64,000 nt of DNA from Nannochloris sp. 'desiccata' (lineage: Eukaryota > Chlorophyta > Trebouxiophyceae > Chlorellales > Chlorellaceae): NCBI GenBank assembly GCA_019044685.2, contig JAGTXX020000014.1, positions 744,001 through 808,000 on the forward strand, in the 5' to 3' direction. The notes below the pieces were generated by a model, which worked only from the letters and a program-made list of their open reading frames with translations, was not told the origin of the DNA and searched no databases. Below are positions 1-64,000 of this stretch, one piece after another. The first letter of the stretch is position 1, and the number at the start of each line of letters is the position of its first letter. A program made the position numbers and the translations under genes.

Positions 1-384
1 GATTGGCGAGGGAGATCACTTTAAGGGCATGTCAACGGTTGTTGGTCAATGCAATATTTGAAGCTGACATACGTCAAAGAGAGACTATCTTTACAGCAAC
101 AACGATACAAATCGAGTATAGCTATATCATATGCTTGCTTTTCAGCTCGGGCCCATGTTTCCAGCTGAGAGAGAAGAGGAAAGCAGGCAAAACAGAGGGT
201 GAAATATACTTGCCCAAAACAACCTAGCACTGTTAAAATATTAGTTCTTTACAAGAAATATCTATTATATATATTATATTATCTTTCGTTGTGGCGCAGC
301 ACTTCCCAGAACGCCGCGGCAAAATTATCGATCAGCATAAATCTAATGTGTTCTGCTACCACTGCGTCCCCCCAGCTCGCAGCC
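1..384. other. No gene recognised at left edge
   Basis: Only short overlapping open frames without recognisable sequence. It is AT-rich around 240-290 and presumably holds the upstream region of the gene starting at 385. Confidence 0.5.
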
Positions 385-1642
385 ATGCCTTACAATGTAA
401 GTTTCATGTATATAGGGTTGTTGTGAAATAGCCGCGGGAGGCTATAGGGACGAAAGCCTATTCCTTTATTACCTGAGCGTTTCATCACTTCTCGTTGTGT
501 GTCCGTGGATGGACAACAGACGACACCTACTCACGGCTCAAATGTAAATTTTGTTTTCCTTGCAGCTTCGTTCCAACGGCGCAAGCCACGCTTTAGAGAG
601 CCCAGTCACCTCTACCGAGAACCAACCTAAGACTTCAAACAAGTCTTCAACACCCCTTGGCAAGCTTGTCGCCGGCCTCCCCGCTCCAAAACAAAAAGGG
701 GAACGAGGCCCCCCCGCAAAAAACACCATACCCAATGCTGTTGCTATTGCTGCGGCACTCTTCTATCCATTAGACTCCGGCACAAAAAAGAAGAAGCCTT
801 TGACACTCCCAAAGCTGCTATTCGCCATCAATAAGGTTTTCCATCTGGCACTCGTCAAGGTAAGTCCCAAAGAAAACGGGAAAGATTTAAAGGAAACGAC
901 TTTACGCCGAAGTTGCTATTTAAAAGATTATGGAAATTCTATTCCTATAACTACAATGGGATTCGCATTCGAGGACTTGGATTGGCGCAATGAGGCTCAA
1001 AAAGCCCTCTTCAACAACCACATCAATGCGACCGGCTTTTCTGGTTTGATCAAGTGGTTGGCTTCGACTGTTCTGGCCGAGGTGGAGAACCCTGGAGAAA
1101 ATATGGAGGCCTCTAAAGCAACCAAGGAAACGATCGCAAAGAAAAAATTCACTGAATTGGAAAAAAGAGCCTTGAGAATCTGGATTGTTGGCATCGACGC
1201 GTTGAGTCAAAAAGTTGATGAAGATCTTGATTATATCACCACCACCACCACCGATGACATCACACTCACCACCGCTACTGGCAAAATCACAATTACTACC
1301 ACCACTCTCAATATAAATCCCCCCACCTTTGGGGGTAATACCGACAACTGTCGCCAAAAGACTGTTCTCAAGCTGCCCGGCGCCAGAGTGCAACCACATT
1401 CACCTACGTATACTGTTGGGGCTGTAAATATGGGACTGGGTGGTGAAGAGCAGCAACCATCTGCGATGGATGTTGATGTTTGTAGCCCTTACTCTCCTCC
1501 TGACATCGCTATCGGTGCGTCTCTGGAAGCATGCACACCTGGCTACGACAATAACTTCGAAGTGACAGACTTTGGCGCACTTGAAAGCAACCCTTTTTTT
1601 CAGCCTCAGTACATGGAAGACGACATTTTGTATATAGACTAA
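385..1642 (+). CDS. Lineage-specific protein, family 1 (paralog of 12818-14005)
   Basis: Function unknown. Two exons: a 12-nt first exon at 385-396 (M-P-Y-N) with donor GTAAGT, a 169-nt intron ending in TTGCAG, and a long exon at 566-1642; predicted 362 residues. The start is chosen because the same 12-nt first exon occurs in the genes at 12818 and 15054. The protein is basic and lysine-rich in its first half and has an acidic tail ending in MEDDILYID. A central stretch aligns with the gene at 12818: a lysine-rich lead into LTLPKLLFAINKVF, then an arginine-rich segment, then HINATGFSGLIKWL (HVNATGLSDLIDWL in the paralog), then a helix ending in I-GI-AL-Q. GTAAGT at about 860 looks like a donor, but the paralog is coding through it, so I read through. 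No membrane segment or catalytic motif is visible. Confidence 0.7.
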
Positions 1643-2213
1643 GACTGAATTTCTTTGTAGTGCTGCTGGCCAGCACCTCCTTTCTCTTCGCTGTTGAAAT
1701 ATCGCAGCTCCCTGTTTTTCGTTTTAGCTATTAGATAGTTTAGGTATGTGCCTGCTTATTCTTGTGGTGTGAAGCTCGATCACCTAGTGTCTTTTCTTTT
1801 TCCAGAACTTCATCACTATCTTTTCCTATTCCAAGGTACGCCAAGAAGGCACCCCTTCGAAAATGCAAACTTTATTAATCTTTATCCAAACTGTGAAAGT
1901 ACTGCAAAGGTCCTTTCTTTAAAATTAGAGTCGTTCTTAAAAAATCTGCAAAAAAAAAAAAAAATGAATAGAGTCAATCAAAATTCAATCAAATTCCACT
2001 TGGTATTATTATTATTATTATTTTTGAACGTGTGTATATGTATATATTATAGATATATCCAGTAATGTAAAAAAAACAAAAAGGAAAATTTTAGAAAGTA
2101 ATCACCTTCGTTTCAGTCGGCACTTGGAAACCGTCTCTGCCTCGCTTCATATATGATATCGATATTGATATGATAAATAAAAACAGCAAATTTTCGCATG
2201 TTGACTTACAAAT
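1643..2213. other. Intergenic, AT-rich
   Basis: Holds a poly(A) tract near 1950-1963 and a short ATT/TTA microsatellite near 2003-2022. Lies between the convergent 3' ends of the gene at 385 and HydEF. No convincing coding sequence. Confidence 0.5.
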
Positions 2214-5200
2214 TTAATTCACTGATTCTATTCCCCAGGGTTCTAACGCCCTTTGCATAGCACTTGGCGAGTGTGCATACGCTAGCAGCAACCCATAATT
2301 AGTTACCGGTACCCCAGCCTCGGTTAAATCTGAAACTCTGGCCTTTATTTTTTGAGAATCAACCATACAGCCACCACAATGGATAGCTAAAGCAAATTTA
2401 TCCAAATTTTCTATTTCAGGAAATTCTCTTCCAAAGGCATGCTCTACAATCACCGGTTTAGTAGTATCACCAGTACAACCATCCCCGTCGCCTCCGCCTC
2501 TGCAACCAGCAACAGCTGCTTGTAGTTTTTGAGGAATCTGAACCGTACCTATATCATTGCACAGCTCAGTAATTCTATTATGGTTGCACGCTTCAGCTAC
2601 AAGCACACGGTCTCCAGGTTTCAGATTTTTATACGCTTCGATGCCTGCTGCAAAAACTGGCAAGGCGCCTCTACTTTGCCGCTGCACCATCGCTATTGAA
2701 AAAGTCGTAAAGGGCACCAACTGCTCTCCAGAAGCACAGTCCATAGTCCACGGGTGTATAATATCCACAGCTTAACTATCTGTAATGATAATAATTGCAG
2801 GTCCTTGGTGCTCTAGCACAGGTTTTAATGCTTTCAAGAATCTCTGCCGTTCTTTCTCGGCTACTGTTGGATCTGCACTGCGTGCTGCGTTCAGATTCAT
2901 CCTGTACGCAATCGTAGTAGCATAATTACGGATGGCTTCTTCCTGCACTAGAGCTTGGGGACGTAGCAATCGCATTGAAGGGGTTTCAGCGTCCATAGGG
3001 ATATTTAAAAACACAACAGCGTCTTCATTTAAATAGTCAGCAGGCAAGCAAGGGACTGTGTGCAGAGCTCCAACCTTTTGCGTTTCCTGCTCTAAAAACT
3101 CGGCTAATGGCAAAGTCGCAGCAGGATCAGCCAAGGTGGTTGTATGGGTCGCTAGAGCGCCTGCAGGGTCTAAAAAGTGCCGGACTTGTTGTTCTAGATG
3201 TGATGTAAACCTTAATCCAGAAGGAAACTTTTCTTCTTTTATTTCATTTTTAGTATTGAAAAGTAGGATTAGTTCAGCTCCACTTGCAGTAGCCTTCTCT
3301 ACCAACAACTTTTCCCACCGCAAAGCTTCAGCTAACAAAGAAGAAGAAAGAGGAAGAGGAGAAATTCCGTTGCCATCGCCTCCAGCAGTCTTTTTTCCTT
3401 GCCTCTGCTGCTGCAAAGAGCCTACAGCTTGCTCTACCTGGTTTAAATTCACTACCACAAGAGCTACATCACATTCTTTCAAAGTAGACAACACCTTCTT
3501 TCTCTTTTTATCTCCTAAAACCCCTTCTTCATCGATTCCTGCAGTATCAAACAGCTTCACCGGCCCTGCAGCGTGTAGCTCCATCAAGGCTACTTTAGTA
3601 TCTGCAGTCGTTCCTGGGGTCGAGTCCACAATGGAGATCTCACTGCGAGTTATTCTATTCATTAATGAAGATTTACCAGCATTCATACGGCCGAAAATAC
3701 CCAGATTAGTACGAGGAACATCAGAGCCAAATGCTGCTGCTGGGGAGGCAGGAGAGGCTGCAGCGCCTTTAGCTCCACAATTTCCAGCATCACCACTACC
3801 AGAAGCAAAGATAGCAGCTCCGTTTGTCTTTGCAGCAGATTTAAATGCATATTTAGTAGGTACAGGGCATGAGATCTCTTCAGGAGCAACCACACCACAA
3901 GGTGATAACACAGCTGGGTTCAACAACGCCACACTACTATGTACCCCTCTTCTACTTCTATCACTAGTAAACCCTCTATTACCACCACCACCACCACCAC
4001 CACCACCACCACCACCACCACCACCACCACCACCACCACCACCACCACCACCACCACCACCACCACCACCACCACCACCACCACCACCACCACCACCACC
4101 ACCACCACCACCACCACCACCACCACCACCACCAGAACTGCTTCCTGTCACTTGAGGGTTTAAGCTCACAGGGTGTAATCGTTTTCGAAAACTCGGTGGA
4201 TCACCCCAAATCCCACTTTTCAATTTCTTACCGACCATCGACAACCTTGCATTTAAACATTTCTGACACTCTTCCGCAGTATCATTAATGCAAGGTTTCC
4301 CTTCATACAGCGTATAATGCTGTCTATACTTGGTAGGGGTCAATATAGGCATCAGAACGTTTGCCCCACGACGTAATGCAATCTCTCTGCCTACCGGATC
4401 GATGGCTTGGAGGGCGGTTGTGGCAGCAATATTAACATTACCGAGCGTTATTCTCGCTAACGCGTTCATTCTGGTAGTTAAACTCACCATTGATTTCATG
4501 TGTTCAGTTTTATCGAGATGGCCGTACTGTTGCGACCACATATCAGCTGCAGGGGTGCCAGGTTCAGTGATGTACGGGCCCATACCAATCATATCGGCCT
4601 GAAGATCTCTAAAGAAGGCGATATCTCCAGCTAAATCTCGTAGCGTTTGACCCGGGAGACCCACCATTACACCCGTACCTATCATAAAACCTGCTTTTTT
4701 AGCGTCTTGGAGGGCTTTTACGCGAGCCTCCCAGTGTTGATGTGCTGGGTGGAGGCTGGAATAAAGATCGGGGTTTGAGGTTTCTATTCTCAAGAGGTAG
4801 CGATCTGCCCCTGCTTCTCTAAATGCTTGGTATTGCTCCAAAGAGAGCTCACCAGAGGATAGGGCCACGCAGAGACCAAGATCAGATTGCGTCACATCAA
4901 TAGGAGCTGTAGAGTCTGTGGTGGTGCTGGGGGCAAGAAGAGGAGATGCAGTGCTGCCGGCGCCAGCGCCGGTGCCGTCTGGTAGAGAGGAGAAAGAACT
5001 ACTAAGATGCCTTTGAGCTAGATCCATTTCAATAGTCCGTTCTCTCACTTTTCTTACCATATCCATGATATATGTATTCCTCTCTGGTGTTGTTAATTGG
5101 CCACTTTGAAGCATCAAGGTGCCCATCTTGTGATTAAACGCCCATTCGGCTACTTCAACTACTTCGTTAATAGGCACTGTATAGCGCCACGTTCTCGGTT

Positions 5201-5808
5201 GATGTTTGCGTACTCCACAATAGTAGCAATCAAACTCACAAACGTTTGAAAACTCGACTATTCCACGGAAATAAACATCCTTTCCAAAAAATCTACGAGT
5301 AACCGACTCTGCGTGGGTAAACAGAGCCTCATCTAGAGCTTTATCTCCTTGATTTAAGGTTGTAGCTTTCAGGAGAGCTTCAATTTGGTTAATGTCAAGC
5401 TCAAGGACGTCTTCAGGGCGGATTCCTGAAGGGTTTGTGCCGAAAAATGAGGCGAGAGAGGTAGCGGCTTCCTCTTCGGTGAGCGAAGTTTCCCAGGGCA
5501 TGGTGCGTTTTCCTTTCATTTCAGCTACAAGCTTCTCTACTGCTGCCAGACTGCATAATCAAATTGAATTTTATTATGAAAAAATAGAAACATTATTTTA
5601 AAATGGAAAAACAGGGTGAATGAAGTAATCAGCGTTCTAAAACTGGATGTTGCAAGAGGACGGCCCAGGAGCGGGGGTGACGGTCCTGGGCCTGTTTTTA
5701 TATTTATATAAGCTTCTCTTACCTAGCAGCAGCGTGTGAGCTAGAGATGCATCTCATGAACCCTAAGGCAACTTGTTTTCCAGTTAGTTTTGAGATTGTT
5801 GCCAGCAT
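2214..5808 (-). CDS. HYDEF: HydEF, fused [FeFe]-hydrogenase maturase, with one in-frame TAA
   Basis: Fused HydE (radical SAM enzyme) and HydF (GTPase scaffold), which build the 2Fe subcluster of [FeFe]-hydrogenase. Two exons on the minus strand: 5808-5723 and 5550-2214, with a 172-nt intron. Exon 1 encodes a basic, hydroxylated organelle-targeting presequence starting MLATISKLTGKQ. The HydE radical-SAM motif CEFDCYYC has Cys near residues 133, 137 and 140. The HydF part has a P-loop GRMNAGKS near 649, a DTAG switch, and C-terminal cluster ligands C-N-H near 1017-1019 and HCGGC near 1087-1090. A tract of about 51 Gly links the two halves. The frame is interrupted once, by TAA at 2772-2774 between ITDS and AVDIIHP. 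The conserved HydF sequence there is ITDSQ, so the TAA stands at a Gln codon. Without it the product would be about 1,140 residues. It may be a recent pseudogene, a read-through case or a sequence error. Confidence 0.93.
3981..4134 (+). repeat. (ACC)n trinucleotide tract of about 51 units inside HydEF
   Basis: About 154 nt of uninterrupted ACC/CCA repeat, read on the minus strand as GGT codons giving about 51 consecutive Gly. It lies exactly in the linker between the HydE and HydF parts. The antisense poly-Pro and poly-Thr open frames here are artefacts of the repeat. Confidence 0.97.
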
Positions 5809-6187
5809 CTTAAATAGCTGCAAGTTATTATTTAACGGTATCTTTATCAATTCAATGGTTGGCTTGAAATTCAATGAAAAAGATGTCAATGTGTTTAGCG
5901 ACCGATGCCGCGATGCTGGGTCTATAGCATGCGATGGTATTTTTGACAATGTAGGTTTGGTAGGAAATAATCTGATTATATAAAGGAGGTGACTTGAACC
6001 CTGAATTAAGGGGTGACGTGTACCTTTCAAACTGCAATGCAATGCAACGTGAACAAACCCATCATGATCTCTCTTTTCCTTGCTTTATACCTCAAATTAA
6101 AAGCATATATATTACTATTGCACCTAAATAATTGTGTAATTAGACCGAGAGAGGCTTGATCTCTTCAGCCTTTTTTTAATAAACACA
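5809..6187. promoter_or_regulatory. Bidirectional promoter region HydEF/HydG
   Basis: 379 bp between the HydEF presequence ATG (minus, 5808) and the HydG ATG (plus, 6188). It contains TAATTAGACC at 6137-6146, a 10-mer that also occurs upstream of other genes in this window (48776 and 62888). In this region the HydEF open frame runs upstream of its chosen start, but I see no presequence-like content there. Confidence 0.5.
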
Positions 6188-7810
6188 ATGCTAAGATTAC
6201 TAGGCAAGACAGCTCTTCAAGCTGCGGCCGTTTCAGGGCTCTCCTCGTATCAAGGCTTGAAAGCTCTAGCTGCATGTGCTACACATATGCAGATCCGCAC
6301 TGCCATGTGGAGCGTGGAAAGAGAACCCCAAGAATATAAAGATGTGAACGACATCATCAACGACTCGCTCATTGTCAAAACTTTGGAAGGGAGTAAAGAA
6401 GCAGCCAACGATCTCGGCAAGATCAGAGCTATCTTAGAGGCAGCAAAAGAACGCTGCTTTCTTAAAGATAGAGAACCAGGCCCTTCTGAATTCGTTCAAG
6501 GCTTGACCTATGAGGAAGCAGCTACCTTGATTAACGTGGACTCGAGCAACGAAACAATCATGCAAGAAATCTTCGACACAGCCTACGACATCAAACAGAA
6601 AATCTACGGCAACCGCATTGTCTTATTTTCTTCCTTATATCTGGCCAACCACTGCGTGAATAACTGCAGATACTGTGCTTTCCGTGCTCCCAACAAACAC
6701 ATTCAGCGGAGTGACCTTACCACCGAAGCTCTAAAAGAAGAAGTAGCTGCTCTGCAGAAACAAGGGCACCGCCGATTACTAGTACTTACAGGAGAACACC
6801 CTCGCTACAGTTTCGATAAGTTTCTGGAGGCAATAGACACCATTGCGTCTGTTAAATCTGACCCTTGTGGTAATATTCGAAGGATGAATGTTGAAATACC
6901 AGCCTTGAGTCTCTCAGATATGCGAAGACTCAAAGCAACCGACAAAATTGGAACATACACTCTCTTCCAGGAAACGTATCACCGCCCTACTTTTAAATAT
7001 ATGCATATTGCGGGTCCTAAAAGTGATTATGACAATCGTGTGTTGGTTATGGACAGAGCCATGAGGGCTGGACTTGATGATGTGGGGCTTGGGGTGTTGT
7101 ACGGTTTATATGACTACAAATACGAAGTCATGGCATGATTAATGCACGCAAATCATCTTGAAAAAGAATATAAAGCAGGTCCACATACCATTTCTGTCCC
7201 TCGTATGCGCCCAGCTGACGGATCTGATGTCTCTCTTGCCCCACCGTATCCTGTCGACGATGCCGATTTTAAAAAAATTGTCGCTGTTTTGAGGATTGCT
7301 GTACCCTATACTGGAATGATCCTGTCTACTAGAGAGTCTCCGGAAATGAGAAAAGAGCTATTAAAAACAGGGATGAGTCAAGTAAGCGCTGGCTCTAAAA
7401 CTGACGTCGGCTCTTATCATCGAGACACTTCAAAAACGACGGAAGAGGAACTAGGCGATGTAAATGGTCAATTTTCATTAGCAGACCACCGCACTGTAAA
7501 TGAAATTGTAATTGATTTAATGAAGGAAGGCTATGTTCCTTCCTGGTGCACTGCGTGTTACAGGAAGGGAAGGACTGGTGAGCACTTTATGAAAATTGCC
7601 AAGGCTGGGAACATTCACAATTTTTGCCATCCTAATTCTTTGTTGACTTTACAAGAGTATTTGAATGATTATGGAACTGAAGAGGAGAAGAAAGTGGGTC
7701 AAGAAGTGATTGAAAGAGAGTTAGGGACTGGGTTGAGTGAAGGGGCACAGAGGGTGACAAAGAAAAAGTTGGCAAAGGTGAATGCGGGTGAGCACGATCA
7801 ATTTATTTAG
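6188..7810 (+). CDS. HYDG: HydG, [FeFe]-hydrogenase maturase, with one in-frame TGA
   Basis: Radical-SAM tyrosine lyase that makes CO and cyanide ligands for the hydrogenase H-cluster. Single exon. The N-terminal 35-45 residues (MLRLLGKTALQAAA...) look like an organelle presequence. The SAM-cluster motif CVNNCRYC has Cys at 156, 160 and 163. The C-terminal cluster motif C-x2-C-x22-C (CTAC...C) falls at about 454, 457 and 480, and the frame ends in EHDQFI. One TGA at 7136-7138 interrupts the frame after YEVMA, and LMHANHLE continues in the same frame. No other lesion is visible. With the stop bridged the product would be 540 residues, normal for algal HydG. The stop removes the auxiliary-cluster domain needed for CO/CN production, so without read-through or correction the enzyme would be inactive. 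It is divergent from HydEF. Confidence 0.93.
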
Positions 7811-8260
7811 ATTACTTTTTTGAGAATAATATTCTCTGCAAACGGTGATATCTTAATTTGGATTTTCTTTATTAAAAGGCTTACTTAAGTGGTCACCTGA
7901 GAGTATCACATAGTTTAGTTTTGTGCTCACTAGCAATGAAACAGCACTGAAAAACAGATATGAATACATAAATCAATGGGGTGTCTTTATATATAAGTTC
8001 ACAATGCGCTCTGTTGTGTTCGCCGTTTTTTTTCCTCCTTGAAAATGATACTTTCTTCTTTTCCGACTTATAGGAGGAAGGGCGTTGCAGAGCAAACACA
8101 GAATATTTTCTTTATGCTATTTTCACGTTTTATTGGATACATTTGCTTGATGCTTCTATCCCCACTTTATTCTTTAGTTTATTGGTGCTGTCAAATTTAA
8201 TACTACTAGAACATGAACAGAGCCGCTACCAGACCAGCTTCCTTTTGTTTTACTATTTCT
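7811..8260. other. Intergenic between convergent HydG and 8261-9125
   Basis: AT-rich 3' flanks. I looked for a SECIS-like stem downstream of HydG because of its TGA and found no convincing one. No gene recognised. Confidence 0.45.
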
Positions 8261-9125
8261 CTAACTAAACGCAGCTCGTTGCTGCTCTTGTCGTTGTCTT
8301 TTTTTCCTAGGATACCCACTTCCAGAAGTACCACTATCCCCACAACATGATTCTGCACCTTCTTCTCTATACCTTAACTGAGATAATGTTCTCGCACCTG
8401 CCTCTTCAGCTTGATGAGGGCCTAGAAGCTCTCCGTTGGCAGCAGCAGCAAGTCGCCATGCTGCGTACCGAGGGTCCAACTGATCTAATACTGGCTGAAC
8501 ATCTAGACTATACTGAGAAATAGACCACAATGCAGGAAATAATGTAGGGTGTAGCATCCATTCAATTTTTTCCATCTGCCGGTTGTTTTGATTCGCTAAA
8601 AGTAAGCGAACCCCAGCTTCAAGAAAGCCAATGCCTAGGTGGTGGCAGACAGTAGCTGCTGTTTGAGCTGAATGGTGTTCAGGGACGGTGGGGACAACAG
8701 GGGGGGTTGCATTTTGACTCATTGCATGCAGCCAAAGAGTGAAACTTCCCCAATACGGGAAGTCAGCAAACGTTGTGGCTGGTCTTTCTGCCCTTGCTAA
8801 GAAATCACTGTCGGTGGCTCCGGTGGGTGGTGGAGCAGTTCGTCCTGAACCTAAATTTAATGGGGTCTCTCTAGGGAGAAATGCGTTTACCGTGGTTTCC
8901 GAGGTGGCTCCATGTCTGCAAAGAGGATAGAGATGTGTGTTTAGTGTGAACTAATAAATTGGGCTGCTAGTCATTCGCAGATGTAATGGGTGATCAAGTG
9001 GTGGGCGCTCAAAACTTAGAAGCGCAATGTTTTCAACAAGTTCACCCCGCATGGAACTTAAAAATATACAATAGTATATTTAAGAGTCTAAGATCGCACC
9101 TAGGAGGCTGTGGTCTGTCAACCAT
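8261..9125 (-). CDS. Hypothetical protein, two exons
   Basis: Not recognised. Predicted exons: 9125-9100 (26 nt, MVDRPQPP plus two bases of the next codon; donor GTGCGA, non-canonical after GT) and 8915-8261, acceptor TTTGCAG. The frame runs uninterrupted upstream of the internal Met at 8722 to the acceptor, which supports the longer model; predicted 226 residues. Visible content: a low-complexity N-terminus, an aromatic stretch FADFPYWGSFTLWLH, a helical middle with ATVCHHLGIGFLEAG and HPTLFPALWSISQY, and a basic tail PRKKRQRQEQQR resembling a nuclear localisation signal. The WLH and HHLG helices suggest a compact helical domain. No catalytic motif is visible. The first exon is less certain than the second. 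Confidence 0.6.
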
Positions 9126-9564
9126 GCCTAAAGATCAGAAGTAATTTCGTTCCAGTTGCTGTGCCACAGCTGCCAGTGTCACAGCTCTTGTATTACTTAT
9201 AATATGTATACATAATATGAATCTTGAAATAAATGTGTTAATCACTGATGTTTAGGAGTTAACCAGGAGGAGCCTTTACTTTCTGGGCTTCAAAATGACA
9301 ATTTCGGGCCCAAATTTGATCGATCGATTGGAGCGTGTGAAAAGGCTCGACGTCGCAGCCCAGTCTTATTATTATTATTATTTTAAATAAATATTTTTCG
9401 CAAAAGTCGAAGTTTTCCGCATACATCCTCGTATTGCTGATAAAATCATTGACTACGCGCCTACATGTAAGTTTCAGCGGTGTAATTAAGATATCTCTGT
9501 CGCTTGCTCACCGGCAATCCTTCATGCTTTCTTCATCCTCCCCGCTCTTGCAGCGTTAATTAAA

Positions 9565-10122
9565 ATGGTTAAATCGAACAAGAACAAGAAGGGCAAGTTT
9601 TCAAATAAGGGCAATCCGTCGTATCGCGACCTTAAAAAGGCTATGCAGTTAGTCAAGGATGTGATTGCGGAGAGTCATTTTGTACGGATTCGAAACTCCC
9701 GCTTGAAGGCGGAGAATGATGTATTGATAAAAACTATAACAGCTCTTCAGGCGGTTTCTAGGCCTGTTGAGGAATTTCAACACCATTTGGATGTGATAGG
9801 GGAGGATCATGTGCCGTTTTCAGATTCCCAGCAGTCAAAGCAGCAGCAGAAGCAGCTCCAGCTGGTTGGCGGTGTTTATGGAAACGGCAGCTGGGACGGT
9901 GACCTCCCGCAGGATAGTTTCAATATGTATGATGCAGAAATGCATGATAATGCAATTGAAATCGTTGATAATGATGTTGACCACGAGTACTTATGCAAGG
10001 GATTGTCGTCACTGGAGGAGGAGGAGCACCAGCTGTGCTGTTTTTTGCAAGGGAACGGTGGAAGTGCCGCTGCCGCTGCCGATGTTGCTGCTGCGGCAAC
10101 AATTGCCACTTTGAGTATGTAA
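9565..10122 (+). CDS. Lineage-specific small protein, family 2
   Basis: Unknown, 185 residues. A 5'UTR intron is likely at 9467-9553 (GTAAGT to TTGCAG), ending 11 nt before the ATG. The N-terminus is strongly basic (MVKSNKNKKGKFSNKG), followed by a helical segment with ENDVLIKTITALQ, then a Gln-rich linker, and an acidic C-terminal motif of the form F-x-x-Y-D-x-EMH-N followed by IVDNDVDHEYLCKGL. That motif recurs in the gene at 11193 (DLEMHNNKFGIVDDGIDYDFLC). It ends in poly-Ala. It could be a small nuclear or nucleic-acid-binding protein, but nothing proves this. Confidence 0.65.
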   Translation: MVKSNKNKKGKFSNKGNPSYRDLKKAMQLVKDVIAESHFVRIRNSRLKAENDVLIKTITALQAVSRPVEEFQHHLDVIGEDHVPFSDSQQSKQQQKQLQLVGGVYGNGSWDGDLPQDSFNMYDAEMHDNAIEIVDNDVDHEYLCKGLSSLEEEEHQLCCFLQGNGGSAAAAADVAAAATIATLSM

Positions 10123-11192
10123 TTTAATTTTGTCTTCTTTTCAAATACGATCCCATGTACATAGCTGTGATCCTGGTGTTTTTGTACTAGATCCTTAGTA
10201 CTATTACAACTTTACATTTAGTAGGCATACATATTCATTTAAATAAATGAACTCAATGTAAAAGTAAAAGCTGCTTTGGAGCACAAAAAGAAATGTTTTG
10301 AGGATTAGACAATGAGAATTTGTGAAAAAGAGGAGGACACTGGCCTGAAAATACCATCTCAATGAAAGCGTAGCCACCCCTAATCACGTCTAAGCTCTTC
10401 CATGGACAGCGCAGTGATTTCATTCGAAATTTCGGAACGCGAACACAGGGAACGCGTCATGCACTAAAACCGTCGCTATCTGGCACTAAAATCGGCTGCC
10501 CATTATTTCGTCCAAAATTTGTTCAAAACGTCATGTAAAATTTTGTATTGTATTGGTAAAACCGGTTTTAGCGCATTTGTTAGCCGTTTTTAGTGCTTAT
10601 GGGGTTTAACAGATGAAAATCCTTCTGAAATGCTTCTGCAGAACCAGTCGAAAAATCCACAGAAATGGGCTTCAGATGCATAAATAGGCTAGAAATATAA
10701 TTGAATGCGAGCCTTCTGCATTATTAACATTCCTGCCCTCACAATGATCACATGCAACGATACAATTGAGCAATAATGTTCCTTGCGCACTACAATTTTT
10801 CCCTGCAAGCGCCTTCATAGTATTTATGTGGTTGTTATCAAATTGAATTCATTCTAAATTGGGGAAATAATTGGGGCTTTTGGAAGCCCCAGAGGATTGA
10901 GCCTATTAACAACTCTGAGTTGGCGCGCTAGAAATGATTGATCCTGGGGACAACTGAATTAAATAAAACCGGCGACCCAAGGACAATTTCCGCATATCAA
11001 TTATTTATAAACTTGAAAATTTCTTTGAAACGTGAGTTTTAAGTTTATTTCTTCGTAATTATTGATATATGTTGAACTGAATGTGCTTGAACGCGAGCAT
11101 AACCATTAAAATGAATTTTTCTTATTAACTGATCACGCTCATTTTGCCATCATCTAATCTCTTTACTTTCTTCTTTCTTTTCTGCAGTGACA
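10123..11192. other. Gene-free 1.07 kb with inverted-repeat element
   Basis: No coding sequence recognised. It contains an inverted-repeat element at 10483-10596 (listed separately) and, near its right end, the 5'UTR intron of the next gene: acceptor TCTGCAG at 11181-11187, possible donor GTGAGT near 11032. Confidence 0.5.
10483..10596. repeat. 114-bp element with 15-bp inverted ends
   Basis: GCACTAAAATCGGCT at 10483-10497 and its reverse complement with one mismatch at 10582-10596. A partial direct copy, GCACTAAAACCG, starts at 10461. AT-rich interior with AAAACCGGTTTT at 10558-10569. It could be a MITE-like remnant or a cruciform; no target-site duplication is obvious. Confidence 0.4.
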
Positions 11193-12017
11193 ATGGTATC
11201 AACGAGAGCATCCCGCAGTTCTGCCGTGAAAAATAACAAGCCCACGATGATGAAGCGAAAGGCGAGCCCAAGCACGAGGGTTTGTCCTGGCCGCGGCCGC
11301 CCGGCAAGCCACAATCTCCGTGCGTTGATTGCCATTGGAATAAGGTTAGCAATCCCGTTGACCACTCTAGAAGCGGCAGTGGATATGGTGAACTGTGTGT
11401 GCAACAATTTTGCAAACGAATGGCACCCGGCGGCCCGGGAAGAAGATATATGTGCAAAGACTTTGAAAAATAGAGTCCAACAATTGATGAACAACGTTAC
11501 ATGGAGAAGTATCAAATCGGATCAGGAGGCGAGTTCTAGACCCTACTGGGCCGGTATTGTGGCATCTCATGGGGCATTCATTGCTGAATCCATTAATGAT
11601 TTGACACGTGAAGCATGTGATCGGATGGTGATTTTCAAAGATTACAAAAATAATAAAAGTAAAAAAGCCATTGAAGAGACCGCCAGAGAGGTGGCCCAGG
11701 AAGAAAGGCAAGAACTCATAAATTACGAAATTAATCAAGAAAATACGATTTACACGGATCATCATGTCGATTTGGCGCCCCAAGGGCAGGAACAGCAGCA
11801 GCAGTTCCAGCAATTTAGTGTGGGGAGAGTAGTAGACGGTGGTGGTGGCGGTTGTGAAATTCCACATCAACTCGAGGATTTCAAGATTTTTAGTTTGTAT
11901 AATGATTTAGAAATGCATAATAATAAATTTGGAATCGTAGATGATGGTATTGATTACGATTTTTTATGTCGCAATATGTTACCACTCGACGAGGAGTTCT
12001 TACTGGCCTATTCCTAG
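11193..12017 (+). CDS. Lineage-specific protein joining an ankyrin-gene module to the family-2 tail
   Basis: Unknown, about 274 residues from ATG 11193. The exon begins at 11188 after TCTGCAG, so a 5'UTR intron ends 5 nt before the start. A basic N-terminus (KNNKPTMMKRK) is followed by a module RALIAIGIRLAIP...VNCVCNN near residues 47-75. This matches RSLIGIGVRLQIP...VNDLCDN in the C-terminal part of the ankyrin gene at 16127-19378, and the later YWAGIVASHG resembles EWKKAVANHE there. The acidic tail (DLEMHNNKFGIVDDGIDYDFLCR) matches the tail of the gene at 9565. A Gln-rich linker separates the two parts. It is thus a mosaic of two neighbouring genes. No known domain recognised. Confidence 0.7.
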   Translation: MVSTRASRSSAVKNNKPTMMKRKASPSTRVCPGRGRPASHNLRALIAIGIRLAIPLTTLEAAVDMVNCVCNNFANEWHPAAREEDICAKTLKNRVQQLMNNVTWRSIKSDQEASSRPYWAGIVASHGAFIAESINDLTREACDRMVIFKDYKNNKSKKAIEETAREVAQEERQELINYEINQENTIYTDHHVDLAPQGQEQQQQFQQFSVGRVVDGGGGGCEIPHQLEDFKIFSLYNDLEMHNNKFGIVDDGIDYDFLCRNMLPLDEEFLLAYS

Positions 12018-12279
12018 TGAGACATCTCGTTGGCCACGGTGGTTGGTAGTTTAATTAATTTTTACCCCTTTTATCAGACATATTCTCTGTGTACAAAAAA
12101 AAAGGTTTTTCTTGTTTTGTATTTGCTATACTGTTCTATATATGCTACTGAAAAATGATAGCGATTCTTATTTATTTAAACTTAAATTAATTTGTAAAAA
12201 GTAAAATGCCGCTCGAAGCAGTACATACCAAAGCAAAGATTGATATCTCTAGGTATTCATATGTGCATTAAATATCATG

Positions 12280-12490
12280 AGGAGCCTATAAAGAGGCTCT
12301 CACCCTGGCCGGTTGGGCAGATCGCGACCACAATTGGCTCCATTATCGACACCCAGTTCACAGAAGGCATCGAGCCGACCCGCATCTTCAGCCTGCGCAA
12401 GGACACCGACACCATCAACCGTGCCCACTTAAAGTGGCGTGGACCATCGCCGTCCATAAATCGCAAGGTGCAAATGTTCATCGACAGCAG
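12280..12490 (+). pseudogene. Pif1-type helicase remnant
   Basis: One frame reads EPTRIFSLRKDTDTINRAHL, like the Pif1-family segment before the C-terminal helicase motifs. The frame two bases later then reads VAWTIAVHKSQGANVHR, a recognisable Pif1/RecD helicase motif (AW-I-HKSQG). In intact Pif1 proteins these segments are separated by roughly a hundred or more residues, so an internal deletion and frame change are inferred. No Walker A motif remains. It could be a decayed Helitron, other mobile element or nuclear PIF1 copy. Confidence 0.6.
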
Positions 12491-12553
12491 GGACCCCCCA
12501 CTTTGCCGAATGGAGATTTTTGCCTGACGCACCGTTTTCCGGGGTCGAAAAGG

Positions 12554-12605
12554 TTTTCGCCACCTTTTGGGGGGTGCGATTTTCGCACCTTTTTTGGGGG
12601 GTGCT
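12554..12605. repeat. Two tandem 26-bp units
   Basis: Two imperfect 26-bp copies, each TTTTCGC followed by CACC/ACC, a T-run and GGGGGGTGC, directly after the Pif1 remnant. Possibly part of the same decayed element. Confidence 0.5.
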
Positions 12606-12817
12606 CCATTGTTTTTGCACCTTTGTTTTGCCCTTAACAACGGCTAAGATTCAATATTTATTTATTTATTTGATTGCTGTTTTCCTTAAAATCCAAACTC
12701 TATATCTCTGCGGTGCAAAGCTGCCTAATCAGCCGCATTAGAAGAACAGATTTGATCACTCCAGAATCAATGCACTTATTTCCACGCGACTCTAGAGGGA
12801 GATCTCTCCCAGCAATA

Positions 12818-14005
12818 ATGGATCCCAAGGTAAACTTGAATGCATTTTAATTGATTTTTGCGCCACGGCAGAGGGTTCTTATGGCGGAAAGTTCGGTTAT
12901 TTGATTCCTCGTCCTCTGCTGCTGTCCTTAAACGTCTCATCGAATTCGTAACAGCGACGCGTACAGGCATACGGATGCCGGTGTGCGCGTTTGTTCTCTC
13001 TTTAAGCGGTTAGCTAACCCTCACTTTTTGCAGGCTCGTTCTAAAGAAGGAAATCCTCCTTCGAGCACCAAAGAGATGGCTAAGGAACTACCTATCCCAG
13101 AGCCCCGGGGCAAGCTCATCATCGGTCTCTTCGCCGAACGTGAAGAAGGCCGGCGGGGAGCTACGCCCAAAGAGTTCCTGCGCTCTACTGCTGCCCTTGG
13201 TGCGAAACTGGAGCACACTAAAACCGCAAGAACTAAGAAGGAGTCTTTGTCCTTGCCAGTCCTTGCTGCAGCTGTCAACCGGATTTTCAAGTTGTGTCCT
13301 GGCGTCATCAATGGCGGACGAAAATTAACCGTCAACAACATCCGCCGCAGAGCTTACAACGAGGACAACTACGTTCCTAAGAAGAATGGTAAGAAGACTG
13401 AGACAACCAAGGTTATCTGGTCTTATATGGGAGTCCCTTACGAAGAACTGGATGGTAATAATGCCGACCAGATGTTTGTTTATCGTCGCCATGTAAATGC
13501 AACCGGCTTGTCTGATTTAATTGATTGGCTCATTGAATTAGTCTTAATAGAAGTGACAAATCCTATTAGTGCAAAAGATATCAACGCAGCGGCTAAGAAA
13601 GCCGCTAAAGCTAAGAAGGCTAAAGCAAACAGGAAGAAGAGAGATTCTCTTGAGAGAGCTGAGACAGACGAGGATGACTTCGAAGCCCTTGACGAAACCA
13701 AAGCAAAGGTGAAGGCTAGAGTATTCACTGCACACGAAAAAAAAGCCTTCAAGATCGAGATTGACGGCATCAATGCGTTGAATCAAACAGCCGATGGCAA
13801 ATTTGTTATCGCTACTGAGAATGATGTTGCCAACAGATGCTCAAAAAGGCTGAAACTCCCTATTAAAGTCGAGGAAAGTTCTGAAACTGTGGTTGTAAAA
13901 AAGGAACAGGTTGAAGAGCCAACGAAGTCCCCTATTTACTTGGATTGGCGTCAAAATGTACCTTATCCCATGGTTGCTCTTAATAAAATCAACAGCCTGT
14001 GGTAA
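12818..14005 (+). CDS. Lineage-specific protein, family 1 (paralog of 385-1642)
   Basis: Unknown. A 12-nt first exon at 12818-12829 (M-D-P-K), donor GTAAAC, acceptor TTTTGCAG; second exon 13034-14005 beginning A-R-S. Predicted 327 residues. Shared with the gene at 385: a Lys-rich lead into LSLPVLAAAVNRIFKL, an Arg-rich segment (NNIRRRAYNEDNY), VPYEELDGNNADQ, HVNATGLSDLIDWL, and a helix IEIDGINALNQ near residue 250. A highly charged Lys/Ala/Glu insert (AAKKAAKAKKAKANRKK) lies between, probably coiled coil or nuclear-signal-like. The 5' flank and first exon resemble those of the gene at 15054, suggesting duplication of the promoter and first exon. Long ORF with even codon use, so I consider it a real gene. 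Confidence 0.72.
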
Positions 14006-15053
14006 GAGGTAGGCAAGTTGAAATTTTTGCCGCTGCCCGATGTTTCCCTGTGGCTGTTAACGCAGCAGCTCGTGACTGACTTTGTGCTTCCTGGTGGCGT
14101 GGAGCTCCATCAGTTGCCCCCCCCCGGCATTGTATACTATTTCCCCCCCCCCACTGGAACCTCAAGGCCCTTTTTTCTTTCTCCCAAACTTTTCTTGTTA
14201 TGTCTGGTCTCTTTTACAGAAAAGTTGTACAACATGTGAACTGTACAGTTGAGATACAGTATGAATTTAAAACAGTGACCTACCTTCACGCACCTATATT
14301 TCCTAAATGTTAAAAATAGAACTGCAGAAAGAAGTGATACTTAGATAAGCACTTGCCTGCCTAGGCTTCGGCGGCAAACCATTAGACCCCTCAGAAGTTC
14401 TTCAAAACGGTTTAAAACATCGTGATTTGACAGTATTCTTTTACTCGTTTACATTACAAGTAAATTTATTTATCGCTGCATCTCGGGTCATTTAACTTAC
14501 TTAAACTCAACGGCAAAAGCTGAAGCGGCATCCGCTCACCGAGAAAAACAACTGATGGGCGAGACTGCTAATCTAGGGCGGCATATAACACGCTGATCAA
14601 CTTTCCAGCATCTTCTGTGCTCCGTTAAGACAGCAAATATTATTGAAAGACAACATATTCATGACAATGGGCTGTTTCCAAGCCCTTAATCGAAATCTTG
14701 CCCGGTGCGGCACCTCGCAGGTCATGGCTCCCTCCGCCGCATATCTCTGTGAAGATTAAGGTCAATTAATTATACAACTGCATTGATTGCCATGCGGGGC
14801 GTCTTAAGAGGCGCCCAGGCTGTCAAAGGCCGAGCTTTCCTCCTCTCTCCGAGAGAGTCTGCCCTGCAGAAGCTTTTCCGATTCGCCCTAAATAGCCTCG
14901 AAGATTCAATATTTATTTATGTATTCGTGTTTACAACTTCAAATTTTACATTTATCGAGGCGCAAGGCTGTCTGACCTGCTGCGCTCTCGAATCAGATTT
15001 TGATCAGTTCTTAATCGCTGCATTTGTTTCCACACGAATCCTTCTGCGCAGTG
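14006..15053. other. Gene-free 1.05 kb containing duplicated 5' flank
   Basis: C-rich runs near 14110 and 14142 follow the family-1 gene. From about 14904 to the start codon at 15054 the sequence resembles the flank at 12650-12818: shared ATTCAATATTTATTTAT, a GCGGTGC/GCGCAAGGCTG block, and ATTTCCAC followed by a Cys-free stretch up to the ATG. No coding sequence recognised between. Confidence 0.5.
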
Positions 15054-15812
15054 ATGCCTTCCAAGGTATAGTCAACTATGCTGTGGTTAATTCTGTGCAG
15101 CGGATACGGGCTATCACAGCGGAAAACTTGGTTTTGTTTGTCCTTAGCGCACCTCAAGTTTGGCCCTGAGGGACAAGCCAGCTTTCCTCTGGCCTTCATT
15201 TTCTGCACCTTCTGACTCCTCCGAGTCTTCTTCTTTACTTCATTTTCTATTTTGCAGTCTCGCTCCCAAAATAGGACGACTTGTCGTTCAAAAATGACCA
15301 CTACCTCTTCTAAAAAGACCATTGAGAAAGCAGGTAGAAAGATTTCAGGACCCCGTTGCTGCCCGCATCTCACAGATGACGACGTAATCAGATCCAAAAC
15401 TCCCCGCTGCTCCAAGATGGGGGAGTATGTTCAGTACGGGTATGATAGTGTCACTACCTCAACTCCTGATCTCCAATATCCTCGACGTGAGGTCGGCTCG
15501 GCTCGTTACGATGGCACCTTTGGTGAGATTGTATCCAGACTGGTGGAGCAGCAACCACTATGCAGAAATATTAGTTTTAACGAGGTGATTCCCTTGGCTC
15601 GCCTTCTCGTCACGGCGGGATGCAATAGCGGTTCTAGTTTGTGGATTGCTATCAAATTTGCAGACGTACGAAGGTGCACGCCAGGTGCCAGATTAATGGC
15701 TTCAGCATGCAAGCTTACCAAAAAGACGCTGATTGCTCAAGAGGCCGGTGATTTACACAAGATAAATTGGGATATAGCTTCATACGCACGACGCTGCAAT
15801 CTAATTTCTTAA
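15054..15812 (+). CDS. Lineage-specific small protein with 12-nt first exon
   Basis: Unknown, 188 residues. First exon 15054-15065 (M-P-S-K), intron 15066-15257 (GTATAG to TTTGCAG), second exon 15258-15812 beginning S-R-S. The exon structure and N-terminus (M-P/D-x-K/N then x-R-S) match the genes at 385 and 12818, but the body differs. It has a basic Ser/Thr/Cys-rich N-terminus, a helical segment GTFGEIVSRLVEQQPL, then VIPLARLLVTAG, and a Cys-containing C-terminal half. The exon 1 and promoter cassette seems to have been reused with a different coding body. No known domain seen. Confidence 0.65.
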
Positions 15813-16126
15813 CTTGAATTTCATAATCCAAATAACTAAAGCGTAATTTATTCTGCTGTATTTTCAGTCAATACCTGAGGGCCTAGTTGCGCGGCAGTTT
15901 ACGAATTTATTTATTTGCCGGTAATGAACGTATTAATTTTTGTTTTTTAAACAAGGGGATACATACTAAATAGAAGTGAAAGCGGTGATCATGGAAATAT
16001 GTGTGTATATGAATGGTTGATGCGTGGTTGTAAATTAGAGTAAAGTACTTGAAACTAGAGAACAAAACTATCATATGCAGTAAACGTCACATGGCTCTGA
16101 AAAAATAAAACTGGTAAACACGTACT
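15813..16126. other. Intergenic between convergent genes
   Basis: AT-rich, no gene seen. Contains the presumed 3'UTRs of the 15054 gene and the ankyrin gene. Confidence 0.5.
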
Positions 16127-19100
16127 CTATTTAACTTTATCAGGTTTATTTTCTAATGCTATATGTATCAGGCCTTTTGCAAAATCAATATCGTCGTCCA
16201 ATACTGCATCACGGATCACTTTAAACTGATCCCTTGCCCACTCAAGAGGCGCCGCAGTGACAATGCCCACCAAATTCATTAATTCTCTCTTAGGAATTGA
16301 ATCAATCTTGCTCAGCTTTCTCAAAGCCGTTGCCATAGATGCCTTTTCATCTAATACAGCGGATTCTAGGGCTTTCCTGACGTCTTCAGAGACAACAGAG
16401 AAATGTTCTACAACGATATTGCAAAGTTTTTTAACAAGGCCGGCGAATTCATGATTCGCTACTGCTTTCTTCCATTCCCTCTCCATTTTGGCTTCAATAA
16501 AATCAAATTTGACATTTAATAACTCTTGTGCTGCTAGATCTAACGAGTGATAATTGATACTGCCACTTTTGGACGCTTCTTCACAACCAGCAGGCGGATT
16601 GTCACACAGATCATTAACGTCATCACAAATAGCCTCAACATCAAGTCCAGGGATCTGAAGACGAACACCAATGCCGATCAACGATCTCAGCACAGAGCGA
16701 GGGGAAGACTGAGGGGCTGTGGAGAAAGGCGGTGGGTGCGAGTGCAAGGGTTTGTCCCATGCAACAACCTTGGGCAACCGTTCTTCTGCTACGTTGTGCG
16801 CTCTGTCTGCTTCTTCATTCGCTTTAAAATCCGCTTTAATAGTCTCATCTAAAGAGCCACTGGCAATTTGGTCTTCGCTTCCGGTAGACTTCTGCGACTT
16901 GCCTTTCGAGGCACTTGCTTGTGGAACCAAATAGTGGACTAGAACCAGCTTCTGGTCGCCACCGCCCCTTCGCTCTGCATCATCAGAAATTAAATAATAA
17001 CTCCGGCGTTGTACAGGAGAGTATTCCTTAGTCCCATAATATACCTGAATGCGAGGTCGTTTATCTACTATCAGCCTGGTGTGAGATTCTTTGCCAAAAT
17101 TATGCTCATCTTTCTTATAATTAGGGGTAGCAGTCTTGTTGTAAAGAAAGAGGGAACCAGCAGCCGGGCGTGAGGGAGGAGCGGTAGAGATAGGAAGCTG
17201 AGCTGTGCTGTTTAAAAGAGTATTAACTTCTGTTTTTTCCATGGCTTTACCATTCACAGTAGCTTTAAGCACTATTTTTAGTAATTCAGGGCGGTTATGA
17301 AGATCAGGAGAATCAACAGTGATGGGTATAGCTTCACCACCCTGCGACACCACCACCCTGCGGTTTTTAATGCTCTTTTCTAAATCTCTATCCTTCTTTG
17401 GCTGCTCATCTATCTCTTCCGCTCTGAATTTCTTCATTTTGTTATGCAGATCACTGTTCTCCTCAATATCCTCCTCCCTGCGCCTTTTTTCAGCTTTGCG
17501 CTCTTCCGCTTTCTGCTCTTTGTGATCTTTCAATTCTTCAAGGACTTTAGCTAAACAGAGAACGAGGTTCTTATCGTTGTCCTTCTCTGCCTTCTCTAGA
17601 GCAGTCTTTACCTCCTTTGTTATCCTGCCAAAATCAAATTCTCCTATGTAATAATCATCGTGCTCAATCACCATGCGGACGATCTCAAGTTGGCCTTTAG
17701 GTGCAGCGTGTCTTAAAGCATCACCTAAGCCATATCTATCTTTGCTATAATTGATTATAGCACGCACGTTTTCGCGGCTCCCTTGAGCCGCAGCATGCAT
17801 CAATGCTGTGCACCCGGTGTTGTCGAAGCAGTTGATGACTGCTTTTTTTTTTTAGCAAAATGTCGACATTTTTGCTACTTCCTTGCATAGCAGAGTGCAT
17901 TAAAGCCGTGTATCCGTTGATATCTGCTGCATTAAGATCTGCACCGTTCCCAAGAAGAATACATACATTACTGTAGCGCCCCTTGATCGCAGCATGCATT
18001 AACGCTGTCTGCTTATTTCGATCTCCTGCGTCTGTCTTAACGTAAATATGCTTATTATCCGCGATACGAAAGAGTGTTTTGATGAAGTGAACACCATCAG
18101 GGTGTTCAGCAGCAAGCATTAAAGCAGTTTCCCCAGTTTCAGCATGTGCTTTATTGATGTCGACATTGGCATCCAAGAGGAGCTCGAGAGAAACGATGCT
18201 GCAATTAGTTGCAGCCAGCATAAGAGGTGTCTTGCCGTCATATTCAGGATCTGGTGCATCGATATCAACTGTCCCGCCAGAAATTAGCTTTTTTATGACC
18301 TCCTCCTGCCCCAAGTGCACTGCGATTGACAATTGCTGCTGGTCAGTCTTCCCCACGAACAGATCGCCCAACTCCTCTGGTGAAAGCTTTTTGCCACGCT
18401 TGGCCTTTTCAAAAAGAGAAGCAACTTTCGAAGATTCTACACCAACATCTCCAGCAGGTTGTTCTTGCTGTTGCTGCTGGCGCTGTTGGTTAGATGGCAC
18501 TTGCTCCTCCTCTTCGATTGATCTAGGTGCAGTAACAGCAGAAGTCTTTTGGACAGTGGAACGAGCATTCACACGACTAGTAATGCTTGTAATACGATTT
18601 AATTTTCGCATGCTAGGGGAGCGCTCTTCTTTCTTAGTTTTGTAGCGAGCTTTCAAAAACTCCTCCATCTCATCTGCGGTGGTAATTCTTTTTAAAGCTT
18701 GTTTGAGTTCAGAGTCGCGCAAGTACACGGCAGGATTATAGCGGAAATGACTTTCTTTAATGTCAACTGCAAATTAAGAAATTAAGGGTAAGCAAGGTAT
18801 CAAGGCCAGCTTGAGAAATTAGTTGAACGAAAAGATCACAGTGCAATCGCTTTTGTCCATAGCTAATTTAAAAAAAAAGCTTACTGCGCGAGCTTCAGTC
18901 GCATTGTACTCACCATGTTTAGCAGGATCTTCATTCCAATAGCACCACATCCAGTAGCAATCTTCAGCATGGGCAGCAGCAGCAGCGGTGGCAAGACGAA
19001 AACTTCTAGGCTTGACATCAAATTTGCCCTTAACACTGTCTAACCACTGTCTAACCCGAGTGTCTCCTTTGATTATTCTGTCTCTCCCACCTGAAGTGAG

Positions 19101-19378
19101 TTGTTCTTCAGACTCTAGGGAACGCTTCTGACCAACCTGCGAGTTAAAATAGAAAAAGTCATCAATTTCGAGTCAATTTAACAAAAATTAAATTGCCTAC
19201 TATTTCACCGCCAGATACTCACCTGCGCTGCATTTTTGCTCGTCCCAACATCATTCTCAGGGTTAATGAGCCCTGCAAGAATCTCTGCGGCATCCTCGTC
19301 GGCCTCGGATTGAGGACGCGAAGCTGTTGCATGCTCGCGCGAACCTTGGGAAGCTTGCCCCTCTTGTCTCTCAGACAT
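16127..19378 (-). CDS. Ankyrin-repeat protein with a 1-nt homopolymer frameshift
   Basis: Three exons: 19378-19223, 19136-18914 and 18766-16127, with canonical donors and acceptors. The N-terminal part has a charged, disordered start and a Trp/Cys-rich block (CYWMWCYWNEDP). About five ankyrin repeats follow, with hallmarks DGKTPLMLAA, TGETALMLAAEH, KQTALMHAAIKG and NGYTALMHSAMQG. The frame breaks at an A11 run (minus strand; plus 17843-17853). With ten A the ankyrin frame would continue NTGCTALMHAAAQGS, a perfect repeat. A Lys/Glu-rich, probably coiled-coil or nuclear, stretch follows, then disordered sequence, then the module RSLIGIGVRLQIP that is shared with the gene at 11193. A sequencing error, polymerase slippage or a real mutation are all possible. 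Role unknown; ankyrin repeats bind protein partners. Confidence 0.8.
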
Positions 19379-19579
19379 TTCTAGAACATACTTGAATCAT
19401 TGACACGTTATTGTTCAAATAGAGGTAAAGTTCTGTGGGTATATTCAGTTTCTGGCGAAGCCAAACATGAGTCGGACGCAGCTCAAATCGCGACATGCCC
19501 CCGATTGTCCATGGTGGAAGATGGTTAGCTGAACAACGCGTGAACTTACATTTTTTACAGTAGATTTGGCTACATATAC

Positions 19580-22500
19580 TCAACCTAAATTCAAAGAATC
19601 TTGACTAAACCCATACCCTCCCTGACTTCCCTGTGTGGCAGGGTACCCAAATTGGCTGGCCATGCTAGATTGCGTCAATGGCACTCTGCCACTCGCCGGC
19701 GGTGGACGATGGCCACGATGACCTCCTCCACTGCCAATAGCAGCCCCTCCGGCTTCAGAAATAGCATATGGATGCGCTGTATGGGGCAATTCACGATAAT
19801 ATTCTGCAACAAAATAAGCAAAAGGGGGGAATACTTAGATTTTATCGAACTCAATGTCTTCTAAAAACAATATAACGGCTGGTTGTCCAGGAATTTTCAA
19901 TATTCCTCAACTACAAAGACTCACCATCTTCTTTCATGCCATATGCAATCCCGCCGCCACCACCACCTCCTCCACCTCCATTATGATTCACATTTTCGTG
20001 CCTCTCTCCAGCATTCTCTACAGGCCTGTATCTATTACTCATTGCAGCTCCAAGCGCAAAGAGGCCCACATCAAACGTCCGTCTCGCTCGGCCGAGATGC
20101 ACCATGCTGCTTTTCAGACTTGTCAAGGGTCCTTCGACCAACGCATCTTCTTCTTTGAAATGTGATAACAAAGCAGACCAGACTGGTTGTCGAGAAAGAA
20201 CACGAGGATTGCCCATTACCACCAATCCATACCTAGCTCGAGTTAATGCAACATTTAATCTTCTTGGATCAGAAAGGAATCCAATCCCTTGATGTTCATT
20301 TGATCGAACACAAGATAAAATAATATAATCTTTTTCACGACCTTGGAATGAATCTACACTAGCTACTTCGATTTCTCCGTATAATGCTTGTCGTAAAGGG
20401 CCATTTCGAGCCATGACAGCAACCACGTGGGCGCGCTGACCTTCATAGGGTGTAATAATACCAATTTGAGAAGGTAATACACCACATTTAAGTAAATTTG
20501 TCACCACTTTCTCTACAGCAGCAGCTTCTGTACGATTTAAATACGAGGTCCCTGAAGCAGAAATTTCTTCGGCACCCAACTGAGACCAAAACATCAATGG
20601 CCGACCAGGGGCAGGCCAGGGAAAGGCGACTTCAGGCGCAGCACGTTCAGCTGCAGAAACGCCATTTTGTAATGCCCCTTCGTAGAAAGTATTAGACGGA
20701 AAAGAAGAAAGTGTTGGGTGCATTCGATATTGCACTGCAAGACGGATCGGCCGGACACCAAGCAACATCAGCCGTTCAAATAGAGATTGAGACAATCCAG
20801 CTTTGGCTGCTTTTTTATTAAGAATAACAGGACCAAGCTGGCAATGATCGCCTACTAACACGGCTTGTTTGCACCCCATGACCAATGGGATGAGAGCCTC
20901 TGCCTCCACCGCTTGTGTTGCCTCATCAATCAGAACCCGTCTAAACCTAAATTTACTTAAACGAGGGTCACCAGCACCTACACAGGTACAGCAAACTACA
21001 TCTGCAGCGTGTAAAACTTCACGCTCTAAGTGTCGCAGTAAAGTTTGATGTTTCCTCTCGTCGGCACTGGATAGTTCACCCAGTTCTTCACGAAGGAGCT
21101 GCAGCTTTCGCAGCTCTGCTGCCTCTGGAATATCGAGATTTCTAACTTGATATTGTAAAGTCAGCGACTCCACTGAACCGGCGACTTCTTCTCTACTTTT
21201 GGCTTGCAATCGCACCACCCGAAGCCCAGTTAAAGAGATCCTTTCAGCGAGATGGTCAACAGCAATATTGGAAGGAGCTACTACAAGTACTTGGCCTTGA
21301 TCTGCTTTCGCCAAATGATACACGATCGTCGCAGACGTCACTGTTTTACCAGTACCAGGGGGGCCTTGAATCAATGACAACGGCTGCCCTAGTACCCGTT
21401 GCACAGCTTCAAGCTGGGAATGGTTTAAATCAGGCAAGCCCGGTGCAGACAGTTTCTTCGGTACTGTGGTGCTCTGTTGTATAGAAGAATCTTCTACATC
21501 ATGGCCTAGAATGCTGTGGTAGAGGTATCCCGACAAGGATGTTTGATCTACGGAAAAAGATCGGAGAGCTACTTGCATCCTTTCATAACTCGTTCCACGC
21601 CAGACATACTCTACAGAGAAGCCCGTAGCGACATCTACTGGAGGAGGACCTGACGAACTGGGTTCATTCTTCATCTCTCGGCCGCCACCTTTATATCGAC
21701 CTTTCCCCTTTCGACCGCCTCCACCAGGCCCACTGCGGAATTCTACAGCGACTTCTTCCGAGGCATCGTCCAGACGTGTGACAATACCTACCCCTTGCCA
21801 CGGTGGAGAACCGAGTCTGGGACAAGGGTGGCGCATTCGTAGCTCATCTCCAAGCATCAATCTCAAATCGACGGTATCTTTAGGGAAATAAAACCTAGCC
21901 ACATGCCTTTTATTCAGCCCCACAGTCCAATGCACCGCTACGTTCTCTTTCACTTGACTTTCCTTTGTTTGGCGATCATAATCTGCTTCTAAATGAATTA
22001 AATTGCCGAACAAAGTATCGTAGGCAGCTGCGTCTTCATAGTGCAGAGCCACAGGGAGCGGGTCTTCTTCTGGAGCAGGAGCGAACGTGAGGTCTGCAAG
22101 GGTTGCTTGCGATTTTCCTGCACGCCACATATCTTCTAATCGGGATACTTCATCTAGAGTCAAACGCTGAGAGCGGATCATTTCATCTTCAGTTGGGTGC
22201 CGGACAAGCCAATCCACAAAAGCACGATCTGCAATTAAAGGCTGCCACTGACTCATATCTAAATTAAGATCTTTGATAGAAGGGGACGTAGCAACAGTAT
22301 CACGGCACAATAATACCACGGTGTTCTCATCTTTTAAGGGGACGTAGCCTAGGGCAAAGACATTGCGAGATCCCGTAGCAAAACATTCAAGGACCGTTTC
22401 CCCTAAAGGGCTCATTTTGTGGAGAGATACCTCACGGAATTTGCCTTTGACAAGATGGGTGATGATGCAGGAGGCGCTGGAGAGGGAACGCCCGTTGCAA

Positions 22501-23068
22501 AACCACTTTCCAGTTGATAAGCACTTGACCACACTGGCGGGATTGTGAAGACCGCAATAAGAGCAAGCCCATTCTGGAAGGTCAGCTGGTTGGTAATCAT
22601 CGGCATCTTGATCTTCTGGGAAGGCGTGATCAACAAAGTCTAGGTTGCCGAAGGTGTCTTCTAAGTCGCCTCCGTTTTGGTTCTGTCTCTCCTGCAGGAA
22701 ACCCGGAAGGAGCGGGGAGAGAAAAAGATGAGATAATTGCAAACTCATAGAGGCAAAGAAATTTTGAAATGGGTGACTTATTGCCTAGATTCATGTTCAA
22801 AACATTCTGAAGCATGCTGGAAAAGGCTAGATATTGCCGAGAGAACAACTGATTATAAATCATGTTTAGCACAAATAAAAAGAACACTCCTAATGGACCT
22901 CTATTAAATAACCAAAGGCAATTCAGATCAAAAACATACCTGGTCATGATTTGACGTTTCTGGTAAGTCATTGAATGCGCTGTCAGTTTGGGTATTAAAA
23001 TCGAGGAAGGAGAAATCGACTTGTGTGCTGCCAATCTGGCCGTCTCCATAGTTGTCTGCCCCACTCAT
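19580..23068 (-). CDS. UPF1: UPF1 RNA helicase (nonsense-mediated decay)
   Basis: ATP-dependent SF1 RNA helicase that triggers nonsense-mediated mRNA decay. Three exons: 23068-22940, 22691-19925 and 19803-19580; predicted 1,039 residues. The short acidic N-terminus is followed by the Cys/His domain (ACSYCGLHNPASVVKC, KWFCNGR, ITHLVKGK), which binds UPF2 in other species. Helicase motifs: GPPGTGKT near 485-493, DEATQ, QYRMHP, QGREKDYIILSCVRSN and RRLNVALTRAR. The last exon is Gly/Ser/Gln-rich and has SQ-type sites (GSQGGYGFSQDSLNLG) like the phosphorylated UPF1 tail. An intron in the short N-terminal region and a small last exon were required to recover the family-like ends. It is divergent from the carrier gene at 23510. 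Confidence 0.95.
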
Positions 23069-23509
23069 AGTTGTGTAGTTGTATGCGGCGCAATGCCTTT
23101 TAAATTAGCGTGCAGTAGCCTGGGGTGCTCCGACTATAAAAAAGGCCCTGAAGTTTGGCACGCTGAGGTCCCCGCTGTGCCGCCGGCAGCAAAGAGAGAG
23201 AACCCCTGGCATAGTTAATAAAAGAAATATATAGCTTAATTGTTGCATCAAGAACACACCCTAAACGGGCTCGTGTTGCCTGTTGAAAGCTTTTACAGTA
23301 GAGGCTTCCTCTATTTCTGTAAAATAATCACCATGCTGGCGTTTGTTGGGAAGCTGGTTTAAACAGAAATTATATCTAAACTGCTTGTTTATTTCTTCTC
23401 TGCCTGCATCTATTTACATATTATTGTATAGATTTCTAAAGATCTGCCACTCCAAGGCTTTGCCAGTTCAAAAAGTTATAAACGAGTAGGTTTCCACAGA
23501 AAAATAAAA
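23069..23509. promoter_or_regulatory. Intergenic between divergent UPF1 and carrier genes
   Basis: 441 bp without coding sequence, presumed shared promoter. No repeat or motif recognised beyond AT-rich stretches. Confidence 0.4.
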
Positions 23510-24703
23510 ATGTTAAAGGTCTCTCCTCTCCCTTCATTACCGCAGCTACGAGCGCATCAGCACCAAGGAAGAGGCTCTAATTATCGTATACTATTTAAAA
23601 CGCGCAAAGGAGCAAAGCTAAACCCTCAAAATTGGCCTTGGGTGGAATTGACTGAGACTGAGCTCTTGGCTTCAGCGCTCGCTTCACCCCCTATACATTC
23701 TCCTTCTTCTTTAACTTTCGAATTTGAGGAATTTCCAACGTCAAAAGCTACTAATAAACTCGAGCTACAATTAATTTTCGATCATTTAAATCGCGACTTT
23801 AAAGAATGGGCTCAAACGTTGCCTGTAGCAGTTCGGCGGCTGATTGCTGGAGGCATTTCTGGAGCTGTTTCAAAGACCGCAACTGCGCCATTAGAAGCTA
23901 TAAAGTTGCAAGTAGTTCAAGGACATATAAATACCTTACGAGCGGCACGTATGCTGTACTTTTCAGGTGGTTTAGGGGTTTTCTTCAGAGGAAACGGCCT
24001 CGATGTTTTCCGAACTATTCCTGGAAAAGGTATCGAATTAGCTACATTTGATGCCTTAAAACGCGTTATTTTAGCTCGTACGCACCACAAGAAGCTGGAA
24101 AATCTTTCTTATAATGATAGAAATAAGGATTTCTTAGTGCCAGATGCAGTGGCGTTGGCTTTAGCGGGGGCTGTAGCTGGAATTCTATCAACTATAGCAG
24201 TTCACCCACTCGAGACTCTGCGGACCCGGCTTGCTATCGGCGCCTGTGGCGGCAGCAGTAGCGCACTTAGCATCAGTGCATGGTCGTGCATAGTGGAAAT
24301 AGTGAAGAATGAAGGGGTTGGCGCTCTGTTTAGAGGCTTGGATGCTTCTATCATGGGTATAATGCCTTATGCAGCAATTCGTTTAAGCACCTACGACGCG
24401 TTAAAAGGGGCTTATATACGCGCTACTGGCGATGAGCACCTCAATCCTAGAGCAGCATTAGTTTTTGGCGCTATTGCAGGGGTGTCTTCAGCCGTTGCGA
24501 CGTTCCCATTGGAAGTAGCAAGGCGGAGAATGATGGCGGGAGGTCCGTATAGAAATGTTGGTGCAGCATTGGTTGGGATTGTTTCGAAGGAGGGTGTGGG
24601 TGCATTGTTTAGAGGTGTTGAATTGACTATAGTCAAACAAGCGCCACAGTATGCTCTTGGTTTTGCCTCGTACGAGATGGCAAAGAGGGCACTGGCTTTG
24701 TAA
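23510..24703 (+). CDS. Mitochondrial-carrier-family transporter, adenine-nucleotide/Brittle-1-like
   Basis: Six-helix carrier of 397 residues. It has three tandem repeats with signature P-x-[DE]-x-x-[KR]: APLEAIK, HPLETLR and FPLEVAR, each followed by an aromatic-Gly FRG element (FFRGNG, LFRGLD, LFRGVE). The GISGAVSKTATAPLE segment and the basic pocket resemble plant Brittle-1 and ADP/ATP-type carriers, so an adenine nucleotide is a likely substrate, but substrate assignment by eye is weak. A 105-residue N-terminal extension, Ser/Pro-rich and basic at the start, could be a plastid or mitochondrial targeting region or a regulatory extension. Single exon. It could instead carry coenzyme A, phosphate or another anion. 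Confidence 0.9.
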   Translation: MLKVSPLPSLPQLRAHQHQGRGSNYRILFKTRKGAKLNPQNWPWVELTETELLASALASPPIHSPSSLTFEFEEFPTSKATNKLELQLIFDHLNRDFKEWAQTLPVAVRRLIAGGISGAVSKTATAPLEAIKLQVVQGHINTLRAARMLYFSGGLGVFFRGNGLDVFRTIPGKGIELATFDALKRVILARTHHKKLENLSYNDRNKDFLVPDAVALALAGAVAGILSTIAVHPLETLRTRLAIGACGGSSSALSISAWSCIVEIVKNEGVGALFRGLDASIMGIMPYAAIRLSTYDALKGAYIRATGDEHLNPRAALVFGAIAGVSSAVATFPLEVARRRMMAGGPYRNVGAALVGIVSKEGVGALFRGVELTIVKQAPQYALGFASYEMAKRALAL

Positions 24704-25917
24704 AATATTTCAATTCAGTTTAACGGCGCCGAAAGTAAAGGTGCTCCAATGCAATTTAAATTATGCGAGTTATTTTTGGCTAACTTGGTGCTTTATGGGC
24801 TCCTTGTTCGTGGTAGTAGCAACAAACGAAAATGGAGCTGCAAAGGTGCGCAAGAAGGACATGATATTACTTCTTTTGTGGGAAGTAAAAAAGTCGAGCT
24901 GAAATTTGAACTTCGTATGCTGAGCAAAAGATTCGTCACAGCGACTTCGCACCCCATCTCTGTTGGTACTACTGTTGCTGCCCAATCGTGCTTAATTTCA
25001 GTGATCAGACGGGAACTGATGTATTCACGATGGTATGAACGAATCATAGACGGTAATAGTTGACGTTAAACAGTTTCGTAAAACACGTTTTTCACGCTAC
25101 TTCCAAAAAGTGAGGTATAGAGCGTTTTCTTACACGTTTTGGCATTATATATCAAGATTATTGTGTTTCTTACGTGTTCTGAAAGCGGGGAAACCTGTGA
25201 GAGTGTTAATATTTCGATCCAAGACCAAGTCTTGGTCGAAGGCAGGGCTTCGATTAAGGTCCTTTTTTCCTAATTTCCGTTTCTAAAAAGGAATTTAAGT
25301 TCACGAGAGCCAAAAAAAGGACGAGATAAAAAGGGAGAGGCTAAAAATCAGCTAAAAATTGGGAGGAAAAAAGGGTGCTTTGGGGCCAAACTGCCGCCGT
25401 CACTAAAAACACAGTTTGTATGACCAAATTCGGCCAGATTCTCTTGAAATTTGCGGTAAACACAGACATGAGCAAAAACAAAAAAAATCACGGCGTGTGA
25501 GGCCAAATAAGCAACAAAATCAGCAAAAATGTTGTAAAAAAGATGGACAAAGCTGTCCAGGGGCCATTTTTCTTTGAAAGGTGTAGTCTCAAAAGGCTCA
25601 AACATCAGATCTTTAAAGCATTACATAAATTTAAACCTAGCGACTAATGAAATATAAGTATATACAGGTACTCCTGTCCTCTCTAAAGGAAGTTTTGCAT
25701 ACCGATTTTAGAAATTTTTAAAATTAAGGCTTTGCTTTTTAGGCTCATTAACGAAAAGAAAACCCTTGGACCGTCTGAGTAAAAGTATGCTTAGCTAGAC
25801 AACCCGAGCTAAAGCTTCATGGCAACGGCTGGTGTGATGCATGCTTTGATTATCTTCTCAACATCTCAACATGAATTAAATTTAGCTTTGGGTTAAAAAT
25901 TGCTTTTCACAACGACG
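24704..25917. other. Gene-free 1.2 kb upstream of the B3 gene
   Basis: A perfect 7-bp hairpin GACCAAG-T-CTTGGTC lies at 25223-25237, nested in a looser palindrome. A-rich sequence runs from 25300 to 25600. Small open frames here look random. Probably the long upstream region of the gene at 25918. Confidence 0.45.
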
Positions 25918-26749
25918 ATGGCAGGCTACCAGCCTAACCAGGATGGAATATATATATCACCAGACGTTCATATACCACCAGGAATGACTAGATACCGCGT
26001 GCAGCCACCCGCAATCCCACAACAACAACAGATAGGGCTGGGCCGAGCACATAGTAGGGAGCAGTCAGGATACCCAGCGATGCAGCAACAACACGTAACG
26101 GTAATTATACTACTAATCTACTCTAATTCATATACCATTGTCGTTCTTTTTCGTATACAGCAGCATTAACGAAGCATTCTTTGAATATTTTTCATTTTTC
26201 AGGGGTATTTTTTGCCGCCGCCACAGTATCAACACCCTGCTGCTCCTCCTGCTGGACCTCACACAAGCTATCCCTACCCACCACTACCACGTCAACCACA
26301 GCAGTACCAGCCATTTAATAGCGATAATGATGGCTCTACTACTGTTATGTTGCCTGTTACATTTACACCTGGAATGGCGCCTGTAATTCATTCTGGTTCT
26401 AATCGAGGAATGCCACCACCACTACCACCACCACCACAGCAAAGGCAACAGCAGCAATGTCTCCCTCGGCCTTATCCACCACAGTTTCCTGGGATTATGT
26501 ATAGCAACTCGACGCGACACGTACCTACCCTTAATACTAACACAGCTGATGGTGGTGGAAGTGGTAGTGGCGCTGCAGCATCGCCAAGGTACCTTTCGAT
26601 GGGCCCTCCTCCCCCACCTTCTGCACCGCTGCTCCCACATCAACACCAGCAGCTGCAGCAGCAGCTACATTCCACTCATCATCAGTTTTCTAGTCCACCT
26701 CCTCTTTCTGCTACTGGACAGCTATGGCCAGCAGGCGCTGCTGCTGCTC

Positions 26750-26783
<34 letters not shown>

Positions 26784-29511
26784 AGGAGTGCCTAGAATGT
26801 CACCACCCCCACCGCACCCAATAAGCTACTCTGGTCGAGATTTCCAAGCTACAATGCCATCTGGCGTTACAGAACCTCTGCAACTGTCAAAACAGCACCT
26901 ACCAGCAGCTGCTGCTGCTGTCGGTAGAGCATCAACTTCTCAACCAGCGTCATTGCCAGTGCTTCGGCTAGAAGAACAAAGCGGGGATAGTGCCCCACCT
27001 AGAGATCCATCTTCGGAAGATCAAAGGCCCGTAATTGCTGGGAATCGTGCTCAGCAGCTTAGTAATCATGGATATAGAAGTCAAAATGATGATTTAGCTG
27101 ATGACCTTTTAAATCCTCCGCCTCCTTTGCCGCCGTCGCCATTAGGAGCTGCTGCTGCTGCAGCTGGCGCTGCAACAGGACTTGGCGCATTACAAAAGAT
27201 GCGAACAGCTCCTGCAGCAGCTCTCGAAGCGTTGGCAGAAGCTGCAGCAACAGCAGCTCCAGAAATAAGTAGAGCTTCGAGGAGCAGCGCTCGTCAGCAA
27301 TATATTAAAACATTAAAACAAAATGAGGTGGAATTAACTGTTAATGGTGGTAGTGGTAGGAAGAAAGTAGGAGGACCAGGGAATACTTCGGAAGCGCTGA
27401 GAAAAGAGCTCGGTGCAGCTTTACTCGGCAGCGATACCAGTGATCTTTGTGTTCCTCCAGCACGAACAGCAGCAGTGATGGTGGACACATTACCCCATCC
27501 GCCACCGCTGCAACAGCAGCAACAGCAGCAGCAGCACCCTGCCGTGCCATCATCTGTACTACATAATCTCTCCCGTGCACTGGCTGACTTATCCAGAATG
27601 ACAGCAGGCACAGCGCCCCGAGCAACTGCAGCCACTGCTCCAATGCCACCACCAGCGCTGATCTTGCTCCCAACTTCTACCTCTACCCAGGCACAATTAC
27701 ATTCTGTTGGACCTAATATTACCGTAAGTCCGCCTTTACTACCTACACCTAGCACTCTTCCTGCTACTTTATCCCTGCCTTACCCTGAGCAGCCACCAGA
27801 GCTGCTACCTCCACCTGGGCAACCTCAGCAGCAGCAGCAACAGCAACAACAGCTGCCTGCACCCCAGCCTCCTCCTCCTTCTCCTCCTTCTCCTCCTCCT
27901 CCTCGTTCTTTGCCCCCTGTCCCAAGATTTTCAAGAGAATCTGCCTATTTAAACCATGGTAGTAGTATCATACCTACTACAAACACAGAGGCTGAAGTCG
28001 AAAATGAAGTTGAAAATAGATTCAAGTGCCCTGCTTGTGGCAAACGGTTTGCGCATCGATCTTCCAAAGGACGCCATATGAGAAATTGCAAGGCTGTCAC
28101 CTCGGGTTTTTTTGAAGCGCTTAAGAAGAAGACGAAGAAGATGGCCCCTCCTGCGCCTCTTCCTTGTATTCCGATTTTTCAGTTTTCTCGTCCAGCCAAC
28201 GGACCGCAAGTATCTCGGCCGTTAAAACTTGAAAAGACTTCATTCGGGCCTGGTATATTCTTTCCTCGTCGTCTGAAGAGAAAAAGAACGAACATGTATA
28301 GTAAAACACCAACGGGGACAGCAGCGACAGGGGCAGATGGTAGTGGTGGTGGTGTAAAAGCGATATCTACTGGTTACGGGCAACAACAAGCTCAACAAAA
28401 GCCCGCTGCACAACAGCAATATAATTTACCTATTACTTCTGGCAAGCTTGATATTCGCCCACCACCACCACTTCCACGACTGGCATTGGCAGCACCCCCA
28501 GGCGCAGCTGCTGTCAGCGGTTTTGCACACCACCACCACCACCAACACCACCAGCAAGCTTATTTTCCAGCAACTGGAGGATTCAATATTAATCAAGGCC
28601 AAATGATGCAGATACAAAATAGAGCAGAAGGTATAGCCCCTCCTTCTCTTCACCTTCCTAATTCTAATGGTGTCGTTCTTCGCACTGGTAATCCAAAAAC
28701 AACCCAAGTGCCACCACCAAGTCCTCAGCCAGCGCCCTCTCGTTTACAGCGTTCTAGTGTCGCTACGACCAGATCTGAGCCGATGGTTCGCATTGTTCGT
28801 GATATTTCTACTCCTTCACAGTTGCAAAGACTACAAGTTGATGCTAAAATGGAACGATCTCTGCTTTTGCCACCTGTTCCTGGTCTCCCTCTTCCACCAC
28901 CGCCGCCACCAGCAGTAGCAAATAATCACCAGCCAATTTTAACGAATGCACCAACATCAACGACAACCGCACCAACAACTCGTGGCTCTCTTCTCTCTGG
29001 TAAAGCTGCTGCAGCCGCTGTTGCTCTTGCTGTCGGTGCAGACGACCAACACCTTAATCAACATACTGAATACCCTCATTATCCAGATGAATTCACTCCT
29101 TTATTTAAATTGAATGTGACCGTGATTGATGAATCAGATCAAGCCTGGTCAGTCATTTATGAAGGTCTCGCCTGTTCTGGTCAACGCCACGTCAGACTTT
29201 CAGCCGGTTGGCATGCAATGATGAAAGGGGTTGGTGTGGTGCCTGGGGATAAGATCGTTTTAGAGAGATGGACTGATGATAGAACGGTGCTGCATATGTT
29301 GGTGCTGGAGGGGAGTGATGAACAGAGAGCTGCTGCTGCGGCAGGGGGAACGGGACTGGTGAGATCTGGTGCTGCAGCTCGGGCACCACCACCACGGCTT
29401 GATAATGAAGGAGGAATGGATGTTGTAAATAATACAACGAGAACTAGAAATAATTCTAGAGATGGTCAAGTAAATAGTACTGAATCGCCTTCAAAGCGCA
29501 CCAGATATTGA
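25918..29511 (+). CDS. B3-domain protein with C2HC-type zinc finger, very long low-complexity body
   Basis: Predicted transcription factor of 1,161 residues. Exons 25918-26094 and 26203-29511; the second exon continues in phase as GYFLPPPQ. The first 650 residues are Pro/Gln/Ala-rich with poly-Ala and poly-Gln tracts. A single zinc finger, C-x2-C-x12-H-x3-C (KCPACGKRFAHRS...H-MRNC), lies near residues 666-690. Near residues 1023-1096 lies a plant-like B3 fold: FKLNVTVIDESDQAWSV, then RHVRLSAGWHAMMKG, then VVPGDKIVLERW, matching the B3 core of W, R/L-GW and GD positions. B3 domains are a Viridiplantae hallmark. Combination with a single finger and huge disordered regions is unusual. Probably nuclear. 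The gene is followed by a convergent neighbour at 29765. Confidence 0.8.
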
Positions 29512-29764
29512 CAGTTGTTATTGAAAAGTTGCCCTTATATCTATTAATATTTAATTTACTTTTTGTTCAGTCTACAGTTGTACTTCTCAAATAGTGATCT
29601 ACTTCTTTTACTTAGATTATGTTATTCCTCTATTAAGAATCTCCTCGTGTATCTAAATTAAGTTTCTGTAAACTAAGCCTTCGAAAACAAACCAACAAAA
29701 CAGGAAGAAAACCCAAGCACCCAAAATTAAAAGAGGAGCCATACTAATACAAATAGAAATATCC

Positions 29765-31278
29765 TCACTTCCCTTTTTGGTTTGAGTTCCATCGAGAAGC
29801 TTGACTTAGCATAAATGCTTCCGCCTTTCCTGTTGCAAATCGATCATTATTCCACTCCGTTGTTGCTGTCGTTGAAGAATGACCACCACCACCACCACCA
29901 CCACCACCACCACGAGTGGGAGGGCTCATGCCACTGTCGCTTCTCTTATTTGACAATGGGGTACCTGATTTAGGAGATGATGGCAAGTTACTTAACTCTT
30001 TCTTCTTGAACGGACCGCGCGGCGATCTAGCCCTATTCATCAATCTTCCCGGTGTCGGACTCCTTCCTCCTTTGTTGCTTCCGTCCAGAGTATCATTTAA
30101 AACTCCTGCTTTTACTTTCAAGTTAGGAGTAGTCCAGTTTTGTTTGGTTGGAGGTCCTTTAGGTCCTACTGCTACCCAGGACATGCCTCTATCTTTCGTA
30201 ATCACCTTGGTCAACGTTGGTGAACAAGGCATATCACTGGTGCTGGCGCAGTCAAGAAGAGGTGGTGGTGATGATAAAAGCGACATAGCGGCTGAGTGAC
30301 GAATACCTGGAGAAATAGGCAACGCATCTTTGTTCTCTTTTATAGATAAGGAAGTCTGAATCTTGTTAGAAGTTCTAGGTTGTTGCTGCTGCTGTTGAGA
30401 TAGAATGTTGGCGACAACAGTGTGCGCTCTTTGCACTGCAAGCTGGGCGTTTGCTAAATCTTCCAGCGCGACTTGAAGCTCTGATGCACATGGCGCATTA
30501 GATACTGTCGGTATAGAGGATGTAGAGAGAAGCTGAGTTGCTGGCGATACATCTTGAGATTGTTGTTGTCGAGCTTGAGCCAAGGCGCCTTCTGCTGCCC
30601 GACGAGCTGCTTGCTCCGTCTAAAACAAAAATGAAAAAAAGGAGGTCGATTTTTAGATCTGGTAGAAAATAAGACTACAACTTAATGAATGAAAATGATA
30701 TTTACCTTAATGTGCGTTTCAATGCGCTGTATGGCATCTTCCAGTTCCTTTCTGGCACCGATGCTGGTATCTGCCGCCGGCACCAAAAGTTGAATTGGAG
30801 GAGGAGACGGTGGTAATGACACAGCCGTTACTCCTGCCTCCTTCTCAACAGCACTTTCTACCCCTTGTACAGGAACGAAGTCCCCTACATCGGTGGATTT
30901 GGGGCTTAAGGCTTCTCTTGAGCTGGCCGCCGCTGCTGGAGAGCAAGGCGGTGGTGGCGACTTTTGAAATGCTTCAAGTTCTTTCTGAATAGGAGAACAC
31001 GCCCTCGAAGATGGAGACGTTTTAGACGCATTCACCTTGTCTATATTATTAATTGATGTATCTTCTACTTTATTAGCCTCTTCAACGTGTGTATACTCTT
31101 CTTTATCAACTGGTGGGCTGGCTTTGTCACCGTCATCGGTGCTGGCTGTAGCGGTGGGCTCTGCCTTCAGCTGCTCTTCTTCATCATCAAGAGGTGTTCC
31201 CTTCCACGAATCGCCAGTCTCTGTTGAAAAAACAGAGACATCTATTGGCCTGGTCTCTCTTCCGCTTTGTTTTGCCAT
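29765..31278 (-). CDS. Hypothetical, Ser/Pro-rich disordered protein
   Basis: Unknown, 475 residues from exons 31278-30706 and 30619-29765 (phase 0, TTTTAG acceptor). Start ATG at 31278 is the first in frame. The N-terminal 180 residues are acidic and Ser/Pro-rich with many SP sites. A helical segment spans the splice (RKELEDAIQRIETHIK plus TEQAARRAAEGALAQARQQQ), probable coiled coil, then LQVALEDLANAQLAVQRAHT. The C-terminal half is Ser/Pro/Arg-rich (RSPTPGRLMNRARSPRGP) with a Gly-11 tract from a GGT repeat. Such a layout suits an RNA-processing or cytoskeletal adaptor, but no family is recognised. Confidence 0.65.
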
Positions 31279-31654
31279 TGTAAAATTATTAAAATGTAAA
31301 ATGGAAGCCCCAAGGGAGCACCTGTTATTGGCTTTATCAAAAAACAAATCCCCAAATTTGCAAACCTGAACTGTGTCTTTTACAAAGTTTATAATGGAAT
31401 TACTTTGATTTTATAATTCTTGAATTCGCTCCATGGCGTCGACTGACAAAGTACTGTGTCAAACAAACCCTTATGTTTGAAAATGGTGTGCTGGGACCAG
31501 TCTATACCACCAGAGCAAACCTTTTACAAAGTGTATAATATTATATTTATTATAAAGAATGGAAAATCGGCATCATATACCTACTAATTCTATGGAAACT
31601 ATAGTTTATCATGTTTATACACACATCTAACGAGCCGCAGAGTTTTATTTTTGA
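31279..31654. other. Intergenic between two minus-strand genes
   Basis: AT-rich, no gene seen. Holds the promoter of the 31278 gene and the 3' end of the bS16 gene. Confidence 0.45.
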
Positions 31655-32318
31655 CTACTCTACAACCATGGCTTTCTTCAAAAGTCTCTCTACGGTCTCA
31701 GAGGGTAAAGCACCAACAGCGAGCCACTTTTTAATAGCAGGGGCATTAAGATTAGCCTCCTTCTTCAAAGGGTCGTACCAGCCGAGGTATTCAAGGGGAG
31801 CACCGTCCCGTCTTTTGCGAGAATCAACAGCCACTATACGGTAAAAGGGAAGTTTTTTGCGGCCCATGCGGGTAAAACGAATCTGCAAAAGCGATAAACA
31901 AAATCGTTAGAAATTGTGAAATTATTAAATCGACATACTGATGCTGCCGATCAAAGGTCTTCCACGGCAATTAATGGATGATCAAGCAATAAGGTTGTAT
32001 GAATAGGCCAAAAAGGAATTATTAATTAATGCTTACGGCGACGCGGTCTTCTACCACCAATGGTGTGCGCACAGTAAGAGCTGGCGTTCTGATAGCCTGT
32101 ATATCGGAAAGATTAATTATTAATGGGTGTATTTATGTCATCAGTATTGCATTGAATAGGGGGCTCGGTAAATGCGCTATCACATGTGGGGGTAGGAGGG
32201 ATAAGGAGAACGCATGCCGACGTACCGAAGCCCTCAAAGAAGATGCATCTGCAACGCTAGATTTGAAAGCGATGTTCTGCTGCTTGGTTGCGAGTGAGGT
32301 CTGTAAGAAGGCCGCCAT
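31655..32318 (-). CDS. Organellar ribosomal protein bS16
   Basis: Small-subunit ribosomal protein of a plastid or mitochondrion. Three exons: 32318-32226, 32096-32037 and 31882-31655; total 126 residues. About 50 N-terminal residues ([14 protein letters not shown]...) form a transit-peptide-like leader rich in Ala/Ser/Thr. The mature part starts [21 protein letters not shown], near-identical to the bacterial consensus, followed by [27 protein letters not shown] and LLKKA. Of the two organelles the plastid seems likelier from the leader composition, but this cannot be settled by eye. Divergent from DNA2. Confidence 0.93.
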
Positions 32319-32714
32319 TCTAGCTATTTCTAGTGCTGCTGCCACAAATTAATATAATGTGAGTCAAGGATGGGGTTTTGGATGCGTTTGGGGCCGTAAT
32401 TTGGGACCTTTGTGATGTATTTAATGGAATCAATTGATCACAATGTGCAATTAATGTCTGTAATATTATTTCACAGAGCTTTGATAGAGCCGTTTGACCC
32501 CGAATCACACTGGGGAGAGGGCGTTTCATTCATTTCATGCTTTAAAGCTCGTTTAACTTGGGTAATAATACACAGTATTTTCAGCCCTATTCACAACGAA
32601 TGCTTCAATAAATTCATTAAGTATGTTGGGTAATCAATGCGCAACTTTACGAGGCTGCTGATTTCACAGCGGACAACCTCTATGTAAAAAACTTTAAGCT
32701 GTAAATAATTACAA
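32319..32714. promoter_or_regulatory. Intergenic between divergent bS16 and DNA2
   Basis: 396 bp, AT-rich, no gene recognised; presumed bidirectional promoter. Confidence 0.4.
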
Positions 32715-35700
32715 ATGGTAAAAGTAAGCATGCTAAGGTGTTGATCAACATCTAATGGTTGTCACATAGCTAGAACCGAGACGAAAAGTTGGAGACTTGT
32801 AATTTAATTAACGTTAGTTGTGTCGCCCATTTTGCAGAAAACAGAGCGTGGCAAGGCTGCTGCTGCGCCTGCGCAACGCCATAATTTAATGGATTTCTTT
32901 GATCCCACTAAAGCTGCTGGGCGAGGACCTCCCCAGGTGAGTAAATATATATTTTCCATTGATCTTCGATCAATCTTGTTATAAAGCAGCGAACTTACCC
33001 TCGTGCTTTCATTCTACAGGCGCAAATGCAGCAACAGCCGGTCAATCCCAACCTTAATGTAAATAACCAGCCTCAGCAGCAGCATCAACCTGTAAATACT
33101 GGCATACCTAATTATAGCAACCACCTACCCGCTGCTCCTTCTGGTGGTGCTGGTGCTGGCCCCTCACGAGCCCAACCGGCAGTCAACAAGCACCTCGCTA
33201 AAGTAGCCGAAATAGATTTACTAGACAACAACATCCCAAGTCAAATAGAATGGCAAGACTCTGGAGAAGATAATATAAGAGCTTTGTGGAAGAGCCCTGG
33301 CAGCGGTGGTGGTGGTAATGGAAATCTAGACCAGGGCAATGGTCAATTTCAACGCACAGCAGCAAACAAACAACGTCTTCTACAAGGACAAGCTGCGCAA
33401 TCGCGTTCTTTAAATCCTTCAGGCTCTGTATCTCCTGGAGATGAGCTATTGGAAGAAGTCTTGGCCAGTCTTGGTGACCCCTCCGCTGCTGCCAATAATC
33501 ATAGACGTAGAGTATCCAACGGAAGCCCTGCTTCGGAAATAACGAATCGCACTACTGGTGCAGCAGGTGGTGGTCAGTATAGAACACCAGCGACTGTACA
33601 TCGCCGACCAGGTATCATCAGAAATGCAAACACACATGCCCGCGTAAACCGTCTTCAAGGCGGTGGCCGTAATACCCCCACCTCTGTCGCCTTTGAAGCT
33701 GGATTAGGCGGTGTTTATGATGGAGGTGTAGGTAGTGGATTAGGAAATGGAGTTAATAGACGCCGGTTTGGCCCAATAGGTAACGGTGGGGGAGTTAATG
33801 AGGCTGCAGGTGGCGGCGGAAAAACGACGGGGAAAAAGAGACGCCAAGCTCAAGTTTGTCAAGCTTTAGATAATATGCTTCATTGCTTGGATATGGATAC
33901 TGGCGGTGTTGATAATAGTGATGGAGGGGCAGAGACAGCAATAGCAGGTGCAGCACAATGCAACAATATAGTAGGTCCTAGCTCAAGAATCGCTGCTGTT
34001 ATGGTAGGGTCACCACCGCCTGCTGCTCCTCCTTCGCAACGTCCTTGCCATGCTGCTACTACTACTACCACCACTACTGGGCCGCAGCAACATCAACATC
34101 AGCATGGATTAACTGATGGACTGATGAAAGAGATGAATAGTATATTTGAAAACTGGCAATCACCTTCAAAACAAGATCAACGACAACAGGAGCAACTACT
34201 AGACGGTGGCTGCAACAACAACAATGTTGCCAAGGCTGCCAAGGCTGCTCCTTCCCCTCTTGCTGAAGTCGTGTTGGCTCCTACACAGCCACAATCAGCA
34301 GCTATGGAGGCTCCCCCACCTTCCCCTTATATTCACCAGGCTCCGCCCACTCAATCTAGAACTGCAGCCCAAGTAAATTTAGAAGCAATTCAACGAAATA
34401 AAATTCATGTTGCTGCTAGCAAAATTAATGATGCAGAAGCAGCGGATAACGAGCTGTGGGGAAGTGATTCTGATGATGATTTAGATGATGTAGCAATTAT
34501 AGCAGCTGCTGCAAAAGCAACAACAGCACAGCGCCCTCCACCTATAAACCCGAACACCTCAACTCAACAACCCATTATTCCTGATGATCCTGCTTCTTGC
34601 TCTCCCTCTAAAGAAACTCCTTTACTCTCTGGAGATCGTGCCCTAGTTCATTTCATAGTCGTTGCTGTCTGGCCCGACTGCCCCGGCATCGACGGCACCT
34701 CGGAAATTCAACTTCAACTCCACAACCCGTATTCTGGTCTCCAAGTAATCGCTCACGTGCAATATCCATACAACCAGGATATTGTGTACCTTCCCAACGA
34801 CCCTGTGAATCTTATGGTTCCTAAACTAGATAACTTCAATGGACAATATCATTGCATTGTGGGCGGCACTCAAGGGCACCCTCGGGCGATGTTGGTCCAC
34901 TACCCTGATGTCTTGCTTGGTGGTACCCGTGTCGCCGGTTCTACGCAGTGCACACGTCAAGGATTCCTTCAAGAACGCATTGCGGGGGGAGATGGTACGA
35001 ATGCTGCTTGTACGAAAGGTAACATGTACCATAATTTATTTCAAACGGCGCTGTTGAAAGGTCTCCGTCAAGCGAATCAATTGGAACAGCACGCACATGA
35101 GATTGTTTCTTCAACTCCTGCTGCACTCCTGGATAGTAATATGACTGAGCATCAAGCGTTTAGTTATCTTAAAGGGTCGATTCCTAAGATGATTGGCATG
35201 CTTAATAAATTTCAAAGAGAGACACCCGTGGCAAATGCTATTTTGAGCGCTGGGCATGTGAATGGAGACGAAGTAAAACGAGCTGTGGCTATTCCTGAAG
35301 TGTTGGATATTGAAGAATATATTGCTGCACCGAAGTTCGGGTTGAAAGGGTACGTAGATGCCAGTATTAAGTTGAAATTGCTGCCTGTTGACCTGCAACA
35401 AAATAATAATAGCAGAAATGTTGCTGGTGAGGTCGTTGTTGCTCCTTTGGAGTTGAAAACTGGTCTTCCCCGCGTTTCCGATGAAGCACAGGTGTTGTTA
35501 TATCTATTAGCTATGGAAGAACGCTACGGAAAGCCTCTTAATTGGGGTTTATTAGTCAATTCAAATCCCAGAACTGAGGAACCACAGCGCCTCGTTGCCC
35601 GTCAAGATCATCTATTAGCCACGCTCATGGCTGCACGCAACCGTTTAGCTTCCGCATTAGCTCGTGGATCGTTACCTGGACTGGTAGAAAGCAAATCGTC

Positions 35701-37909
35701 CTGCAATAGGTGTTTTGCCCGCACAGAATGTATGCTCACTCACGCAGCGATTGAAACCCCTGATGATGTTTCTGCTCCGGCTGCTGCAGCTGTCGATGCT
35801 CCTGATGCTGCAACCTCCTCCTTTGTCGGTGGAATGATGTCTGGCAGAGATCGTGATACCTTGGAAGCTATATACCAATCTGAAACTGCCCATTTATCTC
35901 CAAGAGATAAAGAATTTTTGCGACACTGGGCAGCTTTATTGGATTTGGAAGCATCTGGAGCAACAAAACAGCGTCCAGAAATCTGGAAAATGACAGGACA
36001 AGCACGTGAAGCTGCAGGAAGATGTGTCACGGGGCTAACGATCATCCGTGCGGTGAAAAATGAAGCTTCTGGCAGCGTCATGTATACGTTTGCCCGTCGA
36101 GGAGGTGGTGGAGTCCCTTCCCCCTTTCCTCCTGGCGAGATGCTGATGCTGGGGGTTGATGGAAGACACGCTGGTGTCGGTCGTGGACATTTATATGAAT
36201 CTACACCTGAAACTCTGACCGTTATTATGGAAAAAGAGCTCAGAGAAGGGTTGTTGTTCCCTCAAGGCAAGCTTGCGGTGATGGGAAGTCAAAGGGAGGG
36301 GAGAAGTCAAACTCAATCTGGAGTGGCGTGCTGTGATTCCTCTGTCTCCTGGAGACTTGATAAAGAGGAAGTAGGGACTACAACACCTCGTATCCGTGGA
36401 TTTTTATACTCTCTTTTCGCTCGTAGCTTTGATGCAGACGGTAGAGAAGACCAGTTGAGTGCCAGGGCTGCACGCCTTCGAATGTTCATTATCGATTTGG
36501 AAGCACCTACTGCTGCTTCTATTACGATTGAGGATCAGAAATTAATTCACGCTGTCGATAAAGAAGCGCGCTTGCTGAATCTTAACAAAGAGCAGCATCA
36601 TGCTGTGCGCTGCGCTGTATTATGCAAAGACTATTCTCTCGTTCTTGGAATGCCAGGGGCAGGAAAAACCACTGCAATTGTCGCTATGGTCCGTTCTTTA
36701 GCTACTGTAGGGAAAAGGGTCTTACTCACGTCGTACACCAACTCTGCTGTGGATAATGTCTTGCTTAAATTAGCTGAAATGGCGGGTAAAGAGGACTTTA
36801 TTACCTTTGTCCGTGTTGGTCGTGAAGGTCGAGTTAACCCCAAGTTAGTCGACTTCACCCCTTCTGGCGCTCAGCACAAGGCAGCTACCGCAGGGGAGCT
36901 TGCTAGCCTTGTCGACAGAGTCAAAATCTGGGGTGTCTCTGCTTTGGGAGCTACAGACACATTAATTCGTCGTCGCGAATTTGATGTTGTCATCGTTGAT
37001 GAGGCGGGACAGATTACGTTACCGTCCACTATAGGTCCATTATTACGAGGAAACACATTCGTACTTGTCGGGGATCCTCATCAATTACCTCCTTTAGTCA
37101 CCAACGAAGAAGCAGCTGAAAAGGGGCTGGCTGAGCCGTTGTTTGCAAGGCTGGCGACAGCACATCCACGTGCTGTGGTGACCTTGCCTGTGCAGTACAG
37201 GATGGCTGAGGAAATACAAGTTTTGCCTAATTTGCTGTCGTACAATGGAGAAATGAGGTGTGCTAGTGCTGCTGTAGCTGGACAAATGTTGCAGTTCGCA
37301 CGCTGGGCTTCTTTAACATGTACAGGGGCTACCACTAATGCTTCCTTGCCTTCTTCTTCCTCCTCTTCCCAACATAAAGCGGGACCTGTTCCATCTTGGC
37401 TGTTGCAGGCATTGGAGCCTCGTCGTCGCGTTGTATTCCTCGATACCTCGGCTATGCCTGCCCCTGAGGTGAAAATAGGTGAAGCGGTGACAAACCCTAG
37501 TGAAGCTGATATCACACTTTCTTTAGTAACAGCTGCTGTGCGTGCTGGGCTCCCTGCACACGCCATTGGTTTGATTTCTCCTTACAACAGACAAGTTTCT
37601 TTGTTAGATAAACTTACCCGTAGCGCTGGTGTGGGTGCAACCGAGTGTCTGACTATTGATAAAGCGCAAGGACGTGATAAAGAGTGTGTTATTGTGTCTC
37701 TAGTCAAGTCAAATGTTGAAAAAGATACCGGGAAGCTGTTGACAGATTTGAGAAGAGTCAATGTTGCCATTACTCGAGCGAAAGCGAAATTGATTTTAAT
37801 TGGCGATGCGAGTACTCTAGTTGTGTTGCCCTTGTTTGAAAAGGTGCTGCGAGAGTGTGATGAAAGAAAATGGATTGTTAGAGTGCCTGCTGGAGCGCTG
37901 GAAAAATAA
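32715..37909 (+). CDS. DNA2: DNA2 nuclease-helicase
   Basis: Replication and repair nuclease-helicase that trims Okazaki flaps and resects breaks. Predicted exons: 32715-32723 (only 9 nt, M-V-K), 32838-32936 and 33020-37909; about 1,665 residues. Exon 2 gives KTERGK...HNLMDFFDP, a PCNA-binding-like segment. About 600 residues of Gln/Asn/Gly/Pro-rich disorder follow. The nuclease part has an early Cys (near 679, STQCTRQGF), the RecB-type ELKTG near 846 and the iron-sulphur ligands C-x2-C-x5-C (SCNRCFARTEC) near 930. SF1 helicase motifs: GMPGAGKTT near 1243, DEAGQ, QYRM, DKAQGRDKE and RRVNVAITRAKA. The 9-nt first exon rests only on GTAAGC/TTTGCAG signals and reading frame. Confidence 0.92.
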
Positions 37910-38564
37910 TGAAGTTTTTAGTTATATTTCATTTAGTTATACTAGTTGTTCTTCTGAGAAGAATATATCCCTAAGAAACAGAGGTATTGATAGATTGATA
38001 ATTGAATGAATTAATGAAAGCAATGGAAAAAGAAATTCTGTACTGCAGCTTATGTTATAATACTTTTTTTTTAGTCTTTTAGTTTTTGCCAGCACCGACG
38101 ATTACCAGTCTCTCTTATTGTACAATAGCAGGTGCAATCAAAGCAATCTACATGGTGTAAGCTAGATGCTACTATCCATTGCGCCCCATACCTTGCTAGT
38201 AAATAAAAAAGGAATTGCAAGAGGGGGGCATGGGGTACAGAGGGCAAATTCGAAACTTATTTTCATCTTGCGGGGACTTACTTGACTAAATGTCTGATTG
38301 GCAATGCAGGTAAACAACGATAAAATTGAGAAAGAGAGCGAGCGAGAGATCGAAAGAAACAAAACAATAGTTAAAAAGAAGAAGAAAGAGGATATACAGC
38401 AGCAAAATTAAAAAAAAGGGGGTTAAATCGAAGTACCAGGATGGTAGTGTATGGGGATAATTAACATTTTCACTTTAAAAACTTGATTTTTTTAATCAAT
38501 CAAACAGAGAATGCATATTTTGAGTGTCTGATTAGAGTATTCTTTCCTCATTTATTGTTATGTT
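37910..38564. other. Intergenic between convergent DNA2 and bZIP
   Basis: 655 bp holding the two 3'UTRs; purine-rich near 38320-38420. No gene recognised. Confidence 0.5.
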
Positions 38565-40651
38565 TTAGCAGCAACCACCCTTAGACCCCTTGTTACCACC
38601 TCCGCAGGTAGGGACCAGGTTCGCTCGACTTCCGCCATCGCCCTGCCCGGCGCCAGGTTGATTACCACTGGAGTCTCTCCCCAACCTGTGCGCCAACACG
38701 TTCGACAACGCCAAGGCGTCACAATGCTGAGGATACACAGCCGTCATGTAGTGAGCTCCTTGCAAGGGAGTCAACACTTTAGAAATCGTCGCACAGTTGA
38801 TATCCATAGCTGAGCGCTGTTCCCTCCGTAAATTGTCTTTGATGCTGTCCAAAACAGAGACCAATTCAGCATTGGATTTGGCTACAGGCAAGTAGCCAAA
38901 GTTTGAAATATTTTCCATTTTCCCTTCAAGAGTGTTATCCTCTACGGGGTTGCGAGAATGATGGGGTAACATAAGAGCCATAGCTTGCAAGTTTAGAGCT
39001 TGTCGCTCAGCGTAAATCTCCCTCATTTTTTCTAAATGGGAGCCTCGTAGAAGCAAAAGTTGCTCTTGTTGTTGTGGTGTCATTTTCATAGCGTCCAGAG
39101 CAGCGTGAAAACGATCTTGTGCAGGGTGTGTAGCGGAAGAAAGTTGGGAAGGGTCACCTGCGATGAGTTCAAGAACACGAGCGCCTTCTGCGCGGATAGC
39201 AGCTTGGCATAGTTGGCAACTTGTCCCTACCAGCTGCGCAAGTTCTCCTATGACATTGTCAGGCACATCTTCTGCTGCGATGTTGAAATCTTCCAGCTTG
39301 TGTTTCTCAAGGAAGACTCTTAGCGATTCGATCTGAGCAGCAAAGCCTGACTCGAAATCAATACCACTTAAATCCCGGGGTAAAACATCGCATGAAACAC
39401 TTCTTCCACTAAAATGATTATTTTGAACCTGATCGAGGGGACCGCTACTGCCTGCAGGTCCATGCTGGTGGTTATTGCCCGCTAGTTTTGCATTAGTGCC
39501 AGCAGCAGCAACACCTTCACTATCTTCAGAAGCGCCACCCAAAGAAGCATCTGCTGCCGAGTCCAGTTCGATTTTTAATCTTTCTACCTCATGTTCCCTT
39601 TCTACTAAGGCCTTTTGCAGCTCTCCATTCATTCCTTCAAGGATTTCATTACGCGCTGCGACAGTTTCTAGCTTGGCCAACTCTTGCTGCATGAGTTCTA
39701 CTTGCTTTTCCAGTTCTGAAAATTTCTGTTTCTTGCGTTCTCGGTACCTCTGCTGAGCAATTTTGTTAGCTTCCTGTTGGCGAGCGCTTTTATTGCGAGG
39801 GCCACCACTGAAACGTTGTACACCTCCATATTCAGCAGAAGTACGGGGGCTATTCACCACGTCATTATTAGAATAACGAGGGCCTCCAACAGCGCCACCG
39901 CTGCCTGCAGCGGCAATGGGTGGGTTCAGGGCTTGTTGCTTGGCGTGTGGTAGCCCTGCAGCTGCTCCAGATGCTTGTTGGGCTCGTCCACCTCCACCTT
40001 GCTTAAATTGCTGTTGTTGCAATGCTAAGAGGCCAGCTTGTTGTAAAAGTTCCGGAGACACTGACATGCCATTCGGGCCTAAAAAGGGAGAAATCTGTGG
40101 GGCTTGGCGGTTCATGTCCCCTAAAGAGAGGGAGCCTTGAGATCCACTTAAGCCTGGTGGGAGGTTAAAGGTCGCACCAGGGTCTCCTGTACGCAACTGC
40201 TTTGACATTGGATCAGTCGAAACTGCAAAAAGAATTATAGAAATTACAAGTCATGTTAGCTTAGAGCTTAATTATGGAGGGACTGCGAGAATTCAAGTAG
40301 GCCATTTTGGGTTTGCTTACGTTCACCACCTGCACGCTTGCTTCGATTAGTAAGCTCTGCAACGTAGGAGGTGAAAAAATCATCTACGCTGTGAAACCTG
40401 CAGCAAGAAAAACGACACCGGTGAGTGGACGCCAAAATAAAGGCGACGCTGCATCTTCCACGTGCAGCGGTACGCTAGGAGCACGGAAAAAGATTGCAGT
40501 CTAGCATTCCGTGCCATTTGAATGACCCGTCTCTTTAAAACTACAGATGTTCCACTCACTCGTCAACGTTGCCAAAAATAGCACTAAGGTCTAAATTATC
40601 TAAACTCTCCAATCTGGGAGCCGGGGGCGCAGGTAGGCCGTTATTGCTCAT
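38565..40651 (-). CDS. bZIP transcription factor
   Basis: Exons 40651-40560, 40388-40321 and 40222-38565. Exon 1 starts MSNNGLPAPPAPRLESLDNL. After a Gln/Gly/Ala-rich lead comes a bZIP: basic region NKIAQQRYRERKKQKF with the N-x7-R signature, then a leucine zipper (LEKQVELMQQELAKLE, later LQKALVEREHEVERL) of about seven heptads. The C-terminal half is a long helical region (MTPQQQEQLLLLRGSHLEKMREIYAERQ) ending with LTPLQGAHYMTAVYP and a Gly/Cys tail. The C-terminal helices remind me loosely of plant TGA-factor or DOG1-type regions, but the match is too weak to call. DNA-binding through the zipper is secure; target and pathway are not known. Confidence 0.88.
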
Positions 40652-41004
40652 GGTTCAAGTAGATTTGTGATCAGAACGTTTACTGAAAGTGACAGCAACA
40701 AGGCAAGCTACTCAATTGCAAATAAGTCATCGCAAACCCCAAATGCAAGGTTTTTGATGTAAATAACAGCGGTCTGGAGTGAAGATGTGAGATGTTTTTA
40801 TCCATCCCTCCAATAAAATTCAAATGATCACCGATTCCTTTCCCACACCAATGTTTTGCATGTGTATTAGTTTAGGTGAGCCCTCTGCGTTATAGCGTGA
40901 GCTGTGCATTTCCTCAAATTCACGCTTTTTAGACATCATTGTACCATTCCAATTCATTGTATATGCTCCAAGGCAGTAAAACAAACCTATTTCCTTTGTG
41001 ATCG
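40652..41004. promoter_or_regulatory. Intergenic between divergent bZIP and glutathionyl-hydroquinone reductase
   Basis: 353 bp; no gene or repeat recognised. Confidence 0.4.
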
Positions 41005-42240
41005 ATGATCACTTCTGTGTTTCGTTGTGGAAACCCTCTTTTTCATAGCACTAAAATAATCAACTGCCTTCGCAACCCAGAGATCTATTCTTCTTATAAC
41101 GCTCATATCCCTCGAACTGGTTGGCGCTCTACCTCCTCCAACGCGCCGTTGACAAGCAACCAGAAACTTACCTCCAAGGCAATCATGGCATCGTCCACTG
41201 CCCCTCGCACCGCTCTTGCAGAAACAGATTCCAAGGGTGCATTCACCCGAAAGGACTCTGCCTTTCGCAATTTTATTGAAAAAGGCACTAAATTCGAACC
41301 TGAAGCTGGACGCTACCATCTTTACGTCTCTCTCGCCTGCCCGTGGGCCAATCGATGTGTGGCCGCCATGTACATGAAAGGTCTGGAAGACGTCATCGGT
41401 CTCTCTGTTACACACCCTACTTGGCAACGTACCAGACCTGATAAGAAGGACCCTGAAGATGCCCATACAGGCTGGTTCTTTGCCTCTCCAGAAGACCCTC
41501 CTGTAAGTAACTCGGAAGGTATGGGGTCATTTGACTGTTCTGGATGTGTCCCTGACCCCGTCAACGGGGTCAAATTTGTACGAGATTTGTACGAATTAGC
41601 CAACGATTCCAGTGGCAAGTACTCTGTTCCTGTATTATGGGATAAGAAAGAAAGAACTATCGTAAATAACGAGTCCTCAGAAATTTTAAGAATGCTTAAT
41701 ACCGCCTTTAACGATTTTGCAAATAATCCTTCTTTGGACCTGTATCCTGAGGAGCTTCGTAGTGAAATTGACTCCGTGAATGAATGGATTTACCCTAACA
41801 TAAACAATGGAGTCTACCGCTGTGGATTTGCTACCACCCAGGAAGCATATAACATCGCCTTTAATGATTTATTTTCTGCTCTAGATAGGGTCGAGGACAT
41901 TCTTTTAAGGCGCCGCTACATTGCGGGAGACATCATCACCGAAGCTGATATCCGGCTGTTCATGACGTTAATCCGGTTCGACCCTGTATATGTCGTGTAT
42001 TTCAAGACAGATAAAAAGGCTATCAGAGAATACCCTAATATAAGCGAGTACGTAAAAGATCTCTATTCCATCCCGGGGATTAAAAAGTCAATTAATATAG
42101 ATCATATTAAGAAGCATTATTTCACTTCTCACCCGAAATTGAATGCGTACGCAATCATTCCTGGTGGATCTGACCCATGGTGGGAAGGAGAGCATGGAAG
42201 GTATAAAATGACCAAGCAAGCGGTGGCATTCGATGCTTAG
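41005..42240 (+). CDS. Glutathionyl-hydroquinone reductase (Ecm4/YqjG-type GST)
   Basis: Xi-class glutathione transferase that reduces glutathionyl-hydroquinones. Single exon of 411 residues. The first 60 residues (basic, Ser-rich, from MITSVFRCGN) look like an organelle-targeting extension, compared with about 330 for bacterial members. The catalytic motif CPWA lies in SLACPWANRC. Further hallmarks are DKKERTIVNNESSEI, NEWIYPNINNGVYRCGFA, EDILLRRRYIAGDIITEAD, and the C-terminal GGSDPWW. Probably detoxification of quinones in the plastid or mitochondrion. Confidence 0.95.
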   Translation: MITSVFRCGNPLFHSTKIINCLRNPEIYSSYNAHIPRTGWRSTSSNAPLTSNQKLTSKAIMASSTAPRTALAETDSKGAFTRKDSAFRNFIEKGTKFEPEAGRYHLYVSLACPWANRCVAAMYMKGLEDVIGLSVTHPTWQRTRPDKKDPEDAHTGWFFASPEDPPVSNSEGMGSFDCSGCVPDPVNGVKFVRDLYELANDSSGKYSVPVLWDKKERTIVNNESSEILRMLNTAFNDFANNPSLDLYPEELRSEIDSVNEWIYPNINNGVYRCGFATTQEAYNIAFNDLFSALDRVEDILLRRRYIAGDIITEADIRLFMTLIRFDPVYVVYFKTDKKAIREYPNISEYVKDLYSIPGIKKSINIDHIKKHYFTSHPKLNAYAIIPGGSDPWWEGEHGRYKMTKQAVAFDA

Positions 42241-42445
42241 ACGGCGGAAAAACAAAAAAATAAGTTGTGGTAGAAAGGGGAATGCCCCCTTCGTTCCTTG
42301 TTGTTGTTGACTAATAAATACGTTAATTTTGTATGTGATGATTTCATTTGGTGCCCAGAACAGTTTTGTAAATAGCTTGATCACACTTTTGATTAAATAA
42401 GACACAAAAAAAAGTAGAAGCAAAGAAGATGAAAAAAAAATCTCC

Positions 42446-43803
42446 CTAACGAGATCCCGGTTCAGAACCACCGGGAAAGGGATCAAGTGCTTTCATATTT
42501 CCATTCCAATAATATTCAATCGCGCCCTTCATTCTCTCCACTTTATCTGGATGATAATTCATATGCACCATCACCGGATTCGGTTGTTGCGCTCTCGGCA
42601 TATGCCTCACAATTTTAAACAAAGTCTTGGAATTCATAAATTTTAATCGATCCATCACACGAACCGTCACTTGGGGACTCTTTCTTTCACCATGGCTTAA
42701 AAAGAAAACTTCTTCATTATAGACACTTTGATCCCACGCCTTTTCTTTATGTAATCTAGCTGCTATACGCTGCATAAGGTCTATTGTACGGGAGTTTGCT
42801 TTTAAATAAAATAAACCGCTATTCATCACCATATGTCTGACTCCTTGTGCGTACCTAGACCACCCCATGGACTCATCATCAATCCCGTAAATCTCTCCAT
42901 ACGCGGTACTATCATCAGATCCATCAGACATGCCTTCTACATCGTGATCGCGGTATAAATTTAGTAAAGGGTCTTCAACGATGACAATGTCGACGTCGGA
43001 GAGAAGGACGTCATAGCCAAGGGTCAGAAATTCTTCAATAATTTCGTATTTCATGGCGCTGATGGCGTGATTGTCACCGGTATTCGCTTGCGTATCGGGG
43101 ATCTGTGTACAAGAAGAGGAGGAAGAGCAAGTAGTCAGTTAGAGGAGAAGCAGGAGATGTTTAATAATAAAACCAGAGTCGAGATAGAGAGAAAAGAATA
43201 TTGAGATAAGTAGGACAAATAAGAAAGTTAGAAGATTACGATTATAATAATATTCTGAGCTTTAGGCTATCTACCTAAGTTCCTTTCTATTACCTTGACT
43301 GGCCGGTAGTAATGATTAATTTTATTTTCCACGCAATAATCTCGTAACTCTTCATCGATAGCGACTACCAACCAATTTGTATTTTGTATTCTTTGAGCGC
43401 CTTGCAACCATAGCACCAAAGATTCACTTCTTATAAGATTCATATTACTAATAGCTATCATAATTTCACCATCTGGGGCGATACGTTGAAGGATCTTTTC
43501 GAGGTTGCTGCGAGGTTGGCGGCCTTTGATGAATAGAGACGGCTCAGTCGTTGAAGAAGAGGCGGTAGTTGCCAAAGAAGCTAAAGAGTTGTGTTGTTGG
43601 GCTGCACCAAGCTCTAGTTTCCTTGATCTAAGGGATGCCAATTGCGCAGGAGTTGTTTTTGCTTCTTCATGTTTAAGATATAGCTTTTCTGCAACTACAA
43701 AACCTACGCAGGTTCCTAAGATAAGAACGGTCGATAGAGCAGCTGAAGACTTGGCTCTCTCGTTGGCTTTCTGCTTGCCTGAGCTGTCATCGTTGGACCG
43801 CAT
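42446..43803 (-). CDS. GT77 arabinosyltransferase, RRA type
   Basis: Glycosyltransferase that extends arabinose chains on hydroxyproline-rich glycoproteins. Exons 43803-43294 and 43102-42446; 388 residues. Type II membrane layout: short basic cytoplasmic start, one helix (LSTVLILGTCVGFVVAEKLYL), then a Ser-rich stem. The catalytic part has the DVD metal-binding motif in LLSDVDIVIVEDP and the conserved runs LYRDHDVEGM, GWSRYAQGVR, NSGLFYLKAN, KEKAWDQSVYNEE, FMNSKTLFK and VHMNYHPDKVERM, all typical of plant RRA proteins. The splice after YYRPVK joins IPDTQANTGDNHAIS, restoring the family spacing. Probably Golgi, acting on extensin-like cell wall or flagellar glycoproteins. Confidence 0.9.
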
Positions 43804-44133
43804 GCTGATGTGCAATCTATTTTAAACACGCCGCATGCTAATACACTCGAAAAATCTCCTGGTTTTGTTATTTTATGCAATACAAAATCAAATTTGCTAT
43901 TTGAATTGCTATAATGCAATCTGTTGACTTTTGCTGGTTTTGGGGCGTCACTTCAGGTTCACGTGTATGTAATCGTATGCTGCAAATGCCTGGTATCGAC
44001 TAAATTTGTGTGCTGGCGCTTAGAGAAGCCTGCAAAGTGTGAAGAAAGAGTCTGCAGAGTTGAGCCCAACCTCTTCAGGCCCAAGCGGCATTGCTAAAAA
44101 ATATAGCATAATGCAGACCTAGCAAATCGTATA
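43804..44133. promoter_or_regulatory. Intergenic between divergent arabinosyltransferase and ENY2
   Basis: 330 bp without coding sequence. Confidence 0.4.
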
Positions 44134-44677
44134 ATGAGCAAGTCTAAGAAGAGTGGCGCAGAGGTGCTGAGCCCCCAAGAAACAGTCAAAGTAAAGGTTC
44201 GACATCTTTCATTTTTTCGAAAATCTGCGCGATCTTCAACGTTTTCCAAGCCCTTGGTTTTATCTTTCCTTTTACTTATTTCCATACCTACAGCTTGTTC
44301 TTAGCGGGGAACGCGATAAACTCAAGAAGCTAGCAAAAGAAAAACTTGAACTCTCAGGATGGACAGATGACTTGCGACGTCAGTGCAGAGGTAATAATAC
44401 TGTCCACTAGATTCCCTAATGCAGATCTCTGCATATCATATTATGAGACCCTATCCCATCCATCCTACCAGTTAGAACCTTTAAATAAGAACAGTAACGC
44501 ATGTTTTTCAACATATACTAATTTTCTCCTGCAGAGTATGCCGCCAGTCTTGGAATAGAATCTGTAACCCATGAAGGCATCGTTAATGAAGTACAGCGAC
44601 AAGGAAAATCACAAGTACCTGATCACATTAAAGCAGAGATCTTAGCTGAAATTCGAACCATCCTAGAAAAATCTTAG
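44134..44677 (+). CDS. ENY2: ENY2/SUS1, TREX-2 and SAGA subunit
   Basis: Small helical protein shared by SAGA (histone deubiquitination) and TREX-2 (mRNA export). Three exons: 44134-44190, 44294-44390 and 44535-44677; 98 residues, the family size. The lysine-rich start MSKSKKSG is followed by the conserved helices ERDKLKKLAKEKLELSGW, DDLRRQC, GIESVTHEGIVNEV and QVPDHIKAEILAEIRTIL. All splice sites are GT-AG and the phases agree. The stop lies only 34 bp before the next start codon. Confidence 0.93.
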
Positions 44678-44711
44678 AAAGCGCTCAGAACAAAGATTAC
44701 AAACAAGGAAC

Positions 44712-47372
44712 ATGCACCTTCCGCCACCGATGTTGTTCCAGCAGACAGCGGCACAGGAGCCTTATGTGCTCTTAGAAGAGACCGGAGGTGGGTATATAGC
44801 TCAACCGAGTGGCCACGAAGTGTTCTACGATGAAGCAGCGGGATTACTGCACATAGTGGAAGGCAGAATGGTCTCTGCAGTAGCTCTCCCAGGAAGAAGT
44901 TCGGCAGCGGAAAATAAGAATAGCACGACGGCCGCTGCCACATCTCTGTCTTCTTCTTCTTCTCTTCTTCTAGCTCCTCTTTCAACTACTCCTGAATCAC
45001 AGCAACGACACCAAGAAGGCGAAGAGAATAAAGGTCTATCTACTCCTTCACAAACACCAATATCAGCTCTCCACAGAAGGACAGTGAGCGATGCCGTGAG
45101 CATCGCCAGCACCACCACAAGCACCACCCCTTCCCGCGCCTTTCTCGTCTCTTCCGGCCCTCCAATCACCGCCGTCCGCGCTTCGCTCGACGGCAATTTC
45201 ACCGCATTACAACGTTCTAAACTACAAATAGAGTTTCTAGATCACTCGAATGGCAATATGTTCGTAGAAACCCCACAACAAAATAAAAGTGCAAGTGCCG
45301 TCCTCCACGGATTTTTCTGGACCGATGCACCTGAGGCTGAATTTGTTTTAGTGACCTCCATGGGATTAGAGCTTTATTCACCTAAAATAGGCTCCCAGAG
45401 TCTGAAATACACAGCTTTTCAGAGATTATCAGCAGTGCAGTGGTTTATTTGGTCCCATAGCACGAGGATCTTAGTCGCAGGCTGCGGGAGTAGTGGAGCA
45501 AAATTGCAAGCGTTTCAATTTTCTCGTCATCATTCTGGTGGGGTGGCTCGTTTATCTATGCTTGATTTAACGCCTCCATGGGGCTCTCCTACGAAGATCC
45601 CAAGTAAAAGTATTTTAAATCAAGGTCACAATGCTGCTGTGCATGCTGCGCCGTGGTTGCTGGTTTCTCCAACACAAATCTGGGTATTGTTGCTCTACCG
45701 CCGAGTTTTTATAGCGTATCATGATCTATCTAGTAATACACTGAAATTGTACCGCATATATCGCGATAGTACTGCCTTATTCGCAGAATGTCCTTTAAAG
45801 TTAACCAGTACCGCTGGCCAAAGTGGCGGGTATCACCCAGGGCCTGGAAAAATAGAGCTGAGTGTTGTTGAAGATGTTCTTGTTGTTCATTTTCTTCAGC
45901 AGCATGCTGAAGATTCTACTAATAGTGGTGGTAGCGGCAGTGATCGTGGCCGTGGCGGAACAGCAGTTCTTTTTGATATAGCGGGGGAAGGAGTTCGTGG
46001 ACCTACTGGAGTAAGAATTATAGATCCTATAGTATCTACACCAACACAGCTTGGTGTTATATTACTAGATGGAGGTGTTAAAGTACAAGAGAATGAAGAA
46101 ATAGAAGAACAGCAGAGAGACGGTGAAGTTGAATACGAGCATGGGGTTCAACAGCAGAAATTGAGTTTATTTCACCCAGCTTTAGCGCTAGATCAAGCTT
46201 CTGGCCGTATATTCCGTCTTCGGATTGATTTATTAGCCCTCTCAGAAGCTTGCTTCTCTTCTTCTGCCGCTGCTGCTGATCGTGATGGTGACATATTATC
46301 AATTCTGGCTTTCTTACATCGACGCCAAGAACGTAGGTATAGTGGGCAGCGTGGTTATTCGATTATTAGAGACCACCGTAGAGATCCACGGCATGTAATA
46401 TTACGTGTATTACGTCGTATTGTGAATGATCGTGCTTCGCCTGCTTTGCTTCGATCTGCTTTTGACGCTGTCTTGGCGCCTTTGAGGCGGCAGGAGCAAC
46501 AAAAGAATAACTATAAAAAGAGAAATAGCGACAATAATGAAAAACAGGAAGAAGATGATGGGGATGATGACTATAGATCAGTGCATGCGAAAGAAATTGC
46601 ACTAGGAATACTCGCCCCTGCCCTTCAATTAACCTCGCCAAGACCAGCAGCGATAACACCACCACCACCACCAGCAATTTCAAATACAACACAGTCAACT
46701 GCTGCAGCAAATTATGTGCTAGCTGCTCTTTCAGAGCTCTTTACTTCCTGTTATGCTACTGGGAACTACCCAGTCAACGCTGACGTGGCGAGTTTGTACT
46801 TGACAGCGTATTCGAACGCTGGAAGAGAGTATTTACTCCCTGGTTTATTAACTAGCCATGCCCAGTTGCTTGATTCGACAGAGCTGGCAGAACGCCTAGC
46901 ATCTGGCGACGTCCTACTCGCTCGTCATGACAAGGGCAGCAGTATTTCTAATACTAGTGAACACCAGTTGCTCACTTCTTTGGCTCTAGATATGTATACG
47001 AGGTTAGGTAACCATAAGCAAGTGTGCAAGCTTCTGCTGCAACAGGGCAATGTGCTTGCGGCTGTCAAACACGCTCAACTGTTTTTAATGGTGGATCCTG
47101 GCGTGTTAGAAGACCCTGAACACATCTTTAATGCTGCGTACAGTGCTTTGAATAATAGTACAAGTATGTCTCGTGGAGGAGAAGAAGATAATAAAGTGCT
47201 TAAAATTGCTTTAGGAAGGATCCTTGAGGATAAGAAAACAAAATTTTCTTGCTCTTCTTATCACCCGTCTTCTTCTTCTGCTGCTGCTGCTGTTGATGCT
47301 TTAGCAGCGACTAGTTCCCAGTTTTTAGATCAACAAACTGCATCTTTAGTTGAAGCTTTAGAAAACTTTTAA
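44712..47372 (+). CDS. RMC1: RMC1 (Mic1), MON1-CCZ1 complex subunit
   Basis: Regulator of the MON1-CCZ1 exchange factor that activates RAB7 on late endosomes. Single exon, 886 residues. The N-terminal half is an atypical propeller; VLHGFFWTDAPEAEFVLVTSMGLELYSP matches the family's GFCW...I-F-T-GIE-Y segment. The C-terminal Mic1 domain includes ISILAFLHRRQERR, RHVILRVLRRIVNDRASP, and a final alpha-solenoid LALDMYTRLGNHKQVCKLLLQQG-VLAAVKHAQ. Human RMC1 is shorter; the extra length comes from low-complexity inserts (Ser/Thr near 75-150, Glu-rich near 460 and 610). It is tail-to-head with ENY2 and convergent with the flavin-reductase-like gene at 47606. Confidence 0.85.
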   Translation: MHLPPPMLFQQTAAQEPYVLLEETGGGYIAQPSGHEVFYDEAAGLLHIVEGRMVSAVALPGRSSAAENKNSTTAAATSLSSSSSLLLAPLSTTPESQQRHQEGEENKGLSTPSQTPISALHRRTVSDAVSIASTTTSTTPSRAFLVSSGPPITAVRASLDGNFTALQRSKLQIEFLDHSNGNMFVETPQQNKSASAVLHGFFWTDAPEAEFVLVTSMGLELYSPKIGSQSLKYTAFQRLSAVQWFIWSHSTRILVAGCGSSGAKLQAFQFSRHHSGGVARLSMLDLTPPWGSPTKIPSKSILNQGHNAAVHAAPWLLVSPTQIWVLLLYRRVFIAYHDLSSNTLKLYRIYRDSTALFAECPLKLTSTAGQSGGYHPGPGKIELSVVEDVLVVHFLQQHAEDSTNSGGSGSDRGRGGTAVLFDIAGEGVRGPTGVRIIDPIVSTPTQLGVILLDGGVKVQENEEIEEQQRDGEVEYEHGVQQQKLSLFHPALALDQASGRIFRLRIDLLALSEACFSSSAAAADRDGDILSILAFLHRRQERRYSGQRGYSIIRDHRRDPRHVILRVLRRIVNDRASPALLRSAFDAVLAPLRRQEQQKNNYKKRNSDNNEKQEEDDGDDDYRSVHAKEIALGILAPALQLTSPRPAAITPPPPPAISNTTQSTAAANYVLAALSELFTSCYATGNYPVNADVASLYLTAYSNAGREYLLPGLLTSHAQLLDSTELAERLASGDVLLARHDKGSSISNTSEHQLLTSLALDMYTRLGNHKQVCKLLLQQGNVLAAVKHAQLFLMVDPGVLEDPEHIFNAAYSALNNSTSMSRGGEEDNKVLKIALGRILEDKKTKFSCSSYHPSSSSAAAAVDALAATSSQFLDQQTASLVEALENF

Positions 47373-47605
47373 AAGCCGTATGTGTATACCAACATATCGA
47401 TCTCCATTTTTTGTTTACTCTGTTGTATGTATGTAACTTTCTGCCCCCTCTCTCTTTTTCTCTGAGCGATCTCTACGCGATTGCCTTGGCTCGCCCACAA
47501 TTGCTGGATTATGCAGCAAGGGTCGTGGGTGTAGGTGTCTACAGACGACTATTTCTGTAAACACGGCCCTTCCCTTTCTCTGGTTTGCTTACATTAAATT
47601 TGCCA

Positions 47606-48603
47606 CTATCGATCCGGTCTAGGCAGGTCAAAAATATCATTCGTGCGTCCATATGTGTTCCCACCCAACCTACTAATCGGCTTTAATTTTTGAATATCAA
47701 CTACCAACTTGCCAGAAGGTGACTTTCCGGCGACGCCTTCAGCCACATGCCACATCACAACCTCACCTATGACCACAGTACTCCCTCCTGTAGTACCTCC
47801 TATACTACTGGAAGCGTTGTACACATGTCGTACGATGCATTCGAGTTGTACTGCTGATTCTGCGACTCGAGGCGGGGTGACCTTTTGAGATGGGAGAGGG
47901 GTGAGGCCTGAAAGGGACATCTCATCGGCGCCGTATGGGAAATTGCCGCAGCAATGGTTGGCTGCTTCGACAAACCATTCGCTAATGATGTTGACAACGA
48001 ATTCTCTGCATAAAAAAAAAAAGCAAAAAAAAAAAAAGTATTTAGGTTTTTTCTGCATCTCGGTGGTATTGAGATTTATGCCTGCGCCTGTTTTTACCTC
48101 CTCTTCGTATATTAAAAAAATCCACACACAACACCACCCCCCTCCTAGCATTATTTAATCACTTACTTTGTAGCTAGGATATTATACAGCGAGTCTTTCT
48201 TCCCATGATCTCGCAGTTTTGTAGAGCAGAACCCAATAGCAACAAGCGGTGGTGCATGGCCGACAACATTGAAATAAGAGTAGGGTGCTAGATTCTGAGT
48301 GCCATCTTCTCCTATCGAGGAAATAAACGCAATAGGTCGTGGCACAACTGATGATATGACGAGAGGGTATAGAACGTCAGAAGGAGTGCTGCTAGGATCT
48401 ATGCTGTGCCACCCGGAAGCGGGGTCATAGGGCGGGGGTTGCGGCTGAGGTGGCGTCCATGTAGGATGAGGTGCCTGCGTTCTGAGGATGTCGGTGATAT
48501 GATGGGTATTCTTATTACGGAAAAATAGTAGGTTGACGAGCTTTTCAACTGCGAGGGCTGTTATGGCACCGACGGATGCAAACAATAACTGATTGCGATC
48601 CAT
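47606..48603 (-). CDS. Flavin-reductase-like FMN-binding split-barrel protein
   Basis: Exons 48603-48167 and 48005-47606; 278 residues. An N-terminal helix (LLFASVGAITALAVEKLV) probably anchors it in a membrane. The split barrel carries LVISSVVPRPIAFISSIGEDGTQN, NLAPYSYFNVVGHAPPLVAIGF and, across the splice, KEFVVNIISEWFVEA, all typical of the flavin-reductase-like family. A Gly/Thr-rich insert (SSSIGGTTGGST) sits in a loop, and SRLGGNTYGRTNDIFDL is the family's C-terminal motif. It could reduce FMN, act as a flavoprotein oxidoreductase or bind flavin without catalysis. Divergent from the shikimate kinase gene at 48979. Confidence 0.85.
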
Positions 48604-48978
48604 GATATATTACGGGTTATAAAGCAGGAACAAGGGATTGTAATCTTTTTAATGGATTTGAGAGAACACGCCAAAGCAATAAAAGTATGACTCTGGCAAG
48701 AGTAGCAGGAACATTAACTCTCAGGCCCGATCGTGTTGCAGCGTCTGCGCCTTTTCCTTTTGATCATTTATTTATTAATTAGACCTCTCTCGATTTAAGC
48801 ACATTATTCTTTCCCAAGATCCTAGATAGTTGTCCAGACGACCAACTGTGGCTGCATTTTCAATTCTGGGCACTTTTTTGAATTAACATCTCTACCCTTT
48901 AAACTTAAAAAGTGCGGCTAAAGATCGCTATTACCTTTGCATCTCAGATCATCTATTATAAATATCAACAAGTATACT
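48604..48978. promoter_or_regulatory. Divergent promoter region with TAATTAGACC motif
   Basis: 375 bp between the flavin-reductase-like and shikimate kinase genes. TAATTAGACC at 48776-48785 followed by TCTCTC. The same 10-mer occurs at 6137 and 62888. Confidence 0.45.
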
Positions 48979-50112
48979 ATGACGAGCTTACAGCAAATGC
49001 ATCGCTTGCACCAGCAGCCACAGGTTGCTCATTGTAACATGCGGCGGCCTGCCGTGGCGCCAACGGCACAAGCAGCAAGAGCTAGTGCCCTAGTCCAGCC
49101 TGTGCACCGGCCACTTGGCGGTATCAATTTGTCTAGCAGCTTAGTTACCAACGCTTTCAATAATAAAAGGACAACAACACGACCTTGTCACCAAGTTATT
49201 TATTCCCCTTGTCGCATCTCTGCCAGCCCTCCCATGGGCGAGCAATTCGAAGCAAACAACAAACAATACGCAGAACTCACCAAAAAAATCGAAGCAGCAG
49301 CGGTCACTGCTCAAGAAGGACTTGGAGGCACCAGTCTCTACCTGGTAGGAATGATGGGAAGCGGCAAATCTACAGTGGGCAAACTCGTCAGCCAAGCGCT
49401 TGGTTATTGCTACTTTGACACAGACGCCTTAATTGAGCAGCTCGCTGGCAAAACTATCCCAGAAATCTTCGCTGAAGATGGGGAAGAAGATTTCAGGGCC
49501 ATTGAAACGCAGGTTTTAATGGAATTGGCTCCATTCAGGGACTGTATTGTCTCTACAGGTGGCGGGGCGGTAACAAAATCTGAGAATTGGGGATATATGC
49601 AAGGAGGCATCTCCGTGTGGTTGAATGGAGCACCAAGCTTGTTGGCACATCGTGTGATTCGTGATGGAACTGAAAATAGACCATTATTAGCGACTGGAGG
49701 TGGTAATAATAATAATGGGGGAAATAGCGATGAAAATGATGAAAACTCCGATCGGAATGGCGGCGGTGGCTCAATCGAAACTGAATCTGAAGAGTTTCAA
49801 ACTCTATTAGCAAAGCTTAATAAATTATTGGAAGATAGACTTGAACAGTACGCCTTTGCGGATATTACTGTGTCTTTAGAAGGCGAGAATCCGTCTACAG
49901 CGGACTTTGGAGCGCCTGCAGCGGTGGTGGCATTAAGGATTCTAACGGCGGTGAACGAGAGGATAGCGAAAGATGCTGCTGCAAGGGCAGAGAGAATGAA
50001 GTTTGAAGTGGTGAATGAGACGTTACCACCTACAATGAGGGTAGTGGATAGTATTAATCCTATAGGATCGAGTTCTTCTTCTTCTTCAGATCCTGATCCT
50101 TATTTGCCTTAG
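48979..50112 (+). CDS. Shikimate kinase, organellar
   Basis: Phosphorylates shikimate in the plastid aromatic amino acid pathway. Single exon of about 377 residues from ATG 48979. The first about 85 residues are Gln/Ala/Arg-rich and transit-peptide-like. P-loop GMMGSGKST near 124-132; shikimate-binding DTD in YFDTDALIEQ; FRAIE arginine; glycine-rich STGGGAV; lid RDGTENRPLL; and late Arg in RLEQYAFADITV. All expected key residues are present, so an active kinase, not a degenerate SKL, is likely. An Asn/Gly/Asp-rich insert near 239-270 lengthens the lid region. The C-terminal 60 residues are an extension without known function. Confidence 0.93.
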   Translation: MTSLQQMHRLHQQPQVAHCNMRRPAVAPTAQAARASALVQPVHRPLGGINLSSSLVTNAFNNKRTTTRPCHQVIYSPCRISASPPMGEQFEANNKQYAELTKKIEAAAVTAQEGLGGTSLYLVGMMGSGKSTVGKLVSQALGYCYFDTDALIEQLAGKTIPEIFAEDGEEDFRAIETQVLMELAPFRDCIVSTGGGAVTKSENWGYMQGGISVWLNGAPSLLAHRVIRDGTENRPLLATGGGNNNNGGNSDENDENSDRNGGGGSIETESEEFQTLLAKLNKLLEDRLEQYAFADITVSLEGENPSTADFGAPAAVVALRILTAVNERIAKDAAARAERMKFEVVNETLPPTMRVVDSINPIGSSSSSSSDPDPYLP

Positions 50113-50436
50113 AGAATATGACTTCTTAATTTTTTTTTTGGTTGAGGGTGTCGGTGGCGATGGCGATGGCAGTTTTTTTAATGAAACTTTGGTTTTTTTG
50201 GTGGACTGATGATTGATTTGTGCTTTATTGTTTTCTTTCTTTACATTATTTGTGTAATGTACATAGAGGCAAGTAAACGTGTATCGCTGTGAAAGTTTGA
50301 TCATGTTGGGTTTTGTTTGAGAGGGCACAGCTCTAGCGAGGAGAAGGAAAAAGTTCTGGAGATAAAACCTTGCAGTTGCAAAATTTCAAATCATTATTCT
50401 ATTCTTGTATTTTCGCAATTCAACCTAATCTGAAAG
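50113..50436. other. Intergenic between shikimate kinase and NDUFS1
   Basis: 324 bp, T-rich; no gene. Holds the 3' flank of shikimate kinase and the NDUFS1 promoter. Confidence 0.45.
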
Positions 50437-52975
<2,539 letters not shown>

Positions 52976-53499
52976 TTGGTTATTCTTTTTTTTACATCGC
53001 TTGCTTTATTTCTGGTTTCCCCTCTTTGGTTAGAATAGTCTATTATGGTATTTTGACATGTAGTAGTAGTTTGTAAAAACAGTATCTAAAACTATGAGAA
53101 GAAGAAGAAGGAAAACATCAAATAAAGTCCGGTGTCGGGAAAAAAGCTATTACATTGAAAGTTTTTATTTTCTTTGTTAGTCTTGTTATCGCTCTTTATT
53201 CAATTAGATTTTGATAATAATAACGTAAACTCACCTTGTTTCTAACTCGTGGGTGCTCAACGGCCGCGCTTTTCCTGCGACACCATCATCGTGGCAGCAT
53301 TGTCATGCAATGCCAGCATGCACTGAATTTTGGCCCGCCCTTCCTAATTAGGCATCATCTAGATTATGTAACGACTGTAGTATGATCAAATAGCGGAAAT
53401 AAGGCCTCAAACTTTTTTGCCGGGAACTGAATGAAAAACTAGTTAATAGTGGATTAAAGTTTGGAGGAATCCTCCGATTGGCCAAAAAAAATTTGAACA
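52976..53499. other. Intergenic, NDUFS1 3' flank to tRNA
   Basis: No gene recognised. The end of this segment (53483-53499, A-rich then ATTTGAACA) precedes the tRNA 3' half and can pair with sequence after the 5' half. Confidence 0.5.
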
Positions 53500-53584
53500 T
53501 GGGAAAGGTCGTGGGTTCGACTCCTGCCTGCTCCAAAGGTATCTTTCGGGGTAGTGGCACAGATGGTAGCGCGTTCCCTTCGCA
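53500..53584 (+). tRNA. Circularly permuted tRNA-Ala(CGC)
   Basis: The 3' half precedes the 5' half. 3' half 53500-53535: T38, anticodon-stem GGGAA, variable AGGTC, T-arm GTGGG-TTCGACT-CCTGC, acceptor CTGCTCC, discriminator A; CCA is not encoded. Intervening 12 nt at 53536-53547. 5' half 53548-53584: acceptor GGGGTAG, TG, D-arm GCAC-AGATGGTA-GCGC (one A-C mismatch), G26, anticodon-stem TTCCC, loop TTCGCA with anticodon CGC. Joined, the 73-nt tRNA has a fully paired acceptor stem with the alanine identity pair G3:U70, a complete anticodon stem (TTCCC/GGGAA) and loop TTCGCAT, as expected for tRNA-Ala. The break falls between positions 37 and 38, the usual tRNA intron site. CAAAT after the 5' half can pair with ATTTG before the 3' half, as needed for splicing-endonuclease processing. 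A TTTT follows at 53589-53592. Confidence 0.9.
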
Positions 53585-54587
53585 AATGTTTTGCTGATTT
53601 TGGCAACAGGCACATCACTTGCCTTCCAGAAAGTCTATCTCCAGGTCAATATGACACTATCTGAAAAAGTTACAGCCACTTTCTGTCATTGCTGCCTTCC
53701 CACTTAAGAAGAAACAAAGAATGGATCAATCTACCCGCCTTAGGATTGTTTGCTTTCGTGGGTACATATGACATCATAGACAAAGGAACAAAAACATTTA
53801 AAGATCAATCCGACACGTCTACCCCACATTTTGCTTTAACGCCGTGCACAACGGTGTTTGCCGCCGCTAGCGTGGGGGTAAACGTACTCTTTTCGCTTCA
53901 TTTATTCATTTTTGCACTTTTTGATATATGGAAAGATGACAAGACAGATGGAAAGGTAAAATATAGTAGCCAACAAGGAAATAGAAAGAATCCAGGGTCA
54001 AGATAATAATATTGTTGCATAGCATAGCATGCATTTCGCCAACTTCTGGACAAATTGCCCTACTATTTCAGCAAAGGTCAGCAACGTCTCTCAAAAAAAA
54101 ATCCGACAAACTAGATTTATAGAAGTCCAGCAGTGTCTAAGGAGAACTATCTTACCATTTGACCTCAACAGCTCTTAAAAGTCACCACTGGTCAACGTCT
54201 CTTTGCTCTCAAGCTCAAGGTTGCATTGTTGCCATCGAAAGTGCGGAGCTAACCTCAAGAGGAGCTGCCAGGTGTTGTAGCTTCTTATGTTGCTCGTGCA
54301 CGGCAAGGAATGGACCCAAGATTGAAGCTTTTGGTTGAAGATATTCAGAAGAAGGGGTCTCTATACGGCCAGGGCCATAATAAAATAAAATAAAATAAAA
54401 GAACCCCAAGGGGGTGACTTAAGGGATCGTGAGAAGCACCAAGCTTCAGGCCACCCCTATATAGATGTAACCATGTAATTAACCTACACCAGTAGGCGAA
54501 AGGAGGTGAGTGCGGAGTTGAGTTAGGAGTTTATACCTTGTAAGAAGGATACTTGAGTTGTAATTAAGAATTTGGAGTTGAATTGAC
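53585..54587. other. Gene-poor region with one weak open frame and TAAAA repeat
   Basis: An open frame at 53689-54006 encodes two hydrophobic stretches (LPALGLFAFVGTYDI and VFAAASVGVNVLFSLHLFIFALF) but has no ATG, so it would need an upstream exon I cannot place. A (TAAAA)4 microsatellite lies at 54381-54400. Nothing else recognised. Confidence 0.4.
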
Positions 54588-55497
54588 TTGAGGAGAGAGT
54601 TGATTGCATGGGTTGTCAAGCCACAATCAGTTAAGAAGGTTCTAAATGAGGTTGTGACGCAGCCAGAGTGCGTGAAGACAATAGGATACTCTGTGGTAGC
54701 TCAGGGAGGTTTAAACGAAGAAGTTGAGCGGGAATTAGAGCGAGAACAGGAACAAGAAAAAGAAATCGAGGTGGAAATTCCTGTAATGGCAGCTAGAAAC
54801 GAACAAAATTGGGATTATGAGAAAGCTCTCTCTGCCGTCTTTACAGCTGACCTGGAAAGGATCGTTGAATTAGTGCCTTTGTCAAATGCAGCAAAGTTGT
54901 TGGAGCCATTGAGCTTGCACGGCATCAGTTGGAGCTGCAACGTGTATGCTACAAAGAACTTTTTATACGCTGTACAAGATTCTGCAAGCGAGAAGGGGTG
55001 TTTAAATGCGTATATGCGACCTGTAGACTCGTTACTATTGCTACCAGGTGGAGGTTCCTATGTGTTGCTGTCAGAGCGAGAGGCCAATGCATTTATCCCC
55101 TTGATGCTTCAAGAGGCTAAAATAGCTGAAGAGTCGTCTTCAGATTATAATGGATTACTTTTATGGCATCTGAGCTATGCTTGCGGTGCTGCTTTTTGAG
55201 CAAGCGCCTTTACGATTATTGCTGGGCGGCAGCTCCCAAGAGGCGGTGTTTGCAGCCGCAGAGAAGTTTATTGGTGGCTGTGTTGATCCGTTGGTAAGTA
55301 CGCAGCTTTTCAACGGAGAGACAACGTACGTTGATAATACGAGTATCAAATGGGATGGGCTGGATACTGTACCAGCTTTAAAGATGCTTCAACAGTTGGT
55401 GAACCGACAGGGTGTCGCCGCCAGTGTCGTTGAAATGAGAGGCAAGTTGTCTTTCTTCTCACGTAGCCAGCTTGAAATGGCTTGTGGGGAACTGTGA
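54588..55497 (+). pseudogene. C-terminal fragment of a large DUF3638-like protein, frameshifted
   Basis: Open frame without an initiating ATG at its left end. It encodes ELEREQEQEKEIEVEIP, followed by NEQNWDYEKAL, which reminds me of the charged motif near the C-terminal end of giant DUF3638/DUF3645-type proteins. The frame ends at TGA in the stretch GCTTTTTGAGCA near 55197, and reading one base shorter in the T5 run continues EQAPLRLLLGGSSQEAV to a stop at 55497. Upstream coding sequence of the family is absent. It may be a decayed duplicate fragment, or the last exons of a gene whose other exons I failed to see. The family call is tentative. Confidence 0.5.
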
Positions 55498-56242
55498 ATT
55501 AGTTGTTAATATAATGCTTTACTATAAAGTGAAGATTAAATACTCAAAACTCAGAAAATACACCAACTTTACTGCCATTAGATTTTTTGAATTTGTTTTT
55601 TACAGTTATATGTTAAGTTGCTCTCGACAGAAGAATAGATACAAGTATGATATCAAACACTACTAGCCTTTTGTAAATAGGAATCGAAAGGGTGGCAGGA
55701 TAAGTAAGAATAATTGATTGGAAGAATCAGGAGAGGGTAAAGAAAATAGAAAAGGGAGATGGAATTTAAAAAACATCCACGCTATCGATATTTGAAAAGT
55801 TATTTTTTATTTTCTATTTTTTCATAGCGGAGCGAGGCTGTGCAACAGATTGATTGCTCGCATATCAGATTGAAGAAGAATCGGAGTTGTCAAAAGGGAA
55901 AAAGTCAGCAACAGAAGGGAAACTGAATGAATGAATGAATGAATGTGTGTGTTAATTTGTCAGAGGGAGTTTACGGGGGACAAAAAGCAGAAAAGGGGAA
56001 AACAGCTACGACGACTTCTTTTAAGCCTCGTGCTTCGTGTTTAAAAAGGAAGAGAGAATCATTTGTTGATATAAAAAGTATTTTGAACTTGAGGGACTAG
56101 TAAATTGTTATGGATGATGTTGGTATAAAAAGTATTTCGAACTTATTTCGAAAAAAATGCCAGAATGTTGGCCCAAATTTCCCCTTGATAATTTTTATTC
56201 TTGCGGAAAATACGATGATTTTTGTTGTTGTTGGGCTTTTTA
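55498..56242. other. Intergenic, contains (GAAT)5 microsatellite
   Basis: 745 bp, no gene seen; (GAAT)5 at 55925-55944. Holds the 3' flank of the WD40 gene on the minus strand. Confidence 0.5.
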
Positions 56243-58509
56243 TTATTTCAAATGCAAGACACTCAAAACACCTTGGCTATTCGCAGCCAAGCAATGTCTA
56301 CCACCGCGTGCCCAGCACACAGAACTCACAAACGTACGATGAGAAGAACCGCTCGAACCACCCTTTTTCGTTTCAGAGGTTCCCATCGATGAAGACGGTT
56401 GCTGGCTGCCACTATTGCTCCTCTCGTTCGTGTTCTTCCTTGACTGGGTCACACCATCCCCAAGACGGTGAGAAGCGACAGAGAATGGTAATGTCTTATA
56501 ATATGTATGAATGCTATTATCTTCAGAGCCCGTTGCTATGTATCCATCGTCAGTAGCACTCAACCCAACAAAATTCCGCTCATTCCTGTGACCGGTGAAC
56601 ACACACCGCGGTGGCAATGCCACTCCAGCAGCACTGGGGCCACCAGAACCAGCTGTTAGAGCTTCTTCTACATCCCATACACGGATTGTGTTATCTGTCG
56701 AGGCAGCTACCAAGGAATGAGGACCCATAAACCGAACATAAGACACTGCTCGGTTAGGTCCGGATATGATTGCAGCTGGAGTATTTGCTTTCCTCAAGTC
56801 GTACATATACACTCTGTGGTTTGCACAGCCTGCTGCGACTAAATTGCCATTTGTAGGGGAGAATTGAACAGAGCATACGTTTGCAGGGGCGCGCATAACA
56901 GTCGCTGAAGAATCTTGATTGACGCTCCAAAGCCGCACCGTGGCGTCGTCAGAGCCAGACACGAAGCGCATAGGATCTGCACGACTGAAATCAACAGACC
57001 AGACACGACGAGAATGCTCCTCGAATTGTGCAGTTTCTGTAGAAGAAGGGCCAGCGGAAGCATCCCAAAGTTGGATAAGGCCGTCATAGTCAGAAGTCAA
57101 TAAATGGGGGCGTACATAGGCGTTCCAGGAGACGGAAGAAAGCTTTGACCGTGTGGCCGCTTGCCATACTGGTACATGTAAAGAACTAGGAGACGACAGC
57201 ACAGCTTCAAAATCAAATACTTTCACTGAGCGTGACACGCTGACGGTAGCAAAATGTCTATCGTCAGCAGCAAAGTCAGCACAGCACACCATTTCTTGAG
57301 GACTCGCGATATCTCCAGCACGGAGAGAGGCACACACTTCTAAGGAATTGCTTTGGGAGAGGACGTTGAGGTCCCGTGCTAAGCTATCCAGAGCAGACAC
57401 GGAGTTGCCACCGGTGCCATTGCGACGGCGATCGAAGTAAAGAGGTTCTAAAGAATCCAAACGAGAGCTAATAGCTGTCCAATTGGTGATAGTAGAATTG
57501 GTAGTCGCGTTGCTAATACTGCTGGTAGAAGTACGCTGGCGTTTTACAGAGGGAGGAGCATCTTCTACTGCACGTTTACCTCCAACAACTGATATATCTA
57601 GTTCAATTTCAGCGAGCTGCCTTTGAATTTTAGCTGCTTCTGCTTGACGAGCTTGGCGCATAAGTAACAAAAACTGCTTGGCGCCTTCTAAATCTGCTGC
57701 TGGTACTAATGGAGCTGCAACTGGAACAGGTGCTGCTGCTGCTGCTGCTGCTGCTGCTGCGGGTTTCTTCTGTAAATTTCTCAAAGGCGCTGTCACTGGT
57801 CGGTGTGATGCTCTGCTAATATCGTGCAAATCCGCAGAAGTATTATTATTTTCTGCAGAAGTACTAGGACCATCAGTCGTAATCACTTTTGCATCACCAG
57901 AAATAGCTTGAGGAACTGTAGCTAAAGCACTGCGTTTTCTCAAAACATGCTGCCACATATGCTGCACCTCTTTTCTAGTGACGGGCTTCACTAAATACTC
58001 TTCTGCGCCGCTAGAAACGCATTCAAAGACGGTATCACCTTTATCAATGGAAGACATCATGATGACAGGGACCGAGCGGAGGTTTTCTTCTTGTTTTACG
58101 TATTGTAAGAGCTGGATACCATCAACTTCAGGCATGCACACGTCGGTGAGAACGAGATGAAAGGTGCCTGGCTCGTTAGAGCGCAGGAGATCCATGGCTT
58201 CGGCGCCATTCTCAGCTGTTGTGACTGAAAGGAATGAAAAACGAGGAAAAAATAGTGAGTAAATAATTGAAAAAACAAGATTGAAAAGCTCTTTTCGGGA
58301 TGATTTTACGTTGGAGGGTTAAAATCCACCGTACCTGTGTAATTACATCGGCGCAGCAAACTAGAGACTACTGTTCTGCTCAGACGCTCGTCGTCTACGA
58401 GGAGAACGTGGACGTCTGAAGGCGACAGGGAAGATTTTTGTGGTTTTGGAGTCGTGGCATCGGAGACAGGCCCAGAGCCGAGTCCTACCAGAGGAATGGC
58501 ACTGGCCAT
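56243..58509 (-). CDS. Receiver domain fused to COP1/SPA-type WD40 propeller
   Basis: Exons 58509-58335 and 58224-56243; 718 residues. Residues 33-150 form a response-regulator receiver: VHVLLVDDERLSR with the acidic pair, phospho-acceptor Asp in LVLTDVCMPEVDG, then PVIMMSS and LVKP lysine, so all key residues are kept. WQHVLRKR follows, as in plant pseudo-response regulators. Then poly-Ala, a short helical Ala/Glu/Arg stretch (ARQAEAAKIQRQLAEIELDI) and a basic PSVKRQR. From about 370 lies a seven-blade propeller of COP1/SPA type: FATVSVSRSVKVFDFE, TRSKLSSVSWN, HSRRVWSVDFS, SGSDDATVRLW, ASTDNTIRVWDVEEAL, ERNFVGLS, and the hallmark end FVSSVCWARGG...LAANSQGVLSVL. No RING or kinase domain is visible. 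The frame is open upstream to 58788, so a longer N-terminus is possible. Confidence 0.88.
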
Positions 58510-58819
58510 CCACAGATTTCTTTTATAATACTCTCTTTGTCTCTTTAAAATGCTTTTCAGAAGTTTAAAACCGTCTTGGTTCAACCTAATCAGAATTTGG
58601 GAATCAGATTTGATCACACCACGAACGTAAAAGCGAGCAAAGCGTTCATTCACTGTAGAAATATTCACTGAAACGCAAAATTTGAAAAGTAATAGAATAA
58701 GATGCTTGCTCTGCCCTGCCGCACCTAAAAGCTGTGGCGGTGGAGGGAGATCTTTTGCAGAAGATTTGCTTCTCTGATTTTCACACATTTGGCTCTTGAT
58801 TTTTTAAAATAAAATTCCA

Positions 58820-60230
58820 CTACCAAATCGATTTTATTCCGATTTGTGGGTATAAAGGAGTAATTTGAAGCGTACTATGCATAGGGGGAATCAGCGGCGC
58901 AGGCTGCTCAGGCGTTGGGACACCTGTTGCTGCTCCGACACCGCCGTCGGCACTAATCGTCTTTGTTGGAGCACCTCCAATCGCGATTTGTCGCAAAGCT
59001 GATGACGCTCCATCGATATAATTAGGGACGAACGATGTAAATTGACTAGATGGACTAAATTCATTGAATACTGGCTGCTGAACTTCTCTTTTCAGTGGAG
59101 GAAAGTGTTTTGTTGCTGCTACACCACTAGTATTACCACCCATTTCTCTTCCTGATGCTGCCGCAGCTGCAGAGGAACTTAATATATAGTTCAGTTGACT
59201 ACTACCAAGGCTATTTGCGTACGATGAAGACGCAGATGTCGGTCTATTTCTCGGCACTTGCAATACTTTGACACCTCTTCCTGTTTGAGGCGGTTGTATT
59301 CTAGTATTTCCAGTAGAAATCCCTCCTCTCCCCCCTTGTTCTCGAGTATTTGCTACAATGTCAAAATTACTTGATTGACCACCATATCTGCCATCTCCCC
59401 ATCCACCACCACCTCTCGCCCCGCCCCCGTTATCGTTATTGTTATTTTCAAAGCCTGGAGGCGGCGCATCTTCTTCTTCTTCAAAGCCAGGAGGAGGTCC
59501 ATCATCAGCACTGGTATCACTTGAATTAAAAACTGGAGGTGGGCATTTGTCATTATCGCTGCTATAAAACCCGGGAGGCGGGGTGTCATCACCATCATCG
59601 GGAGTATTCCTTGAGGCTATTGAAGCTTGATTTTGATTCAAATACGGAACTATACCGCTCTTATACGATCCATGCCTACCTCCTCTTCTCCCTGATTGAA
59701 AGTGAGACGTTGTTGGACTGCCTGCATACCCTCCTCTGGTACTGGGACCGCCACCTCGACCTCTCTCTCGAGGTGGTCCTCTGTAATTTGACGCTGGTGG
59801 CGGTGGTCTAGAACGCCAGCTAGCGCCATCATTTACAGCTACTGTTTCTGATGAGCGGCTACCGCGACCTCTGCCACGGCCTCGAGGTGCTGCTGAAAGG
59901 CCAGGCGGAAGAAGAGAAAAAGAGGGCAGCTCTGAGCTGCTCCCGAGAGGACAAGTAGTAGTGATGCTAGTTTTGGCACCTTGCAGTAGACCTTGCTCTA
60001 CCGAATTCTTGTCGAAATAATCGGTAACAAGTTCATGAACAATTTGTTTGCTAGATTGATGCGCTCCCTGTACCTGAGATGGAATAAAATAAAGCGAAGA
60101 TGAGATAAATCTGATAAGAAGAGATCCATATTTGAAAAATGTTGTGGAAAGCAGCCAGAAAACCCACATCGCTCTGCAATTTCTGTTGTGAATTTTTGAA
60201 AGCTTCGCTTTCGTCGCCAAAAGCTGCCAT
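58820..60230 (-). CDS. RGG/PPGF-rich hypothetical protein
   Basis: Unknown, 438 residues. Exons 60230-60168 (MAAFGDESEAFKNS, 21 codons) and 60073-58820. A helical N-terminus (FKNSQQKLQSDVQGAHQSSKQIVHELVTDYF) is followed by disordered Arg/Gly sequence (PRGRGRGRGSRS, GPPRERGRGGGP). Then come four tandem PPGF/PPPVF elements in an acidic context (TPPPGFYSS, CPPPVFNSS, GPPPGFEEE, APPPGFENN), and a second RGG block. The C-terminus ends in LYPQIGIKSIW. RGG repeats suit RNA binding; the PPGF elements resemble ligands for GYF or EVH1-like domains. The stop lies about 30 bp from the extended open frame of the WD40 gene. Confidence 0.7.
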
Positions 60231-60575
60231 TCTGCCTGGCAAAGTGTTTTGTTAGCCTAGCTGAATCCTTGGCTTTGAAATAATAATCTATCAACTGGCG
60301 TAGATCTCACTGCGCCTTCTTAGCAACCCAAATTGTCTTGCTTGGCCATACATGCACATATTTAATCTGAGCACTGCTGCGGAAACCCTCTCTCTTGTTG
60401 GCGTAAAGTTTTTTGCCTGCTTTGCTGTCAGCTGCTTCGGGCTATTAAAAGTAGCTTCTTCGCGCAAGTTCCGTATTTAGCTTTGTTAATTACATTCACA
60501 CTAGACTTGATCAAGCTGCCATCAATAGAAACACGCATATTGCTATCGCTGAGGGTTATAATTCGTTTGAAAACC
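60231..60575. promoter_or_regulatory. Intergenic between divergent RGG protein and ferredoxin-like genes
   Basis: 345 bp; no repeat or further gene recognised. Confidence 0.4.
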
Positions 60576-61180
60576 ATGGCTTTGAGAAACTTGGGAGTCC
60601 GTTTTAGGTCCCTTGCACCACAAATTGAAACTTTAGGATGGGCAAGAACAGCCAGCTCAGCACCATCAGTCTATGATAAAATGTAAGGAGAAATCTTTCA
60701 TCGTTTTTGGAAAAATTGAACTGGGTTAATTTTTTAATATTTAACAAAACAACATATGCATCATCCCCTGGCAGATTATCTTGATTGCAATGTCTAATAC
60801 GATGTTTCCCCTTTTAAATGATCCCTTGCAGCATTGAGATTACTGTGATCGACAAAGATGGTAGGCGGCACGCACTTCGTGGCGTCACTGGCCAAAATCT
60901 TGCAGAACTCCTTGCTGCTCACGTAGATACCTTGGGCGACGATGCCGTTGCTGGTAGCCCTGAAGGACGCGGTTCTGTAGAAGCTCACGTGAAAGTCCCT
61001 AATGAAATGCTGGTCAAGGTGCCCGCTCCCGCAGGGGATGATCAAGTTTTTCTGAGCGAGCTTGCTGGTAGTGGTACCGTAGATGTGCACTCGAGACTTG
61101 CTTCTAGAATAGTGCTTGATAAAGATATGCAGGGTACTTTGGTTGCTTTGGGAGAACTCAGCCCATGGAAGACTCTTTAG
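60576..61180 (+). CDS. Cysteine-free ferredoxin-like protein, candidate complex I bridge ferredoxin
   Basis: Exons 60576-60682 and 60832-61180; 151 residues. N-terminal mitochondrial presequence MALRNLGVRFRSLAPQ. The rest has the ferredoxin outline: IEITVIDKDGRRHALRGVTGQNLAELLA as the beta-grasp start, AHVKVPNEMLVKVP and a C-terminal SRLASRIVLDKDMQGTLVAL that corresponds to the SRL-C-Q-I-L-L end of mitochondrial ferredoxins. The product has no cysteine at all, so no Fe-S cluster can be held. The ending LGELSPWKTL resembles my memory of plant complex I ferredoxin (C1-FDX), a bridge subunit with an altered metal site. Structural role in complex I is thus the best guess; the family match is by pattern only. 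Confidence 0.7.
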
Positions 61181-61408
61181 ATATATATATATTTAGATAT
61201 ATAATATGTTATTTAAATCCGTTGAACATTTTGCCGCTGCTTCTCTCTAAGAACTAACAAATCAATTAGCTATTGTAAAATACAGTATCAAATGCAGTAT
61301 TCGAGCAGTAAAACACCACCAATGCTTCATTGAATCTACTTCTACTGGTTCTATCAAAAAAGACTGATACCAGCAATCAACCAAAAGAAAGCTGTCTACT
61401 TTTTTTTT

Positions 61409-62744
61409 CTAAAGTTCTAAATAACTAACGTAATTCCCAGTCAAATGCCCCATCCACAACTTATTATCGACTTCTTGCACCCCTGAAATCCCACTAATAA
61501 TCTTTCCTTTAGGGTCTTTATACACTTGCAGCACCTCTCCATCACCAGATACCTTCATCACCATGCCAAATGGCTTTACTGGAGGTGGAATGACTTGTAA
61601 AAGCCACGAAGCTAACCACCGAGCGTTTTTTCCGCCCTTGTATACTGCTTTTAAAATGGGAGAGTCTCCTACAATAATCGCTATCCAAAATGCATCGACA
61701 GAATCTGGAGATGTTGTATCAGCTACTACACGGGATATACCATCAGGATATCCCGGTAAACTATCTATTAGTACAGATTTCGTACCTGCCTTTTCACCTT
61801 TGAGAAAGACCTTCCATACCCGCTTGCTAGACGTTTCAGCAACAAGTACGACTCATCCCTCGCCAAGGCGACACCGTTGGCAAAATATAGACCGTCTACT
61901 AAAACTCTAGCTGTACCGCCTGTACTGCTTGATAACGATTCTTTAGATGAGTCTCTATTACTAGTGGGAGGAGAAGCGCTGGCAGGAGAAGCATCAGGAG
62001 AATACACAAGGAGTCTGCCTGTTCCCTGGCCCTGCATCGCAGTGAGTACATACGACATCATTGTATCATAGAAACCTTCCCTGTTCAACGCAGGTGGGAT
62101 TTTTGTCGAATCGGTGAAATAAATGTCTCCTGTTTTTTCTGAAATATCAAGGTCGTTGGCGTAAGTAATTGGAATGCCGTTGTCATCTTGATTAGCCAAA
62201 ATTTGAAGTTCTTTTGTTTCCAATTTATATTGCGTGAGACCTTTTAGAGAATCGCATATAATCAAATGGCCTGTATGGGGGTGGATATGGTAGCCTAGAG
62301 GCCGTCCAGGCCCTACATAACCTATTTTTTCTAAAAGCGGATCAGAGGAAGCCGTGTCGGGAACCGGGGAGGTATAAAGATATCCATTTCTATCGAGAAT
62401 GTACAAGGAATCGCTTGATGTATCAACTTCTACAGTTTCTGCAGCAAATATTACGAGCAATAGGGAGGCAGATTTAAGTTTGTGAAACCAGAGTGGTGAA
62501 GGGGATGCAGATCAGATCAGATTTATAAAAAAAATATACCTGCGCCATGGAAACGGCCTTGGAAGAGCTTCAAGGCCTTGTCCAGGCTCTGCTCGTTTTC
62601 ATAATGTAGTTTAGAATATTTGGGAGCTAGTGATGGAGACAGAGGTTTCACTTTTAAGGTGCTCGGTAACGGCTCGATCAGATAATAGTGCCTGACAATA
62701 AGAGCTATGAGGAGCAAGACCAGGTGTCGTGGCAATACCTTCAT
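61409..62744 (-). CDS. Strictosidine-synthase-like/APMAP propeller with a 1-nt frameshift
   Basis: Exons 62744-62540 and 62438-61409. A signal-anchor start (LPRHLVLLLIALIVRHYYL) then a six-blade propeller: splice gives FHGAETVEVDTSSDSLYI, then GRPLGYHIHPHTGHLIICD, YANDLDISEKTGDIYFTDST, TGRLLVY, VLVDGLYFANGVAL and, after the frameshift, VAETSSKRVWKVF and DSLPGYPDGI. The frame breaks near 61842 in DESYL/VAET: one base is missing for the conserved YL-V-AET run. The stop is at 61409. Plant strictosidine-synthase-like proteins are of this size; most lack strictosidine synthesis and act as hydrolases or unknowns. One indel could be a sequence error or an inactivating mutation. Confidence 0.82.
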
Positions 62745-63485
62745 CTTTATTCTTTTAGTGTTAGGCTGCCAAAGGCACTAGAAGCTCAAATAGAGCAAAA
62801 ATGGCATCCGAGAAGTTCTTGAAGAAAGTTTTCAGCTTGAGAGACAATTATATATTTAGGCTCTGAGGGACATGGAGAGGCTTTTGTTAATTAGACCTAG
62901 AGAGACCTCCGCATGACTATCTTAATGCTCCTGCGGCCCCCTGTTGTGCTCAGAGCACCAAAATTTTTAATACTGATCTTTTGAAAACAGCGAATCCTTG
63001 CAGTCGGCAATCCTCCTCAGCCTCACCACTTCCCACCTGTTCCCAGCAGGCAGGCTGAAGCCCATATGTTTCAGCTTGGGCATCAGCGCCCTGCTGCAGA
63101 CTGGTGGCCGTCTTTCTCCCTCCCAGTCTAATCAGCGGTCCGCGGCGGAACCTCCGACAACCTGCCCCGACTTGCTTACTTGTGCTTGCGGGCTGGTAGA
63201 GACGATTCTGCCAGGGTCAGTGCCTATAGCTGTATATGTATGAACGCAAACGCTGTTTTCGTATCATGTCGTGGCGGAATTGCGATGCGACAGGCACTGT
63301 GACTCTGAGAAGGAATTTCCTTAGGAAAGCACGAAAGTTTCTAAGAAAGAGCAGTTGACGTTGGCACCACAATTTTGAAGTTCTAAACCCGCCAGGTGCA
63401 GCTACTATTTCCACTGGAATGTAAATATCAGATATATAGAAATATAAAATAGCGCTCCCGTAGCGCTCCGAAACTTCACGCGAAA
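62745..63485. other. Intergenic; holds TAATTAGACC at 62888
   Basis: 741 bp between two divergent genes. TAATTAGACC at 62888-62897 is followed by T-AGAGAG, almost the same as at 6137 (G-AGAGAG). A pyrimidine-rich stretch ends in CCCAGCAG at 63042-63049 and resembles a splice acceptor, but no exon I can support follows. Confidence 0.45.
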
Positions 63486-64000
63486 ATGCTGAACAAACTG
63501 GCAATAATTAATAGTGCTCATGGTGCTGTTTTCCGGCCCTTACTGCGCAAATGCCCCCGTCTTGCTACTCGCACACATACTGTGACACGGTCACGCGCCT
63601 TCGACGACAGCAAGGCTGCATCCGTGGTAGGTTAATAAAATTAATCTTGTTTCCGTCCAGTTTCAAAAACTTTTGTTTTGCTAGGAGCTGTGATTTAAGT
63701 CTTTTACCCTACTTGCTGCAGGAAAATGTATTTGAAAATTCTCTGTACCTGGAACCGTTCGTGAGGGCCTTTCTTCTCGGTGTAGGTTCTGCAGGGATCC
63801 TTGAGACGCTTCACACTGTGACTGCGGCATTTTCAAACGCTTCAGAGCAATTTGCTCCCCTTTTCTACGCTGACCACGCCACTGCAATCATCGGATGGGT
63901 AGCATTCTACATTTTGGACGTCATTGCGATCTCCCATGTTCTCTCCAAGTACAATGGCGACACGGCCGCTGCTGGAGTAGCTCTCCAAAAACTGGTGACT
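63486..64000 (+). CDS. Mitochondrial membrane protein, partial at window end
   Basis: Not recognised. Exon 1 63486-63626 (47 codons, phase 0, donor GTAGGT), exon 2 from 63722 (acceptor CTGCAG) to beyond the window. Exon 1 gives a basic, Thr/Arg-rich mitochondrial presequence (MLNKLAIINSAHG...TRTHTVTRSRAF). Exon 2 encodes at least two hydrophobic helices, VRAFLLGVGSAGILETL and ATAIIGWVAFYILDVIAISHV, then a soluble turn SKYNGDTAAAG. The layout suits a small inner-membrane respiratory-chain or ATP-synthase-associated subunit of green algae, but no family can be named from this fragment. Confidence 0.7.

Follow-up and report, generated by a model that had tools for sequence, protein, structure and literature searches.

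The analysed window is a 64-kb stretch of DNA (G000:C14:744001-808000) from a genome of 21.55 Mb in 18 contigs. It contains a gene for tRNA-Ala(CGC) that is circularly permuted at position 37/38, with the 3′ half placed first and both halves on the plus strand. The following elements were assigned to the locus.

53413..53418, plus strand: T run upstream of the gene, tentatively belonging to an upstream promoter for Pol III (T-run enrichment)
53494..53497, plus strand: leader arm of the putative bulge-helix-bulge (BHB) helix, partner 53579-53582 (4/4 pairs here; register backed by 27 genes)
53500..53535, plus strand: 3′ half of tRNA-Ala(CGC), positions 38-73, CCA not encoded (anatomy, ARAGORN on the join, stems, model R2)
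53536..53547, plus strand: intervening sequence of 12 nt, leading from position 73 to position 1 (sequence)
53548..53584, plus strand: 5′ half of tRNA-Ala(CGC), positions 1-37 (anatomy, ARAGORN on the join, model R2)
53589..53592, plus strand: TTTT, likely Pol III terminator (such a run lies no more than 24 nt beyond the 5′ half in 26/27 permuted genes)

Re-reading of the sequence confirmed, exactly to the base, the coordinates of the gene, its halves and its spacer given in the preliminary description. The claim that the halves form a complete tRNA when read 5′ then 3′ was borne out by ARAGORN, which calls tRNA-Ala(cgc) on the join. All of the stems and loops previously named are present, namely an acceptor stem GGGGTAG/CTGCTCC with G3:U70, an anticodon stem TTCCC/GGGAA, an anticodon loop TTCGCAT and a T-loop TTCGACT. 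All acceptor and anticodon stem pairs are retained, and one non-standard pair is found in the D-stem. G3:U70 is the alanine identity pair; it also occurs in both other Ala genes found (AGC and TGC). The minus-strand open reading frame described over the locus does exist (53348-53560), and its interpretation as a mere shadow of the tRNA is plausible.

Several other genes were recorded in the window. A single 5S rRNA gene lies at 24928-25046 on the minus strand (77.4 bits). Hydrogenase maturation genes adjoin each other: an ORF at 2772-7138 encodes a HydE-HydF fusion (HydE at 272.9 bits, above the cut-off; HydF at 118.4 bits, below it), and a HydG-like ORF (248.9 bits, under the cut-off) is located 669 nt away on the opposite strand. 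The protein encoded by the ORF at 56243-58195 has WD40 repeats in addition to a response-regulator receiver domain at its N terminus.

As had been predicted of an ordinary tRNA scan, ARAGORN misses the permuted gene: even with its intron option it reported no tRNA in the 64-kb window; the Rfam tRNA model stayed below its gathering score at the locus, and the 5S rRNA was the only match in the window at gathering score. A covariance model (R2) was built from 11 permuted tRNAs of this genome, none of them for alanine. Its sole match in the window at E ≤ 10 was 53492-53592 (52.1 bits, E = 3.4e-15). Among 46 further loci, R2 recovered 14 intact permuted genes outside its training set with 34.1-75.6 bits; the Val CAC gene, a training member, scored 72.3 bits and a decayed copy (L131) 26.8 bits. 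The 22 control loci gave no match at E ≤ 1, and the maximum at nine loci with ordinary tRNAs was 14.4 bits. Based on the R2 score and these controls, a chance origin of the match is excluded. The larger model R1 gives 72.7 bits at the locus, a score that is not independent because this locus is part of R1. The 111-base locus occurs at a single place in the 21.55-Mb genome in a search scoring the best candidates.

For a 37/38 junction, the helix recognized by the splicing endonuclease is expected to form between positions 32-35 and positions -3 to -6 of the leader. At this locus T53579, T53580, C53581 and G53582 (positions 32-35) can pair with A53497, A53496, G53495 and T53494, which gives 4/4 pairs. 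Over 27 permuted genes the same register contains 74/108 pairs, compared with 26-48 for ten other offsets; shuffling the leaders among the genes gave 53.5 ± 3.7 pairs and reached 74 in 0/20,000 trials. The signal is concentrated in 32:-3 (20/27) and 34:-5 (22/27), while 33:-4 (18/27) does not exceed the shuffled level and 35:-6 (14/27) is borderline (p = 0.07). Six ordinary introns of the same genome have 16/24 pairs in this register. The flank pairing of CAAAT with ATTTG suggested earlier is possible on paper; it was nevertheless dropped and replaced by the BHB register, which is the one backed across permuted genes, because both need G53495 and thus contradict each other at one base. Folding lent no support: the minimum free energy structure of the precursor is not the tRNA fold and is not unusually stable (z = -0.79; 45 of 200 shuffles were equally good).

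In 26 of the 27 permuted genes a TTTT stands no more than 24 nt beyond the 5′ half; among stretches of 24 nt in the window, 13-14% contain one. In every permuted gene the B-box precedes the A-box; consequently, their transcription may depend on elements further upstream. T runs of at least five residues at -120 to -40 were found for 17/24 permuted and 6/9 ordinary genes, compared with 14% of 80-nt stretches of the window, which fits transcription of tRNA genes from upstream elements. Gibbs sampling of the upstream regions returned a T-rich string with an information content of 9.0 (60 restarts) and no sharp motif; four random sets gave 8.1-8.2 with 20 restarts each. Loss of TFIIIC as a cause of the inverted promoters was rejected, since TFIIIC B-block domain matches were detected on contigs C1 and C4 and a Tau95 match on C12. 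The B-block model is not specific, because 4/14 control prokaryotes also scored above its cut-off; Tau95 matched in none of the controls.

As read from the sequence, tRNA-Ala(CGC) does not stand alone: across the genome, the majority of the tRNA species detected are encoded in a form permuted at 37/38. In a census that is incomplete, 27 permuted species stand against 10 in ordinary order. The permuted species are Ala AGC, CGC and TGC; Arg ACG, TCG, CCG, TCT and CCT; Asn GTT; Cys GCA; Gly GCC and TCC; Ile AAT and TAT; Leu AAG, CAA and TAA; Lys CTT; an elongator-type Met CAT; Phe GAA; Ser AGA; Thr CGT and TGT; Trp CCA; Tyr GTA; and Val AAC and CAC. All species found for Ala, Arg, Asn, Cys, Gly, Ile, Leu, Lys, Phe, Thr, Trp, Tyr and elongator-type Met are permuted. 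The junction is 37/38 in 27/27, and ARAGORN assigns each join the amino acid that matches its anticodon. Second permuted copies of Trp (L124, L125) and Gly GCC (L148, L151) bring the total to 29 genes, in addition to the decayed L131. The latter (G000:C11:1726820-1727120) is a Leu-like copy that has kept its acceptor stem and T-arm and, as judged by eye, has a disrupted D-arm and anticodon region.

Common features of the 27 genes include spacers of 5-73 nt, U8 in 26 (absent from Leu TAA), U33 in 26 (absent from Val CAC), the D-loop GG and TTCRA in all and an encoded CCA in none. The Val CAC gene (L090:504-622) has the anticodon loop CCCACAC, where C33 replaces the usual U33. Across the permutation, acceptor stem pairs are formed in 187/189 cells, compared with at most 124 in 5000 shuffles; for the 13 genes outside R1 the corresponding values are 89/91 and at most 68 in 5000 shuffles. 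In the first 14 genes the permuted cloverleaf is paired in 98.3% of cells and the acceptor stem in 100%, and both-sided changes occur in 19 of 21 pairs.

These genes were collected in several ways. After a weak match in the window, the Rfam YrlA model was used as a hook for the genome; among the best 46 of 427 candidates scored, it gave 12 matches, all of them permuted tRNAs on inspection. Lys and Tyr were added from a genome search with RF00005, and 13 further species came from R1 together with T-loop and D-arm patterns. The RF00005 search, in which the best 63 of 825 candidates were scored, yielded 16 matches: six below the cut-off, all on permuted genes (L012-L017), and ten above it, none of which is a conventional tRNA-Ala(CGC). 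The ordinary genes without intron are Val TAC, Gln CTG, Met CAT (which we read as initiator-like) and Ser GCT twice; those with an intron are His GTG, Pro TGG, Ser TGA, Asp GTC and Ser CGA. A further intron-bearing gene, Pro AGG, was included manually from L152 and L149, which makes 11 ordinary genes of 10 species. Ser GCT and Gly GCC are found once each on C6 (near 2472090 and 2549221) and on C13 (near 296464 and 218760), with similar spacing and in opposite order; this may reflect either a duplicated segment or an unmerged haplotype.

The T-loop pattern GGTTCGANNCC, which is blind to the order of the halves, occurs at 95 places, 15 of them in known genes (10 permuted, 5 ordinary). A further 42 places in 40 stretches revealed eight intact permuted genes and one decayed copy, Thr(TGT) adjoins one place, and five places in previously sampled DNA added no new gene. 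Thus, with 62 of the 95 places inspected (those with a pyrimidine at position 60 taken first and some repeat-like ones skipped), the tally at matched places is 18 intact permuted genes versus 5 ordinary ones. For AGTTCGANYCT (39 places, 5 known), 26 of the 34 others were read at least partly (7 + 19); for GGTTCAANYCC (75 places, 5 known), 20 of the 70 others were read partly. The D-arm pattern has 841 places, and few were inspected among the 100 matches listed. A Pro-like 3′ part on C5 (L192), with no 5′ half in roughly 100 nt upstream, was excluded from every count.

About nine anticodons were not seen in the sampled census: Gln TTG, Glu CTC and TTC, Gly CCC, Lys TTT, Leu CAG and TAG, Pro CGG and Thr AGT. 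Even if all nine were ordinary, the permuted share would still be 27/46. The preliminary description regarded permuted tRNA genes as known, which holds, and as rare, which does not hold for this genome, where they are the majority of the species found. With 27 of the 37 anticodon species found in this form, permutation is probably the normal way of encoding tRNAs in this chlorellalean alga.

We consider it very probable, judging from the gene itself and its relatives in the genome, that the locus is a functional nuclear gene for tRNA-Ala(CGC) with a circular permutation of type II (37/38). The best of the alternatives, and still a very improbable one, is that it represents a rearranged and silent relic of a tRNA gene. 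Permuted copies can indeed decay, as L131 demonstrates with its low R2 score. Against this, the Ala locus has kept every acceptor and anticodon pair and G3:U70, its BHB pairing and terminator are in place, and 26 other permuted species of the same genome carry the same signals. A normal tRNA-Ala(CGC) elsewhere had been named as the observation that would speak for a relic, and none was seen in genome searches of the best candidates.

It is most unlikely that the arrangement is an artefact in which halves of two neighbouring ordinary tRNA genes were brought together by misassembly or a chance join. The order, the junction and the flank pairing recur at 29 places on many contigs, each half matches its own partner and not the halves of other genes, and the flanks as a rule contain no remnants of tRNA halves. 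Equally little can be said for a split tRNA, with halves transcribed separately and spliced in trans. The same BHB motif would serve trans-splicing, but the halves are 12 nt apart on one strand, the spacers of the 27 genes measure 5-73 nt, and the spacer at 53536-53547 contains no TTTT. Finally, a Y RNA-like (YrlA) RNA carrying a tRNA-like module is hardly credible: the Rfam model (RF02553) does match the locus with 22.3 bits, but this is far under its gathering score of 69 bits, the anticodon arm is paired, and the loci found by the YrlA model each bear a different anticodon.

For the permuted tRNA-Ala(CGC) gene, we suggest the following pathway. RNA polymerase III would produce one linear precursor consisting of the leader, the 3′ half, the 12-nt spacer, the 5′ half and a short trailer ending in U. 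The leader and the anticodon loop, whose complementarity is observed, would then fold into a bulge-helix-bulge. By analogy with published algal cases, the tRNA splicing endonuclease would cleave at both sides of the junction, and position 37 would be joined to 38 by a ligase to give an RNA circle. RNase P and tRNase Z would subsequently excise the spacer, after which CCA would be added. The mechanism by which algal permuted tRNAs are processed is described in section 6 of PMC3978253. Candidate enzymes are encoded in the genome: two tRNA_int_endo matches were found (on C6 and C1), together with an unbroken RtcB match on C11 and a second one in two adjoining pieces on C14.

Two repeats lie upstream of tRNA genes, each always in one orientation relative to them. 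Repeat 1, of about 1.3 kb, has terminal direct repeats of 197 bp that are identical within the L012 copy; its copies are at L012:1754-3091, L020:20-1352, L010:240-1377 and L132:248-301. It ends approximately 80-140 nt upstream of permuted Lys CTT, Ile TAT and Arg CCT and of ordinary Asp GTC, in the same orientation, and had no match in 22 control loci. It may be a mobile element with Pol III genes as its targets, among them permuted ones. Repeat 2 (L022:987-1406, L023:1714-1796, L026:1666-1797, L007:320-739, and also L113, L127 and L141) carries the B-box-like GGTTCGAGTCC on its other strand. Its end is found about 90 nt upstream of three permuted genes (Cys GCA, Arg TCT and Phe GAA); for the ordinary His GTG gene the distance is about 760 nt. 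If both repeats target Pol III genes, the cell would see permuted genes as such.

Remnants of a tandem-duplicated tRNA, as one scenario for the origin of the permuted genes would leave them, were rejected as a general pattern in the flanks. The search covered the upstream side of 24 of the 27 genes and the downstream side of 23, and the mean z values ranged from -0.63 to 0.09. The exceptions, with p of 0.01 or less, were eMet, Thr(TGT) and Arg(TCG). Just upstream of permuted Thr TGT (L143 near 152; G000:C16 near 207081), a T-arm-like stretch resembles the 3′ half of that gene (flank match p below 0.005) and is a possible trace of duplication.

Permuted tRNA genes are a known kind of gene, and it is their genome-wide extent that looks new. 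If most species are permuted, most cytosolic tRNA species would pass through an RNA circle, Pol III would use genes with the B-box before the A-box despite the retained TFIIIC domains, and the splicing endonuclease and ligase would be essential for decoding most amino acids. The 27 species would provide natural substrates for studying how Pol III promoters, the endonuclease, the ligase and RNase P cope with the inverted order. Standard tRNA annotation of such genomes would also be badly incomplete, given that the whole-genome Rfam search returned ten genes above the cut-off from the best 63 of 825 candidates.

The host was placed with the NuoG protein of the window. In a tree of 26 rows, it groups in one clade (98/93) with sequences from Picochlorum and the environment, adjoining Auxenochlorella, Chlorella and Micractinium; therefore, on the basis of this one protein, the organism is a chlorellalean green alga near Picochlorum. 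IMG/VR contigs scanned for the neighbouring NuoG gene contained no relative.

According to PMC3978253 (Soma 2014), permuted genes have been recorded in a few algae and for two archaeal genes, and form a minority of the tRNA set; 34 genes were counted in seven organisms, with the highest number per genome in C. merolae (11/43) and 3-6 per genome in four prasinophytes. The nucleomorphs of Bigelowiella and Amorphochlora also contain permuted tRNA-Ser genes (PMC4494063). Titles and abstract openings on permuted tRNAs and algae contained no report of a majority-permuted genome; subscription journals and supplements were outside this scope.

According to PMC12636532, Auxenochlorella UTEX 250-A has permuted tRNA genes. 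It resembles the present host in being a trebouxiophyte, in its nearness in the NuoG tree and in the incompleteness of an ordinary tRNA scan; their number and kinds are given in a supplementary figure, so the extent is not comparable here. The type II genes reported for Ostreococcus and Micromonas (Maruyama 2010, tabulated in PMC3978253) share the nuclear location, the green algal host, the 37/38 junction with its hBH motif and the short spacer with the Ala gene. They differ in that 3-6 genes are present per genome, with no Ala listed in the part of that review consulted, as against 27 species and a chlorellalean host here. C. merolae, as presented in the same source, likewise has many permuted genes, TTTT downstream and no encoded CCA. 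A circular intermediate was demonstrated there. Section 5 of PMC3978253 states that TFC1 and TFC3 homologs were not identified in C. merolae, in contrast to the TFIIIC B-block and Tau95 domains present in our genome. Furthermore, the 11/43 permuted genes of C. merolae have four kinds of junction, whereas all 27 of the 27 permuted species found here are joined at 37/38.
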